Source: a bacterium HR17 (GTDB lineage Bacteria; Armatimonadota; Fervidibacteria; Fervidibacterales; Fervidibacteraceae). Taken from it: 52,231 nucleotides of DNA. The DNA lies in assembly GCA_002898575.1 (NCBI GenBank), contig BEHT01000024.1, forward strand, positions 1 to 52,231. Direction: 5' to 3'. Under the pieces are notes generated by a model. The model did not search any database, was not told the origin of the DNA, and saw only the letters and a list, made by a program, of their open reading frames with translations. Both the position numbers and the translations under genes were made by a program. Positions 1-52,231 of this stretch are shown in pieces. Each line of letters opens with the position of its first letter. Positions within the stretch are counted from its first letter, which is position 1.

Positions 1-781
1 CTAACTCTTGCTTCGCTGCATCAACTTCCTGACGAGCGCGCTCCCATTCGGCATCGGCTTCAGCGATTTGCTCTTTGACCGTTTGCAGTTCGCTTTCCAG
101 CGCTGAAACCATTCGTTCCGATTCGCGCAATTGGGCTTGCGCCAATCTCAAATTTCGCTCCGCTTCATCCACGCCGGCATTTGCTTGTTGAACCATACTT
201 TGCGCCTCGGCGAGCATTGCTTGCTTTTCAGCGACCATTTTTTCGGCTTCCGCCTTCATGGCCTCTGCCGCTCGCACCATCGCTTGTGCTTGACGCTTTT
301 GCGCTTCCGCTTGTTCTCGCTCTGCTTCCGCCATGTGGCGTTCGTGCATCGCAGCCAGAGCGCCGTAAGCGGCTTCTGCTTCACGGGCAGCATATTCGCC
401 ACCTGCGTTATCCAACTTAGCGATGAGTTGCCCTCTGCGGACTCGGTCACCAGCATAGTAAGGCATCCAGGTCAATCGTCCCGTCACGCGGGCGACCACA
501 ACTTCCTCGTTGAGAGGCGCTACTGTGCCAGTGTAGGTTACGGAGATTTCAAAGGGCATGGGCTTGACAATTTCTGTGGCGACGGGCAAGATGCCTTCAG
601 GTGGCTTCATCGTTTCCATCTCCATCGCCAACGCTTCAATGACGGTCATTTGTCCCGGACGGCGCAGTTTCCAGACAATTCCGTGAAAGCGCTCTGGACC
701 GAAGCGGTTGAACAAGATGAGATAGAGAGCCAGCAAGAGGGCAAGGCTTCCCACTGTTGAACGGTTGAAAATGCGCCTCAC
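1..781 (-). CDS. Efflux membrane fusion protein (HlyD/CusB-like), 3' end outside window
   Basis: The minus-strand frame stays open from a GTG at 781-779 to the window edge, so about 260 residues are visible and the C-terminus is missing. Residues 9-24 form a membrane segment. Residues about 81-124 look like the first half of a lipoyl/barrel-sandwich domain (TYTGTVAPLNEEVVVARV, then YAGDRVRRGQLIAKLD). From about 128 onward there is a long Ala/Glu/Gln-rich coiled coil. This order is typical of periplasmic adaptors of RND or ABC exporters. The GTG overlaps the upstream stop as GTGA, so translation is probably coupled to the 778-1239 gene. The upstream metal-binding proteins suggest a copper or other heavy-metal pump (inference). 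The pump itself would lie to the left of the window. Confidence 0.82.
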   Translation of the reverse strand, partial: MRRIFNRSTVGSLALLLALYLILFNRFGPERFHGIVWKLRRPGQMTVIEALAMEMETMKPPEGILPVATEIVKPMPFEISVTYTGTVAPLNEEVVVARVTGRLTWMPYYAGDRVRRGQLIAKLDNAGGEYAAREAEAAYGALAAMHERHMAEAEREQAEAQKRQAQAMVRAAEAMKAEAEKMVAEKQAMLAEAQSMVQQANAGVDEAERNLRLAQAQLRESERMVSALESELQTVKEQIAEADAEWERARQEVDAAKQEL

Positions 782-1239
782 TTCCGCTCACCTCCAGCAC
801 TTGACAGTTGATTGACGGAGAGCAAGGGGAATGAACGCAATTCAGGATTGTGAACGAGAAACTTTCGGACGACGGTTGAGTTGGCAAAAACGAGATGGCG
901 ATGCAAACATTCACCGCCGACTTCAGAGGCAAGGATCAAACGAACTGTTGTCGGATCAGCACGCCATTGCCCTTTTGTCCATTCCAGCGTCACCCAGCGT
1001 TTTGTTACTGCGCAACGAGTTCGCAGCAAGGCTCGGTCAGGGTTCCACTTTTTAACAGCGTGAAAAGCGCATTGAATGCAACGGACAGTCAATCGGTGTT
1101 CCCTTTCGCCGACTGATACGACAGCGTAAACTGCGCGAGACGGCACAATGGCTTTTTGGCACATCGGGCAATTGGTCGTTGCAAAAGCAAGGGCACTTAA
1201 CGCTACTTGCCAAAAGATTGTCCCAAACCATCTAACCAT
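778..1239 (-). CDS. Small exported protein with two CxxC motifs, possibly metal-binding
   Basis: 153 residues from the ATG at 1239. I chose it because the ribosome site AAGGTGAT ends six bases before it, while a GTG at 1245 directly abuts that site. Residues 1-22 look like a signal peptide. A CPMC motif follows just after the likely cleavage site, and a second pair (CIQC) lies about 30 residues later, then further single Cys and His. The paired CxxC motifs suggest zinc or copper binding. The C-terminal part faintly recalls NosL-type copper proteins, but I cannot establish that. Its stop overlaps the start of the membrane fusion protein, so it is in the metal-efflux operon. Specific function not recognised. 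Confidence 0.6.
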   Translation of the reverse strand: MVRWFGTIFWQVALSALAFATTNCPMCQKAIVPSRAVYAVVSVGEREHRLTVRCIQCAFHAVKKWNPDRALLRTRCAVTKRWVTLEWTKGQWRADPTTVRLILASEVGGECLHRHLVFANSTVVRKFLVHNPELRSFPLLSVNQLSSAGGERK

Positions 1240-1280
1240 CTTCACATCACCTTTTTGCTTTTTCGGTCACACTGTTGTGC

Positions 1281-1380
1281 GCCTATGTTTTCACTCATGT
1301 TCAGCAACAACCTTTTCGGCGGCTCTGGAGAGCCGCCCTCCGAAAGCCTATGCTTCGCTCATGTTTAGCAGCAACCCCTT
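1281..1380. repeat. Solo hairpin of the dispersed palindromic family, flanked by imperfect direct repeats
   Basis: An 8-bp stem hairpin (GGCGGCTC, loop TGGA, GAGCCGCC) lies at 1318-1337 and is followed by CTCCGA, the end signature of the elements at 24.3 and 51.7 kb. On each side is a copy of one sequence starting GCCTATG and containing CTCATGTT.AGCA.CAACC: 1281-1316 and 1346-1380, about 80 percent identical by eye. The right copy covers the last codons and stop of the cytochrome gene ending at 1365. The left copy is therefore a duplicate of that gene end. The flanks differ from those of the other solo hairpin near 16.9 kb, so they look like target duplications rather than part of the element. 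Confidence 0.75.
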
Positions 1381-2258
1381 CGCTGCACTGCGTTTTGAGA
1401 CGGCGGTGGCGAAGGTTTCGGGTTTGTTGGGTTCTCTTGGACTGGTGCAACGGGAACGACAAATTCAAAGGGGACAGTGATAGGTTTCCTACCTGACCGC
1501 TGCACCGTCACTTCAGCGCGCCATGCTCCTTCCATGCCCAACAAAACCGAGCCAATGTAGACGCCGTTTTTGTCGTGTCGAAGCGAAACGGTCGGACCAG
1601 ACATTTGCATGTTGGGCATGGAAAATTTCACCTGCACTTTCGCATTAGGCACAGGTTGACCCTTGGCATCTGTCAAACGCACTTGCAATGTGTTGTCACC
1701 GACACGAGGTGGGTCAGGTTGCAAAGCGAAGACGACAGTCAAATCGCCATTGCGTCGTGTTTGAGGGAAAAGGGATGGAGATTTCGTCGGTGAAGGTTGA
1801 TGGCGGTGAGTTTGATTTTCATGTCCACTGCCGTGCGACATGCCCTTCATCATGGGACAACCTTGCATGCTCATGTGGGAAGATTGATGATGCGTTTCTG
1901 TCGTTGGCTTCAAGGTGCTCAAATAGGCGACGATAGCGTGGAAATCTTGTTCGCTCAGCTGTGTCAAGTGGCGGGCACAACACATGCGACTGGCTAAGCC
2001 CCGGGCGTGGGCAATGATTTCCGATGGACTCATTCGCTCCGTGACGCCGACCAACGACGGCACCATCGGGCAATGACTTTGGGCGTTGATGCCGTGACAC
2101 ATGGCGCAGTTGGCGAGAAACAGTTGCCGTCCTCGCTGAACGAGAGCGTCATCGGGAGAATCACCGTTGGCTGTTTTCCCGCTTTGCCCTGCCCACGATA
2201 GGAGGGCAATGAATAGTGCCAACTGGCTGACGGCTATGAGGCGTAGCCATGCCCTCAT
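1365..2258 (-). CDS. Exported cytochrome c with C-terminal FixH/YtkA-like domain
   Basis: 297 residues from the ATG at 2258, preceded by AAGGTGG eight bases upstream. A longer frame starting at 2288 has no such site. Residues 1-24 form a signal peptide. A mono-heme class I cytochrome c domain has CAMCH at 51-55. A Met/His/Cys-rich linker follows at about 125-165 (HMSMQGCPMMKGMSHGSGH), as in copper-handling proteins. Residues about 170-270 match the YtkA/FixH-like immunoglobulin fold often found beside or fused to CusB-type adaptors. The protein ends in GCC. It probably binds copper or donates electrons in the periplasm. The domain fusion is directly visible; the role is inference from neighbours. 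Confidence 0.75.
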   Translation of the reverse strand: MRAWLRLIAVSQLALFIALLSWAGQSGKTANGDSPDDALVQRGRQLFLANCAMCHGINAQSHCPMVPSLVGVTERMSPSEIIAHARGLASRMCCARHLTQLSEQDFHAIVAYLSTLKPTTETHHQSSHMSMQGCPMMKGMSHGSGHENQTHRHQPSPTKSPSLFPQTRRNGDLTVVFALQPDPPRVGDNTLQVRLTDAKGQPVPNAKVQVKFSMPNMQMSGPTVSLRHDKNGVYIGSVLLGMEGAWRAEVTVQRSGRKPITVPFEFVVPVAPVQENPTNPKPSPPPSQNAVQRRGCC

Positions 2259-2321
2259 TTGCTGCACCACCTTGTTTTTCGTACACACTGCTGTGTGTCC
2301 CTACAGGTTTGGTGCGTTCCC

Positions 2322-2843
2322 TTATTTCTTTTCTACCAACTTCATCCCGCACTTGGGGCAGTTTCCGGGTTTGTCTTGTGGCGGAATGCAACCCATCGGG
2401 CAGACATACTGGGCTTTGGTGGTTTTTACCGCCGCCTTGCTGGTAGAGGTTTTTGCTGCCGCCACGCCGCCAACTTTTTGCACAGCGATGCCTGTAACGC
2501 CGTTACGCGAAGCGATGACACCCGTAACAGCCACGGTTTTAGCGGCGAACTTTTTGAGTTGCTGGTAAGCGTCCGCGTTGGCGTGGTCTTCCAAGACGAC
2601 GAACAATTTCCCGTCCCTCGTTAAAATGCCCATCGGTAGCCCTTTGTTGATGCACGCCGTCGCGCACTTGGCATGGCTTTCGCCTTTCGCGCCGTGGGAA
2701 AGGTAGCAAGACAAATCCACGACTTCGCCCTGAACTGTAACGGCTTTGCCTTTTTGCCCGCCGTGTTGATGCTGGGCATTGACCCATATCGCCGTCGTCA
2801 ACATCGCCAGACCGACCAACATCGTGAAGGCAAGAGCCCTCAT
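2322..2843 (-). CDS. Exported protein with C-terminal heavy-metal-binding domain
   Basis: 173 residues from the ATG at 2843, with GGAGGAG seven bases upstream. Residues 1-23 are a signal peptide, followed by a His-rich patch (QHQHGG). The central part (about 33-128) is a small beta-rich domain with Cys46, Cys60 and Cys64. A low-complexity Ala/Lys/Thr linker leads to residues 145-171, which carry YVCPMGC and NCPKCGMKL. These are the hallmarks of the heavy-metal-binding domain usually found at the N-terminus of CusB and of P-type copper ATPases. It is the first gene of the minus-strand metal module, 63 bases upstream of the cytochrome gene. Probable periplasmic copper or heavy-metal-binding protein. 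Confidence 0.75.
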   Translation of the reverse strand: MRALAFTMLVGLAMLTTAIWVNAQHQHGGQKGKAVTVQGEVVDLSCYLSHGAKGESHAKCATACINKGLPMGILTRDGKLFVVLEDHANADAYQQLKKFAAKTVAVTGVIASRNGVTGIAVQKVGGVAAAKTSTSKAAVKTTKAQYVCPMGCIPPQDKPGNCPKCGMKLVEKK

Positions 2844-3245
2844 CGCTCAACTCCTCCTTTTCTTTAAAGTTCGGCATTGCGCCGCTCGGTAGAAAAAGAT
2901 ACGGAGCGCCCGTGACAGGTTCCCAAACGCTGGCGCATTCCTATCACGGCTCGGCAGACTGTCAGACGCTATCGTGCTTGCAAGGGAGTTTACCTGACGG
3001 CAACACTACCCGTTACACTTAGCATAAAGATGAAGTTGTTGCCTGCTTTGAAGAGACGCAACGCCTCTCCGAACCGTGGGGCGTATTGCGCCGTGCGAAA
3101 GGATGCGCTTGGCACCGTCAGGGTTTCACCCTTACCATTGCAACGCTACAATCAACGAAGGTGTGTCGGGACAAAGCGAAAAAGTTAAGATGGCAGCCGC
3201 GAACCTCGCTTTTGAGGAAGCATCATCAGGAAAAGGTAGATGCAT
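2844..3245. other. Divergent intergenic region
   Basis: About 400 bases separate the metal module (minus) from the five-heme cytochrome gene (plus). No RNA gene or coding frame with a ribosome site is visible. The right part holds the promoter candidate at 3124-3152. The left part should hold a minus-strand promoter, but I find no convincing -35/-10 pair. Confidence 0.6.
3124..3152 (+). promoter_or_regulatory. Candidate promoter for the five-heme cytochrome gene
   Basis: TTTCAC (3124-3129) and TACAAT (3147-3152) are separated by 17 bases, close to a housekeeping sigma-70 promoter. It lies about 90 bases before the start at 3246. Assigned by motif only. Confidence 0.35.
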
Positions 3246-3881
3246 ATGCGACGGGAACCGTTCGGTCGGAGCGTTTGGGCGGCAGCGGCGTTCGTCAGTA
3301 GTGCGGTGTTGGTTATTGGGTTGTGGGCACAAGGCAAACAGGCGTTTATGCCCGGTGACCTTTCATTGGTGCACGACGGCGCTGCTTTTCAACGGCAAGC
3401 CGCAGCGGTGACGCAAGGGAGCGACCTTTGCGGGGTGTGCCACGCACCGTTTCAAGGTGTCCCCGATGACCGCTGCGGGCAATGCCACCCCGACCAAAAA
3501 ACGCTCATCCCCGCCCACCGCCCCGCAGCGATGGCGCAAGCGTTGATGCGGGAAAGTTGGCGACCGCTGCACGCGTTGCAATGTGTTGATTGTCACACGG
3601 AGCATTTGGGCAAACAGTTTCGCCCCGCCCAAGTCAGCGATAACCGCTGCACACGCTGCCATCCCGTTCACGGCGCGACAGCAGACGCGATGCGCATGCG
3701 TAAAGCCCATTTCACGCCCGACGGCAAAGGTCCATTGACCCGTTGCGTTGCCTGCCATGTCCAACATGGCAATTTTACGCTCAAAGTAGAGGCACATGCC
3801 GGTGTGCTCCCATCGCCAACGGACATACGAGCATATGCCCCGACGAAACGCCAGCGTGCCATCAGCGGGCAGGCACAATGA
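3246..3881 (+). CDS. Membrane-anchored or exported five-heme cytochrome c
   Basis: 211 residues. AAAAGG lies nine bases before the ATG at 3246, a better fit than the ATG at 3240. A hydrophobic segment at about 9-28 is a signal peptide or N-terminal anchor. Five CXXCH motifs follow in order: CGVCH, CGQCH, CVDCH, CTRCH and CVACH, with extra His for bis-His ligation, as in small tetraheme/NapC-like and c3-type carriers. It is the only cytochrome gene of the locus on the plus strand, and its end overlaps the convergent decaheme gene by 20 bases. Likely a periplasmic electron shuttle between the membrane and the larger multiheme proteins (inference). Confidence 0.8.
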   Translation: MRREPFGRSVWAAAAFVSSAVLVIGLWAQGKQAFMPGDLSLVHDGAAFQRQAAAVTQGSDLCGVCHAPFQGVPDDRCGQCHPDQKTLIPAHRPAAMAQALMRESWRPLHALQCVDCHTEHLGKQFRPAQVSDNRCTRCHPVHGATADAMRMRKAHFTPDGKGPLTRCVACHVQHGNFTLKVEAHAGVLPSPTDIRAYAPTKRQRAISGQAQ

Positions 3882-5703
3882 CTTGCAAAACGCGCTTCAA
3901 AGTCGTGGCGTCTAACGGGCGAACATCTGCGATGCCGAAATCGGCGACCGGTTTGCCGTCAGCGGCAACCAAGCGGTCAACCGTGTCTGTGCCCAAACCG
4001 AACACCTGTCGGACCTTGCGGGCATTACGGCGGTCGGGTGTCCAATGGCAATCGGCGCATGCCAATGCCTTTTTGGTGACGGTATGGGGGGCAAGGGGCA
4101 AAAAGGTGCGGGCATGGCGCCGTGTCAACAACGATCGCGGTAGCCAGCGCTTAGTTGTGCCGTCCGCGTTGACGACAACGGTCGTCGCAGGTTGCGCGAT
4201 CAGCGGTGCGATGCGCCCGCGATGGTTGATGCCCAACAGCAAAATCAACGACGGCGATGTCGGTGCCCGCTGGGTCACTTTCGGCACGGGCGTGCCCGTT
4301 AGGGCGCTTATGGCGCGTTGGCGCTTGTCTATGACGAGCGTGGCGTGTAGCGGTTGAAACAGCCCGCCGATGTGGCAAGCGTAGCATTCCAACCTGTCCA
4401 GATGAGAAAACCCTTTGATGGTCGCCATCGCCACGCCGACGCCATTGCGGATGCCTGAACGCCCATGCGCTTCGGCAGCCTTCGGCGTTTTGCGTGGGTC
4501 CATCGTGTCCACGACTTGCGGGACGATGCGCAGTTTTTGGTCGTGCGTGCGCAAAACAAATTTGCCGTTGGGCAAGCGACGCAAGTTGGGCACAACGCGC
4601 CCTTGCGCCGTCCGCATCGTCGCAGGACGGTCAACGCTGCCGTGACAACTTTCGCAGCGGATTTCCACCGCAAGGACTTGGCGCAGGTAAAGTCGCCCGT
4701 CGCCGTGCATGTCGGCTTCGGTGTGGCAGTCGGAGCAAATCATGCCCCGTCGGAAATGGACATCGGCGTCACCGTGAACGCCTTCGTAGTTTTGCTGAAT
4801 GCGCATCCCTTGCGTGTGGCAGCGACGGCACTGACTCATCGGCTTCAACCCCAACGCCTTCGTGTCATCGGGGCGTGCGAGGAAGGCGTGAACAAACGGA
4901 TGGGCTTGACGCCGCGAAGGCGCGTCGGGCAACGGCTGCCAGTGAGGTTGACGGCTTTTGCCGTCGTCCGCATAAGGCATGTGGCAGGCAGCACAACCGC
5001 TGGCACGCATCTGTCCCGTTTGCGGCTGGAGCGGGTAGGCTTGAATGTGACACTGCACGCAATTGGCGAGCACCGCCCCGACGAACGCGCCATCCCGCTC
5101 CAATTCAGCGAACGACCGCAACGCATTGGCGGATTCCCTACTGGCAGCCGACGCGTGTGCCGCTGTCGCCCGAACGCCAAACGCGTCGGCGCTCTTGCCG
5201 AATTGCGCCGGGAGCAAACTGTAGCCTGCCAAAGTGGCGTGGAGCGAGGTTTTCACGCGGCGCACGATGTCACCCCGCAACCTGCCGTGACATTCCGTTT
5301 GTCCGCAGGTTTGTTCCGCTACGCGCAAATCAGACGGATTGACGAAGCGGATGAACGCCAGCGGTAAGCGGTCAAACTGCGCGACGATGCCTAACGACTG
5401 TGCCGTCACGCCGTCGGTCGGCAACGCATGGGCTTGGCGCATCATCGCCAGCCACGCTTTGGGGTCATCGGTCGCCGGTTGTGGCACTTGGGGATTACCG
5501 CCGTGACAATCTACGCAGCGAAGCATATCCGTTTGGTGCGGGTCGTCCATGCCTGCATGGCAACGGGCACTCACACAAGTGCCGTTGCCCGCTAACTGGC
5601 GCGACGGCAAATGGTGGGGCGACCGCCAGCGCACATAAACGACTATCGCCACCGCCAGCAGCACCAAACTTGCCCCTTGCGCAATTGGCTTCAGGTGACG
5701 CAT
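3862..5703 (-). CDS. Decaheme cytochrome c, membrane-anchored
   Basis: 613 residues from the ATG at 5703, which has GGGG seven bases upstream. The open frame extends further but only as a shadow of the cytochrome b gene. Residues about 9-26 are an N-terminal membrane segment. Ten heme sites follow: CVSARCH, CVDCH, CGQTECH, CVQCH, CAACH, CRRCH, CSDCH, CESCH, CYACH and CADCH. The first and third have four residues between the cysteines (CX4CH). The sequence IRFVNPSDLRV and the spacing of the first five hemes match the decaheme-LVIVD protein at 12906-16844, so the two are paralogues. Last gene of the long minus-strand operon. Probably periplasmic and tied to the cytochrome b just upstream. Confidence 0.82.
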   Translation of the reverse strand: MRHLKPIAQGASLVLLAVAIVVYVRWRSPHHLPSRQLAGNGTCVSARCHAGMDDPHQTDMLRCVDCHGGNPQVPQPATDDPKAWLAMMRQAHALPTDGVTAQSLGIVAQFDRLPLAFIRFVNPSDLRVAEQTCGQTECHGRLRGDIVRRVKTSLHATLAGYSLLPAQFGKSADAFGVRATAAHASAASRESANALRSFAELERDGAFVGAVLANCVQCHIQAYPLQPQTGQMRASGCAACHMPYADDGKSRQPHWQPLPDAPSRRQAHPFVHAFLARPDDTKALGLKPMSQCRRCHTQGMRIQQNYEGVHGDADVHFRRGMICSDCHTEADMHGDGRLYLRQVLAVEIRCESCHGSVDRPATMRTAQGRVVPNLRRLPNGKFVLRTHDQKLRIVPQVVDTMDPRKTPKAAEAHGRSGIRNGVGVAMATIKGFSHLDRLECYACHIGGLFQPLHATLVIDKRQRAISALTGTPVPKVTQRAPTSPSLILLLGINHRGRIAPLIAQPATTVVVNADGTTKRWLPRSLLTRRHARTFLPLAPHTVTKKALACADCHWTPDRRNARKVRQVFGLGTDTVDRLVAADGKPVADFGIADVRPLDATTLKRVLQVIVPAR

Positions 5704-5750
5704 GGTCAAACCCCGCAATGCCTTTGGCGCAACGATGTCGGGAGCACCGC

Positions 5751-6743
5751 TCACCAGTAAAACGCTGCGACGATATGGGCGATGACAAGCACAAACGCGA
5801 TGATCGCCGCAAGAGCGTGCACGACAATCCAACCTCGCATCAACACATGCAGCGTTAACTCCACGCTCAAGTGCCGCTGCAACTTCACCAACAAGCCCAC
5901 CATGCCTTCGGGCGCGGTCTCCAGCAACAGCGCCAGTTTGTCGACAGCCGCGGCTTTCCATCGCTCCCATTGTCGCTCGTTGTCTTCCGCTTGCTGCATC
6001 GCCAAGACGAGTCGCTCCATTTCCCGCACGAATTCGGGCGGGGTGCGACGCAGTTTCGCCAACAGGTGCGCCAGTTCGTAAAGCCACGCCGCGACCTGTG
6101 CTTTGCCGTCCGTTTCGCGTCGTTCCTGCTCAACGGCGCCGAGGCTTTCAGCGAAACTTTTGCCGTCCCGCAAATGCGCCGCCACCCTCGCCAGCCACAG
6201 ACGATGCAACCGCAAGGTGTCCGCGAACAGCGGTTGCCCTTCCCGACGGGTCAACAGTTCGCGCAGCAGCGTGTAGGCGATGACGCCGAACAAACCCGAA
6301 AGGAATGCGACAACGATGCTGCCCATCAGCAACCAGTAAAACAAACCGCCCTTGACACGCCAACCGATGTGGCAACCGATCGCCAACGCACACAGCAAAC
6401 TCAGATAGACATGCAGCCACATCCATGCCTGCAAACTGCCCGAGCGCAAACGGTAAAGCAACGGCTGCCAACGGAGTGGTAGGAAAGTGCCCCGTCGCAC
6501 ACCGTAAAGGGTCAACACCGTCATCAGGGTGGCAGCGACCCAACCGAACCAGACGCCGTCGTCGGTGCTGGCGCGGGGCGGTTCCGTCGCCACATAGCGC
6601 AAGTAACGCTGCCACATGACCCATCCCGCAGCGACGACGGTGCTGACCCCGAGGGCATGCAACCAACCGCTGGGCGTCGGTAACCCCCTCGGCGCTTTCG
6701 TTTCGGGCAAATAGCGACGGTCAACCATCGGCATCACAGGCAT
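5751..6743 (-). CDS. Diheme b-type membrane cytochrome subunit
   Basis: 330 residues with about five membrane helices: about 25-43, 66-80, 107-126, 133-160 and 303-328. Two helices each carry a pair of histidines spaced H-X13-H. One pair is in LHVYLSLLCALAIGCH and the other in the C-terminal VVHALAAIIAFVLVIAH. H-X13-H on two helices is how two b-hemes are stacked in quinol-oxidising cytochromes b. A long charged helical region (about 165-295) separates the two parts. The start lies six bases after the stop of the [4Fe-4S] protein. Probable quinone-reactive membrane subunit linking that protein to the periplasmic multihemes. It is not an obvious member of a named b-cytochrome family. Confidence 0.7.
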   Translation of the reverse strand: MPVMPMVDRRYLPETKAPRGLPTPSGWLHALGVSTVVAAGWVMWQRYLRYVATEPPRASTDDGVWFGWVAATLMTVLTLYGVRRGTFLPLRWQPLLYRLRSGSLQAWMWLHVYLSLLCALAIGCHIGWRVKGGLFYWLLMGSIVVAFLSGLFGVIAYTLLRELLTRREGQPLFADTLRLHRLWLARVAAHLRDGKSFAESLGAVEQERRETDGKAQVAAWLYELAHLLAKLRRTPPEFVREMERLVLAMQQAEDNERQWERWKAAAVDKLALLLETAPEGMVGLLVKLQRHLSVELTLHVLMRGWIVVHALAAIIAFVLVIAHIVAAFYW

Positions 6744-6749
6744 CGCTTC

Positions 6750-9008
6750 CTACGAGCGGAAAAATTGGCGGGGTTCAATTCGCCACACCGCACCGACAGG
6801 GCAATGATAGACGCACGCTTGAAACGCCATGCCCCGACACAAATCGCACTTGATTGCCAAAAGCGGTGCCGCGCTCCCTGAAGGCGCTTCGGGTTGAGGA
6901 CGCTGGCTCACGGTGCGCAGCCAATGCAGCAAACCGCCTTCAGGTTGCGCGGAGCGGACGAGGTGCATCTTGATAGCGCCGTAAGGGCAATTGCGTAGGC
7001 AGGCGCGACAGCCGATGCACAAATCGGGGCGGATGAAAATTTCGCCCGTCGTTTCGCTGCGAAAAATGGCGGTCGTCGGGCAATCCCGCATGCACACAGG
7101 GTCAAGGCAGTGGCGACAGACGAACGGGAAAAAGGCAAAGGGTTTGCCGTCGCTGACGACTGCACCTTGCCAATCAATGCGGCTGATCCCGTCGTCATGC
7201 GCCATTCCACACGCCGTCACACAATTGCCGCAGCGGATGCAGCGGCTCAGGTCAATCATCATCACAGCGTCGCCGACAAAAATCTCCTCACTGGCTAATT
7301 GCTCGTAGACCACATCGTCAACGGCGATGCGGCGCTGGAAGGCTTGCAACCGTTCGTCAATCAGCCGCTCCAAATCGGCGCGGACATCGGGATGGTGCGC
7401 CAAGACGCTCAAAAAGCGCTCGCGGGGCACGCATAACACTTGCGCTTCCCCGACCGACGCGACAGCGACCCGCACCGTCGCCACCCGTGTGGGTTCGCGC
7501 AACAAAGCGACTTCACCGAAAAATTGCCCTGGACCGAGCAAAGCGATGGTGACTTCTTGTTGGCGTTGGGGTAAATAGCGTTGCACCTGCACCCAACCCA
7601 ACAGTAGGATGTAGAAAGTGTCCCCGCTTTCCCCAGCCTGCACGATGACCTCGCCAGGGGCAAAAGTGCGGATATGTTCGGGAGTAAGCCAAGGCGCAAA
7701 CAGTTGGCGCATCCGCTCCATCAACCGCTGCTCTAACGGATGGACATCGGGTATCGGTTGTCCCGCCAACAGTTGGCGGGCGATACGCATCATCGCTTCG
7801 CGGAAAAAGGTGTCTTCAGCGAGCAAGGCGTGAAAATGTGCCTTCGGGATGAAAACGCAATCGGCGTCTTCCACCGCAATCACTGTCGCCGACGGTGGAT
7901 TACCTGTCAGCAGCGACAGTTCGCCGAAATGCCCGCCAGGTCCGAGGTACGCCAAAATGCGGTTGCCCCGCGTGACGGCGACATGCCCGAACAAAACGAT
8001 GTAGAGCCCTTCCGCTTGCGCGTATTTGACCTTTTCCTTTTGGGCGATGCGTTCGGCGATGTCAGCGTCGGTCACGCCTTCCTGCAAGATGACTTCCTGC
8101 GGTTCGTAACTGCGCAATTCGGCGAACTCGCCCGTCGCGATGCGGTGCACCGTTTCGGGTGACAGGATGTCTTTGAGTTTGTGGTCGCGGAGCAAGTCCA
8201 ACAAGCCCCGTTCAAGGTAGTGGCGATAGACGGTGCGGGCAACTTTTTCGGCGCGCTTGAGGAAGCGCCGCAGCGGGCGCCCCTCCACTTCCAGCGCCAC
8301 GCATTCGGCTTTGGCACGGCAGGACGCCGTTCGGACGCACAAACTTAACGCGCCGATCTCCCCGAAAATCGCACCGTCCGTCAACTCCGCCAGCACTTGG
8401 CGTTCGCCGTCGCGCTCTTCGTAAACTTCCACGACGCCCCGCAGCAAAAAGTAGGCACAAGTCTCCCGCGCCCCTTCGCGGCAAATGAGTTCACCGGCGG
8501 CAAACCGGCGAAATTGCACGCCGTCGCTGTTGAGCAACCGCAGCCAATCGCCCTCTGCGACCTCGGCGAAGAGCGGCAGCGCTTTGAGTTGCGCCGCCCA
8601 CTCCCGTAAAGTCAGTGCTTCGTCCATTAACCGTTGCCATTCAGCGACAGGGAAAGCAAAGACGACGCACGGTTGAACGACTTGTCCGCGTTTGTCCTTT
8701 TCTGCGACGGCGGTGAAATGCGTTGGCTGCGGTTCAACGATGAGGTCGCCTGCCCGGTAAGCAGGGGCGTCTTCATCGGGACGGTGGAGCGCGCCCCGCG
8801 CCATGACGAAGGCGTGCGTCGGGTTGGGCGTCGGACGCCAAACCACTTCCTCACCGTCGTCCAGACGAAAGACGAGCGTGTCGGGATGCTCGGTGAGTTG
8901 GCGGATGCGCCCTCCCCCTAAGCCTTTCAGCAAGGGCGTGTCCTTGAGCGCGTTCAGGTGCACATCCAACTCTTTAGGCGTGAGTAGGCTCGGCGCTCTC
9001 TGCAGCAT
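6750..9008 (-). CDS. Cyclic-nucleotide-binding domains fused to a four-cluster ferredoxin domain
   Basis: 752 residues with no signal peptide or Tat motif, so predicted cytoplasmic. After a degenerate N-terminal part come three recognisable cNMP-binding (CRP-type) domains at about 150-260, 275-410 and 430-560. Their phosphate cassettes read FGEIGALSLCVRTAS, FGELSLLTGNPPSA and FGEVALLREPTRVAT. The middle one lacks the usual Arg. The C-terminal 180 residues carry CIRCGNC, CRHCLDPVCMRDCP, CIGCRACLRNCP and CDLCRGMAFQACVYHCP, the 16 cysteines of a DmsB/NrfC/HybA-like four-[4Fe-4S] subunit. It probably moves electrons between a cytoplasmic partner and the cytochrome b, gated by a nucleotide or effector (inference). 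Confidence 0.85.
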   Translation of the reverse strand: MLQRAPSLLTPKELDVHLNALKDTPLLKGLGGGRIRQLTEHPDTLVFRLDDGEEVVWRPTPNPTHAFVMARGALHRPDEDAPAYRAGDLIVEPQPTHFTAVAEKDKRGQVVQPCVVFAFPVAEWQRLMDEALTLREWAAQLKALPLFAEVAEGDWLRLLNSDGVQFRRFAAGELICREGARETCAYFLLRGVVEVYEERDGERQVLAELTDGAIFGEIGALSLCVRTASCRAKAECVALEVEGRPLRRFLKRAEKVARTVYRHYLERGLLDLLRDHKLKDILSPETVHRIATGEFAELRSYEPQEVILQEGVTDADIAERIAQKEKVKYAQAEGLYIVLFGHVAVTRGNRILAYLGPGGHFGELSLLTGNPPSATVIAVEDADCVFIPKAHFHALLAEDTFFREAMMRIARQLLAGQPIPDVHPLEQRLMERMRQLFAPWLTPEHIRTFAPGEVIVQAGESGDTFYILLLGWVQVQRYLPQRQQEVTIALLGPGQFFGEVALLREPTRVATVRVAVASVGEAQVLCVPRERFLSVLAHHPDVRADLERLIDERLQAFQRRIAVDDVVYEQLASEEIFVGDAVMMIDLSRCIRCGNCVTACGMAHDDGISRIDWQGAVVSDGKPFAFFPFVCRHCLDPVCMRDCPTTAIFRSETTGEIFIRPDLCIGCRACLRNCPYGAIKMHLVRSAQPEGGLLHWLRTVSQRPQPEAPSGSAAPLLAIKCDLCRGMAFQACVYHCPVGAVWRIEPRQFFRS

Positions 9009-9014
9009 CGCATT

Positions 9015-10685
9015 TCACCCTTCAGGGTTGCGCGGGAACTTCAACCAAGGCAGCCGCACACCCCGCACTTCCAAGTTGTCAATGCGCCGGTCAGATGGCG
9101 GCTCGTAGCCAGGAAACCCGCCGGGATTGCCCAGCGCCGCCACATAGTCGTCCTGCTCCACACCGTCGCCGCTGACGCCCAACCCGCCGACCAGTTGCCC
9201 GTTGCGATACAGCGGTACGCTCCCCGCAAACCAAACGACACCGCGCCCACCGCCTTGCGTGCCAGGGGTCGCAAAGTCAGTTAGAAACAGCCCGAAAAAC
9301 GGTCCCTGAGCGCTACCATCAATGCCGGGCGGATAAAACGGTTGACCGCCAAAGTTCAGCGTGCGGTTGGTCAGCGCCCACGGTTGACCGCTCGGATGCG
9401 CGGGCAAGTTCAACGCGCTTTGCCCCGCCGCCGTGTTGAAAAAGACCATGTTGACGGCTTTCGTCACGGCGACATCCACGCTGAACATCGTCGCATCGCG
9501 CATCCGATAGACAGCGACGATGTTGCCACTCGCGTCAGCGATCCCAAAAACAAACCGGCATCGGCTGCCGACGGGCAACCGAATGACAGCGCGAGTGCGT
9601 TTGGCGATGGCGACGCATTGGCGGATTATCGCATCCACTTCGGCTGCCGTCGCATTGCCGTCTTGATCCAAGTCGGCAGCTAGCGGTCCGAGCAAGTAAG
9701 CACCGTCGGCATCTATCACGCCCATTTCGTCCGGCAGCGGTTGTCCGATGTTGATGTTAGCAGCCGGGTCAATGACCCATGTGCCCATCGGGGCGGGAAA
9801 ACCGCTGTTGTCGGGTGGAACGCCCGAGGGCGGTTGCGTATTGACGACGAAGGGCAGGCTGATTCCGTCCACGACGACAAATTTCGGTGGCGGTAGCGTT
9901 CGCAAAAATGCACCGAGAAACTGCGTCGGGTCGTCCCCGAACGCACCGTGAAAGGCTGCCCACTCAGCGATCGCCATGTTACGCTCATAATCGGCGCGCG
10001 ATGGCGCCGCTGACGGGATACCCGCGCTGCCCACCGTCACACCGATGCCGCCGACACAATGCCCGTTTTTGTAAATCGGCACACCGCCTGGGTTGACCGC
10101 CGTCGCATCGCTGTCTGCGGGGTCTGCTTTACCCGTCACGATACCGACCAATGGAGGAGGCGGTGCCATGCCGGCAAAGTCAGGCAGCACTAAACCGGCA
10201 GGGTTATTCGCTTGCACGAAGCCGCGATTGGTATGCTCAATGCCCCAAAGGGCGGCGTTCGGTGTGTTTTGGATGCCCGGTGGGAAGTGGCGCCCGCTGA
10301 TGTAGCGGACAGTGCGCGACGACAGCGGTGCCTGGTCGTGGCTGAAAAACGCTGCCGTCCGCGCTAATGCGACGGCGACAGCGGTCGTCGGAAAAACTTG
10401 CCCGCCTGTCGTCGTGTAGGTCAAGGGCGCGCCCGCTTTGCGAAAAAGCCCCAACACGCGCCCGGCGCGGTCCACGACGGCGATGACCATCGTGGGGTCG
10501 TTGGCGGCGCGAGCGGCGCGCTCCACGATTTGAGCGACATCGGCAGCTGTCAGGCGGGAGGTGTTGAGGGGTAGCGTAGACGGGAAATTGGGCACAGATG
10601 TCGTCAAATGCCCGCCGCCCCCGCACCCGAACGACGCGCCGGTGATAGCGATGAAAATTGCGACCGCAAGCGCCCTTTTGCCCAT
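9015..10685 (-). CDS. Two-domain GlcG/HbpS-like (DUF336) lipoprotein
   Basis: 556 residues from the ATG at 10685, chosen because GGGAG lies nine bases upstream. A start at 10694 would touch it. The N-terminus has a hydrophobic stretch ending SFGCGGGG, a likely lipoprotein signal with the Cys at about residue 21. Two GlcG/HbpS-type domains follow, each with the VAVVDRAGRVLG-like and GG-GV/GLGVSG motifs (about 55-260 and 320-540). DUF336 proteins of this type bind heme or small ligands and act as extracellular sensors or accessory proteins. It sits between the cytochrome genes and the [4Fe-4S] gene, with gaps of 6 and 16 bases. Its role in the operon is unknown; heme binding or redox sensing is plausible. 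Confidence 0.75.
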   Translation of the reverse strand: MGKRALAVAIFIAITGASFGCGGGGHLTTSVPNFPSTLPLNTSRLTAADVAQIVERAARAANDPTMVIAVVDRAGRVLGLFRKAGAPLTYTTTGGQVFPTTAVAVALARTAAFFSHDQAPLSSRTVRYISGRHFPPGIQNTPNAALWGIEHTNRGFVQANNPAGLVLPDFAGMAPPPPLVGIVTGKADPADSDATAVNPGGVPIYKNGHCVGGIGVTVGSAGIPSAAPSRADYERNMAIAEWAAFHGAFGDDPTQFLGAFLRTLPPPKFVVVDGISLPFVVNTQPPSGVPPDNSGFPAPMGTWVIDPAANINIGQPLPDEMGVIDADGAYLLGPLAADLDQDGNATAAEVDAIIRQCVAIAKRTRAVIRLPVGSRCRFVFGIADASGNIVAVYRMRDATMFSVDVAVTKAVNMVFFNTAAGQSALNLPAHPSGQPWALTNRTLNFGGQPFYPPGIDGSAQGPFFGLFLTDFATPGTQGGGRGVVWFAGSVPLYRNGQLVGGLGVSGDGVEQDDYVAALGNPGGFPGYEPPSDRRIDNLEVRGVRLPWLKFPRNPEG

Positions 10686-10701
10686 TGCCTTCATCTCCCG
10701 T

Positions 10702-11631
10702 TCATTGGCTGAGTTTGTCTTTGTTCGCCTTCATGTAGTCAGCAGCCTCTTGGTTGGTCATGCGATGGGAATGGTTGGGCATATGGCAGGGCACACACTC
10801 CATATCGGGCGTGACTTTGACTTTGACATCGGGGATATGCTTTTGCGCCATCTCTTGGACATGCTTGGCGATGTCTCGCTCGTTTTGGTGGCAGGTGCTG
10901 CATAACTCGTTGACGGGTTTGCGAAGCTGGACGCGGTGGTTTTTGGCGTGCGGGTCATGGCAGGTGGCGCACCAAACGCCCTTTTTGTAGTGGGGGCTCT
11001 CATACCACTCGCCATATTGCCGCGTCCGCAAACTGTCGCTGGCTTTACCCAATTGAGCGATGCTGTGCAAATCGGTCGGCCCTGTCGGCGCAATTTCAAA
11101 ACCGGCAGGCGGCACTTCCTTGCCGTCCTTCACCCAAACGGCGTGGCACTGCCCGCACATCATCGCCGCCTGTTGGGCTTTGGCAATTTCATCGGGTGGA
11201 AAAGGGTTGTGGGCTAAATCGTTGCCTTTCGGTTCAATCCCGAACTTACCCGCATAAGTCGTTTTGAGGGCGTCCTCGCGCGTCTTGGTGGCGGCGTGGT
11301 CAGCGTTGGGTCCGTGGCAACTCTCACACCCGACGCCATCCTCCAGCCAGTCGGCAGTGTCGCCTTTAAGCGTGAATCCCGTGACCTTGCGGTAAATCAT
11401 TGTCACGGGCTCGTCGTCTCTCGGTTGCTGCTTGGCGTGGAGCGTTTCCTTCCAACTGTTGAAGTAAGGCAGGTGCTTTTGCCCGTCGTTGGGATGGCAT
11501 TTGGTGCACTGTTTGGAGTCGCCCAAGTATTTTTGCTGGATGACGCTGCGGGCAGGGGGTGTTCGCCATAACCCGCACACCAAAAACGCGACCGCCAACG
11601 CCGTCGTCGCCGCTGTCCAACGCGCCGTCAT
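10702..11631 (-). CDS. Hexaheme cytochrome c (cytochrome c554-like)
   Basis: 309 residues from the ATG at 11631, preceded by AAAGGAGG with an eight-base spacer. Residues about 6-22 are a signal peptide or anchor. Six heme motifs follow: CTKCH (42-46), CESCH, CGQCH, CATCH, CSTCH and CVPCH. The opening KYLGDSKQCTKCH with the later SWKETLHA is typical of the cytochrome c554/c' (multiheme) family, which includes electron carriers and small reductase-like proteins. I see no CXXCK or other special site that would mark a nitrite reductase. Probably a periplasmic electron carrier in the operon. Confidence 0.82.
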   Translation of the reverse strand: MTARWTAATTALAVAFLVCGLWRTPPARSVIQQKYLGDSKQCTKCHPNDGQKHLPYFNSWKETLHAKQQPRDDEPVTMIYRKVTGFTLKGDTADWLEDGVGCESCHGPNADHAATKTREDALKTTYAGKFGIEPKGNDLAHNPFPPDEIAKAQQAAMMCGQCHAVWVKDGKEVPPAGFEIAPTGPTDLHSIAQLGKASDSLRTRQYGEWYESPHYKKGVWCATCHDPHAKNHRVQLRKPVNELCSTCHQNERDIAKHVQEMAQKHIPDVKVKVTPDMECVPCHMPNHSHRMTNQEAADYMKANKDKLSQ

Positions 11632-11650
11632 GCGACATCCCTCCTTTAGG

Positions 11651-12871
11651 TCACGACTGCGGTTTGTGCACATAGATACCACCGGGTTGCCAACCCCAAC
11701 CGTTGGGGGCGCGGTAGCCCGGCGGCGGTGTGCCCGCCCGATGGCACGCGCCCGCGCACGAGTTCGGTCCGTGACACAGCACGCAATAAGCGTCCCGTCG
11801 CAACCCGCGCCGCCGTTGACGCACCCATGCCGACGACCACCGCTCAGGTGTTTGGTGCAATTGCGTCCACTCCTTGCGTTCCACATCGCCGTGATCTTTG
11901 CGGTCGTAGCCGATGGCGCGCGGCTCGTTGGGCTGACCCGTGTGGCAGTTGCCGCACACACTGGCGAAGTTCTCTTCCCGCTGTTCGGCAGCAGAGAGCC
12001 GCAGATAACGGCGGCTGGGTTTTTCGGGTGTTGACCGCAGCTGCCACAGTTCCTTGTTGCCGTGCGGCGTGTGGCAGACGCCGCATTCGTAGGACGCGCC
12101 CTCTTTGCGCCAATCCACAATCGTCATGCCCTTATGTTTGCCCGTCTCGTAACGCAGCGGGTGATGCAGCCGAACGCTCGGTGCACTTTTACGCAAGATG
12201 TCGTCGTGGCACCCTGCCTGCGTGCAATTGCGTTCCATCGGCAACCGCATCAAATCGGCGGCGCGCATTTTGCGGGGATGGTGGACTTCGTGGCAATCGG
12301 TGCAGGTCGGCGTTTTAGTGCGGGCGCTCACCGAGCGACTTTTGCTCGGCGCTGGCTGGCGGTGCGGGCTGAGTTGCCAATCTTCCTTGCGGCGCTCAAA
12401 GATAGCAGTGTGGCAAGGCAAGCAAATGGCTTCCTGTCGGGCACGGTGCAAACGCGTCGGGGCAGAGGCATCTTGCGGTCTGCCGAAGCGTTGCCAGCGG
12501 ACAATCATTTCCCGCACGCCACCGACATGCAAATTGCCCGGTCCGTGACAAGTTTCGCAACTGCTGGGCATTGACGGTGCAAACGGGTATGTCGGCGAAA
12601 AAGGCGGGGCAGCGCGCAACAAATTCGTCAGCATGTTCGCCAACGGTTCAGCGATGGTCATCGCCAAAATCTTGTCGCTGTGCCCTTTCACCCTCGCCCA
12701 TTCGTCAGCGAAGCGGTAATGGCACTGAAAGCACGGACCGTCCCCGACGAACTTGAGCGCCCGCAGTCGCAAACGGGGTGCTGCCGGCTGTTGCGGTGCC
12801 GCTGTCAGCCACCATGCCGCCATCAGCATCACTCCTAAGTTGGTCGCCGTCACAAGCGCCCATCGCACCAT
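11651..12871 (-). CDS. Eight- to nine-heme cytochrome c
   Basis: 406 residues from the ATG at 12871, which lies 34 bases after the upstream stop. The longer frame only shadows that gene. A membrane segment lies at about 6-24. Heme motifs in order are CFQCH, CETCH, CLPCH, CTDCH, CTQAGCH (CX4CH), CGVCH, CGNCH and CVLCH. There is also CAGACH with three residues between the cysteines, which may or may not bind heme. The C-terminal GYRAPNGWGWQPGG tail contains no heme motif. The ribosome site is weak (AAAGG about 15 bases upstream), so the start is less sure than for the neighbours. Periplasmic electron carrier or terminal reductase of unknown substrate. Confidence 0.78.
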   Translation of the reverse strand: MVRWALVTATNLGVMLMAAWWLTAAPQQPAAPRLRLRALKFVGDGPCFQCHYRFADEWARVKGHSDKILAMTIAEPLANMLTNLLRAAPPFSPTYPFAPSMPSSCETCHGPGNLHVGGVREMIVRWQRFGRPQDASAPTRLHRARQEAICLPCHTAIFERRKEDWQLSPHRQPAPSKSRSVSARTKTPTCTDCHEVHHPRKMRAADLMRLPMERNCTQAGCHDDILRKSAPSVRLHHPLRYETGKHKGMTIVDWRKEGASYECGVCHTPHGNKELWQLRSTPEKPSRRYLRLSAAEQREENFASVCGNCHTGQPNEPRAIGYDRKDHGDVERKEWTQLHQTPERWSSAWVRQRRRGLRRDAYCVLCHGPNSCAGACHRAGTPPPGYRAPNGWGWQPGGIYVHKPQS

Positions 12872-12905
12872 CGCTGGTGTCGCTGCCTTTGCGTTGGTTC
12901 CTTGT

Positions 12906-15900
12906 CTACCGACGGGCGAACCGGGTTTCCTTCGGCGGACGCAACCGTCCTTCGGCGATGGCTCGAAAAACATCGCTGGCTTTGCGGATATCCGGGACGG
13001 TGAACAACTTGCCGTCGCGCAGGTAAAGCCGTTGCATCTCCGCCTTGTTTAGCGGGCGCGCACCCCGTCGCCCAAACACGGCGATTTGGTTGCCGCTCTC
13101 ATCAACGGCGCGGTCGCGGTCAATGCCTTTGGAGATCGCCAACGCGCGACCGTGCGTTTTGTAGGTCGCAATCAGGCGGGGCGTCGGTTCCGGTGAAAAG
13201 CCGAAGATGCCTGGCGTGTGGCGGGGCGACATCAACTCCACGATGCGCAACCCATTCTTGCCGTCCGCGATGAAGGCAAATACGCTGTTGTTGACCATGC
13301 CCAACTGGACATCGCAGGCGTCGTTGATCTGCCCGCCTGCCGTGAACGCGTGCACCAACCGGGGGTGACGCGGGCGCTCCACATCCACGATGACCAGCCC
13401 TTGTTTGCCCGCCGCGATGTAGGCGTAAGTGCGGGCGACATAAATGCGCCGCGCATCGGCTATCGGCACAACCGCACCGGTGACGGGTTGGGGGTGTTCC
13501 GGATGGGTGATGTCCAACACCTTCAGCCCGTCGCGGTCAATGACAAAGGCGTAGCGGAATTGCACATCCAATGCCTGCACTTGGCGCAAAAAGGGTTCGC
13601 CGACGACGCTCACCAGTTTGGGCGCTAACGGGTCGTCCAAGTTGACGACAGCGATGCCCGCGTCGCAAACGATATAGGCGTAAACGCCGACGAACTCTAT
13701 AAACCGCGCCCCTTTGAGCACACCGTTGGGGTTGAAAGCAGCGCCACCACCTTTCAACGGTGCGCGGCGGATGAAGTTGTTAAGCGGGTTGCCGTCCAGC
13801 AAAGTGGAAATGCCCGGACCGTTCACCTTGTCGTCCAATGGGTTGCCGATGACGACCAACCCTTCCTGCGCGTCGGCGACATACAGAAAGCCGTAAAGCA
13901 GATGAACAGGTTGCTCTTCGTTTTCGGGCAAGCGGGTGCGGGTCGGGTCAACGGCTTGGGTCGTCGGGACGCCAATATAGCGGGCATCTTTCGTCTTGAC
14001 AAACAGCCGTTGCCCTTTGGGCGAGACAGGTGCGGTAACGATGCGTTCCGAAAAGCCTTTATTGGGCAAGTTGGCGATGTCCAAAATCTCCACGCCTTCA
14101 TGCCCTTTAGCGACATACAAGTATTCGCCTCGCGCCTGCAGGTGGTAAGCGGGGGTGGGATGCTCATGGGCTTCGGTTAAGCGGCGCCCTTTGGCGACGA
14201 ACTTGCGGAAGTTGTCGGGATACGCCAACGCGTGCAGGGAACTGCCGTAGATGGCGCCAGGTTCAGACATTTCGGCGATGGCAACGGCTTCCAAGCCATG
14301 TTCACCTTCGCCGACGAACACATAGCGCCCCATGAAGTTGGTGAACTGCGTGCCCAGCAGCAGGAGTTGTGCCAGCCACGCGTTGTTGTCGTCACGGTCG
14401 GAGACATGGCAGTCGGCACACATTTTCGTTTCTTTCGCCCGAACGGTGTGCGGGATGCGCGTGGAAAACGCCGTCCCGCTCAACCCCTCAGCGGAGACCG
14501 TTTGCTGTTGGTAGTAAAGCCACTGGCGGTTGGCGTCTTGCGAACTGACGACGACAGCGCATGCCGAATGCACGGGTGCGACGCGGTTGCCCGTCACTGT
14601 CCCGTCCACGCCCAACATGTAAGCGTCGGTGCGAATGGTCTGGAAGTTGTAACTGGTGAAGTTGCGCAACTCTTCGCCTTCGTAGTGCAACTTGCGGGTG
14701 CGGTAGTTGGCTTTCATCGGTAGGTGGCAACCCCAGCAGTTAGGCACCCACGCCGAATGGCAAGCGACACAATGGAGGGCGCGTCGCCCCGTTTTCGCCT
14801 GCAGTTCTTTATCTATCGGCAAGGCGTTGCTGATGTGCGCCAGTTTTGACCAATCGGCGTCGCTCTTGGGGACTTCGCCCCAAGTCTTGCCGTCCACTTG
14901 GATGGTTTTCGCCAAGCGCGACAGCAGCGCCTTTTCGGGGTTGCGTTTTGCCCAATCGGAGTTGGGGTCAACGGTGTCGGCGACTTGGGGCACTTCCCAT
15001 TCCAACCCTTTGACGGTCATTGACCGCTGGAACAACTTGCCGTCTTTGAAGTAAAACTGCTCTTCACCGAAGGGTGTGCGCCGAACGCCTAGCCGCGTGC
15101 CGCGTTCAGGAGCTGCCGGTCCCGTCGTGACCAAATCGCGCAATCGGCGGATGGGCTTGGTCAGCGTCCCGTGACAATCGGTGCAACCGATTTCAACAGC
15201 GTTGCGGACTTCACCATACAACTTGCCGTTGCCGTGAACATCTTGGCTGAAGTGGCAGTCAACGCAATGCATCCCTTTCTCCAAGTGGATGTCGCGCAAG
15301 TGGACAGTTTTACGCCAACGGTCAGGGTCGTCCCAACGCACGATGTTGTCGTTGGCGTCCAACAAGTTGCCTTTGCGGTCGGTCTTGAAAACGGCACGGA
15401 AAACCCAACCGTGCCCGTGAAAGTCGGCGAATTGCACTTTGGACAGTTTCGGGTTGAGTTCCCACAACCGTTCCAAAAAGTTCGGTCCCGCCTTCATGCC
15501 CATGTGATTTTCCTCGTCGGGATACAGGTTGGACCACAGACCCCGCAGCGCTGTCGCATCCGGGTTGCGCAACAAACTCTCCACTTCCTGCTTGGGGTCG
15601 GGAAAGCGTTGGCGCTTGGGGTAAAGCCATTCACCGTCCGTCTCGTTGTCCCACCAGATGTAGCCGAGATAGGTGTTCATCACGAGCGTGCCAGGGTGAA
15701 TGTGGCAGGTGATACATTGGCTGGACGGGATGGCGTTGGTGAATTGGTGACGGATGGGATGACCGCGTTCGCCTCGCTTTTGTGCCGCGCGCAAGGCTTC
15801 GTCGGCGCTGAAACTGTGCCCGCTGTTGCCAAATTGCGCCCAAACGCCCGAATGCATTGGGTCGCGGTCGTTGGCGTAAACCATGTGGCAGGCAGCGCAT

Positions 15901-16844
15901 CCGCTGTTGCGGTAATCGCCGGGATGGTCGTTGGTGCCAGGCAAACTGAGCATCGGGTCTAACAAGCGGGTTTTGTGCAAGCCGATGAACACGGGGTCAA
16001 CGCGCAGAAAGGTGCCCAACCCGCGTGGCGATAGTTTGACGATCGGTTTGCCCGGCTCTTCAAAGCGATTGGGCAAGCCCACATCCGAACGGACTTCGCC
16101 GCCCCGTTCAAACACCCGCAGGACAAAAGTGGAACTGGGTTGCGCTATATCCCAGCGGGGCAACGGGTCAAGGAAAGGCAAAACGCCTTTGAAGCGCTGC
16201 TCGTCGTCCGTCGGCAGCGGCACCGTTTGCAACCGTTGGGGCAAACCGTCTTCGTTGTAACTTTCACCGAAACGCGGCGTTTTGAACGGGAACGCCCCGT
16301 TGTTGTAAAGCACAGCACCCCACAACATCGCCCCATGCGTCATCATGCTTTTGCGCACCGCCCGCACGATGTCGCCGTGACACTCGCCGCAAGCGATGTC
16401 CACGACGCGCAAATCCGTCGGGTTGACAAAGCGGATGAAGTTCAGGTCTTCCTGCAGCCAAGTCACATAAAGGCGTTCGGGAATGCCGCTGCCTTGCCAC
16501 ACTTCAGGCAACTTGGGGACGACATGGGCGCGGCGTTTGGCGGCTTCGTAGGCAGGGTCGCCTGGCTGCGTTCCCGCCGGGCGCATCACGGTGCCGTCAC
16601 CGCCGTGACAATCCACGCAACTGATGCCGAGTGTTTTATCCGTTTTGCCTTCGGCGGTCTGGTGCGTGCTTTCAATGCCGACATGGCAACTTTCGCAGCC
16701 GTGACTGGGCAATGAAAGGCGGTTCGGTTGCCCCTGCGCCGCCACCCAAGCCCCCCACCATCGGGCGCCGTTTGTCCACAGCATTATCGCCAGCAGCGCC
16801 GCCGCTAACATGCCCGTCAGCGGTCGCCCATACCACTCGCGCAT
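12906..16844 (-). CDS. Decaheme cytochrome c fused to an LVIVD beta-propeller
   Basis: 1312 residues from the ATG at 16844, whose ribosome site AAGGCGGTG lies six bases upstream. The frame extends 26 codons further only through the palindromic repeat. After an N-terminal membrane segment come ten heme motifs: CESCH, CVDCH, CGECH, CAACH, CITCH, CVDCH, CTDCH, CVACH, CWGCH and CADCH. They span roughly the first two thirds. The last 450 residues hold at least five LVIVD-type propeller blades, such as YLYVAKGHEGVEILDIA, YAYIAAGKQGLVIVDV and FAFIADGKNGLRIVEL. Propellers of this kind are common in surface proteins. The heme part is paralogous to the 3862-5703 protein. It could be the outermost, surface-exposed cytochrome (inference). 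Confidence 0.85.
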   Translation of the reverse strand: MREWYGRPLTGMLAAALLAIMLWTNGARWWGAWVAAQGQPNRLSLPSHGCESCHVGIESTHQTAEGKTDKTLGISCVDCHGGDGTVMRPAGTQPGDPAYEAAKRRAHVVPKLPEVWQGSGIPERLYVTWLQEDLNFIRFVNPTDLRVVDIACGECHGDIVRAVRKSMMTHGAMLWGAVLYNNGAFPFKTPRFGESYNEDGLPQRLQTVPLPTDDEQRFKGVLPFLDPLPRWDIAQPSSTFVLRVFERGGEVRSDVGLPNRFEEPGKPIVKLSPRGLGTFLRVDPVFIGLHKTRLLDPMLSLPGTNDHPGDYRNSGCAACHMVYANDRDPMHSGVWAQFGNSGHSFSADEALRAAQKRGERGHPIRHQFTNAIPSSQCITCHIHPGTLVMNTYLGYIWWDNETDGEWLYPKRQRFPDPKQEVESLLRNPDATALRGLWSNLYPDEENHMGMKAGPNFLERLWELNPKLSKVQFADFHGHGWVFRAVFKTDRKGNLLDANDNIVRWDDPDRWRKTVHLRDIHLEKGMHCVDCHFSQDVHGNGKLYGEVRNAVEIGCTDCHGTLTKPIRRLRDLVTTGPAAPERGTRLGVRRTPFGEEQFYFKDGKLFQRSMTVKGLEWEVPQVADTVDPNSDWAKRNPEKALLSRLAKTIQVDGKTWGEVPKSDADWSKLAHISNALPIDKELQAKTGRRALHCVACHSAWVPNCWGCHLPMKANYRTRKLHYEGEELRNFTSYNFQTIRTDAYMLGVDGTVTGNRVAPVHSACAVVVSSQDANRQWLYYQQQTVSAEGLSGTAFSTRIPHTVRAKETKMCADCHVSDRDDNNAWLAQLLLLGTQFTNFMGRYVFVGEGEHGLEAVAIAEMSEPGAIYGSSLHALAYPDNFRKFVAKGRRLTEAHEHPTPAYHLQARGEYLYVAKGHEGVEILDIANLPNKGFSERIVTAPVSPKGQRLFVKTKDARYIGVPTTQAVDPTRTRLPENEEQPVHLLYGFLYVADAQEGLVVIGNPLDDKVNGPGISTLLDGNPLNNFIRRAPLKGGGAAFNPNGVLKGARFIEFVGVYAYIVCDAGIAVVNLDDPLAPKLVSVVGEPFLRQVQALDVQFRYAFVIDRDGLKVLDITHPEHPQPVTGAVVPIADARRIYVARTYAYIAAGKQGLVIVDVERPRHPRLVHAFTAGGQINDACDVQLGMVNNSVFAFIADGKNGLRIVELMSPRHTPGIFGFSPEPTPRLIATYKTHGRALAISKGIDRDRAVDESGNQIAVFGRRGARPLNKAEMQRLYLRDGKLFTVPDIRKASDVFRAIAEGRLRPPKETRFARR

Positions 16845-16850
16845 CGCGGT

Positions 16851-16946
16851 CACCGCCTTTTTTGCTTTGCATTGTGCGCAGATTTTTGGCGGCTCAAGAG
16901 AGCCGCCCCCCGAAGGGTCCACCGCCTTTTTGCTTTGCGTTGTGCC
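16851..16946. repeat. Solo palindromic element flanked by a 27-bp direct repeat
   Basis: A hairpin (GGCGGCTC, loop AAGA, GAGCCGCC) at 16888-16907 is followed by CCCCGA. It is flanked by two near-identical copies of CACCGCC-T(5-6)-GCTTTGC-RTTGTGC at 16851-16878 and 16920-16946, with one length change in the T run and one mismatch. On the minus strand each copy contains AAGGCGGTG, the ribosome site of the decaheme-LVIVD gene. The insertion therefore appears to have duplicated that leader. The element lies in the leader between the outer-membrane-barrel gene and the decaheme gene. Confidence 0.75.
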
Positions 16947-16963
16947 ACCTCAAAGTTCAAAAC

Positions 16964-18967
16964 TCAATACGCCAGCGTCACGGCACCGAACAGCGAAAAA
17001 AGCGGTTGACGGCGCTCGTAAATGTCCCGAAACCCGCCGCCAGGAAAAAACACAGCGATACCGCCGACGAGGACGATGTTGTCGTTCAGTTGCGGACGGT
17101 AGCGGACACCGAAGTTGACCTCGTAGCCGATGTCGTAGCGGATGGGGGCTTGAAAGAGCACCAACTCCAACGGTTGCACGCGATGGAAACGGTAATAGTT
17201 GGCGTTGAAAAATAGGCGGGTGCGGGGCGTGTAGTCAATGTCCATGCCGGCATTGAACAGCAACAGCCCAGGGTTAACGAAGTTGGCGTGCCCCTGAATT
17301 TTGCTGGAGCGCAAAGTCGGCAGGAAACTGAACGGGTGCACTAACCCGACGCCGGTTCCCGCCAGCCGCAGCCCTTGGCTGACCCAAAAACTGAATGGTC
17401 CGCCGACAAAGTTGGGGTTGTCCGAAATGGCGTCAAAACCTCGCCCTTTACTGTCCGTCGGGTCACCGTCACCCGAAGCGAAAACGAAAGAGACACGGTA
17501 GCGCCGCCAATCGCGGTCGTAAGACAGCTCCGCCGCCACAAGGTGGGCGTTGACATCAATGCGTCTGCCGGCGATGGGGTTGAAGGCGTCGCTGCCCCGT
17601 GCCCAATAGATGGCGTGGGACACATTCCAGCGCCCGATGTGTCCGTTACCCGCCCAACCGAGATACCACACCCGCAAACTCTGCAACTGCGGAATGCCCT
17701 GAACGGGCACGACGAACCCGATCGGCGTCGGACGGACAAGAAACCCGTTGTCGTCGTAGACGACAGCGGGGCGGTCGCGGTTGTAGGCAAAGGTAAACAC
17801 GCTGTCAAACCCGTTGCGCAAAAAATCCTGCCGATACAGGTTCAGCAGAGCGACCGTTTGGCGACGGGAACGAAACAGACGATTGAGCCCGCTGTTGGTG
17901 TCCTTTTCCAGCATCGGAAACAGCGCCAAGTTGAACTGGTAGCGGTTGGCTTTGTAGTTGCCGAACAAGCGGATGCCCGGTTCGTTGCCCACGAACAGCA
18001 AGCCCCGAAAATCGCTGTTGAACCCTTGAACGCCCATCCGCAGACTGACAAAGTCGTAGTAAGGGCTGACGCGCGCCAAACGTTTTTCCACGAACAAATC
18101 GTCCACGCTGAAATGCGTGTCAAAACGGGTCGTGCCCCGCCGCACATCCACATCAACGACATTGTTTTCGCGGGTCGCTGCGTAGTTGATGTTGACGACC
18201 GGCGTCGCCCGAAACAGCCAGTCACGAGGACGATAAGCAGGGTTGCCCTTGTAAAGGTCAAGACCGAACCGCCATGTTTGGGCGTAAGCGGCTTGCTCGC
18301 CCCGACCGAAGAAGGGGGCATTGCCCGCCCGCGCCCCGCTGACGGCACTGGGGGTCGGCAACCGTCGCACATCCGTCAGCGTCTCCGAAGCAAAGGTGAG
18401 GTTGATGAAGTAGTCTTGCCCAACCAGCGGGTAATCGCCCTTGAGCACATTTTGCCGATAAGGGTTGCGGGGAGCACCCCGTAGCGCTGGGATTTCGCCA
18501 GGACGGTCAAAGTAACGGCGGATGCCAGGAAAGCCCAATCGCCATCGGTCAGGGATAGGGGCAAAGTCTTGTTCCGGCGTCGGCGCTGTTAGCGGGGAGG
18601 GACCAGCGTGCCCCAACGGGCGTTCTACAGGCAATTGCACCAGCGGATACAACACGAAATCCACGACGGCTTCTTTGCCCGCGACAATCAACACGCCGTC
18701 GCGTTTGGCACGAAAGTAGTCCCGCACATTGACCTCTAACCGCCAAACGCCAGGCGCCATTTGGGGAAACAGGTAACTGCCGTCCTTTTGGGTCAGAGCG
18801 CGCAGCGTCTTGCCAGTGGCAAGGTGCGTTGCGGTGACGACTTCAAGGGCAATCGGTTGACCCTTAGCGTTTTTGACTGTCCCGCGCAACCGCCCCACCT
18901 CTTGGGCGACGCCGCTGTGCCACAGCGCGACCAAAAAAGTAAAGAGCAAAGCCACCTTGCGCCCCAT
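16964..18967 (-). CDS. Predicted outer-membrane beta-barrel with N-terminal carboxypeptidase-regulatory-like domain
   Basis: 667 residues. Residues 1-21 form a signal peptide (ends SGVAQ). Residues about 25-105 are a carboxypeptidase-regulatory-like / Cna B-type domain (RGTVKNAKGQPIALEVV, SYLFPQMAPGVWRLEV). The remainder is a long run of alternating aromatic, polar and Arg residues typical of barrel strands, and the chain ends FGAVTLAY, with the terminal aromatic residue expected of outer-membrane proteins. I see no TonB box or plug. It lies between the 13-heme and decaheme-LVIVD genes and could be the porin of a porin-cytochrome conduit (inference). A TonB-dependent-like transporter or structural barrel is the alternative. 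No homologue named with certainty. Confidence 0.65.
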   Translation of the reverse strand: MGRKVALLFTFLVALWHSGVAQEVGRLRGTVKNAKGQPIALEVVTATHLATGKTLRALTQKDGSYLFPQMAPGVWRLEVNVRDYFRAKRDGVLIVAGKEAVVDFVLYPLVQLPVERPLGHAGPSPLTAPTPEQDFAPIPDRWRLGFPGIRRYFDRPGEIPALRGAPRNPYRQNVLKGDYPLVGQDYFINLTFASETLTDVRRLPTPSAVSGARAGNAPFFGRGEQAAYAQTWRFGLDLYKGNPAYRPRDWLFRATPVVNINYAATRENNVVDVDVRRGTTRFDTHFSVDDLFVEKRLARVSPYYDFVSLRMGVQGFNSDFRGLLFVGNEPGIRLFGNYKANRYQFNLALFPMLEKDTNSGLNRLFRSRRQTVALLNLYRQDFLRNGFDSVFTFAYNRDRPAVVYDDNGFLVRPTPIGFVVPVQGIPQLQSLRVWYLGWAGNGHIGRWNVSHAIYWARGSDAFNPIAGRRIDVNAHLVAAELSYDRDWRRYRVSFVFASGDGDPTDSKGRGFDAISDNPNFVGGPFSFWVSQGLRLAGTGVGLVHPFSFLPTLRSSKIQGHANFVNPGLLLFNAGMDIDYTPRTRLFFNANYYRFHRVQPLELVLFQAPIRYDIGYEVNFGVRYRPQLNDNIVLVGGIAVFFPGGGFRDIYERRQPLFSLFGAVTLAY

Positions 18968-19029
18968 ACCGCTTCACGCTCCTTGCCATACTACTGCGAC
19001 CGCCACGCCGGCATCGCTCCGCTAACCGC

Positions 19030-19059
19030 AAATACCCGTTATTGTGACGGCGCTGTCAA
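19030..19059 (-). promoter_or_regulatory. Candidate promoter of the barrel-cytochrome operon
   Basis: On the minus strand, TTGACA (19059-19054) is followed after 18 bases by GTATTT (19035-19030). It lies about 65 bases before the barrel gene start. The perfect -35 box is the stronger half. It would separate the long operon from the 13-heme gene upstream. Confidence 0.4.
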
Positions 19060-19077
19060 GCCAACGCCACGTTACAT

Positions 19078-20454
19078 TTACCGCATTTGAGCGACCTCTT
19101 CGGGCAGGTGGCACCGAGTGCAATGGTCGGGTTGATGGCACATGGCAAAGCAGGTGCGCTTGCCCCGCTGTTGGGTGAAGAAGCCGTGACGGCGCAGCGT
19201 CCAATCGGGCGGGTGGGGCATTTCGGTCTGATGGCAGTGAAAGCAACTGTCGGTGCCGACCAACCCTTGCGGTCCGTGATGGCACAATTGGCAGCGTCCT
19301 TCTTGCCCACGCGCCGTGACGGCGTGCTGTCGCCGCCAATCGTCCGTGTGGTCATCGGGACGCGTCCCGAAAATGCGCCGCCAGACCTCTCGTCGCCGCC
19401 AATGGCAATCGTCGCACACCACGCGTTTCGCACGACCGTCACCGTCGTCGCCACGCTGCAACGCATGACATTTCATGCACAAATGCGGGTTAGCGGCGCC
19501 GTCCCGCTCGTGGGCATCGTCAACGGCACTTGCTTGATGACGGGCGCGCCGCAACCAGTTTGATGGATGGGGCATGATCGTGCCGTGACAACTGTCACAC
19601 TCTTGCGGTTGTTCCGTGTGGCAGCGGTCGCAAGTGGGGCGCCACCGGTGCCACTTAACGCCGTGTGTGACCGTGATCCAACGGGCTAAATCGCCCCGTT
19701 CATCGCGGTGCCACAGGGCATGGTGGCACCCGTTGCAGCTCAGCGGCGTGCTGATGGCGTCAGTATGGCACGCCATGCAAACGCGGTGGCGGCGCACCCA
19801 GTAGGGCTCGCCCTTGTGCGGCAATCCGCGTTCGTCCCGCGCCAGCGTCACATGGACCTTGAGCCACTCAGGGCGCAAGTGCGAGTTGGGCAGCCGTGTC
19901 TGGTGGCATCCTTGACAAAACCGCAGCCCCAAATCTTTTCCGTCCCATCGCTTGTGACATTGCCAGCACAAATCGGGGTCGCGTTCCATATCCTTGCCAT
20001 GCGTCAGGACGAAGTCCTCCCGTTGGTGCCACGCCGGGCGTTTCGGTTCGCCTTGCCAGATAGGCGGCATCTTTGAACGCGGGGTCAAACGGCGGATGAA
20101 CTGTGCTAACGCTAACAAGTCGTCGTCCGGCAAATGGGCGTAGGACGGCATGATAGAACGGTCACCGCTGGGGCGCCCCTGCTTGTCCCGCAAGAAAGCG
20201 ACCAATTCGGCGACAGAGCGGTCGCGAAACTGCGTCAGTTCCACCCACTCCCCCCGCGCCGCAACGCCCTGACCGTTGATGGTGTGGCAGGCGTAGCAGC
20301 GCTCCCGCAAAAACACCACTTCGCCCCGCTGCGGCACCCGTTGCCGCGCTGGGCGGGCGGATCGGACGATCGCGGCGATGCCCCACGCGCACAGCAACCC
20401 CACCGTCAAAACGGGTAACCCTACTAAACGGCGCTGCCACCAGCGATAACGCAT
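19078..20454 (-). CDS. Thirteen-heme cytochrome c, membrane-anchored
   Basis: 458 residues from the ATG at 20454, with AAGGCGGG ten bases upstream. The longer frame up to 20898 only shadows the nucleotidyltransferase gene. Residues about 10-30 are an N-terminal anchor. An N-terminal class I-like cytochrome domain starts at CYACHTINGQG, with a Met-containing SIMPSYAHL loop. Eleven more CXXCH sites follow: CWQCH, CQGCH, CMACH, CNGCH, CDRCH, CDSCH, CMKCH, CDDCH, CQLCH, CFHCH and CTRCH. One CX3CH site (CFAMCH) lies near the end. The fusion of a mono-heme domain to a multiheme wire is notable. It sits 110 bases upstream of the barrel gene, likely feeding electrons to or from the outer membrane (inference). 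Confidence 0.82.
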   Translation of the reverse strand: MRYRWWQRRLVGLPVLTVGLLCAWGIAAIVRSARPARQRVPQRGEVVFLRERCYACHTINGQGVAARGEWVELTQFRDRSVAELVAFLRDKQGRPSGDRSIMPSYAHLPDDDLLALAQFIRRLTPRSKMPPIWQGEPKRPAWHQREDFVLTHGKDMERDPDLCWQCHKRWDGKDLGLRFCQGCHQTRLPNSHLRPEWLKVHVTLARDERGLPHKGEPYWVRRHRVCMACHTDAISTPLSCNGCHHALWHRDERGDLARWITVTHGVKWHRWRPTCDRCHTEQPQECDSCHGTIMPHPSNWLRRARHQASAVDDAHERDGAANPHLCMKCHALQRGDDGDGRAKRVVCDDCHWRRREVWRRIFGTRPDDHTDDWRRQHAVTARGQEGRCQLCHHGPQGLVGTDSCFHCHQTEMPHPPDWTLRRHGFFTQQRGKRTCFAMCHQPDHCTRCHLPEEVAQMR

Positions 20455-20522
20455 CGGTTTTTGTCCCGCCTTGCCCGCGTTACGGGCGCCACTTTTCACT
20501 TCGGGGCGCGTTGTGCCATCCC

Positions 20523-21254
20523 CTACTCGCTGGGCAACCGCAATTGTGCCGCAATTTGCTCCAACGCTTGCAACTGTTCGTGCGTCCCCAACTCGTAACG
20601 GTAGCCTTGCACGGGCACCGCAATCACCCTTTCGCCCGCCTGCAGCATCAACCGCACGGCATCGGTGAACTCGTATTCGCCCCGCATGGACGGGCGCACC
20701 CGGCGCAAGTAGGCGAAAATGCGCGGGCTGAGGACAAAGATGCCCGCTTGATTCCAGCCCGCTTTTTTCCCCGACGGCTTCTCCACGATGTCCGTGACCC
20801 GTTCGCCGTCCAGCGTCACATCCGCCCCTGCTGACACATCGTCCATCCAGTTGACGAGCATCGTCATGGCACAATCGCCCTGCCCATAGCGTTGCCACAA
20901 AACGGTGTAGTTTTCAGGGGCGGCGACGATGTCGCCCCAACTCATCAAAAACGGTTCATCGCCGACGAAGTCTTCCGCCAGCAGCAACGCCTTGGCAGTG
21001 CCTTCAGGGACAAACTGCCACGCGTAGCGCAATTGCATCCCGAACGCCCGCTCGCCACATCGGCGGACAATTTGCTCGCCCAGATGCCCGATGACGAGGA
21101 GCACCTCGTCGCAACCTGCGAAGCGGAAGCGCTCCAGCACATACGCCAGGAAAGGGCGACCGCCGACTTCAATCAGCGGCTTGGGTGTTTTATCGGTGAG
21201 GGGGCGCAACCGCGTCCCTTTGCCTGCCGCCAAAATCACACCCTTTCGCCCCAT
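20523..21254 (-). CDS. Sugar-phosphate nucleotidyltransferase
   Basis: 243 residues from the ATG at 21254, which has AAGGGGGTG seven bases upstream. An earlier in-frame start at 21287 lacks one. The N-terminus has the pyrophosphorylase signature ILAAGKGTRLRPLT followed by KTPKPLIEVGGRPFL. Further motifs include LMSWGDIV, VEKPSGKK and the closing GYRYELGTHEQL. It would join a sugar 1-phosphate to an NTP to make an NDP-sugar in the cytoplasm. The start overlaps the end of the GHMP kinase gene by 19 bases, so kinase then nucleotidyltransferase form one pathway step pair. The sugar (mannose, heptose or other) cannot be told from sequence. Confidence 0.85.
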   Translation of the reverse strand: MGRKGVILAAGKGTRLRPLTDKTPKPLIEVGGRPFLAYVLERFRFAGCDEVLLVIGHLGEQIVRRCGERAFGMQLRYAWQFVPEGTAKALLLAEDFVGDEPFLMSWGDIVAAPENYTVLWQRYGQGDCAMTMLVNWMDDVSAGADVTLDGERVTDIVEKPSGKKAGWNQAGIFVLSPRIFAYLRRVRPSMRGEYEFTDAVRLMLQAGERVIAVPVQGYRYELGTHEQLQALEQIAAQLRLPSE

Positions 21255-22348
21255 AGCGTCGCACCCCCTTCCTGCTCGCATTTCCACTCCGCCTTTGCCC
21301 CTTCGCTTACCGCAACGATGAATGCCTTGCCGCCAGCCCGCTCAATGGCTTGGGCGACTTCGTTTTGTTTGCCCGGCGCGTAAGCGAACAGGCAACCGCC
21401 TCCGCCAGAGCCGTTTAACTTTGCCCCTAAAGCGCCCGCTTTTAACGCAATATCCACCAGAGCGTCCAACTTTGGCGTGGATACCCCCAAGGCTTGCAGC
21501 CATCGGTGATGCTCCGTTAGCATCTCGCCCAACCGTTCGGGATTAACTTCTCCCCGCGACAACATCTTGTAGGCTTCACGGCACAGTTCACGGTCATAGA
21601 TGTGGGCGACGGCTTTGGTTCGGAAAGGTTCGTCTAACTCTTCCGCATACTCTAACGCTTTCTCCGCTCCCGTTTCACGCAGGTCAAAGTCGGGATGGAG
21701 TTTTTGGATTTGCCGAAAGGCTTGAAGCGCTTGCTCCTTCGTCTGTCGCAGAACTTCTAAGGTTTGCTTGCGTTCCAAGGTGTCACCTAAGACGAAACCG
21801 TCCAGTTGGGCGGGCAGCCGTTCGGCGCTAAAGGGCGGTCGCGTGTCCACGCAGATCAAGCCGCCCAGCGAAGCGGCAAAGTGGTCCATCATCCCGCCGG
21901 GCTCACCAAACTCCAAAACCTCGGCTTTATGTCCCAATCGCGCCAAGGTTTCGGGGTCATCGGCTTCTTTGGCTCGGCAAACGGTCAGCAGAAGTTTAAG
22001 CCAAGCGACGACAAATGCTGACGAACTGGCGGTGCCCGCGTTGATGGGAATGTCGCCACGCACTGTCACGGTTAACCCGTGTGGTAAGCGGTAGCCCAAA
22101 TCCCGAACAACTTTCAGCCCCGACCGCAAGTATTGACGGGGGCGCTCGTAAACGATGGGCGCATCGGCGTCCAGCGTTTCTGTCGCGCCGATGTCGGGCA
22201 TGTGGACGAGGACGCAGCGGTCGTCGCGCTTTGCCGCGTCCATCGTGATGCACAGGTCGATGGCGACGGCGATGACAGGCAACCCCAAATAATCCTGATG
22301 CTCGCCAAACAGGCACAATCGCCCCGGCGCCCGCACGCGCCACGCCAT
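21236..22348 (-). CDS. GHMP-family sugar kinase
   Basis: 370 residues, ATG with AGGTG nine bases upstream. The N-terminal motif APGRLCLFGEHQDYLGLPV is the galactokinase/mevalonate-kinase type motif. The central INAGTASSSAF is the GHMP glycine/serine-rich ATP loop. Near the C-terminus AKLNGSGGGGCLFAY is the third GHMP motif. It probably phosphorylates a sugar at C1, the product being activated by the overlapping nucleotidyltransferase. Galactokinase, glucuronokinase or heptose-kinase activity are all possible. The sequence does not decide. Confidence 0.85.
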   Translation of the reverse strand: MAWRVRAPGRLCLFGEHQDYLGLPVIAVAIDLCITMDAAKRDDRCVLVHMPDIGATETLDADAPIVYERPRQYLRSGLKVVRDLGYRLPHGLTVTVRGDIPINAGTASSSAFVVAWLKLLLTVCRAKEADDPETLARLGHKAEVLEFGEPGGMMDHFAASLGGLICVDTRPPFSAERLPAQLDGFVLGDTLERKQTLEVLRQTKEQALQAFRQIQKLHPDFDLRETGAEKALEYAEELDEPFRTKAVAHIYDRELCREAYKMLSRGEVNPERLGEMLTEHHRWLQALGVSTPKLDALVDIALKAGALGAKLNGSGGGGCLFAYAPGKQNEVAQAIERAGGKAFIVAVSEGAKAEWKCEQEGGATLWGERV

Positions 22349-22405
22349 TGCTTTTTCACCTGTCCGTCATTTTTTCCAGCGCAAGCGCGCAAAAGTGTTG
22401 CGGCG

Positions 22406-23509
22406 TCAAAACAACGCCATTTGTCGTCCGCCCGTTTGCTCTTGCCGCAGCCGTTCCAACAACTCGCGTTGGGGCGATGGAGACGGCAGTTGTTCAGCCT
22501 CGTCCAGCGTCACCCAGCGCGCCGCCGCGTAACCGTTGGGGCGCACTTCACCAGCGAGATAGCGACACCGCACCACCGCTAAAACGATGCGGTAGCGAGT
22601 AACTGTGTGCTGCAAAGTCGTCAGCACTTGCTCGGGCGCAACGGTAAGCCCCACACGCTCTCGGGCGATGCGCTGGGCGGCAGCGGGCACGGGTTCATCG
22701 CGGTGCCGTTCCCCGCGCGGGCATTCCCACAGCCCGTTCCACCATTGCCCTTTGCCGCGTTGGGCGACCAGCAGGCGGTCGTCCCGCCAAACCACGCATG
22801 CCACCTCTTGCCGCTCCGTCAGCGTTTGCGATTTAGATGGGGCAGGGAAGCGCTCTGGCGTTCCTGTCGCTGCCGCCGCGCACAGCGTTTGCAGCGGACA
22901 AACGCCGCACTTGGGCGCCTCAGGCGCGCAAATCAGCGCCGCCAAATCCATCACGGCTTGATTGAACTCGCCGGGGGCTTCATCGGGCAGCAACGTTGAC
23001 GCGATGTCCCTCAGTGCCTTTTGAAACGCCGCACTTTTCGGGTCACCTTGCCAGCCTAGCAACCGCGCCAACACCCGCACGGCGTTTGTGTCAAGGGCGG
23101 GCACTTTGATGCCGTAAGCGATGCTGGCGATAGCACCTGCTGTGTAGCGCCCGATGCCTGGCAATTTTTGCAGCGTTTTCAAATCAGCGGGCACTTGACC
23201 GCCAAACTCGCGGACGATGCGTTGCGCCGTTGCGTGCAAATGGCGGGCGCGGGCGTAGTAACCCAATCCCGCCCACAGCCGTAACACTTCGTCCAACGGT
23301 GCCGCTGCCAAATCGTGCACGGTCGGGAAGCGCCGCAAAAAGGGCTCAAAATAGCGACGCGCCGCTTCCACTGTCGTTTGCTGCAACAAAAATTCGCTGA
23401 CCAAAACGGCGTAAGGGTCGCGGGTGCGCCGCCATGGCAAATCGCGCCGATGGCGCTCAAACCACGCCAGCAACTTTTGCTGCACGGTGCGCCGCCATTC
23501 GTCCGTCAT
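22406..23509 (-). CDS. mutY: A/G-specific adenine DNA glycosylase
   Basis: 367 residues. MutY removes adenine mispaired with 8-oxoguanine. The helix-hairpin-helix core has the catalytic Glu39 in VSEFLLQQTTV, the LPGIGRYTAGAI hairpin, and catalytic Asp139 in VPALDTNAV. The [4Fe-4S] ligands are C193-X6-C200-X2-C203-X5-C209. The C-terminal part (about 225-360) is the NUDIX-like domain that recognises 8-oxoguanine (QWWNGLWECPRGE). Length and order are normal for the family. The ATG overlaps the surE stop as ATGA, so it is translated in tandem with surE. The usual LQQTQV is LQQTTV here, a mild variant. Confidence 0.95.
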   Translation of the reverse strand: MTDEWRRTVQQKLLAWFERHRRDLPWRRTRDPYAVLVSEFLLQQTTVEAARRYFEPFLRRFPTVHDLAAAPLDEVLRLWAGLGYYARARHLHATAQRIVREFGGQVPADLKTLQKLPGIGRYTAGAIASIAYGIKVPALDTNAVRVLARLLGWQGDPKSAAFQKALRDIASTLLPDEAPGEFNQAVMDLAALICAPEAPKCGVCPLQTLCAAAATGTPERFPAPSKSQTLTERQEVACVVWRDDRLLVAQRGKGQWWNGLWECPRGERHRDEPVPAAAQRIARERVGLTVAPEQVLTTLQHTVTRYRIVLAVVRCRYLAGEVRPNGYAAARWVTLDEAEQLPSPSPQRELLERLRQEQTGGRQMALF

Positions 23510-24288
23510 TGGAGCCGGAACAACCGCTCCCATGCCTTCAACGCCTCCACTAGCGGGGCGACGGTCGTGTCGGTATGGAAAGGCGTGACGGTCACATAGT
23601 CGTTGGCGAGTTCCGTCACATCGGTGCCGGGGACGGTCTCGCAGAGGGGACGCTCTGAACCGCGCCAAAAGTAGGTGCGCCCTTGCGGGTCGCAGCGCCG
23701 TTCAGGCGCCCCCTCATAACGCTTGCAGCCCCGCCGCGTGATGCGCAGCCCCTTCACCCGCTCAAGAGGCAGGTTGGGCACATTGGCGTTTAAAAACACG
23801 CCGTCAGGTAAATCAGTTTCCAGCAACTGCCGCGCCAGCCATTGAGCGACCTTCGCGGCGGTCGCGTAGTGCAAGTGGTTGAAGTCACCGATAGAAATGG
23901 CGAAGGCTTTCACTCCGTTCAACGCTGCCTCGCGGGCGACGGCGACCGTGCCAGAGTAAATCACATCGTTGCCGACATTTGGACCGTCATTGATGCCCCC
24001 GATGACCAAATCGGGCGGGTGGGGACAAAGAACGCGGATGCCCAACACGACGCAATCGGCAGGCATCCCGTTGCACGCGTAAACGACATCGCCGTCCACA
24101 TCGCGCCGCTCAAACACCCGCAACGGTTTGTGGAGCGTGATAGCGTGGCTGCACGAACTGCGCGGGCGGTCAGGCGCGATGACGACGACCTCGCCGATTT
24201 CCTTCATTGCCCGCTTCAGGTGGAGCAACCCTTCGGCGTGCACACCGTCGTCGTTGCTCAGCAACATCAGGGGTCGTTGGCGTCGCAT
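23506..24288 (-). CDS. surE: 5'/3'-nucleotidase SurE
   Basis: 260 residues, normal length. SurE is a cytoplasmic metal-dependent phosphatase acting on nucleoside monophosphates. Metal-site motifs are visible: LLSNDDGVHAEG at the N-terminus, APDRPRSSCSHAIT, and GGINDGPNVGNDVIYSGTV in the middle. The late VTELANDYVTVTPFHTD is also typical. The gene directly follows the palindromic array that separates it from serA, and it overlaps mutY by four bases. Confidence 0.95.
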   Translation of the reverse strand: MRRQRPLMLLSNDDGVHAEGLLHLKRAMKEIGEVVVIAPDRPRSSCSHAITLHKPLRVFERRDVDGDVVYACNGMPADCVVLGIRVLCPHPPDLVIGGINDGPNVGNDVIYSGTVAVAREAALNGVKAFAISIGDFNHLHYATAAKVAQWLARQLLETDLPDGVFLNANVPNLPLERVKGLRITRRGCKRYEGAPERRCDPQGRTYFWRGSERPLCETVPGTDVTELANDYVTVTPFHTDTTVAPLVEALKAWERLFRLQ

Positions 24289-24317
24289 CTGCCCTCACCG
24301 TCGGTCAAAGAGCCCAA

Positions 24318-24688
24318 TCGGAGGGCGCATCTCCCGATGCGCCGTTTTGCGGCGGCTCAGAGAGCCGCCCTCCGAACGAACCTTCAGCAACTCGGCGGGC
24401 GCGTCTTCTGACGCGTCGCCTTTCTTCGGCGGCTCAGGAGAGCCGCCCTCCGAACGAACTTTCAACAGCGCCTCGGAGGGCGCATCTCCCGATGCGCCGT
24501 CTTGCGGCGGCTCAGAGAGCCGCCCTCCGAACGAACCTTCAGCAACTCGGCGGGCGCGTCTTCTGACGCGTCGCCTTTCTTCGGCGGCTCAGGAGAGCCG
24601 CCCTCCGAACGAACTTTCAACAGTGCCTCGGAGGGCGCATCTCCCGATGCGCCGTCTTTCTTCGGCGGCTCAGAGAGCCGCCCTCCGA
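24318..24688. repeat. Tandem array of five palindromic composite elements (155-bp higher-order period)
   Basis: Five elements lie at 24318-24375, 24392-24453, 24473-24530, 24547-24608 and 24628-24688. They are joined by spacers of 16 (ACGAACCTTCAGCAAC) and 19 bases in alternation, giving a 155-base period. Each element begins TCGGAGGGC (or TCGGCGGGC) and ends GCCCTCCGA, and contains two hairpins. Arm one is GGCGCATC/GATGCGCC in odd elements and CGCGTC/GACGCG in even ones. Arm two is GGCGGCTC/GAGCCGCC. The array fills the whole gap between serA and surE, so any shared transcript must pass through it. No T-run follows, so it is not a classic terminator. Open frames across it are artefacts of its composition. 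Confidence 0.9.
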
Positions 24689-24724
24689 GCAAACCCTGTT
24701 GCCTTCGTGCGGGACATCGTGCCG

Positions 24725-26344
24725 CTACTTCGGTGCGGGCAGCGGTGGACCGAAATCCACCTGCCGTGCGTCCACGATGGCGTCATGTGCTGTGCGCAGC
24801 TGCGCCAGCAGTTCGGGCGGAGCGGGCGTGTCCACCATGATGACCATGATGGCGTGACCGCCCAGTTCCTTGCGCCCGACCTGCATGAAAGCGATGTTGA
24901 TGTTGTTTTGCCCCAACAGCGTCCCGACTCGTCCGATGATGCCGGGGCGGTCAACCTGCTCCACGACGATGGCGTGCCCTTCGGGCGCGACATCCACACG
25001 GTAGCCGTTGATTTGCACGAGGCGCGGTCCGACGCCTTGAAAAACCGTCCCCGCCACTGACCCCTCTTCCACATTGGTGCGCACTGTCGCCGTGATGAGC
25101 GAGGCATAATCAGTCGGCTGCAATTGGCGCTCCTCTATGACCCGAATGCCCCGCCCGCGCGCCAAGGCGGGGGCGTTGACGAAGTTGACCGTTTCGGGCA
25201 AACGCATCTCCATTAAGCCCTTCAAAAAAGCCCGCGTTAGCGGCTCGGTTTCCGTTTCGGCAATTTGACCCGCAAAGTTAAGCCGCACCTCTTCCACCCG
25301 CCCTTGACAGAACTGGCTGAGGAAGCGTCCCATGCGGTCGGCGAGGTGCATGAAGGGGCGCAACGCTTGCAGGACATCGGGTGGGATGGCGGGCAAATTG
25401 ACGGCAGTCGTCGGGAAATCGCCCCGCAGCACGGCGAGGACTTGCTTGGCAACTTCCATTGCCGCTTCCTCTTGGGCTTCCTTCGCCGACGCCCCCAAAT
25501 GGGGCGTCACGACGACATGGGGCAACTGCACCAGTCGGGCACTGACCGTTCCCTCTTTGGGCGGCTCATGTTCCAACACATCCAACGCCGCGCCTGCCAG
25601 CCGTCCATTGACCAACGCCTCGTAGAGCGCCGCTTCGTCCACGATGCCGCCCCGCGCCGTATTGATCAAAACCGCCGTCGGCTTCATCAACGCCAGCGTG
25701 CGGGCGTTCACCAGATGGCGCGTCTCTTTGGTCAAAGGCACATGCACCGAGACGATATCGGCATCGCGCAGCAACTCGTCCAACTCCCGCAACTCAATAC
25801 CCAACTGGCGCGCCCGCTCTTGTGTAATGAACGGGTCACAGCCTAACACGCGCATCCCGAAGGCTTTGGCGTAGCGGGCGACCTGCGTGCCGATGCGCCC
25901 CAGCCCGATGATGCCCATCGTCTTGCCCTGCAATTGTGTCCCGACGAATTTCGTCCGCTCCCATTTGCCTTCCCGCACCGATTGCCACGCTTGCGGGATT
26001 TTGCGCAACAGCGCCAACAATAACGCGAAGGTATGTTCCGCTGTCGCCGTCGTCACCGCTGACGGTGCGTTGACGACGAAAATGCCGCGTTCCGTCGCGG
26101 CGTCCACATCAATGTTGTCCACACCGATGCCCGCACGCCCGATAACTTTCAAGCGCCTTCCGTGCTCAATGACGCGGCGGGTCACCCTCGTCCCGCTGCG
26201 GACGATGAGCGCATCGTAATCGCCGATATGCTGACAAAGTTCGTCCTCGCTGAGTTTTGGGCGCACCTCTACCTCGGCAATTTCCCGCAGCAACGCGATG
26301 CCTGTTTCCTCCAGCGGGTCCGCGATGAGCACGCGATAACGCAA
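24725..26344 (-). CDS. serA: D-3-phosphoglycerate dehydrogenase
   Basis: 539 residues if the TTG at 26344 starts it. AGGAGGTG ends nine bases before that TTG, whereas the GTG at 26356 is part of that ribosome site. The protein then begins LRYRVLIADPL, as in the family. It makes 3-phosphohydroxypyruvate in serine synthesis. Visible are the NAD loop GIIGLGRIG, the catalytic Arg in INTARGGIVDE, the Glu in LDVLEHEPP and the His in VVTPHLGASAKEAQ. The intervening ASB domain follows, then a C-terminal ACT domain (HAIVVEQVDRPGIIGRVG), which usually mediates serine inhibition. Full-length three-domain type. Confidence 0.93.
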   Translation of the reverse strand: MRYRVLIADPLEETGIALLREIAEVEVRPKLSEDELCQHIGDYDALIVRSGTRVTRRVIEHGRRLKVIGRAGIGVDNIDVDAATERGIFVVNAPSAVTTATAEHTFALLLALLRKIPQAWQSVREGKWERTKFVGTQLQGKTMGIIGLGRIGTQVARYAKAFGMRVLGCDPFITQERARQLGIELRELDELLRDADIVSVHVPLTKETRHLVNARTLALMKPTAVLINTARGGIVDEAALYEALVNGRLAGAALDVLEHEPPKEGTVSARLVQLPHVVVTPHLGASAKEAQEEAAMEVAKQVLAVLRGDFPTTAVNLPAIPPDVLQALRPFMHLADRMGRFLSQFCQGRVEEVRLNFAGQIAETETEPLTRAFLKGLMEMRLPETVNFVNAPALARGRGIRVIEERQLQPTDYASLITATVRTNVEEGSVAGTVFQGVGPRLVQINGYRVDVAPEGHAIVVEQVDRPGIIGRVGTLLGQNNINIAFMQVGRKELGGHAIMVIMVDTPAPPELLAQLRTAHDAIVDARQVDFGPPLPAPK

Positions 26345-26365
26345 CGCAAGAGGCACCTCCTGTTT

Positions 26366-27340
26366 TCATTTGCCCCGGACCAAGCGGACGGCGGCGGACA
26401 GCGTTTCCAACTTGCGCCGCGCATCGGTGCGGGGCAGAAACTCCAAACCGCAGTTGGGGTTGACATGTAAACGGTCGGCGCCGACGACGGTGACGACCCA
26501 TTCAATCCGCTGCGCCAATTCGCTGACAGGCTCAGGTTTGATGTTGCGCGCGTCCACGATGCCGTAGCCCAACACTTTGTCAGGTGGGAAACCTACCTGC
26601 ACCAACTCCGCATTGCGGTTGTCCTCGCCGCTGCAAAAGTCCAGCCCGACGATGTGAACGGGCAACGCCATCAGCGCGTCCCACACCTTGCTGGCATCAG
26701 CGAAAAAGGTGTAGAGGGCGAAAGGTACGCTCACGCCGTCCACGACTCGGCGGATAGCGTCCGCCCACAACGATGCGTCTTCGGGGTGGAACAAAATCGC
26801 GGGTTCGCTCAACTGGATGAGCGGGGCGCCTGCCGCTTGCAGCGCTTTCGCTTCCTCGTTCCAAATGGCGGCGACATCAAAGAGCAAGTCGGCGAAATAC
26901 TTATAGTGCTCGTTCAGGCTGAGTTTAGCGAAAGTGTACGGTCCTGTCAGGACAGGCTTAACGGGCACCCCGTTTGCCCACTGGCGGGCTTTCTCAAAGT
27001 CCCGCACGACCAACGGCTCTTTGCGCCGCAACTTGCCGACGATGACGGGTTGGCGAAAATAAAAGTTGTTGTCAAACCAGCGCAACAACCCGCCCCGTTG
27101 CGTCCCGTCCAGTTTGCGTGCCAGGTAACTGAGGGCATCGTCCCATCGGACTTGCCCGTCCGTCACCAACTCAACGCCCGCTTCAATCTGCTCGCGGATG
27201 ACGCCTTCCGTCACTTCGTCGTAAACCCGTTCCAGTTCATCGTCGCCGAGTTTGCCATCTTCCCATGCGGCGATGGCACGGCGCAACCGCTGGTCGGTTT
27301 CCGAAATTTTCGGGTAGTTGTCCACGACGGTGATGACCAT
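26366..27340 (-). CDS. MetE-like (core, C-terminal type) methyltransferase lacking the HxC zinc motif
   Basis: 324 residues from the ATG at 27340, with GGAGGGGG six bases upstream. It matches only the C-terminal TIM-barrel of cobalamin-independent methionine synthase, as do short archaeal forms. Visible landmarks are VTDGQVRWDD, VLTGPYTFAKLS, IQLSEPAI, IVDARNIKPE and HVNPNCGLEFLPR, the last holding the usual C-terminal zinc Cys. Where MetE normally has a His-X-Cys zinc pair, this protein reads ALYTFFAD, and a Cys appears later in GLDFCSG. It may use a different metal geometry or act on another methyl acceptor. It lies 21 bases upstream of serA, so probably co-transcribed. The fold is clear; methionine synthase activity is uncertain. 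Confidence 0.75.
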   Translation of the reverse strand: MVITVVDNYPKISETDQRLRRAIAAWEDGKLGDDELERVYDEVTEGVIREQIEAGVELVTDGQVRWDDALSYLARKLDGTQRGGLLRWFDNNFYFRQPVIVGKLRRKEPLVVRDFEKARQWANGVPVKPVLTGPYTFAKLSLNEHYKYFADLLFDVAAIWNEEAKALQAAGAPLIQLSEPAILFHPEDASLWADAIRRVVDGVSVPFALYTFFADASKVWDALMALPVHIVGLDFCSGEDNRNAELVQVGFPPDKVLGYGIVDARNIKPEPVSELAQRIEWVVTVVGADRLHVNPNCGLEFLPRTDARRKLETLSAAVRLVRGK

Positions 27341-27367
27341 TGATGTCCCCCTCCATGCCGAGTTTGT

Positions 27368-27388
27368 TGCCACGCAAATTTTGTGGCA
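27368..27388. promoter_or_regulatory. Inverted repeat in the divergent MetE-like / phosphoesterase gap
   Basis: TGCCAC at 27368-27373 and GTGGCA at 27383-27388 flank a nine-base AT-rich centre. It lies in the 97-base gap between divergent genes and could be an operator. No promoter elements are clear beside it. Confidence 0.3.
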
Positions 27389-27437
27389 GACTTCGGCAGC
27401 GTGCGTGGAACGCGTTCGGTGACAGGACGGTGACGAT

Positions 27438-28235
27438 ATGACCCCAGAATGGCTAATGGCATTCACCGCAGGCGCGTTGTTGGGTTACGGCGTTTGGGAG
27501 AGTTTTCAGGTGCGCTTGCAGCGTTACACGATCGCCAACGCCAAAGTGCCCGCAACGCGCAACCCGCTGCGTATCGCCCACCTCAGCGATTTGCACCTGA
27601 GCCGCTTTGGCTACAAAGAGCGCAGAGCGGTCGCGCTTATCGCCCAGTGGCGTCCCCATTGCATCGCCCTGACGGGTGATGTGACGGCGTGGCGGCGGGC
27701 GTTGCCGGCTGTGCAGGAGTTTTTTCGCGCCCTGACCGCTATCGCCCCCGTTTACGCGGTGGAAGGCAACGCCGAAGCGGCGAACGCGCTGACCGAAACA
27801 TTAGCAACGCTGCTCCGCCGATGCGGCGGGTATTGGCTGCGCAACGAAGCCGTGCCGTTTGGCGACGGCGTTTGGGTTGCGGGTACCGACGACCCTCACC
27901 GTCACCGTGCTGACGCCGCCAAAGCGTTGGCGTCCGTGCCCGATGACGCTTTTTGCGTGCTCCTCACCCATTCGCCCGACATCATCGTCCAGCCAGCGGC
28001 GCTCAAAGCGGACTTGATTTTGTGCGGGCACACCCATGGTGGGCAAATTCGGCTGCCGTTTATCGGCGCCCTCTACATCCGCGCCCGACGCATCCCACGC
28101 CGCTACGCGTGGGGTTGCCACCCATTGCCCAACGGGACAGTGCTCATCACGACCTGCGGCGTCGGCACGACGCGGTTGCCCCTGCGGTTCTTTTGCCCGC
28201 CCGAAGTCGTCGGGGTCGCCGTGCAGAGCCCGTGA
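27438..28235 (+). CDS. Membrane-anchored calcineurin-like phosphoesterase (YkuE/LpxG type)
   Basis: 265 residues. A short hydrophobic N-terminus (about 5-18) is likely an anchor. The metallophosphoesterase motifs appear in order: HLSDLHLSRFG, LTGDVT, then EGNAE, LTHSPD and CGHTHGGQIRLP. This arrangement matches the YkuE / UDP-2,3-diacylglucosamine hydrolase-like family acting at the membrane. The third motif is normally GNH(D/E); here the His is replaced by Ala. That His usually assists catalysis, so activity may be altered. Start is the ATG at 27438 with GGACGGTGA shortly before it. Substrate unknown. Confidence 0.8.
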   Translation: MTPEWLMAFTAGALLGYGVWESFQVRLQRYTIANAKVPATRNPLRIAHLSDLHLSRFGYKERRAVALIAQWRPHCIALTGDVTAWRRALPAVQEFFRALTAIAPVYAVEGNAEAANALTETLATLLRRCGGYWLRNEAVPFGDGVWVAGTDDPHRHRADAAKALASVPDDAFCVLLTHSPDIIVQPAALKADLILCGHTHGGQIRLPFIGALYIRARRIPRRYAWGCHPLPNGTVLITTCGVGTTRLPLRFFCPPEVVGVAVQSP

Positions 28236-28270
28236 AGGGCAACCGCACGCCGTGCCTTTGTGGCGGCAAG

Positions 28271-28279
28271 TGCTACATT
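28271..28279 (+). promoter_or_regulatory. Extended -10 promoter candidate for purF
   Basis: TGCTACATT lies 23 bases before the purF start. It resembles the TGCTATAAT and TGCTACAAT boxes before yqeY and trmFO in this window. No good -35 box is seen. Confidence 0.35.
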
Positions 28280-28302
28280 TTTGTGTGCGGAGGCGCATGG
28301 TC

Positions 28303-29787
28303 ATGAGCGCCCAAACGGGTTACGCCATCTTGAGCGAAGGGTTGCCTGAAGAGTGCGGCGTGTTCGGCGTTTACGCGCCCGGCGACGATGTCGCCCGCAT
28401 CGCTTACTTCGGCTTGTTTGCGCTGCAGCATCGCGGGCAAGAGAGCGCAGGCATCGCCGTCGCCGACGGGCGCACCGTTAAAGTCCACAAGCGCATGGGG
28501 TTGGTCTCGCAAGTTTTTGACGAAGAAACGCTGTCAGGCATGCAAGGACACATCGCCATCGGGCATACCCGCTACTCCACGACAGGCGCTTCCAACCTTG
28601 CCAACGCCCAACCGCTGTTGGAATATCATCGGGGCATGCCTTTCGCTTTGGGGCACAACGGCAATTTGGTCAACGCCCTGGAACTGCGCCGTGGTTTGGA
28701 ACGGTTGGGGTTTCGTTTTGATGGCACCAGCGACAGCGAAATCATCGCCAAACTCGTCGCCAGTCTGGACGAACTGGATTTTGAGCGGGCACTGATGGCA
28801 GCCGTTCGGCAGTTACGCGGGGCGTTTTCGTTGGTCTTGATGACGCCGACGCAACTGTTTGCCGTTCGCGACCCTTATGGCGTCCGCCCGTTGGTCGTCG
28901 GCAAACTCAACGGCTCCCACTGGGTCATTGCCTCGGAAACTTGCGCCCTCAACCCTGTCGGCGCCGTTTATGTCCGCGATGTGGAGCCAGGCGAATTGGT
29001 CGTCGTGGACGACAAAGGCTTGCACATCGTCCGATGGACAGACGAAATTTGCCCGGCGTTGTGCCTGTTTGAGTTCGTTTACTTGGCGCGCCCTGACAGC
29101 CACCTTTACCAGCACAATGTCCACATGGCGCGGCGGCGCATGGGGCAAATCCTCGCCCAAGAACATCCCGCAGATGCCGACATCGTGATCCCTGTCCCTG
29201 ACACGGGGATCCCCGCCGCTATCGGTTACGCCGAAGCGTCAGGCATCCCTTACGCAGAAGGCTTCATCAAAAACCGCTACATCCATCGGACTTTCATCCA
29301 ACCGAGCCAACGGCAACGCGAACTGGGGGTGCGCATTAAACTCACACCCATCCGCGAAGTGTTGGAAGGCAAACGGGTCGTCGTTGTGGAAGACAGCATC
29401 GTGCGAGGCACGACGACCCGCGCCATCGTGGCGATGCTGCGGGAAGCGGGCGCCAAAGAAATCCATGTGCGGGTCAGTTCGCCGCCTTACCGGTTCCCCT
29501 GCTTTTACGGCATTGACACTTGTGCCCGCAGCGAACTGATCGCGGCGCAACTGGACGAAGAGGAAATTCGCCGCTACATCGGTGCCGACAGTTTGGGCTA
29601 CTTGAGTTTGGAAGGGCTGCTGAAAGCCGTCGGCGGCGACGCCGATCGGTTTTGCCGCGCCTGCTTTGACGGCAAGTATCCCATCCCCATCCCCGAACAT
29701 TTACGCCTGAGCAAACACCTGTTTGAAACCGACGAACTGTTGCCCGTGCACGCTGGCGAACAGCCCCGCAGGGGCGTCAACAGGTGA
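28303..29787 (+). CDS. purF: Amidophosphoribosyltransferase
   Basis: 494 residues from the ATG at 28303, nine bases after GGAGG. An ATG six bases earlier is too close. PurF makes phosphoribosylamine, the first step of purine synthesis. A 17-residue propeptide precedes the nucleophile Cys18 (EECGVFGVY), which becomes the N-terminus after cleavage. The glutaminase part has HRGQESAG, GHTRYSTTG and GHNGNLVN. The transferase part has the PRPP loop VVVEDSIVRGTTT. Cysteines in CLFEFVYLARPDS, FPCFYG and FCRACFDG fit the [4Fe-4S]-containing Bacillus-type enzyme. Normal length. Confidence 0.96.
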   Translation: MSAQTGYAILSEGLPEECGVFGVYAPGDDVARIAYFGLFALQHRGQESAGIAVADGRTVKVHKRMGLVSQVFDEETLSGMQGHIAIGHTRYSTTGASNLANAQPLLEYHRGMPFALGHNGNLVNALELRRGLERLGFRFDGTSDSEIIAKLVASLDELDFERALMAAVRQLRGAFSLVLMTPTQLFAVRDPYGVRPLVVGKLNGSHWVIASETCALNPVGAVYVRDVEPGELVVVDDKGLHIVRWTDEICPALCLFEFVYLARPDSHLYQHNVHMARRRMGQILAQEHPADADIVIPVPDTGIPAAIGYAEASGIPYAEGFIKNRYIHRTFIQPSQRQRELGVRIKLTPIREVLEGKRVVVVEDSIVRGTTTRAIVAMLREAGAKEIHVRVSSPPYRFPCFYGIDTCARSELIAAQLDEEEIRRYIGADSLGYLSLEGLLKAVGGDADRFCRACFDGKYPIPIPEHLRLSKHLFETDELLPVHAGEQPRRGVNR

Positions 29788-29833
29788 CACCCCTTTGTAT
29801 CCCGCGACGAAAGCGCTGAAGGAGTGGGGCGAA

Positions 29834-30436
29834 ATGCGTGGGTGGCAGCGATGGGTCCTGCTTGGGGCGTTGGCAAGTTGGGCGGCAGCAAGCGCGCAGG
29901 TGAGCGGCGAGTTCGCTTTGAAAGTCGTGCGCCTGCAAGGGCAAGGCGAAGTTCTTGCCGACGCCGCTTCCCGCCCGCTGCGAACGGACGCCGTTGTGCA
30001 CACCGGCGAAACGCTACGGGTGGTGCCCAACGGCGTCGTCGTGGTGCAATGGTTGCCTTACAAAGCGTTGGTGAAAGTGGAAAGCGGTGGGCAGGTGAGG
30101 TTGTCGCCCCATCGGGTGCTGCAAGTTGGGCAGGGGCGCGTGTGGATCGGCACGCCCCCACCGCCGCCGGGTGAACGGCGCTACCCGTTGCCCGTTCAAT
30201 GCGGCGCCGCCCAACTCGTCGGTTCCCCCGATGCCTTTTTCAGTGTCGCTGTGAGAAGGGACCGACATATCCTCATCTCAGTGGACGAAGGGAGCGTCTT
30301 CGTCACCGTCGGCAATTTCACCACCACTGTCCGCAAAGGACAAATGGCATTCGTTACCCCGCAAAATGCCGTCATCGGACCGCTACCGATGAGCCGCGAC
30401 GAACGGTTGCGCTGGGACATGGGCGGCGTTCGGTGA
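29834..30436 (+). CDS. Exported FecR-domain-like protein
   Basis: 200 residues from the ATG at 29834 (AAGGAG about nine bases upstream). Residues 1-22 are a signal peptide (ends ASAQ). The rest is beta-rich and follows the FecR pattern: a core with GEVLADAASRPLRTDAVVHTGETLRV, then VESGGQVRLSP, and a second half with SVDEGSVFVTVGN and VRKGQMAFVTP. There is no cytoplasmic anti-sigma part or membrane helix, so it is more likely a periplasmic or surface FecR-like protein than a signalling partner of a sigma factor. It sits between purF and the amidotransferase with short gaps. Function not known. Confidence 0.6.
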   Translation: MRGWQRWVLLGALASWAAASAQVSGEFALKVVRLQGQGEVLADAASRPLRTDAVVHTGETLRVVPNGVVVVQWLPYKALVKVESGGQVRLSPHRVLQVGQGRVWIGTPPPPPGERRYPLPVQCGAAQLVGSPDAFFSVAVRRDRHILISVDEGSVFVTVGNFTTTVRKGQMAFVTPQNAVIGPLPMSRDERLRWDMGGVR

Positions 30437-30481
30437 CGCCGCGCGTTTATGCGCCAAACTTTTCTGGCGGTGATGCCATCC

Positions 30482-31090
30482 ATGTGGCGTGTCGTCGTCA
30501 TTGACAACTACGACAGTTTCACCTACAACCTCGTCCAATACCTCGGTGAACTTGGGGCGGAAGTGTTGGTCTTTCGCAACGACGCCGTCGCCCCGGAGCG
30601 CATCGCCGAACTGGCACCGACGCACCTTGTCATTTCGCCTGGTCCGTGCACGCCAAACGAAGCAGGTATTTCCGTTGAAGTCATTCGCAGGTACGCGGGC
30701 AGACTCCCCATTTTGGGCGTTTGCTTGGGGCATCAAGCCATCGGGCAAGCCTTTGGCGGGCGCATCGTCCGTGCCAAGCGCCTGATGCACGGCAAAACTT
30801 CGCTCATCCGCCATGACGGTAAAACCATCTTCACCGATTTACCCAACCCCTTTGAAGCGACCCGCTACCACTCGCTAGTCATTGAACGCGCCAGTTTGCC
30901 CGCCTGCTTGGAAATCACCGCCGTCAGTGAAGACGACGGCGAAATCATGGGTGTGCGTCATAAAGACTTTCCACCCGCCGTCGCCCTTGAAGGCGTCCAG
31001 TTTCACCCCGAATCCATCCTGACCGCTGTCGGCAAAGACCTGCTCTGCAACTTCCTTGAACGCTGCGGCACACCGTCGGGGCGCATGTGA
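30482..31090 (+). CDS. trpG: Glutamine amidotransferase of anthranilate / aminodeoxychorismate synthase
   Basis: 202 residues from the ATG at 30482, with GGCGGTGAT about seven bases upstream. Motifs of the class I glutaminase are clear: DNYDSFTYN at the N-terminus, the oxyanion loop [11 protein letters not shown], the nucleophile Cys in [10 protein letters not shown], and the catalytic HPES near the end. It releases ammonia for anthranilate (TrpG) or aminodeoxychorismate (PabA) synthesis. Many bacteria use one protein for both, and no synthase subunit is nearby to decide. The symbol is therefore provisional (trpG/pabA). Confidence 0.9.
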
Positions 31091-31313
31091 AATACGCCCA
31101 CAAATTTGGAACGAAACAGGTCGTGTCCGACAAGGGGTCAAGTGTGGGCATCAATGGACAATCAAAGCCGTCGCCAAAGGCAACGCCTCGGTGCTGAACA
31201 AACCGTTGCCGTTGGCTGAAGGGATGGCAGTGATCACCTATCCGACAGTATGGTTCGCGCGGCTATGGCACCGTTACAGTAACAATTACTTGTGAGGTGC
31301 GAGGCGGTGAACG

Positions 31314-34300
31314 ATGGAGCGGATAGGCGATTTTGTGGAAGTCGTGGATGTCAACCCCGTCGTGCAACTGGCGTCGGTGCGCGCTGCGCCCCGCTCCCAA
31401 AGGCTTCCCGCCGAACTCGCTCCCCTTGTTGACAGTTATCTCGTCGTGGAAGGCGCCAACGCAGCAGCAGCGCACGGGTTGCTTTCGGCGTTGCTGACCG
31501 GCGGGGCGTTTTTGCTCAGCGGCGTTTACGGCACGGGAAAATCCCACCTACTGGCGATGCTCGGTTTGCTCGCCGAGTTTCCCGATGCCCGCTGCCGCTT
31601 CACGCAGCGTAATCCGGCTTGGGCACCTTTACTCCAACCGCTTGCCGACCGTCGCGCTTTCGTCGCTTACATTAGCCTTGACGAATTTGACCCGACGGCT
31701 TTTGCGCTGGAAACGATTGTCGCCAACGAATTGGCTGCCGAAGCGCAACGCAAAGGCTTTGCCTTGCCGACCGAAACGGCGGCACGGGGCGAATGGCTGC
31801 ACACTGTTTGGCAAACGGTTCACGCCAACGGGTTTGCGGGCATCGTGGTGTTGCTGGACGAACTGGCGATGTTTTTGAACGCCAAAAGCGGCGAGGGTTT
31901 GCACCGCGATGCGTCGTTTTTGCAATTTCTGGCGCAAGCAACCCGTCGCATCCCATTGCTGCTCGTCGGCGCTCTGCAACGGGGTGCGGAAGATTTGCAG
32001 CGCATTGAACCATACGCTTTGACTCAAGTGAGAGACCGCTTCCAGCACACTTGGGTGCTCAGCCTTGCCCACGCTTTACCGCTCATTAACCAAGTCTTGC
32101 TGCGCAAACGCAACGAGGTCACGCTGCGTCAACGCCTGAGCGACCTGTATCGCCGATCGGCGTGGGCACAACGGTTCAGTGCCGAACACCTTTTCGCTTG
32201 CTACCCGTTTCACCCGCTGACCCTTCGTTGCCTTGAACGCAGCATCGGCGCGTTTTTCTCCCGCACCCGCAGTGTCGTGACTTTCGTGCAATGGGCGGTG
32301 CGTCAACGACAAGATGCCGAATGGCAGGCGCTCATCACACCCGATGCGCTCATTGACCACTTTGAACCGGACTTGCACGCGCATCCACAGTTGCGTCCTT
32401 TTGCGCAGCAAGTGTTGCTGTATTTCCGACGGTGGGACGAGAGGCACGAGGCGCAGGGCAAGGTTGAACGCATGGTCAAAACGCTGCTGGCGTTTCAGGT
32501 CGGTGGCGAAGAACCGTCGGCGCAAACGGTCGCAGAGGCGTTGATGCAGGACGCCGACGCAATTTGGGCGCAATTGGAGCGGTTGCGCACAGACGCCAAT
32601 TTCGTGGACGCCGTGCGGCGCACGGGTTCGCCCGACGACACTTATCGGCTTGACCCACAAATCACCGTCACCGACGCGTTGCACCGTCGGTTGAACGAAA
32701 CGATGCAAGCCCTTGCCGATGAGGACCCGCGTTTGGTGCGGTTTGCGTGGGAATGTCGCAGCGACGAATGGGCACCGCCGACGCTCTTTGAACCCCGCAC
32801 GCTGACCGTCCACTGGCTGCGCACACAACGGCGCGTGTTGATCACGGTCACCGATTTGCGCCGCGTCACCGCACCCCAATTGCACCAAGCCGTCGCCAAC
32901 TTGGCTTCCCCGCACACGGACGAATGCCTGCACCTGTTCGTCGGCGTTCCCGTCGCCGTTGAGGAACAGCGGAAACATTTCTCCCAATTGCTATCGCAAC
33001 TCACTCGGGCGGGCGAGGTTCCTGCCGAGCCAGAGAACCGTTTCGCCCATGCCGTCGCGGCGTTGCTGCCCCGCGCGCTAAAGGACGCAGAACTGCGGCG
33101 CTGGAAAGAGAACGCTGCCGTCTGGTTGCTGGCGCAGGATTTGTCGCTGGCAGAAAGCGAGTTGGGCATGAAAGTGTTGGAACGCGTTCGGGAGATGTTG
33201 CCTGCACGACAGTGGGAGACACAGCGGTTGATGCAGCGCCTTTACAGCGATGGCGTTTTGGTGAGTTTGCTGACGGGCGCGGCGGGTTTGGAGATGGGCA
33301 GATCAATAGGGTCGGAGTCCGCCGGTTTTGATGCGTTGATTCGGAACGCAGCGGAGCGGTTGCTCCCCCAAGTTTTCCCGCACTTTCCCGCCATCGCCCC
33401 CCGCAAGGAAGCCAGCGCGCAAACTTACAACGCATTAACGCGGCTGATTTTGAAGGGGCTACCCGCAGCGGCATTAGACATCAACGCCCGACGCTGGCTG
33501 GAACTCGTCGCGATGCCGTTGGGCATCGTTGCCGTGGTGCCCGCTGAGGCACCCGCAACTTCATCGTTGCAAGTCGCAACGCCGCCGTCCCCATTGACCG
33601 ACGCCGTGTTGCACACTGTCGGCAGCGGCGCACCGTATCGGCAAGTGGAAGCGGAAATGGCAAAAAGCGAATTGGGTTTGACACCTGAACTGACGCAATT
33701 GCTCATCGCTGCATTGCTGCGGTCAGGTCGGTTGCTCGCCTTTGACCGCAACAAAGAAGCGATGCAACCTGAAGCGATCACTGTCCCGCTGGCGCGCTCC
33801 GTCGCTTTGTTGCGTCCGGCGCAAGTTTTGGACGATGACGCATGGCGAAAGGTGCGCCCTTTGCTTACAGCGCTGCTTGAAGGCGTGCCCGACACTTTAA
33901 CGCCCGAAAACCAGCAGCGAGTTTGGACGCAGTTGCGGGAGCGCGCTAATGCGTGGAAGTTAACGACCCAAGATGTCAGCGCACGGTTGTCCCAATGGAT
34001 GCGGGAGTTGACGCAAACCGAGCGGCAATGGCAACGAACGGTTGAAACGCTTCACCTGTGCGCTGAATTGACGAAGGTGATACTGCAACCGTTGAACGCT
34101 GCCGATGGGTTGCGCCAGTTGGCAGCGTGGGCTATGGAACGCAACCTTGATGCTGCAGTATTGCAAGAGTGGCGAGACGCCTTTGAAGCGACGGCAACAT
34201 TTTTCGCATCGTCGGCACAATTGCTTTCCGCATGGCGTTACTTGAACGCGATGCCGCCGAAAGGGCTACGCGAAGAGTTGGCACGGTCGCGCTCATCGCT

Positions 34301-35078
34301 GATGGCGCAGTTGCGAGGTGGCGACGAACTTGTCGGTGCATCAGCCTCTTTCACCGCCGAGTTCCGCCGCTTCCTTGACGCCTACGCTTCCGCCTACCTT
34401 GCCCACCACGAACGAGTGCACAACGGTGAAGCGTTCCAACGCCTTCGCCAGTTGCAGCAAAGCGAGGCGGTGCGGTTGCTGGCAGCGCTCAGTGCTTTGC
34501 CCGATGCGCCTGAAGATGGGCGTAATGCGTTGCGCCAGTTGCAACAAGCGTTGGCGAAACAATGCGCTGAGACGGCGTTAACTTTGCGCCCGCACCTGTT
34601 GCGTCAACCCGTTTGCGCGCGGTGCGGGTTGGCGTTGGGTGAAACAGTGCGTGAGGATGTGGACGCCGTTGAGAACGCGGTCGTTGAGGCGTTACGGAAG
34701 TTGCAAGCGTGGCTGTGCGATGAGCCACAAAGGCAGCGACTACGCCGCTACGCGGAAGCGACGACAGGCGCAGAACGGGCATTGTTGGAGCGCGTGGGAG
34801 CGTTGACCCTGCAAAGCCCGATAGCGGAGTGGCAAACTGTCGTCGCTGCGCAAGGCTTGATTCAAAAAGCTCTCTCACCGTTTGCGGTCGTTGACGCCGA
34901 CTTGGAGGAGTTGTGCGGTATATTGGAGGGGCGCTATTTGACCGCTGACGAAGCGACTATACTTTTCCGTCGTTGGCTGGACGATAAAGGGGCGTCATCG
35001 GAGACCCGCTTGCGCTTTGTGCGCCGTACGGACAAGGCGCCACAACGGACACGAAGAAACAGCGAACAAGCGGGGTAA
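31314..35078 (+). CDS. Large P-loop ATPase resembling BrxC/PglY/DUF6079 defence ATPases
   Basis: 1254 residues with GAGGCGGTGA just upstream of the ATG. The Walker A motif GVYGTGKSH is at 70-78, and Walker B GIVVLLDEL at 176-184. An arginine-rich segment (QVRDRFQHTWVLSL) and a winged-helix-like part follow. The C-terminal half is a long run of helices with a CARC pair near residue 1100. Size, the GxYGTGKSH loop and architecture match the BrxC/PglY and DUF6079 ATPases of BREX-type phage defence systems. No methyltransferase, phosphatase or other BREX gene accompanies it here. It could be a solitary member with a different job, or the remnant of a lost system. Family assignment is by pattern, not search. 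Confidence 0.65.
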   Translation: MERIGDFVEVVDVNPVVQLASVRAAPRSQRLPAELAPLVDSYLVVEGANAAAAHGLLSALLTGGAFLLSGVYGTGKSHLLAMLGLLAEFPDARCRFTQRNPAWAPLLQPLADRRAFVAYISLDEFDPTAFALETIVANELAAEAQRKGFALPTETAARGEWLHTVWQTVHANGFAGIVVLLDELAMFLNAKSGEGLHRDASFLQFLAQATRRIPLLLVGALQRGAEDLQRIEPYALTQVRDRFQHTWVLSLAHALPLINQVLLRKRNEVTLRQRLSDLYRRSAWAQRFSAEHLFACYPFHPLTLRCLERSIGAFFSRTRSVVTFVQWAVRQRQDAEWQALITPDALIDHFEPDLHAHPQLRPFAQQVLLYFRRWDERHEAQGKVERMVKTLLAFQVGGEEPSAQTVAEALMQDADAIWAQLERLRTDANFVDAVRRTGSPDDTYRLDPQITVTDALHRRLNETMQALADEDPRLVRFAWECRSDEWAPPTLFEPRTLTVHWLRTQRRVLITVTDLRRVTAPQLHQAVANLASPHTDECLHLFVGVPVAVEEQRKHFSQLLSQLTRAGEVPAEPENRFAHAVAALLPRALKDAELRRWKENAAVWLLAQDLSLAESELGMKVLERVREMLPARQWETQRLMQRLYSDGVLVSLLTGAAGLEMGRSIGSESAGFDALIRNAAERLLPQVFPHFPAIAPRKEASAQTYNALTRLILKGLPAAALDINARRWLELVAMPLGIVAVVPAEAPATSSLQVATPPSPLTDAVLHTVGSGAPYRQVEAEMAKSELGLTPELTQLLIAALLRSGRLLAFDRNKEAMQPEAITVPLARSVALLRPAQVLDDDAWRKVRPLLTALLEGVPDTLTPENQQRVWTQLRERANAWKLTTQDVSARLSQWMRELTQTERQWQRTVETLHLCAELTKVILQPLNAADGLRQLAAWAMERNLDAAVLQEWRDAFEATATFFASSAQLLSAWRYLNAMPPKGLREELARSRSSLMAQLRGGDELVGASASFTAEFRRFLDAYASAYLAHHERVHNGEAFQRLRQLQQSEAVRLLAALSALPDAPEDGRNALRQLQQALAKQCAETALTLRPHLLRQPVCARCGLALGETVREDVDAVENAVVEALRKLQAWLCDEPQRQRLRRYAEATTGAERALLERVGALTLQSPIAEWQTVVAAQGLIQKALSPFAVVDADLEELCGILEGRYLTADEATILFRRWLDDKGASSETRLRFVRRTDKAPQRTRRNSEQAG

Positions 35079-35089
35079 ACGGCAATGAG

Positions 35090-35167
35090 GATGTGGAAGG
35101 TGAGCCCGCTGACTTGGAGCGCTACGACCCGTGGCGGGTCAACCTTGCGAAGAAGACGGCGGATTAG
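35090..35167 (+). other. Short coding-like tail after the large ATPase, possible gene remnant
   Basis: In the frame offset by two from the ATPase, codons leading to a TAG at 35165-35167 read EGEPADLERYDPWRVNLAKKTAD. That looks more like protein than chance sequence. The frame stays open back past 35009, but the only start candidate I trust is a GTG at 35090. It may be the N-terminal stub of a lost partner gene, or an alternative ATPase C-terminus reached by a frameshift. Confidence 0.2.
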
Positions 35168-35262
35168 AGGGACAGGGAAGCGGTTGGTAAAGGTGTTGTT
35201 CCGCATTTGCCTGTCCATCGGCTTTTTGAAGGTGTTTGAGCCCGAACAAGGGGTGGTGCCCG

Positions 35263-36084
35263 ATGCCTGTTCGCTTTGCAATTTGCAACGAGGTTTTTCA
35301 AGGATGGCGGGTGGACGACGCCTTCGCTTTCATTCGCGAGGTCGGCTACGACGGTGTGGAGATTGCACCCTTCACGCTGGCGGAACGAGCGGAATTGGTC
35401 ACCGCTGAGGAGCGCCGGCGTGTCCGGCGGTTGGCAGAGTCGTTGGGGCTGGGGATCGTCGGGCTACATTGGCTTTTGGTGTCGCCGCCCGGCTTGCACC
35501 TGACGACGCCCGACGATGCGGTGCGACACCGCACGCAGGACTACTTTCGGGAACTCATTAACTTGTGTGCCGATTTGGGCGGACGCATCATGGTCGTCGG
35601 GTCGCCCAAACAACGGGCGTTGGTGCCCGGCGACACTTACGCGGCGGCGTGGGAACGGGCGAAACGGTTTTTCGCGCCCTTGATGCCGCTGGCGGAACGG
35701 CACGGCGTCACGCTGTGCATTGAAGCCTTGCCCGGCGAGACGGACTTCATCCCGACGCTAGAAGAAGCCATCCGGTTCGTGCAGGAATTTGGGCACCCCT
35801 GCCTGCAAACGATGGTGGATGTCAAAAGTGCGGTGGCGCAAGGTTTGGCGCTGGACGACGCCGTCCGCAAGGCGGCACCCTACTTGCGCCATGTCCACGC
35901 CAACGACGCCAACCGGCTCGGTCCTGGCATGGGCGACACAGACTTGACGCCGCTGGCGCGGGCACTGCGGGAAATCGGATACGACGGCTATGTTAGCGTG
36001 GAAGTGTTTGATTTTTCGCCCGGCGCCGAACGCATCGCTCACGAAAGCCTTGCCTATTTGCGCCGTATATTCGCCGCCGCGTGA
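35263..36084 (+). CDS. Xylose-isomerase-like TIM-barrel protein (sugar phosphate isomerase/epimerase family)
   Basis: 273 residues from the ATG at 35263, nine bases after AAGGGG. An upstream TTG frame has no ribosome site. The AP-endonuclease-2 / xylose-isomerase-like barrel is recognisable from GYDGVEIAPFT, the metal-site glutamates in CIEALPGETDF, MVDVKSA, HVHANDANR and the closing GYDGYVSVEVFDF. Such proteins isomerise or epimerise sugars and polyols using a divalent metal. The substrate cannot be read off. The next gene starts six bases after its stop, so the pair is one transcript. Confidence 0.85.
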   Translation: MPVRFAICNEVFQGWRVDDAFAFIREVGYDGVEIAPFTLAERAELVTAEERRRVRRLAESLGLGIVGLHWLLVSPPGLHLTTPDDAVRHRTQDYFRELINLCADLGGRIMVVGSPKQRALVPGDTYAAAWERAKRFFAPLMPLAERHGVTLCIEALPGETDFIPTLEEAIRFVQEFGHPCLQTMVDVKSAVAQGLALDDAVRKAAPYLRHVHANDANRLGPGMGDTDLTPLARALREIGYDGYVSVEVFDFSPGAERIAHESLAYLRRIFAAA

Positions 36085-36090
36085 GGTGCT

Positions 36091-36873
36091 ATGGGAACGA
36101 AGGGTGCGATAGAGCGGGCGACGGTGCGAATCGGCACTTCTGGCTGGGTCTATCCGCACTGGCGGCATCGTTTCTACCCTGCCTCTTTGAAGCCGGCGAA
36201 ATGGTTGTCTTTTTACGCCCACCACTTTGACACGGTGGAGGTTAACAACTCATTTTATCGCTTGCCGTCCTACGCCTCCTTTCGCCGCTGGGCGCAGCAG
36301 ACGCCCGACGGTTTCTCTTTCGCCGTCAAAGGACATCGGTTCATCACACACCTAAAGAAGTTGCGGGATGTCGGCGAGGCGTTGCAGCGGTTCTTCGCCG
36401 CCGTTGAAGGGTTGGGGACAAAGTTAGCGGTGGTGTTGTGGCAACTGCCGCCTCATTTAAAAGCCGACGCCGACCGGCTGGCGCACTTTTTGCGGCAGTT
36501 GTCCCGCCATTGCTTTTACGCCGTTGAGTTTCGGCACCCGTCGTGGTGGCACGAAGACGCAGTGCGTCGGGTGCTGGAACGGTGGGGCGTCGCCCATTGC
36601 GTTCCCATCGCCCCGCCCTTTCCAAAAGCGCTGGCGGACATCGTGACTGCGCCCTTCGTTTACTTGCGGTTTCACGGATGGGACGGGGTCTATGCGGGAT
36701 GCTTTCCCGACGACGAACTGGTATGGTGGGCGGAACGCATCGCCGCGTGGCACCGAGCCGGCTTGACCGTCTTTGCCTATTTCAACAACGATGCCGACGC
36801 TTTCGCCGTTCAAAACGCCTGCCAGTTGCGGGCAATGGTTGCGCAGCGGCTGGGACAACACTTGCGCCGTTGA
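36091..36873 (+). CDS. DUF72 (YecE-like) family protein
   Basis: 260 residues. The DUF72 signature is present: IGTSGWVYPHWRHRFYP at the N-terminus, then TVEVNNSFYRLP, FSFAVKGHRFITH, LWQLPPH, YAVEFRHPSWW, YLRFHGWDG and VFAYFNNDADAFAVQNA. The family has a TIM-barrel fold, and its biochemical role is unsettled. The ribosome site GAGGTGC overlaps the stop of the upstream gene, so translation is likely coupled. Confidence 0.88.
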   Translation: MGTKGAIERATVRIGTSGWVYPHWRHRFYPASLKPAKWLSFYAHHFDTVEVNNSFYRLPSYASFRRWAQQTPDGFSFAVKGHRFITHLKKLRDVGEALQRFFAAVEGLGTKLAVVLWQLPPHLKADADRLAHFLRQLSRHCFYAVEFRHPSWWHEDAVRRVLERWGVAHCVPIAPPFPKALADIVTAPFVYLRFHGWDGVYAGCFPDDELVWWAERIAAWHRAGLTVFAYFNNDADAFAVQNACQLRAMVAQRLGQHLRR

Positions 36874-37303
36874 GAGCGGCATGGGCAATCTCGCGGTGAC
36901 GCTACAACGCCGCTTGGAACGGTTGGCAACGCTGCCGAACGCAACGAAAGCCATCACCCTCACTACCCTTCCGAAACTTTGCCCACCTCTCACACTGCGG
37001 TCCAAAAGACGGACAGCACAAACGGTGCGGCGGAGTTGAGCACGGCACGGCGTGCCCAAGTTGCGCAACGCGTCGCGAGCGCCGACTCAAAGGCTTTGCA
37101 AGCGCTTGTCGGTCGGCGGCGCCAACAAGTGCGGGTGTTGCTGAAAAATGACTGGCAGTGATTCACCACCTCGTGGCACCTTTGTCGGGTATGGGCGCTG
37201 AGGGGAAGGCGTTCATGCGACGGCGACTGTTCGGTGCGCTTTTTGATAGCGGTGCGGTAAAAGAGGCGCTCGCCGAGGCGCTCAATTGAGGAGGCTGATG
37301 GCT
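36874..37303 (+). other. Gap with short overlapping frames before nadB
   Basis: No recognisable gene fills these 430 bases. Three short frames follow each other: 36880-37038 (starts MGNLAVTLQRRLERLATLP), a TTG-started frame 36979-37161 (ends RRRQQVRVLLKNDWQ), and the 43-residue frame 37158-37289. The first two together might be one small gene broken by a frameshift. The last bases carry the nadB ribosome site. Confidence 0.4.
37158..37289 (+). CDS. Possible small protein ahead of nadB
   Basis: A 43-residue frame starts at a GTG whose last two bases begin the stop of the preceding short frame (GTGA overlap). It ends just before nadB, where its TGA lies in the GAGGAGG ribosome site. The C-terminal half (MRRRLFGALFDSGAVKEAL) is amphipathic. 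Coupling to nadB on both sides is the main support. No family recognised. Confidence 0.25.
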   Translation: MIHHLVAPLSGMGAEGKAFMRRRLFGALFDSGAVKEALAEALN

Positions 37304-38911
37304 ATGCAATCGGTGATAGAGCGGTGTTGCGATGTGCTGATTTTGGGTGGGGGCATCGCAGGGCTATGGTGTGCTTACCATACGGCGCCGAAAGCGTCCG
37401 TCGTCGTCTTGAACAAAGGGAGTTTCGCGGAAGCCAGCACCTTCTGGGCACAAGGGGGGATGGCGGCAGCGTTGGCGCCTTCGGACGCTCCCGAAAAACA
37501 CTTCGCTGATACCGTCGCCGCCGGCGCTGGGTTGTGCGATGAAGATGCGGTGTGGACTCTGGTGACGGAAGCCCCTAAGCAGGTGATGGCACTCTGGCAC
37601 ATCGGTGTGCCTTTTGATACCGATGACGGTCAATTGGTGCTGACGATTGAAGGGGCGCATTCCGTGGAGCGCATCGCTCACGCTTACGGGGACGCGACCG
37701 GACGGGCTGTGATGGAGACGCTCCCCCGCGCCGTAGAGCAGCGTGGCGTGCGGCTCTACGAGCGGGCGACCGCCCTGCAACTGCTCGTGCGCGACGGAGC
37801 GTGGGCCGGTGCGTTCGTGCTGCGGGACGGCACGGTGGAACTGTGGCGGGCAAAGGCGTGTGTGCTGGCGACTGGCGGCTGCGGGCAACTGTTCGCTGTC
37901 ACGACCAACCCGCAGGGGGCGACCGGGGACGGTGTCGCACTGGCGTTTGAGGTCGGTGCGCGTGTAGCAGACATGGAGTTCGTGCAGTTTCACCCGACCG
38001 CGCTGGCGGTCGGGGAAGTGCCCCGTCCGCTGATTTCCGAAGCGCTGCGGGGTGAAGGGGCGCTGCTGCGTAACGCCAAAGGGGAGCGGTTCATGCCCCG
38101 TTACCATCCGCGCGCCGAACTGGCACCGCGCGACATCGTGGCGCGTGCCATTTTCATGGAAATGCAGGAAACAGGCATGCCGTATGTGTGGCTGGACATC
38201 ACCCACAAAGGCGAAGAGTTCGTGCGGGAGCGGTTTCCGAACATCTATCACGCCTGCTTGGCACGCGGGTTTCGCCTCGGGCGCGAGCCGGTCCCTGTCG
38301 CTCCCGCCGCCCACTATCACATGGGCGGAATCCGCACCGATTTGTGGGGGCGCACCAACATCCCGCGCCTTTACGCCATCGGCGAATGCGCTTGCACCGG
38401 TGTGCACGGCGCCAACCGGTTGGCGAGCAATTCGCTGACGGAAGGGTTGGTGTTCGGCTACCGCGTCGCCCACGCGGTGGATGAGTGGCTGCATGCACCG
38501 CTGCCTGCATTGCCCGATAGCATGCCCGTGCCGCCTAGCGGCTACAGCGATTGGCAAATGCTGCGGCAGATTCAGCAAACGATGGGCGAACTGGTAGGCG
38601 TGGTGCGTTGGGCTGATGGATTGACCGCAGCGACGGCGCGGTTGACAGAATTAGGCAAAGCAGCCCGCGGCCTCGCCACTCGGTGGGTCACTACGGCTTG
38701 GTTGATCGCTCGTGCGGCGCTGGAACGCACAGAAAGCCGCGGCGCCCATTTCCGGCAGGACTACCCCGCCTCCGATGATGCCCGTTGGCGGGTGCATCTG
38801 ACATGGCAAATAGGTGGCGCGCCTGTCTGGCAACACCCGCCGCAAAGGCATCAAGAACCTGTCCATCGCTTGTCTAATAGGCAGGACAGACGCAACGCAA
38901 GCGGTGAATAA
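37304..38911 (+). CDS. nadB: L-aspartate oxidase
   Basis: 535 residues from the ATG at 37304, nine bases after GAGGAGG. An ATG at 37298 would be only three bases away. NadB oxidises aspartate to iminoaspartate for NAD synthesis. The FAD-binding VLILGGGIAGLWCA is at about 12-25, with FWAQGGMAAAL just after. Active-site regions include EFVQFHPTAL, LISEALRGEGA, APRDIVARAI, HYHMGGIRTD and GANRLASNSLTEG. The C-terminal helical domain ends in the usual SRGAHFRQDYP, followed by a tail of about 40 residues that is not conserved. NadA and NadC are not in the window. Confidence 0.94.
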   Translation: MQSVIERCCDVLILGGGIAGLWCAYHTAPKASVVVLNKGSFAEASTFWAQGGMAAALAPSDAPEKHFADTVAAGAGLCDEDAVWTLVTEAPKQVMALWHIGVPFDTDDGQLVLTIEGAHSVERIAHAYGDATGRAVMETLPRAVEQRGVRLYERATALQLLVRDGAWAGAFVLRDGTVELWRAKACVLATGGCGQLFAVTTNPQGATGDGVALAFEVGARVADMEFVQFHPTALAVGEVPRPLISEALRGEGALLRNAKGERFMPRYHPRAELAPRDIVARAIFMEMQETGMPYVWLDITHKGEEFVRERFPNIYHACLARGFRLGREPVPVAPAAHYHMGGIRTDLWGRTNIPRLYAIGECACTGVHGANRLASNSLTEGLVFGYRVAHAVDEWLHAPLPALPDSMPVPPSGYSDWQMLRQIQQTMGELVGVVRWADGLTAATARLTELGKAARGLATRWVTTAWLIARAALERTESRGAHFRQDYPASDDARWRVHLTWQIGGAPVWQHPPQRHQEPVHRLSNRQDRRNASGE

Positions 38912-38928
38912 TTTGCGAGGTGTAGAGG

Positions 38929-38946
38929 GTAGGGCTCCTGCCCTAC
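38929..38946. repeat. Short perfect hairpin after nadB
   Basis: GTAGGGC and GCCCTAC flank a TCCT loop, 18 bases after the nadB stop. There is no T-run, so it is more like a REP-type hairpin or mRNA end protector than a classic terminator. Confidence 0.5.
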
Positions 38947-39004
38947 TGAAGATGCGACACGCTTTCTGATGTGACCCCCATGGCAACGGAGGGACGATGA
39001 GGAG

Positions 39005-39550
39005 ATGAGCCGACGCAGCGAACGCATCGCGACCATCGTGGAACCACAGCAAGAGGAGTTTGAACGCCAGCGCGGCGTGACCGGCATCGCTGTTGAGGAC
39101 GGGCTGGCGCATGTCGTCGTGGAAGTCGCCCCAGACCTTGCAGAGCGGTTGAAAGTGTTTCGGGCGCTGGCAGACGCCGGCATCAGCCTGTCGCTCATCA
39201 AGTTTCATCCCGACAGTATCCACTTTATCGTCCGCAAAGAAGCGGTGCGCAAAACGCAAGAGGTGCTGCGCCGGCTCAACCGCTCCGTGCGTGTGACCCG
39301 CGATTGTGCGATGGTGACTGTTCTTTCATCGGCGATGCGGGATTTGCCCGGCGTGATGGCACGGGTCGCCGAGGCGATTTACGAACAAGAGGTGGAACTG
39401 TTGGAGACAGGTGACTCACACGATGCCGTCATGTTGCTGGTGCGCCGCACCGATGCGGAAAAGGTCGCAGAAGCGCTCCGCAAAAAGTTTGGGCTCAACA
39501 CCCCACCCGTTCGTGACAAAGGGGCGTCCCAAGCCCCGCAGGAGGGATGA
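39005..39550 (+). CDS. Stand-alone ACT-domain protein coupled to aspartate kinase
   Basis: 181 residues. After a variable N-terminus come two ACT-type units: about 25-90 (GLAHVVVEVAPDLAERLKVFRALADAGISL) and about 100-165 (VTVLSSAMRDLPGVMARVAEAIYEQ...DAVMLLVRRTDAEKV). These resemble the paired regulatory domains at the C-terminus of aspartate kinases. The aspartate kinase gene begins three bases after its stop. It therefore looks like a detached regulatory subunit sensing an amino acid of the aspartate family (inference), although the kinase has ACT domains of its own. Confidence 0.7.
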   Translation: MSRRSERIATIVEPQQEEFERQRGVTGIAVEDGLAHVVVEVAPDLAERLKVFRALADAGISLSLIKFHPDSIHFIVRKEAVRKTQEVLRRLNRSVRVTRDCAMVTVLSSAMRDLPGVMARVAEAIYEQEVELLETGDSHDAVMLLVRRTDAEKVAEALRKKFGLNTPPVRDKGASQAPQEG

Positions 39551-39553
39551 CGC

Positions 39554-40957
39554 GTGCGAGTGATCGTGCAGAAGTTCGGCGGCACTTCCGTCGCGACGAA
39601 AGAGCGCCTGTTCGTCGCCGCCCAGCGGGTCGTCAAAGCCAAGCGGGAGGGCTATGCGCCTGTCGTCGTCGTGTCGGCGCCGGGGCGCAAAGGTGACCCC
39701 TACGCGACCGACACGCTCATCAGCCTCGCCAAAGACATTGACCCACAAGTGCCCGTTGAACCCCGCGAACTGGACCTGCTGATGACCTGCGGCGAGATCA
39801 TCGGTATCGTCTTGATGGCGCAAGCCATCAAGGTCGTCGGCGGCTACCGCACCATCGCCCTGACCGGCGGGCAAGCGGGCATCTACACTGACGGCACTTT
39901 TGGCAACGCCCGCATCGTGCGGATTGACCCGACCGCCATTTGGGCAGCGCTGCGACACGACATGGTGCCCGTCGTCGCCGGCTTTCAGGGGGTCACCGAA
40001 CGGGGCGACTTAGCCGGGCATGGGCACATCACGACCTTGGGACGGGGCGGCTCGGACACGACCGCCGGCGCGTTGGCAGCGGCGTTGGGTGCGGAAGCCT
40101 GCGAAATCTACACCGATGTGGAGGGCGTGATGACTGCCGACCCGCGTATCGTCGGGGCGAAAGCCCGTGTCCTGCCGTCCGTCACCTACGAAGAAGTCTC
40201 CGAGATGGCGCATTTGGGCGCAAAGGTCGTTCACCCGCGCTGCGTGGAAATTGCGATGGCGCATCGTATCCCCGTCTGGGTCCGCAAGCCCGATAGCGAT
40301 AACCCCGGCACCGTCATCAAAGAGCGCGCCAGCGACCTGCCGCAAAAGATGTTCCGCTTCACCGGCGTCACCCACCTGCCGTATGTCGCCCATTTCAAGG
40401 TCCATGTCGCCCACCAAGACGACTTGCCCGAAATTGAAACGGAGATTTACCGCGTCTTGGGTGAGGCGGGCATCCCGACCTACTTCGTCGGCAAGAGCCG
40501 GCAACTCTTTGAGTTCGCCATCGTCCGCGAAAACTTGGAGCGGGTGCGGAGCCTGCTGGATGGACTGACTATCCCGGTGACGGTCAACCGCCACAGCCGC
40601 CTTTACCTGTTGACCTTAGCGCCGGGCAGCGTCGGGCATTCCGAACGGCGCCGCATGCTGGCGCGGTTGCAACCCCGCTTGGAAGTCGTGGACGCCCCTG
40701 TTGAAGTGACGACCAACTGCGCCATCGTGAGCCTTGTCGTCTTGAACACGCGGGAAGTGCCCGGCATCATGGCGCGCATCTTGGAAGCCTTGGTGGACGC
40801 CAACATCACCGTCCTGCAAGTCACCGACGCCCAACATTCCGTCTCGTGCCTGATTTTGGAAGAGGACATGGTCCGCGCCGTCAATGTCTTGCACGACAAG
40901 TTTGAACTGCACACGGGCGTCGGTCAGCAACTGCGGGTGCTGGCGCCTACCGCTTGA
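39554..40957 (+). CDS. lysC: Aspartate kinase
   Basis: 467 residues with a GTG start at 39554. It phosphorylates aspartate, the first step to lysine, threonine and methionine. The N-terminal KFGGTSVA (7-14), VVSAPG, TLGRGGSDTTAGALAAALGA and YTDVEGVMTADPRIV are the amino-acid-kinase substrate and ATP sites. The C-terminal third has ACT domains (YLLTLAPGSVG and AIVSLVVLNTREVPGIMARI), the usual place of feedback control. The length is somewhat longer than the compact 400-residue type. Its end overlaps the convergent translin-like gene by 11 bases. Confidence 0.92.
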   Translation: MRVIVQKFGGTSVATKERLFVAAQRVVKAKREGYAPVVVVSAPGRKGDPYATDTLISLAKDIDPQVPVEPRELDLLMTCGEIIGIVLMAQAIKVVGGYRTIALTGGQAGIYTDGTFGNARIVRIDPTAIWAALRHDMVPVVAGFQGVTERGDLAGHGHITTLGRGGSDTTAGALAAALGAEACEIYTDVEGVMTADPRIVGAKARVLPSVTYEEVSEMAHLGAKVVHPRCVEIAMAHRIPVWVRKPDSDNPGTVIKERASDLPQKMFRFTGVTHLPYVAHFKVHVAHQDDLPEIETEIYRVLGEAGIPTYFVGKSRQLFEFAIVRENLERVRSLLDGLTIPVTVNRHSRLYLLTLAPGSVGHSERRRMLARLQPRLEVVDAPVEVTTNCAIVSLVVLNTREVPGIMARILEALVDANITVLQVTDAQHSVSCLILEEDMVRAVNVLHDKFELHTGVGQQLRVLAPTA

Positions 40958-41597
40958 GTTCATCGGGCAACCCCTCGTCTTCGTTCAGGGGCAACAGCCG
41001 CGCCAGTTTGCGATATTGGCTCGCCAGCGTCACATCGCTGCGGGTGCGTTCCAAGATGGCGCGCAACGCGTCGGTTCGCCGACGCGCCCCTTGCGTGACA
41101 GCGTCCGTTTGGTCAAAGGTGATGGCGAGGAAGTAGACTTCGTCCATGACGGCGAGGAAGCGCTCAGCGGTGGGCAAATCTTCGGCACGAATGGCGTCCA
41201 ACGCCGCTCGCCGCAACTCGCCCATCGCCTCCAGCAACCCGTTCAGGTAAGGGGCATCGTCCACACCCAACCCTTCAGGTGTCGGCAGCGGTTCGCCCCG
41301 CAGCAGCGCGTAAACGAGGCAGGCTTCGGCGACTTCCTTGAGGGCGTCTTGAATGAAGCCCGCAAACCATAAATCGGGGGCGTCCCGCAACTTCCCCCGC
41401 AAATCAGCGACCGCTGCCCGCAAAGCGGCATGGCGCTCCTTGGCTTCGTCCCACTCCTTGCGGTGGGCATTTTTGATGAGCGCGGCGCTCTCGCGGATCA
41501 GTTGCCGCGCCAGCGGCAATACCTGCTCCCGCAGGGCTTCTTTGGTGTCCAAACGCTCCCGCACCGCAGCGATGATGTCATGCAAACTTTCTGTCAC
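40947..41597 (-). CDS. Translin-family protein
   Basis: 216 residues from a GTG with GAGGTG seven bases upstream. It is all-helical. The pattern REQVLPLARQLIRESAALIKNAHR, then FAGFIQDALKEVAEACLVYALL, then GVDDAPYLNGLLEAMGELRRAALDAI and a last helix with RRRTDALRAILERTRSDV is that of translin and its archaeal relatives (COG2178). Eukaryotic translin forms octamers that bind RNA and single-stranded DNA and, with Trax, cut small RNAs. The Glu/Asp in FIQDALKEVAEA and GDL-like DDAPYLNGL positions could be nuclease residues, but that needs an alignment. Its role in this bacterium is unknown. Confidence 0.7.
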   Translation of the reverse strand: MTESLHDIIAAVRERLDTKEALREQVLPLARQLIRESAALIKNAHRKEWDEAKERHAALRAAVADLRGKLRDAPDLWFAGFIQDALKEVAEACLVYALLRGEPLPTPEGLGVDDAPYLNGLLEAMGELRRAALDAIRAEDLPTAERFLAVMDEVYFLAITFDQTDAVTQGARRRTDALRAILERTRSDVTLASQYRKLARLLPLNEDEGLPDELKR

Positions 41598-41645
41598 CCG
41601 CTGTCACCTCAGTTTTGAGCGATATCTTTGCGCGCTGCAATTCGC

Positions 41646-41694
41646 GGTCGGGCGAGCGCCCGACCTTCCGAGCCCCGTCGCGACAGGGTCGGGG
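41646..41694. repeat. Paired hairpins upstream of yqeY
   Basis: The first hairpin (41646-41665) has GGTCGGGC and GCCCGACC around a four-base centre. The second pairs CCCCG (41673-41677) with CGGGG (41690-41694) around a near-palindromic GTCGCGAC centre. The two differ from the TCGGAGGGC family but share the compound-hairpin style. No T-run follows. Confidence 0.5.
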
Positions 41695-41779
41695 TGTTAC
41701 CCTCTGAATGCCCGAATCCGTTCCCCGTCCCCGAAAAGCACGCCCCTCGGCGCACCCCCGATTTTGACGCAGTGGTGCG

Positions 41780-41788
41780 TGCTATAAT
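41780..41788 (+). promoter_or_regulatory. Extended -10 promoter of yqeY
   Basis: TGCTATAAT is a consensus extended -10 box, 29 bases before the yqeY ATG. A TTGACG sits only 13 bases upstream, too close for a standard -35, so the TG extension probably compensates. Confidence 0.55.
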
Positions 41789-41817
41789 CGCAGCGGCGCT
41801 ACAAGGGGGCTGCCGCA

Positions 41818-42303
41818 ATGAACCTGAAAGAGCGCATTGACGCTGACTACAAAACAGCCATGAAGGCGCGAGACGAACTGAAGATTTCGGTGCTGCGTCT
41901 GTTGCGGTCTGCCATCCATAACGCTGAAATTGACAAACGGCGGGCGCTGACCGATGACGAGATTTTAGGTGTCATTCAGTCGGAAGCCCGCAAGCGCCGC
42001 GAGTCCATTGAAGCCTTTGAACAAGGCGGGCGCACTGACTTGGCAGACAGGGAGCGCGCGGAGTTAGCGATTTTGGAAGGTTACTTGCCCCAAGCCCTCA
42101 GCCGCGAGGAACTCCTCGCCCTTGTTCGGGCGACGGTGCGGCAAGTCGGGGCGTTCTCCATACGCGACATGGGAAAAGTCATGGCAGCGCTGATGCCGCA
42201 GGTGCGCGGGCGTGCCGACGGGCGTGAGGTCAACGAGTTAGTGCGCCAAATCTTGGAAGGACAATCGCCCGAAGGGCAATCGCCAATTAAGGCTCAGCCC
42301 TGA
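41818..42303 (+). CDS. yqeY: GatB/YqeY domain protein
   Basis: 161 residues, ATG with AAGGGGGC about seven bases upstream. Family motifs are the N-terminal LKERIDADYKTAMKARDELKISVLRLL, NAEID and EAFEQGGR-DLADRERAELAILEGYLP. The C-terminal GKVMAALMPQVRGRADGREVNELVR matches the GatB tail fold, which in GatB binds tRNA. The protein is a stand-alone version whose function is not settled. It heads the phoH-pgpH-ybeY gene run. Confidence 0.9.
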   Translation: MNLKERIDADYKTAMKARDELKISVLRLLRSAIHNAEIDKRRALTDDEILGVIQSEARKRRESIEAFEQGGRTDLADRERAELAILEGYLPQALSREELLALVRATVRQVGAFSIRDMGKVMAALMPQVRGRADGREVNELVRQILEGQSPEGQSPIKAQP

Positions 42304-42352
42304 CGGGCAGCGAGATGAACGGAGCGCCCGATGGAGGTGACCGCAGAGCCTC

Positions 42353-43375
42353 GTGAGTGCAACCGAGCAGCAACACATCTCCATCGTTGTGCCGGTGAGC
42401 AACGCGACTTTGTTGCATCGGGTGTTGGGGGTGCGGGACGAGTATTTGCGACTGTTGCAACGGGAGTTGGGGGTGCGATTGGTCGCCCGCGAAGGCGGGT
42501 TAGAAGTGCACGGACCGGCGGTGCAAGCGGAACGGGCTGCCGAAGTGCTCCGCCAAATGCTGGCAGCGGTTGACAAGGGGAGCACCCTTTCCGCCGCCGA
42601 TGTCCGTTACTTGCTGAACTTAGCCCGACGCGGGCAAATTGCGGAAGCCGAAGATCTGTTCACGGAGACGATTGTTGTCACCGAGCGCGGCAAGCGCGTT
42701 GCCCCCAAAACCCTGGGACAAGCCCGTTATGTAGACGCAATGAAGCGGCACGACCTGGTCTTCGCCATCGGTCCCGCTGGGACGGGCAAGACCTTTTTAG
42801 CGGTGGCGATGGCGGTCGCCGCCCTCAAGCAGCGGCAAGTCGCCCGCATTATCTTGGCTCGCCCTGCAGTGGAAGCCGGCGAAAAATTGGGCTTTTTGCC
42901 CGGCGATATCTACGAGAAAGTGGACCCTTACATGCGCCCGCTTTACGATGCCCTCTACGAGTTGCTGGACTACGACAAGGTGCAACGGTTAATTGAGCGG
43001 CGCACTGTTGAGGTGATTCCGCTGGCTTACATGCGTGGGCGCACCTTCAACGACGCCTTCATCGTTTTGGACGAGGCTCAAAACACGACGCCTTTGCAGA
43101 TGAAGATGTTTTTGACGCGGATGGGGTTCGGCGCAAAAATCGTCGTCACCGGGGACATCACCCAAATTGATTTACCCAAAGGCGTCACTTCGGGCTTGGT
43201 GGAAGTGCAACGGGTGCTCAAGGATGTGGACGGTGTGGCTTTCGTCTACTTGACCGAACAGGATGTCGTCCGTCACCCGTTAGTGCAGCGCATCATTCAG
43301 GCTTACGAACAGTGGGAACGCCAACGCCGCACCCCCCACCGCAACGACCGAGGTGAGGGCGATGACGAGCAATGA
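42353..43375 (+). CDS. phoH: PhoH-family ATPase
   Basis: 340 residues from the GTG at 42353. The GGAGGTGA upstream is 12 bases away, so the start is slightly uncertain. It has an N-terminal KH-like part, then the P-loop IGPAGTGKTFLA at about 139-150. ILARPAVEAGEKLGFLPGD and IVLDEAQNTT (Walker B) follow, then VVTGDITQIDLP. PhoH proteins are cytoplasmic ATPases linked to RNA metabolism, often coded beside ybeY. The last 14 bases overlap pgpH. Confidence 0.93.
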   Translation: MSATEQQHISIVVPVSNATLLHRVLGVRDEYLRLLQRELGVRLVAREGGLEVHGPAVQAERAAEVLRQMLAAVDKGSTLSAADVRYLLNLARRGQIAEAEDLFTETIVVTERGKRVAPKTLGQARYVDAMKRHDLVFAIGPAGTGKTFLAVAMAVAALKQRQVARIILARPAVEAGEKLGFLPGDIYEKVDPYMRPLYDALYELLDYDKVQRLIERRTVEVIPLAYMRGRTFNDAFIVLDEAQNTTPLQMKMFLTRMGFGAKIVVTGDITQIDLPKGVTSGLVEVQRVLKDVDGVAFVYLTEQDVVRHPLVQRIIQAYEQWERQRRTPHRNDRGEGDDEQ

Positions 43376-45572
43376 CCCGTCCCTCCGACGCTCCCGCTGG
43401 TGGCGTTTCACGGCTCGCCCTGTAACTTCCAAACGCCCGTCAAAGTCCACACCGGCACGCATACCCCTCGTGCGGTTGGGGCTGTTTGGACTGACCGTTC
43501 TCGCGTTGGTGTTCGGAATGCTCCCGCCACCGCTGATGGCTCCGTTTGCGTTCCGCGAAGGTGAAGTGTTCCCTCACGAAATTCGGGCTTACCGCACCGT
43601 CCGTTACCTATCGGCGATAGAAACGGAACGGCGCCGCCAAGAAGTGGCTGCCGCTGTGCCCCGTCAGTATCGGCGCGACCCTGCTGTCGCCGCCCAATGG
43701 CGGGCAGTGTTAAACGATCTTTTTGACGGGGCGCAAGCGCTCCGCGCCCAGCCGTCGTCGGTCGCCGAGAAACTGCGCCGACTCCGCCAAGCCGTGGGGT
43801 TAGCGCTCCCCGACCAAGTGCTTTTGACCTTGTTGCGGGCGTCGCCGGCGACTTTGGAACTGATGCGCCGCAGTTTGTTGAATTTGTTGGAAACGGAATG
43901 GCAGCGGGGAATCAGACCGACAGCCGAAGACCGACTCGCCGCGTTGGAACGCGTTAAAAACCGCATCGCCCAACTGCCCTTGACGACGGACCACCAATGG
44001 GCGCTCGTGCGGTTAGCGGAGGTTGCCCTTCAGCCCAACTTGGTGTTTGACCCAATCGCGACAGAGCGCGCCCGGGAACGCGCTCGCGCTTCGGTGCCAC
44101 CCGTCTGGCGCACCATTCAAGCCGGTGAACTGATTGCTCGGCGGGGCGAACTGGTCACCGCCGCTCACCTGGAAAAACTCCACGCGCTGGGCTACAACTT
44201 CCCCGCGCTTATGGGGACTTTCCTGCTGGCATCACTGTTGACGGTCGGCATCGTATTTTTCCTGCGCATGGCGCTGCCGACCGTTTACGGTGACAACCGC
44301 CAACTGACATTGTTAGCGCTGCTGTGGTTGCCTGGGCTGATTTTAGTGCGTGTGTTGATGGCACCTCTTGGTCCCGAAATTGCGTTCCCGACAGTCGCTG
44401 CGGCTGCGATGATGACGACGGTGCTGGTGAACCCGTTGTTCAGCCTGTTTGCGTCGGGCGTTTTCGCCTTGGCGACGACCTTGGGCATGGCGACCGATTG
44501 GCAAACGCTGCCGACCAGCGCGTTCCGTCCTTTTTTCGTGACGGTGACCGTCGGTGTCGCGGCGACTTTTTTGACGGCTGATGTCCGCACGCGCGGGCAC
44601 CTGATGCGTGCCGGGTTGCTCTTAGCGTTGGGCACGCTGGCTTTGCAAGCGGTCATCGGCACGGTCACCGGCGAAACCTTGCTGATGACTTGGAGCGACT
44701 TACAACGGCTCGTGCTGTGGGCGGTTCTGACAGGGGCGTTGCCCCCAGCCCTCTCCCTCATCAGCCTGAGCGGGTTAGAGCGACTTTTTGGGGTCACCAC
44801 CGTGTTTACCCTGATGGAACTGGCAAACCCCCATGCCCCGCTGCTGCGGGAGTTAGCAGAGAAAGCCCCTGGCACTTACCAAAGTTCGCTGATGGTGGCG
44901 CGACTGGCTCAAGAGGCAGCCAAACGCATCGGCGCCAACGACCTTTTGGCGTGGGTCGGCGGTCTCTACCATGACATCGGGAAATTGGTGCGCCCCCACT
45001 ACTTCGTGGAAAACTTGCCGCCAGGAAGCCACAACCCACACGACAAGATAAGCCCGCAAATGTCTGCGAAAGTCTTGGCGCTCCATGTGGAACAGGGCGA
45101 AGAGTTAGCGCGACACCACCGCTTACCTCCGCCGATTGTGGACATCATTCGCGAACATCACGGCACCTCCGTCATGACCTATTTCCTCGCCAAAGCCAAA
45201 GAGCGGGGTGAGTTAACCAACGAAGCCCAGTATCGCTACAGCGGTCCTAAACCTCGCAGTAAGGAAAGCGCTATCGTCATGCTCGCCGACAGCGTGGAGG
45301 CTGCCGTGAAAGCCGTCAGCGACCCGACGCCAGAACAAATTGAGCGCATCGTCCACGAAGTCGTGGATGCTAAGGTCGCTGACGGGCAACTGGACGATGC
45401 ACCCCTCACGCTGCACGAACTGCAGGAGATCAAGCGTGCCCTAATAGACACCCTCAAAAGCATCTACCACCATCGCATTGAATATCCGAAGGTGACACCT
45501 CACCGCCATGCCGAACCGACCACGCATCTCGCTGAGCGTCACTCCAACCCTACGCCGCCGATGGCGCGTTGA
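43362..45572 (+). CDS. pgpH: 7TM receptor with HD domain, PgpH-type cyclic-di-AMP phosphodiesterase
   Basis: 736 residues from the ATG at 43362, six bases after GAGGTG. A GTG nine bases earlier is within that site. An N-terminal helix (about 28-46) is followed by an extracytoplasmic 7TMR-HDED domain of about 230 residues. Seven membrane helices follow (about 285-465), then a cytoplasmic HD domain with LYHDIGKLVRPHYF, HNPHDKISP, HRLPPPIVDIIREHHG and MLADSVEAA. The order matches PgpH, which degrades cyclic-di-AMP in Gram-positive and other bacteria. A role in cyclic-di-AMP turnover here is by family. Overlaps both phoH and ybeY. Confidence 0.92.
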   Translation: MTSNDPSLRRSRWWRFTARPVTSKRPSKSTPARIPLVRLGLFGLTVLALVFGMLPPPLMAPFAFREGEVFPHEIRAYRTVRYLSAIETERRRQEVAAAVPRQYRRDPAVAAQWRAVLNDLFDGAQALRAQPSSVAEKLRRLRQAVGLALPDQVLLTLLRASPATLELMRRSLLNLLETEWQRGIRPTAEDRLAALERVKNRIAQLPLTTDHQWALVRLAEVALQPNLVFDPIATERARERARASVPPVWRTIQAGELIARRGELVTAAHLEKLHALGYNFPALMGTFLLASLLTVGIVFFLRMALPTVYGDNRQLTLLALLWLPGLILVRVLMAPLGPEIAFPTVAAAAMMTTVLVNPLFSLFASGVFALATTLGMATDWQTLPTSAFRPFFVTVTVGVAATFLTADVRTRGHLMRAGLLLALGTLALQAVIGTVTGETLLMTWSDLQRLVLWAVLTGALPPALSLISLSGLERLFGVTTVFTLMELANPHAPLLRELAEKAPGTYQSSLMVARLAQEAAKRIGANDLLAWVGGLYHDIGKLVRPHYFVENLPPGSHNPHDKISPQMSAKVLALHVEQGEELARHHRLPPPIVDIIREHHGTSVMTYFLAKAKERGELTNEAQYRYSGPKPRSKESAIVMLADSVEAAVKAVSDPTPEQIERIVHEVVDAKVADGQLDDAPLTLHELQEIKRALIDTLKSIYHHRIEYPKVTPHRHAEPTTHLAERHSNPTPPMAR

Positions 45573-45993
45573 CTGGACCCGCCAAATACAACGCGCTATC
45601 CGCACCGTCCTGCGCCGTGAAGGGGCGCCTAAGTCGGCGGCTGTGAGCGTCGTGATTTGCGACGATGCCACCATTCACGCCCTCAATCGGCAGTTTTTGC
45701 GCCACGACTATCCGACCGATGTCCTCAGTTTTCCGCTGGGCGATACGCTACCCGACGGCACGACGCTGTTAGGCGAAATCGTCATCAGCATGGACACCGC
45801 GACCCGCAACGCGCAGCGCTATCACCAGTCGTTAGAGCGGGAACTGGTGCACCTCGCCCTTCACGGCACGCTCCACCTGCTCGGCTACGACGACCAAACC
45901 CCTGCCCAACGCCGTCGCATGCGCTACAAGGAGCGCACCTACCTGCGCTATTTGGAACGCTCTTCGCCCGACCGCTTACAGCACCGTCCGTAG
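45508..45993 (+). CDS. ybeY: Endoribonuclease YbeY, with an altered zinc site
   Basis: 161 residues. The first 65 bases overlap pgpH. YbeY is a metal-dependent ribonuclease for 16S rRNA maturation and ribosome quality control. Recognisable motifs are ALNRQFLRHDYPTDVLSFPL, LLGEIVISM and the metal motif HGTLHLLGYDDQ. The canonical form is HGxLHLLGYDH, with three zinc histidines. Here the third ligand is Asp. The rest of the fold is complete and the C-terminus normal. The end reads into the terminator hairpin at 45981-46026. Confidence 0.9.
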   Translation: MPNRPRISLSVTPTLRRRWRVDWTRQIQRAIRTVLRREGAPKSAAVSVVICDDATIHALNRQFLRHDYPTDVLSFPLGDTLPDGTTLLGEIVISMDTATRNAQRYHQSLERELVHLALHGTLHLLGYDDQTPAQRRRMRYKERTYLRYLERSSPDRLQHRP

Positions 45994-46026
45994 CGTCGGG
46001 CTTGCTTCCGACAGTTGGGACGGTGC
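45981..46026. terminator. Nested hairpin between convergent genes, possible bidirectional terminator
   Basis: GCACCGTCC (45981-45989) pairs with GGACGGTGC (46018-46026). Inside it GTCGG (45995-45999) pairs with CCGAC (46008-46012). It sits between ybeY and the convergent selenoprotein-candidate gene. No T-run on either side, so intrinsic termination is not certain. Confidence 0.5.
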
Positions 46027-46028
46027 GC

Positions 46029-47027
46029 CTATCTGCGCTGCGCGATCACCTTGCGATAACGCTGCAAGGCGGCTTTCAACATCGCCCGATACGCTGCGGG
46101 TTCATCGCTGTCGCGCCAACGAACAGGTTGTAGACACTGGCGTCCGTCAGGCGATAACACGACGGTGCGGTTTTGAAAGGTGCGGAAGAACCAAAATGCG
46201 ACGGGGTGACGGTGCAGCGCTTCCCACGCCCGTCGCCACTCTGCCAACGCAGGGACATCAGGAACGGGTTGCTCCGTCACATTGACCCAAACGGGGATGA
46301 AATGCCGTTGCACCAACGCGATGACCTGTGCATCCGAGAGCGACCGCTCCCGCAAAAGCGTTCCGCCCACTCAGCAAGGCGCTTGCGGTTCGCCCCCTGC
46401 GACGAAAACGACCAGCAACGGTTTGCCCGTTCGGCGCGCTTCCCTTTGCGCCGCTGCAAAGTCGGTCCGCCACGCGATTTGCAACCATCGTTTGGGCGAT
46501 GGGCGCGCCGTGTAGCGCTGTATCGTCCCGCCTATCGCGAACCCACCCGCACAAGCGATAAACAAAGCGAACCCACTGGCGGTCAGCAACATCGCCGTCG
46601 TCATCGTCGGTGCAGGACGGCAAATCAAGCGCACCTTGGTGCGGGTCAAAACCCACAACGCCCAAAGGCAAAGGAGCGTTTGCCCGACACGCAATATGGG
46701 CAAATCGTTCAGCGCCAACAACACGAGGTTTGCCCCGATGCCCCAAATTTGCAACCCGATGGCGACTTTGCGGGCACCTTCCCGCCCCGTGAGCACCCCG
46801 ACGCCTGTTAGCCCGTTTGCTGTCGCCAACACCAAAAACAGCGTCCCCAACACAAGCAAAACGACATCGTTGGTCGTTTGCCCGAACGGCGCTGCTATGG
46901 CGTAGGCAGCGAACGCGAACATGCCGAGACTTAACTGCCACACTGCCGTCCAAAGCATTAACGCGCCGGCGATACGCACGCTCCGACAAGGGACTGCATC
47001 GTTCGTTGCCTCATGCACCATCGTCAC
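46029..47027 (-). CDS. Membrane protein with thioredoxin-like domain, probable selenoprotein (in-frame TGA)
   Basis: Read as one frame of 332 residues with a TGA at 46373-46371 (residue 219). Both sides are coding. Before the TGA are about five membrane helices and then WRTDFAAAQREARRTGKPLLVVFV and GEPQAPC. After it come LLRERSLSDAQVIALVQRHFIPVWVNV and the rest of a DUF255/thioredoxin-like fold. The TGA follows a Cys, giving a Cys-Sec pair where the redox site is expected. A hairpin with loop GGUC follows at SECIS distance. A start at the GTG 47027 fits the GGAGG eight bases upstream; ATGs at 47033 or 47021 are possible. Alternatives: a nonsense mutation, or a second gene starting at the GTG right after the TGA. 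Confidence 0.6.
46336..46352 (-). promoter_or_regulatory. Putative bacterial SECIS hairpin
   Basis: On the minus strand CGGGAGC and GCTCTCG enclose a GGTC loop, with seven pairs including one G-U wobble. The loop begins 25 bases after the TGA. Bacterial SECIS loops typically lie 16-37 bases downstream of the UGA and carry a G near the loop start. The E. coli fdhF loop is GGUCU. Confidence 0.5.
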
Positions 47028-47154
47028 AGTCATCACCTCCCTGCTTTCATCTACAACCCGCCCGCCTTTCGGTTGCGGCGCCAACATTTTTCAGGACAGC
47101 ATCGCTGCTACGCGAGGGAACGATACCACCGTTCATCCCGGAGGGGGCAAAACG

Positions 47155-49482
47155 ATGGCGCTGCATGTGGGGCGCGTTGTGGGCGCTGTGTTTGTCCTGT
47201 CCTTTTGCGGGTTGGCGTTGGAAGTAAGCCTCACGCGGGTTTTTGCCGTCGTCTTGCGTTACCACTTCGCCTTTTTCGCCATTGCGTTGGCACTGTGCGG
47301 ATTGGGTTTGGGCAGTTACGCCGCCCATTGGGGGATGGCAGGCTCTTTCGCTGAGCGTCGGTTGCGCTGGAGTGTCGTCGCATTTTCTGCGACGACGCTG
47401 TTTGCCCTTTGGTTGCTGGTCGCCCTTTTGCTCCCGCGCAACCCCAACGCCTTTTGGCTCGCCGGCTTGGTCACGCTCATCCCGTTCTTCTTCTTGGGCG
47501 TGACGATGGCGACGCTCTTCGGCATGTTCGCCGAACACAGTGGGCGCCTCTACGCAGCCGACCTCGCCGGCGCCGCAGCCGCTGCCTTTGGCGTCGTCCT
47601 CTTGCTCAACGCCTTTGGCGGTTTGAATGCAGTCATCGTCCTCGCGGGTTTAGCGCTTTTGAGTGTGCCTTTGCTGGCAGCGCAAACGGCGCTGCGCTTG
47701 ACGAGTGCGCTGGTGAGCGTTGCCCTCATCGCCTTCGCTTTCCTCAACCGCGGCGGGCGCTACTTGGATTTGCCCCCTGTGCGCCATGCTGACCCCACCA
47801 TCGCCAAACCGTTGCTGCAAGAGTTAGCGACAGGCACATCCCGCATCGTCGCGACGCTGTGGAACGCTTTTTGTCGCACCGATGTCGTGCGCGATGAAGG
47901 CGAACCGGATTTGCTGCATCTTTACACCGACGGCGAAGTGCCCGCGTTGATGGTGCGGTTGAAAAGCGGTAACTTGAAAGACGGTGCGTGGCTCATGAAC
48001 ACGCTCATGGGTGTACCTTACGCATTGCTGCTCACGCCCCGCAAACCTGATGACCGTCCGCCTCACATTGATGCGGTATTGGCGTTGGGTTCAGGTGGAG
48101 GTGTGGATGTCGTTTGTGCCTTATTGGCAGGGGCAAAACGCGTGGACGCCGTTGATGTCAACCCTGCCATGAAAGTGTTTGCAGAGAAGTTCCGCGATTT
48201 CAACGGTCGCATCTACGAGCGCCCCAATGTGCATTTCCGTATCGCCGAAGCCCGCGCCTTTGTCCGCCAAACTCAACGCCGTTACGATTTGGTCGTCATG
48301 GCGTTGACACAAACGGCGACGGTGGGCAAAGCGGGCTTAGCGTTGGTGGAAAGTTTTGTCCACACCAAAGATGCTTGTCGCGATTATTGGCGCATCCTGT
48401 CCCGACGGGGTTTGGTCGCCCTCATCACCCAAGAACCTTTTTTGGCGCTGCGGTGGTGGCTGACTTGCTTGGACATCGTGCAAGAGCAAACGGGCAAAGC
48501 CCCGAAGGACGCAGCGTTGCACCTTGCGTGGTGGCAACTGCCTGAGGAACTGTGGCGCTTCTCGCCTTACCGCAATTTGGTCGTCATGGCACGCCAACCC
48601 TTCACGCAAAGCGACGCTGCGGCTCTGTCGCAGGTGACCAAACGATGGAACATCGTCCCAGTCGCCGTGCCGTTTGTGCATGCCGAAGAGCCATTGGCTT
48701 CAGTGTTACACGGTGCGTTTACCGCTGACGATGTCGTCAGCGATGTGCGGTGGCGGCATGGTGTGGATGTCCGTCCCGTCACCGATGACGCGCCCTTCTT
48801 CGTGGATTTATCGCCGACCGTGCCGCCGCTGCTGTGGCAGTTGATCGCCTTCGCAGTCGTCCTTGTCGTCGGTTTTGCCCTCATCGCCAGTCGCGCGGAA
48901 CGGCGCAAAGGTCAGCAATGGAGCATTTTAACGGCGTTCGTCGCCCTATTGGGTGTCGGGTTCATGCTTGTAGAAGTCGGTGTGCTCCAACGGGTGATGT
49001 TATTGTTGGGCAGCCCGACCCACACAGTCGCGTTGTTCGTCGGCGCCCTCCTGTTGGGCGGTGCCGTCGGCAGCGCGGTAAGCCAACGGTGGCACGACGA
49101 CCGTCTCAGCGAATCGGCGCAAAGGGCTTGCGCTGTCGTCGCTTTCGTCGCAGCGTTGCTGGGTTGGTTGGTCGGACCGCTGACGAACGCTTTGCAGGAA
49201 AGTTCCCTGCCGCTACGGGCGGTTGCCCTTTGCCTCAGCGCTTTCGGGCTGGGTGTGCCGATGGGCATTCCGTTCCCGGTGGCTATGCGGTTAGCCCGCA
49301 ACGCCGCTGTCAGTGTGCCCTATTTGTGGGGTGTTAACGGGGTGATGTCCGTGACAGGCTCGGTAAGCGCTGTGGTTTTGGGCAAGTTGATGGGCTACAG
49401 CCGCGCCATCGTCTTTGGCGCCGCCTGTTATTTGCTGGCGATAGCGATGCTGCAACTGTGGCGTCGCTATGCAGACCGATAG
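47155..49482 (+). CDS. Membrane protein with spermidine-synthase-like domain
   Basis: 775 residues from the ATG at 47155, seven bases after GGAGGGGG. The N-terminal 230 residues contain about seven membrane helices. The middle part (about 270-560) is a spermidine-synthase-like Rossmann domain with VLALGSGGGVDVVCALLAGAKRVDAVDVNPAM and YDLVVMALT. A second set of about six helices follows (about 560-770). This MFS-like plus SpeE-like architecture is widespread in bacteria but uncharacterised. The active-site Asp pair of true polyamine synthases is not clearly present, so polyamine synthesis is unlikely to be its main job. It is divergent from the selenoprotein candidate, and its end overlaps lgt by 16 bases. 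Confidence 0.8.
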   Translation: MALHVGRVVGAVFVLSFCGLALEVSLTRVFAVVLRYHFAFFAIALALCGLGLGSYAAHWGMAGSFAERRLRWSVVAFSATTLFALWLLVALLLPRNPNAFWLAGLVTLIPFFFLGVTMATLFGMFAEHSGRLYAADLAGAAAAAFGVVLLLNAFGGLNAVIVLAGLALLSVPLLAAQTALRLTSALVSVALIAFAFLNRGGRYLDLPPVRHADPTIAKPLLQELATGTSRIVATLWNAFCRTDVVRDEGEPDLLHLYTDGEVPALMVRLKSGNLKDGAWLMNTLMGVPYALLLTPRKPDDRPPHIDAVLALGSGGGVDVVCALLAGAKRVDAVDVNPAMKVFAEKFRDFNGRIYERPNVHFRIAEARAFVRQTQRRYDLVVMALTQTATVGKAGLALVESFVHTKDACRDYWRILSRRGLVALITQEPFLALRWWLTCLDIVQEQTGKAPKDAALHLAWWQLPEELWRFSPYRNLVVMARQPFTQSDAAALSQVTKRWNIVPVAVPFVHAEEPLASVLHGAFTADDVVSDVRWRHGVDVRPVTDDAPFFVDLSPTVPPLLWQLIAFAVVLVVGFALIASRAERRKGQQWSILTAFVALLGVGFMLVEVGVLQRVMLLLGSPTHTVALFVGALLLGGAVGSAVSQRWHDDRLSESAQRACAVVAFVAALLGWLVGPLTNALQESSLPLRAVALCLSAFGLGVPMGIPFPVAMRLARNAAVSVPYLWGVNGVMSVTGSVSAVVLGKLMGYSRAIVFGAACYLLAIAMLQLWRRYADR

Positions 49483-50228
49483 CGCCACCGATGGTATGCC
49501 AACGCCCCGCAAAACAAGACGATGCTCACCCACTGAGCCTGCGTCAGCCCGTTGACGACCGTCGCCGTCGCACCGGCGCGGGCGAATTCTACGAAAAATC
49601 GCAGCACAGCGTAACCCATCACCCACATGACAAAAACAGCCCCCGTGTATGGGGCGAAACGCCGATAACGCACCAGCCACAGAAACAGAACCGCTAACCC
49701 TGCGGCTTCGTAAAGCTGGGCTGGATGGCTCGGTAAAGTGTCAACGCCCAACGCGGGGTTGTGAAACCGCACGCCGAGAGGTAGGGTGGTCGGAGCACCG
49801 TAGCAACATCCGTTGAGGAAACACCCGATGCGCCCGAAAGCGTGACCCAACGCTGTTCCCGGCGCTGCAGCGTCAGCGACTTGCCCGAAGGGCAAGCGAT
49901 AGCGTCGTGTCACCCACCAAACACCTAACACACCGCCTAGCACCGCCCCGTGAAAAGACAGCCCTCCATCTGCCCAAATCATCGCGATCGCAGGCAAATG
50001 CGTGCGGTAAATTGACCAATGCAACGCGACATACAGCAAACGCGCGCCGATGACGCCCAACGCCATCGCTGCGATGGTAGCGTCATAAAGGGCATCTAAG
50101 GGCAGTTGACGACGCCGAAACTCACGGCGCGTCCACCAAAAGCCGATCAACACACCCACCGCTACCATCACGCCGTAGCTGCGGAGCGTAAACGGACCGC
50201 ACTTCAACAGGACAGGGTGCAACGGCAT
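49467..50228 (-). CDS. lgt: Prolipoprotein diacylglyceryl transferase
   Basis: 253 residues from the ATG at 50228. An in-frame GTG at 50240 is also possible, and neither has a strong ribosome site. Lgt transfers diacylglycerol from phosphatidylglycerol to the lipobox Cys of lipoproteins in the inner membrane. About seven helices are visible. Motifs are HPVLLKCGPFTLRSYG at the N-terminus, GARLLYV, GGLSFHGAVLGG, the signature HAFGRIGCFLNGCCYG, and HPAQLYEA. GCCYG in place of GElYG is a known variant. It lies 28 bases after trmFO on the same strand. Confidence 0.93.
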   Translation of the reverse strand: MPLHPVLLKCGPFTLRSYGVMVAVGVLIGFWWTRREFRRRQLPLDALYDATIAAMALGVIGARLLYVALHWSIYRTHLPAIAMIWADGGLSFHGAVLGGVLGVWWVTRRYRLPFGQVADAAAPGTALGHAFGRIGCFLNGCCYGAPTTLPLGVRFHNPALGVDTLPSHPAQLYEAAGLAVLFLWLVRYRRFAPYTGAVFVMWVMGYAVLRFFVEFARAGATATVVNGLTQAQWVSIVLFCGALAYHRWRYRSA

Positions 50229-50256
50229 CACCCGCTTCACTTCTTCTTCTGCGTTT

Positions 50257-51639
50257 TCAGCGTGCTGCTGCCGCTACGGCGGCGGGGTCCCAGCCTTCAT
50301 ATTTGCCCTGCCCGCGGGTTAAACCGTGTCGGGCGATGAACGCCTCCAACGCCTGGAGAGCGCGGGCGACCATCATGCGATGGCGCAACTCCTTCGGGTG
50401 CACTTTCCTCTCCAGCGGCGGCAACAGTCCAAAATTGATGTTCATCGGCGTGAAATGTTTGGGGTCGGCGGTCGTGATATAGTGTGCCAACGCCCCGATC
50501 GCCGTCTCGCGGGGGAACACCAGCGGCGGTTCACCTCGCAACAGCCGCGCGGCGTTAATGCCTGCCACTAACCCTGACGCTGCCGATTCAATGTAGCCTT
50601 CCACGCCGGTCAATTGCCCCGCGAAAAATAGGTCGTCGCGCCCTTTAAATTGGTAGGTCGGGCGCAGGGCAATAGGAGCGTTGATGTAAGTGTTGCGGTG
50701 AATGTAACCGAAGCGCAAAAACTCCGCACGCTCCAAGCCGGGGATGAGCCGAAAGACCCGCTGTTGTTCGCTCCATTTGAGCGTCGTTTGGAATCCGACC
50801 ATGTTGAACATCGTTCGTTCAGCGTTTTCCGGACGCAGTTGGACGACGGCGAAAGGGCGCTTGCCAGTGCGCGGGTCTATCAAACCCGTCGGGCGCAGCG
50901 GTCCGTAGACGAGTGTCAAGTATCCTCGCCGAGCCATCTCTTCAATGGGCAAACACCCCTCAAAGAACATCGTTTTCTCAAAATCGTGCGGTTCGTGCCG
51001 CTCGGCAGCCACCAACGCCTCCCAAAAACGACGGTATTCCTCTTGTGTCATCGGACAGTTCAGGTAAGCAGGTTCGTCGCGGTAACGCGAGCCCCAAAAG
51101 CATTTGTCGCTGTCAACCGTTTCCGCATCCACAATAGGCGAAACGGCGTCGTAGAAGTAGAGGAAATCGGCACCGATAAGTTGGCGGATCTCTTCCGCTA
51201 ACGCGTCATGCGTCAGCGGACCCGTCGCAATGATGACGGGACCGACAGCGGGGATTTTTGTGACGGTTTCCCGCACGACAGTGATGAGCGGGTGACGCTC
51301 AATCGCATCAGTGACCAACTGAGCAAATTTTTCGCGGTCGACGGTAAGCGCTCCGCCGCCTGGCAACGCCGCTTGGTCGGCGCAGCGGATAATCAGCGAA
51401 TTGAGCCGCCGCATTTCCTCTTTGAGCAAGCCAGCCGGCTTGTCAACCAAGTCGCTGCGTAAACTGTTGCTGCAAACCAGTTCTGCGAGTTTACCCGTTT
51501 TGTGGGCGGGTGTAGAAACGATAGGACGCATTTCGTAAAGGGTGACGGGCACGCCCATTTGGGCGGCTTGCCACGCCGCTTCGCATCCCGCTAAACCGCC
51601 GCCGACGATTGTGACGGTTGGCGCTAACCGAAGGGGCAT
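50257..51639 (-). CDS. trmFO: Folate-dependent tRNA (uracil-54) methyltransferase TrmFO
   Basis: 460 residues, ATG at 51639. TrmFO makes ribothymidine 54 in tRNA using methylene-tetrahydrofolate and FAD. The FAD loop [16 protein letters not shown] is at about 9-24. The conserved Cys segments [13 protein letters not shown] (near 53) and [15 protein letters not shown] (near 225) are both present, as are [17 protein letters not shown] and [18 protein letters not shown]. Normal length. The gene is preceded by an extended -10 box and then the palindromic array. Confidence 0.95.
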
Positions 51640-51682
51640 TCGCTATGTCACTCCTCAGCGCCTCATCAAAGGCGCCACCGTA

Positions 51683-51691
51683 ATTGTAGCA
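51683..51691 (-). promoter_or_regulatory. Extended -10 promoter of trmFO
   Basis: On the minus strand TGCTACAAT lies 43 bases before the trmFO start. It matches the extended -10 pattern seen before yqeY. No clear -35 box. Confidence 0.5.
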
Positions 51692-51736
51692 GAAATTGCC
51701 GCGTTGAATAACGGGGTTTGGTCGGTGAGCGGCTCT

Positions 51737-52147
51737 TCGGAGGGCGGCTCTCTTGAGCCGCCAAACAGCGGCGCGTCGGAGACGCGCCCTCCGAACGGCA
51801 AAGTGGCTCTCGGTGAGCGGCTCTTCGGAGGGCGGCTCTCTTGAGCCGCCAAACAGCGGCGCGTCAGAGACGCGCCCTCCGAACGGCAAAGTGGCTCTCG
51901 GTGAGCGGCTCTTCGGAGGGCGGCTCTCCTGAGCCGCCAAACAGCGGCGCGTCAGAGACGCGCCCTCCGAACGGCAAAGTGGCTCTCGGTGAGCGGCTCT
52001 TCGGAGGGCGGCTCTCTTGAGCCGCCAAACAGCGGCGCGTCAGAGACGCGCCCTCCGAACGGCAAAGTGGCTCTCGGTGAGCGGCTCTTCGGAGGGCGGC
52101 TCTCCTGAGCCGCCAAACAGCGGCGCGTCAGAAGACGCGCCCTCCGA
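51737..52147. repeat. Tandem array of five 58-bp palindromic elements, period 88 bp
   Basis: Elements start at 51737, 51825, 51913, 52001 and 52089, each 58 bases (last 59), with identical 30-base spacers between them. Each begins TCGGAGGGC and ends GCCCTCCGA and holds two hairpins. The first is GGCGGCTC/GAGCCGCC with loop TCTT or TCCT. The second is GGCGCGTC/GACGCGCC with loop AGA, GGA or AGAA. Loop and point differences between copies show these are not assembly duplicates of one unit. Together with the trmFO promoter the array fills the stretch 51640-52147. The last 84 bases to the window end show no feature. Open frames through the array are artefacts. Confidence 0.92.
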
Positions 52148-52231
52148 GGCATTGCCGAGAAGGAAAATTCAACGAAGCAGCGGAAATAGGTTGTATCGGT
52201 GCAGGCAAATAATCGCTGAGTTTTTCGTGCA

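Follow-up and report, generated by a model that had tools for sequence, protein, structure and literature searches.

A minus-strand gene with a single in-frame TGA

The window, by which we mean the whole stretch of 52,231 nucleotides analysed here, carries on its minus strand a reading frame that runs from a GTG at 47027 to a TAG at 46029-46031, and in which the sole in-frame stop is a TGA at 46371-46373. With this one TGA read through, the gene (46029..47027, minus strand) specifies 332 residues. The start was placed at GTG 47027 because a ribosome-binding site, GGAGG (47036-47040), sits 8 nt upstream of it; residue numbers for the protein (P0001) nevertheless run from an upstream ATG at 47087, and in this numbering the TGA, the proposed selenocysteine (Sec) codon, is residue 239. 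The codon immediately before it (46374..46376, minus strand) encodes Cys, the proposed resolving or selenenylsulfide partner. A preliminary description of the locus had reported a single TGA with an adjoining Cys in one frame and had expected an ordinary annotation to split the gene; both points were confirmed, on the minus strand, and a standard six-frame listing gives two ORFs. The gene is the only one on its strand here. It is flanked by ybeY and by a divergent gene which, judged by eye from the translations, resembles a spermidine-synthase-type membrane protein, with 127 bp between the GTG start and the likely ATG of this divergent neighbour (47155). None of the genes next to it was recognised as metal-related.

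The frame beyond the TGA

After the TGA the frame stays open over 113 codons, and its GC content by codon position (0.68/0.48/0.66) resembles that of the neighbouring genes. We compared this segment with a profile of homologues that was limited to the part after the Sec column and from which the query sequence had been left out. The in-frame translation scored 52 bits (E 9e-16), while the top score among 200 shuffled copies was 7.7 bits, and none of the other frames was among the matches listed. Pairwise tblastn with the post-TGA part alone was weaker (best E 6e-4), which is what distant relatives would lead one to expect. Together, the base composition, the open frame and the profile match agree with the earlier proposal that the gene is coding on both sides of the TGA.

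Domain architecture and fold

The N-terminal part is a DUF7144-like membrane domain of about four helices (46641..46979, minus strand), indicated by hydropathy and by a match to PF23636 that reached 26.8 bits on the protein and 29.2 bits in the genome scan, against a cut-off of 27. Hydropathy indicates about five membrane segments, of which the first four lie inside this domain and the fifth (46518..46607, minus strand; residues 161-190) would tether a thioredoxin-like (Trx) domain of the Thioredoxin_7/DsbD-gamma type (46032..46505, minus strand). The Pfam model PF13899 gave 18.3 bits, below its cut-off of 27. In an AlphaFold2 model of the Trx domain (pLDDT 86), the Sec is at position 46, after strand 31-36 and just before helix 47-56; the redox residue thus starts the helix that follows the first strand, as in Thioredoxin_7-type proteins. 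The top solved matches by profile and fold were 3f9u, DsbH-type proteins, the C-terminal domain of DsbD and AGR2, with moderate fold scores (best TM-score about 0.6); we take these proteins to represent the extracytoplasmic Trx class. Counting five helices and setting the basic loops TGREGARK and RTKVRLICR inside, we infer that the Trx domain probably faces outward. The DUF7144-Trx architecture was seen in none of the other genomes searched, including 291 of the phylum.

Selenocysteine machinery and the conserved Sec/Cys column

A search for selA, selB, selC and selD, which had been suggested as a check, found all four in the same genome: SelA (E 9e-149), a full-length SelB (410 bits over 580/581 positions), a tRNA-Sec (78 bits) whose anticodon is TCA, and SelD (385 bits). 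This SelD (L015, G000:C2:7112-8038) has an in-frame TGA of its own at GGUACK, a known type of Sec site in SelD, followed by a hairpin, GGUCC-GGC-GGACC, that begins 12 nt downstream. SelD is counted among the Sec families in a recent inventory (PMC13188914).

Matches to the protein were found in 29 other genomes among 150 relatives of the same phylum, many of them holding exactly one TGA, and a profile search of 291 genomes of the phylum added dozens of others in which a single TGA is the only stop. The homologues continue past the TGA, where the preliminary description had allowed that they might end before it. In an alignment of 39 sequences the Sec column is invariant in the sense that it holds TGA in this gene and 29 others and Cys in the remaining 9, which answers the earlier question of whether relatives with a Cys codon in place of the TGA exist. 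A direct Sec/Cys pair is provided by L050 (LCUTNARTLRA) and L032 (MPCANARTLRA). The same column is the first Cys of CxxC in classical Trx forms, for example L029 (WCGPC). The aligned TGA-bearing relatives have a Cys at -1 or -2 of the TGA; in some Cys homologues, L024 and L032 for instance, the site contains just one Cys. The TGA had been described as lying beside a Cys at the expected redox position; the position is indeed the nucleophile column of Trx with a Cys adjoining, but it is the Sec that replaces the first Cys, and the adjoining Cys is an extra one.

SelA is present in 16 of the 19 genomes with TGA-bearing homologues and in 59 of 132 others (Fisher p 0.001, a value that overstates independence, as the genomes are related by descent). 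Three genomes (G055, G070 and G128) carry TGA-bearing homologues without a clear SelA; all are fragmented assemblies, and these are probably gaps in metagenome-assembled genomes. Against 400 genomes of the phylum of G292 (reached by way of a record labelled Chloroflexi), P0001 found distant relatives only, nearly all of them TGA-bearing.

We found no close orthologue, so conservation had to be judged from relatives that share about 17-43% identity across the domain. The available genomes of the same genus, family and order, two of them incomplete, gave no match. The gene is missing next to ybeY in G001 and G003, and the corresponding stretch of G004 has no match, so that no syntenic orthologue is at hand for comparison; in G002 the contig ends too soon for a decision. 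A scan of the genome contigs with the single protein likewise gave no match. An alignment proved too diverse for patterns, and the scan was therefore made with a DNA motif that represents the sister GHPLGCTUNNG family and includes the TGA.

The hairpin downstream of the TGA

A putative bacterial SECIS (bSECIS) hairpin, CGGGAGC-GGUC-GCUCUCG, occupies 46335..46352 on the minus strand. Its stem pairs 46346-46352 with 46335-46341 (7 bp) around a GGUC loop at 46342-46345, starting 18 nt after the TGA with the loop 25 nt after it. The stem length, the loop and the distance fall within the published bSECIS constraints (PMC13188914). Rfam models gave no match in the window at the gathering threshold.

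Taken alone, this hairpin is at chance level and proves little. Stems of 7 bp without interruption, closed by a loop that contains a G and placed at the right distance, were present in 5.5% of in-frame windows from neighbouring genes; among codon shuffles the share was 17%. Energy-based tests of the hairpin alone gave a z near 0 in one case and 8% of codon shuffles in another. Having considered the hairpin as stand-alone proof, we rejected it on these results, such a stem arising by chance in 5-17% of comparable sequences. Its geometry is as first described and lies inside the bSECIS model, but it does not rise above chance by itself; the case for a selenoprotein is carried by the homologues.

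The nearest Sec relative, L049, has a comparable hairpin (GAGGGC-GGUC-GCCCUC), with the loop two nucleotides nearer to the TGA. The equivalent hairpin of the sister GHPLGCTUNNG family, analysed in 66 sequences, was 89% paired, versus 31-47% when slid, and it showed 71 compensatory double changes, versus 22 expected from shuffles and 3-22 when slid. The set was picked for a shared register and its members are related, so these numbers are supportive rather than exact.

Related Sec-containing families among the relatives

The GHPLGCTUNNG family, which is Trx-like and widespread, was found in at least 116 stretches. The in-frame TGA was read out in loci L099-L178, and further loci include L020, L021, L027, L037 and L051-L063, among others. 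Record labels assign its members to Planctomycetota, Verrucomicrobiota, Armatimonadota, Chloroflexi, Poribacteria, Latescibacteria and others, and the members scanned against NCBIfam scored over the cut-off of no model. Across loci L020-L241 (63 nt from the TGA), the family hairpin showed strong compensatory base changes, one position being paired in 98 of 99 sequences, as C-G in 47 and as G-C in 47. Members of one subfamily, which have VW downstream of the site, do not pair in this register and perhaps rely on a shifted one.

Other Trx-like forms were also encountered. Four loci (L033, L056, L064 and L065) represent a second Trx7 type with a UERU or CERU active site, resembling the Trx7/PDZ selenoproteins, and three of them have two in-frame TGA codons. 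L061 (G143:C166) is a Trx-like gene with an APMUGGC (UxxC) site and one TGA, and L025 (G111:C93) is a GCTUGNG copy with four TGA codons in frame, possibly decaying or frameshifted after the site.

Proposed function and alternative explanations

We consider it very probable that the gene encodes a selenoprotein. SelB and the Sec-tRNA(UCA) would decode the TGA at 46371-46373 as selenocysteine, the hairpin that lies 18-35 nt further downstream directing the insertion. The predicted product would have about five membrane helices, comprising the DUF7144-like domain and the tether, and a C-terminal Trx-fold domain that is probably extracytoplasmic. In this domain the Sec would stand in for the first, nucleophilic Cys of CxxC, where the active-site helix begins. 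There is no classical second Cys; the Cys beside the Sec (CU) would most likely form a selenenylsulfide during turnover. The protein would probably be a membrane-anchored thiol/selenol oxidoreductase, its predicted substrates being disulfides or oxidised thiols reduced on the outer side of the membrane. We regard such an outward-facing oxidoreductase function as likely, with somewhat less assurance than the selenoprotein assignment. What the sequence itself shows is the reading frame, the machinery, the homologue column and the fold; from these we infer the insertion of Sec, the topology, the chemistry, the substrate and the electron donor.

The function could also be a different one, that of a peroxidase-like or metal-handling Sec protein in which the neighbouring Cys plays no resolving role. 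Vicinal Cys-Sec pairs are listed for HgcA, SaoL and MbdU, which are metal- or mercury-related selenoproteins (PMC13188914), and the lone Cys at the site of L024 and L032 also fits this explanation. The neighbours by fold and profile (DsbD-gamma, DsbH and AGR2-type proteins), however, belong to the thiol oxidoreductase class, and nothing metal-related was recognised in the immediate neighbourhood; we hold a peroxidase or metal role to be rather unlikely.

It is far less probable that the TGA is a true stop, or else a recent nonsense mutation or a sequencing error, leaving a short membrane protein followed by a dead or separate ORF. The two ORFs of the six-frame listing, the chance-level hairpin and the lack of a close orthologue sharing the TGA would suit such a stop. 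Against it, distant homologues in many genomes have a TGA at the identical column with an open frame beyond, and the genome has the Sec machinery; moreover, a random error is unlikely to strike the very nucleophile column that other TGA genes share, and the truncated product would finish in the middle of a domain, at its active site. Decoding of the TGA by near-cognate suppression or by reassignment to Trp or Gly, codes that do exist in other bacteria, is scarcely credible here, since homologues lacking the TGA have Cys at the column, not Trp or Gly, and a dedicated tRNA-Sec(UCA), SelA, SelB and SelD are present.

Going beyond the selenoprotein assignment, we tentatively raise the possibility, which we would not yet favour, that extracytoplasmic Trx selenoproteins of the CU and GHPLGCTUNNG types form a large superfamily, as yet uncatalogued, in Armatimonadota, Planctomycetota, Verrucomicrobiota, Chloroflexota, Poribacteria and others, with this gene as its membrane-anchored branch. 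DUF7144 would then be a partner module carrying electrons through the membrane. The gene adds to the known selenoproteins a Trx-like one whose architecture is new and in whose site Cys and Sec stand side by side. As the curated selenoprotein models of NCBIfam release 20 matched neither this protein nor the scanned GHPLGCTUNNG members over their cut-offs, annotation pipelines probably cut such genes short at the active site. With the Sec/Cys pairs among the relatives, it becomes testable what advantage Sec brings in extracytoplasmic thiol chemistry.

Comparison with known systems

None of the curated selenoprotein models of NCBIfam release 20 that we tested was matched by the protein over its cut-off, and a 2026 inventory of 119 prokaryotic families contains no recognisable DUF7144 fusion or GHPLGCTUNNG family (PMC13188914). 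A text search for the GHPLGCTUNNG motif found nothing. That neither source contains these proteins does not prove them to be new.

The best NCBIfam match is the VPGUxxT family (NF041383, NF041382; hypothetical protein OS_HP5), with which the protein shares a Trx-like domain with Sec (residues 203-272, E 2e-6). The match to NF041383, at 27.5 bits against a cut-off of 275, covers only profile positions 4-68 of 287 and does not reach the family cut-off, and unlike that family our protein has the motif PCUVGGT and a membrane N-terminus. The Trx7/PDZ (seleno)protein family (NF041199) likewise has Sec at the Trx site of a Thioredoxin_7-type domain, but the match (18.5 bits against a cut-off of 300) is confined to residues 205-228, leaves the PDZ part unmatched and does not make the protein a member; its Cys and Sec are adjacent, whereas those of Trx7/PDZ form CxxU.

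With the GHPLGCTUNNG type the protein shares a homologous domain, the TGA at the same column and a downstream hairpin at a similar distance. That type, however, has CxU where this protein has CU, a longer C-terminal part and no DUF7144 match that we could see; with its motif CUVGG in place of CxUNNG, the protein lies outside the GHPLGCTUNNG clade and is not a member. In a tree it is a deep singleton near L049 and the CxxC forms; this tree has only modest support in places and several long branches. The C-terminal (gamma) domain of DsbD, DsbH and Bacteroides 3f9u share its fold and the extracytoplasmic Trx type, but have no Sec and only 10-19% identity to it; DsbD-gamma and DsbH are known to have a CxxC site. 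The preliminary description had called the gene a probable new selenoprotein. The Sec reading is supported and no curated model tested fits, yet selenoproteins of the Trx-like kind are already known in VPGUxxT and Trx7/PDZ.
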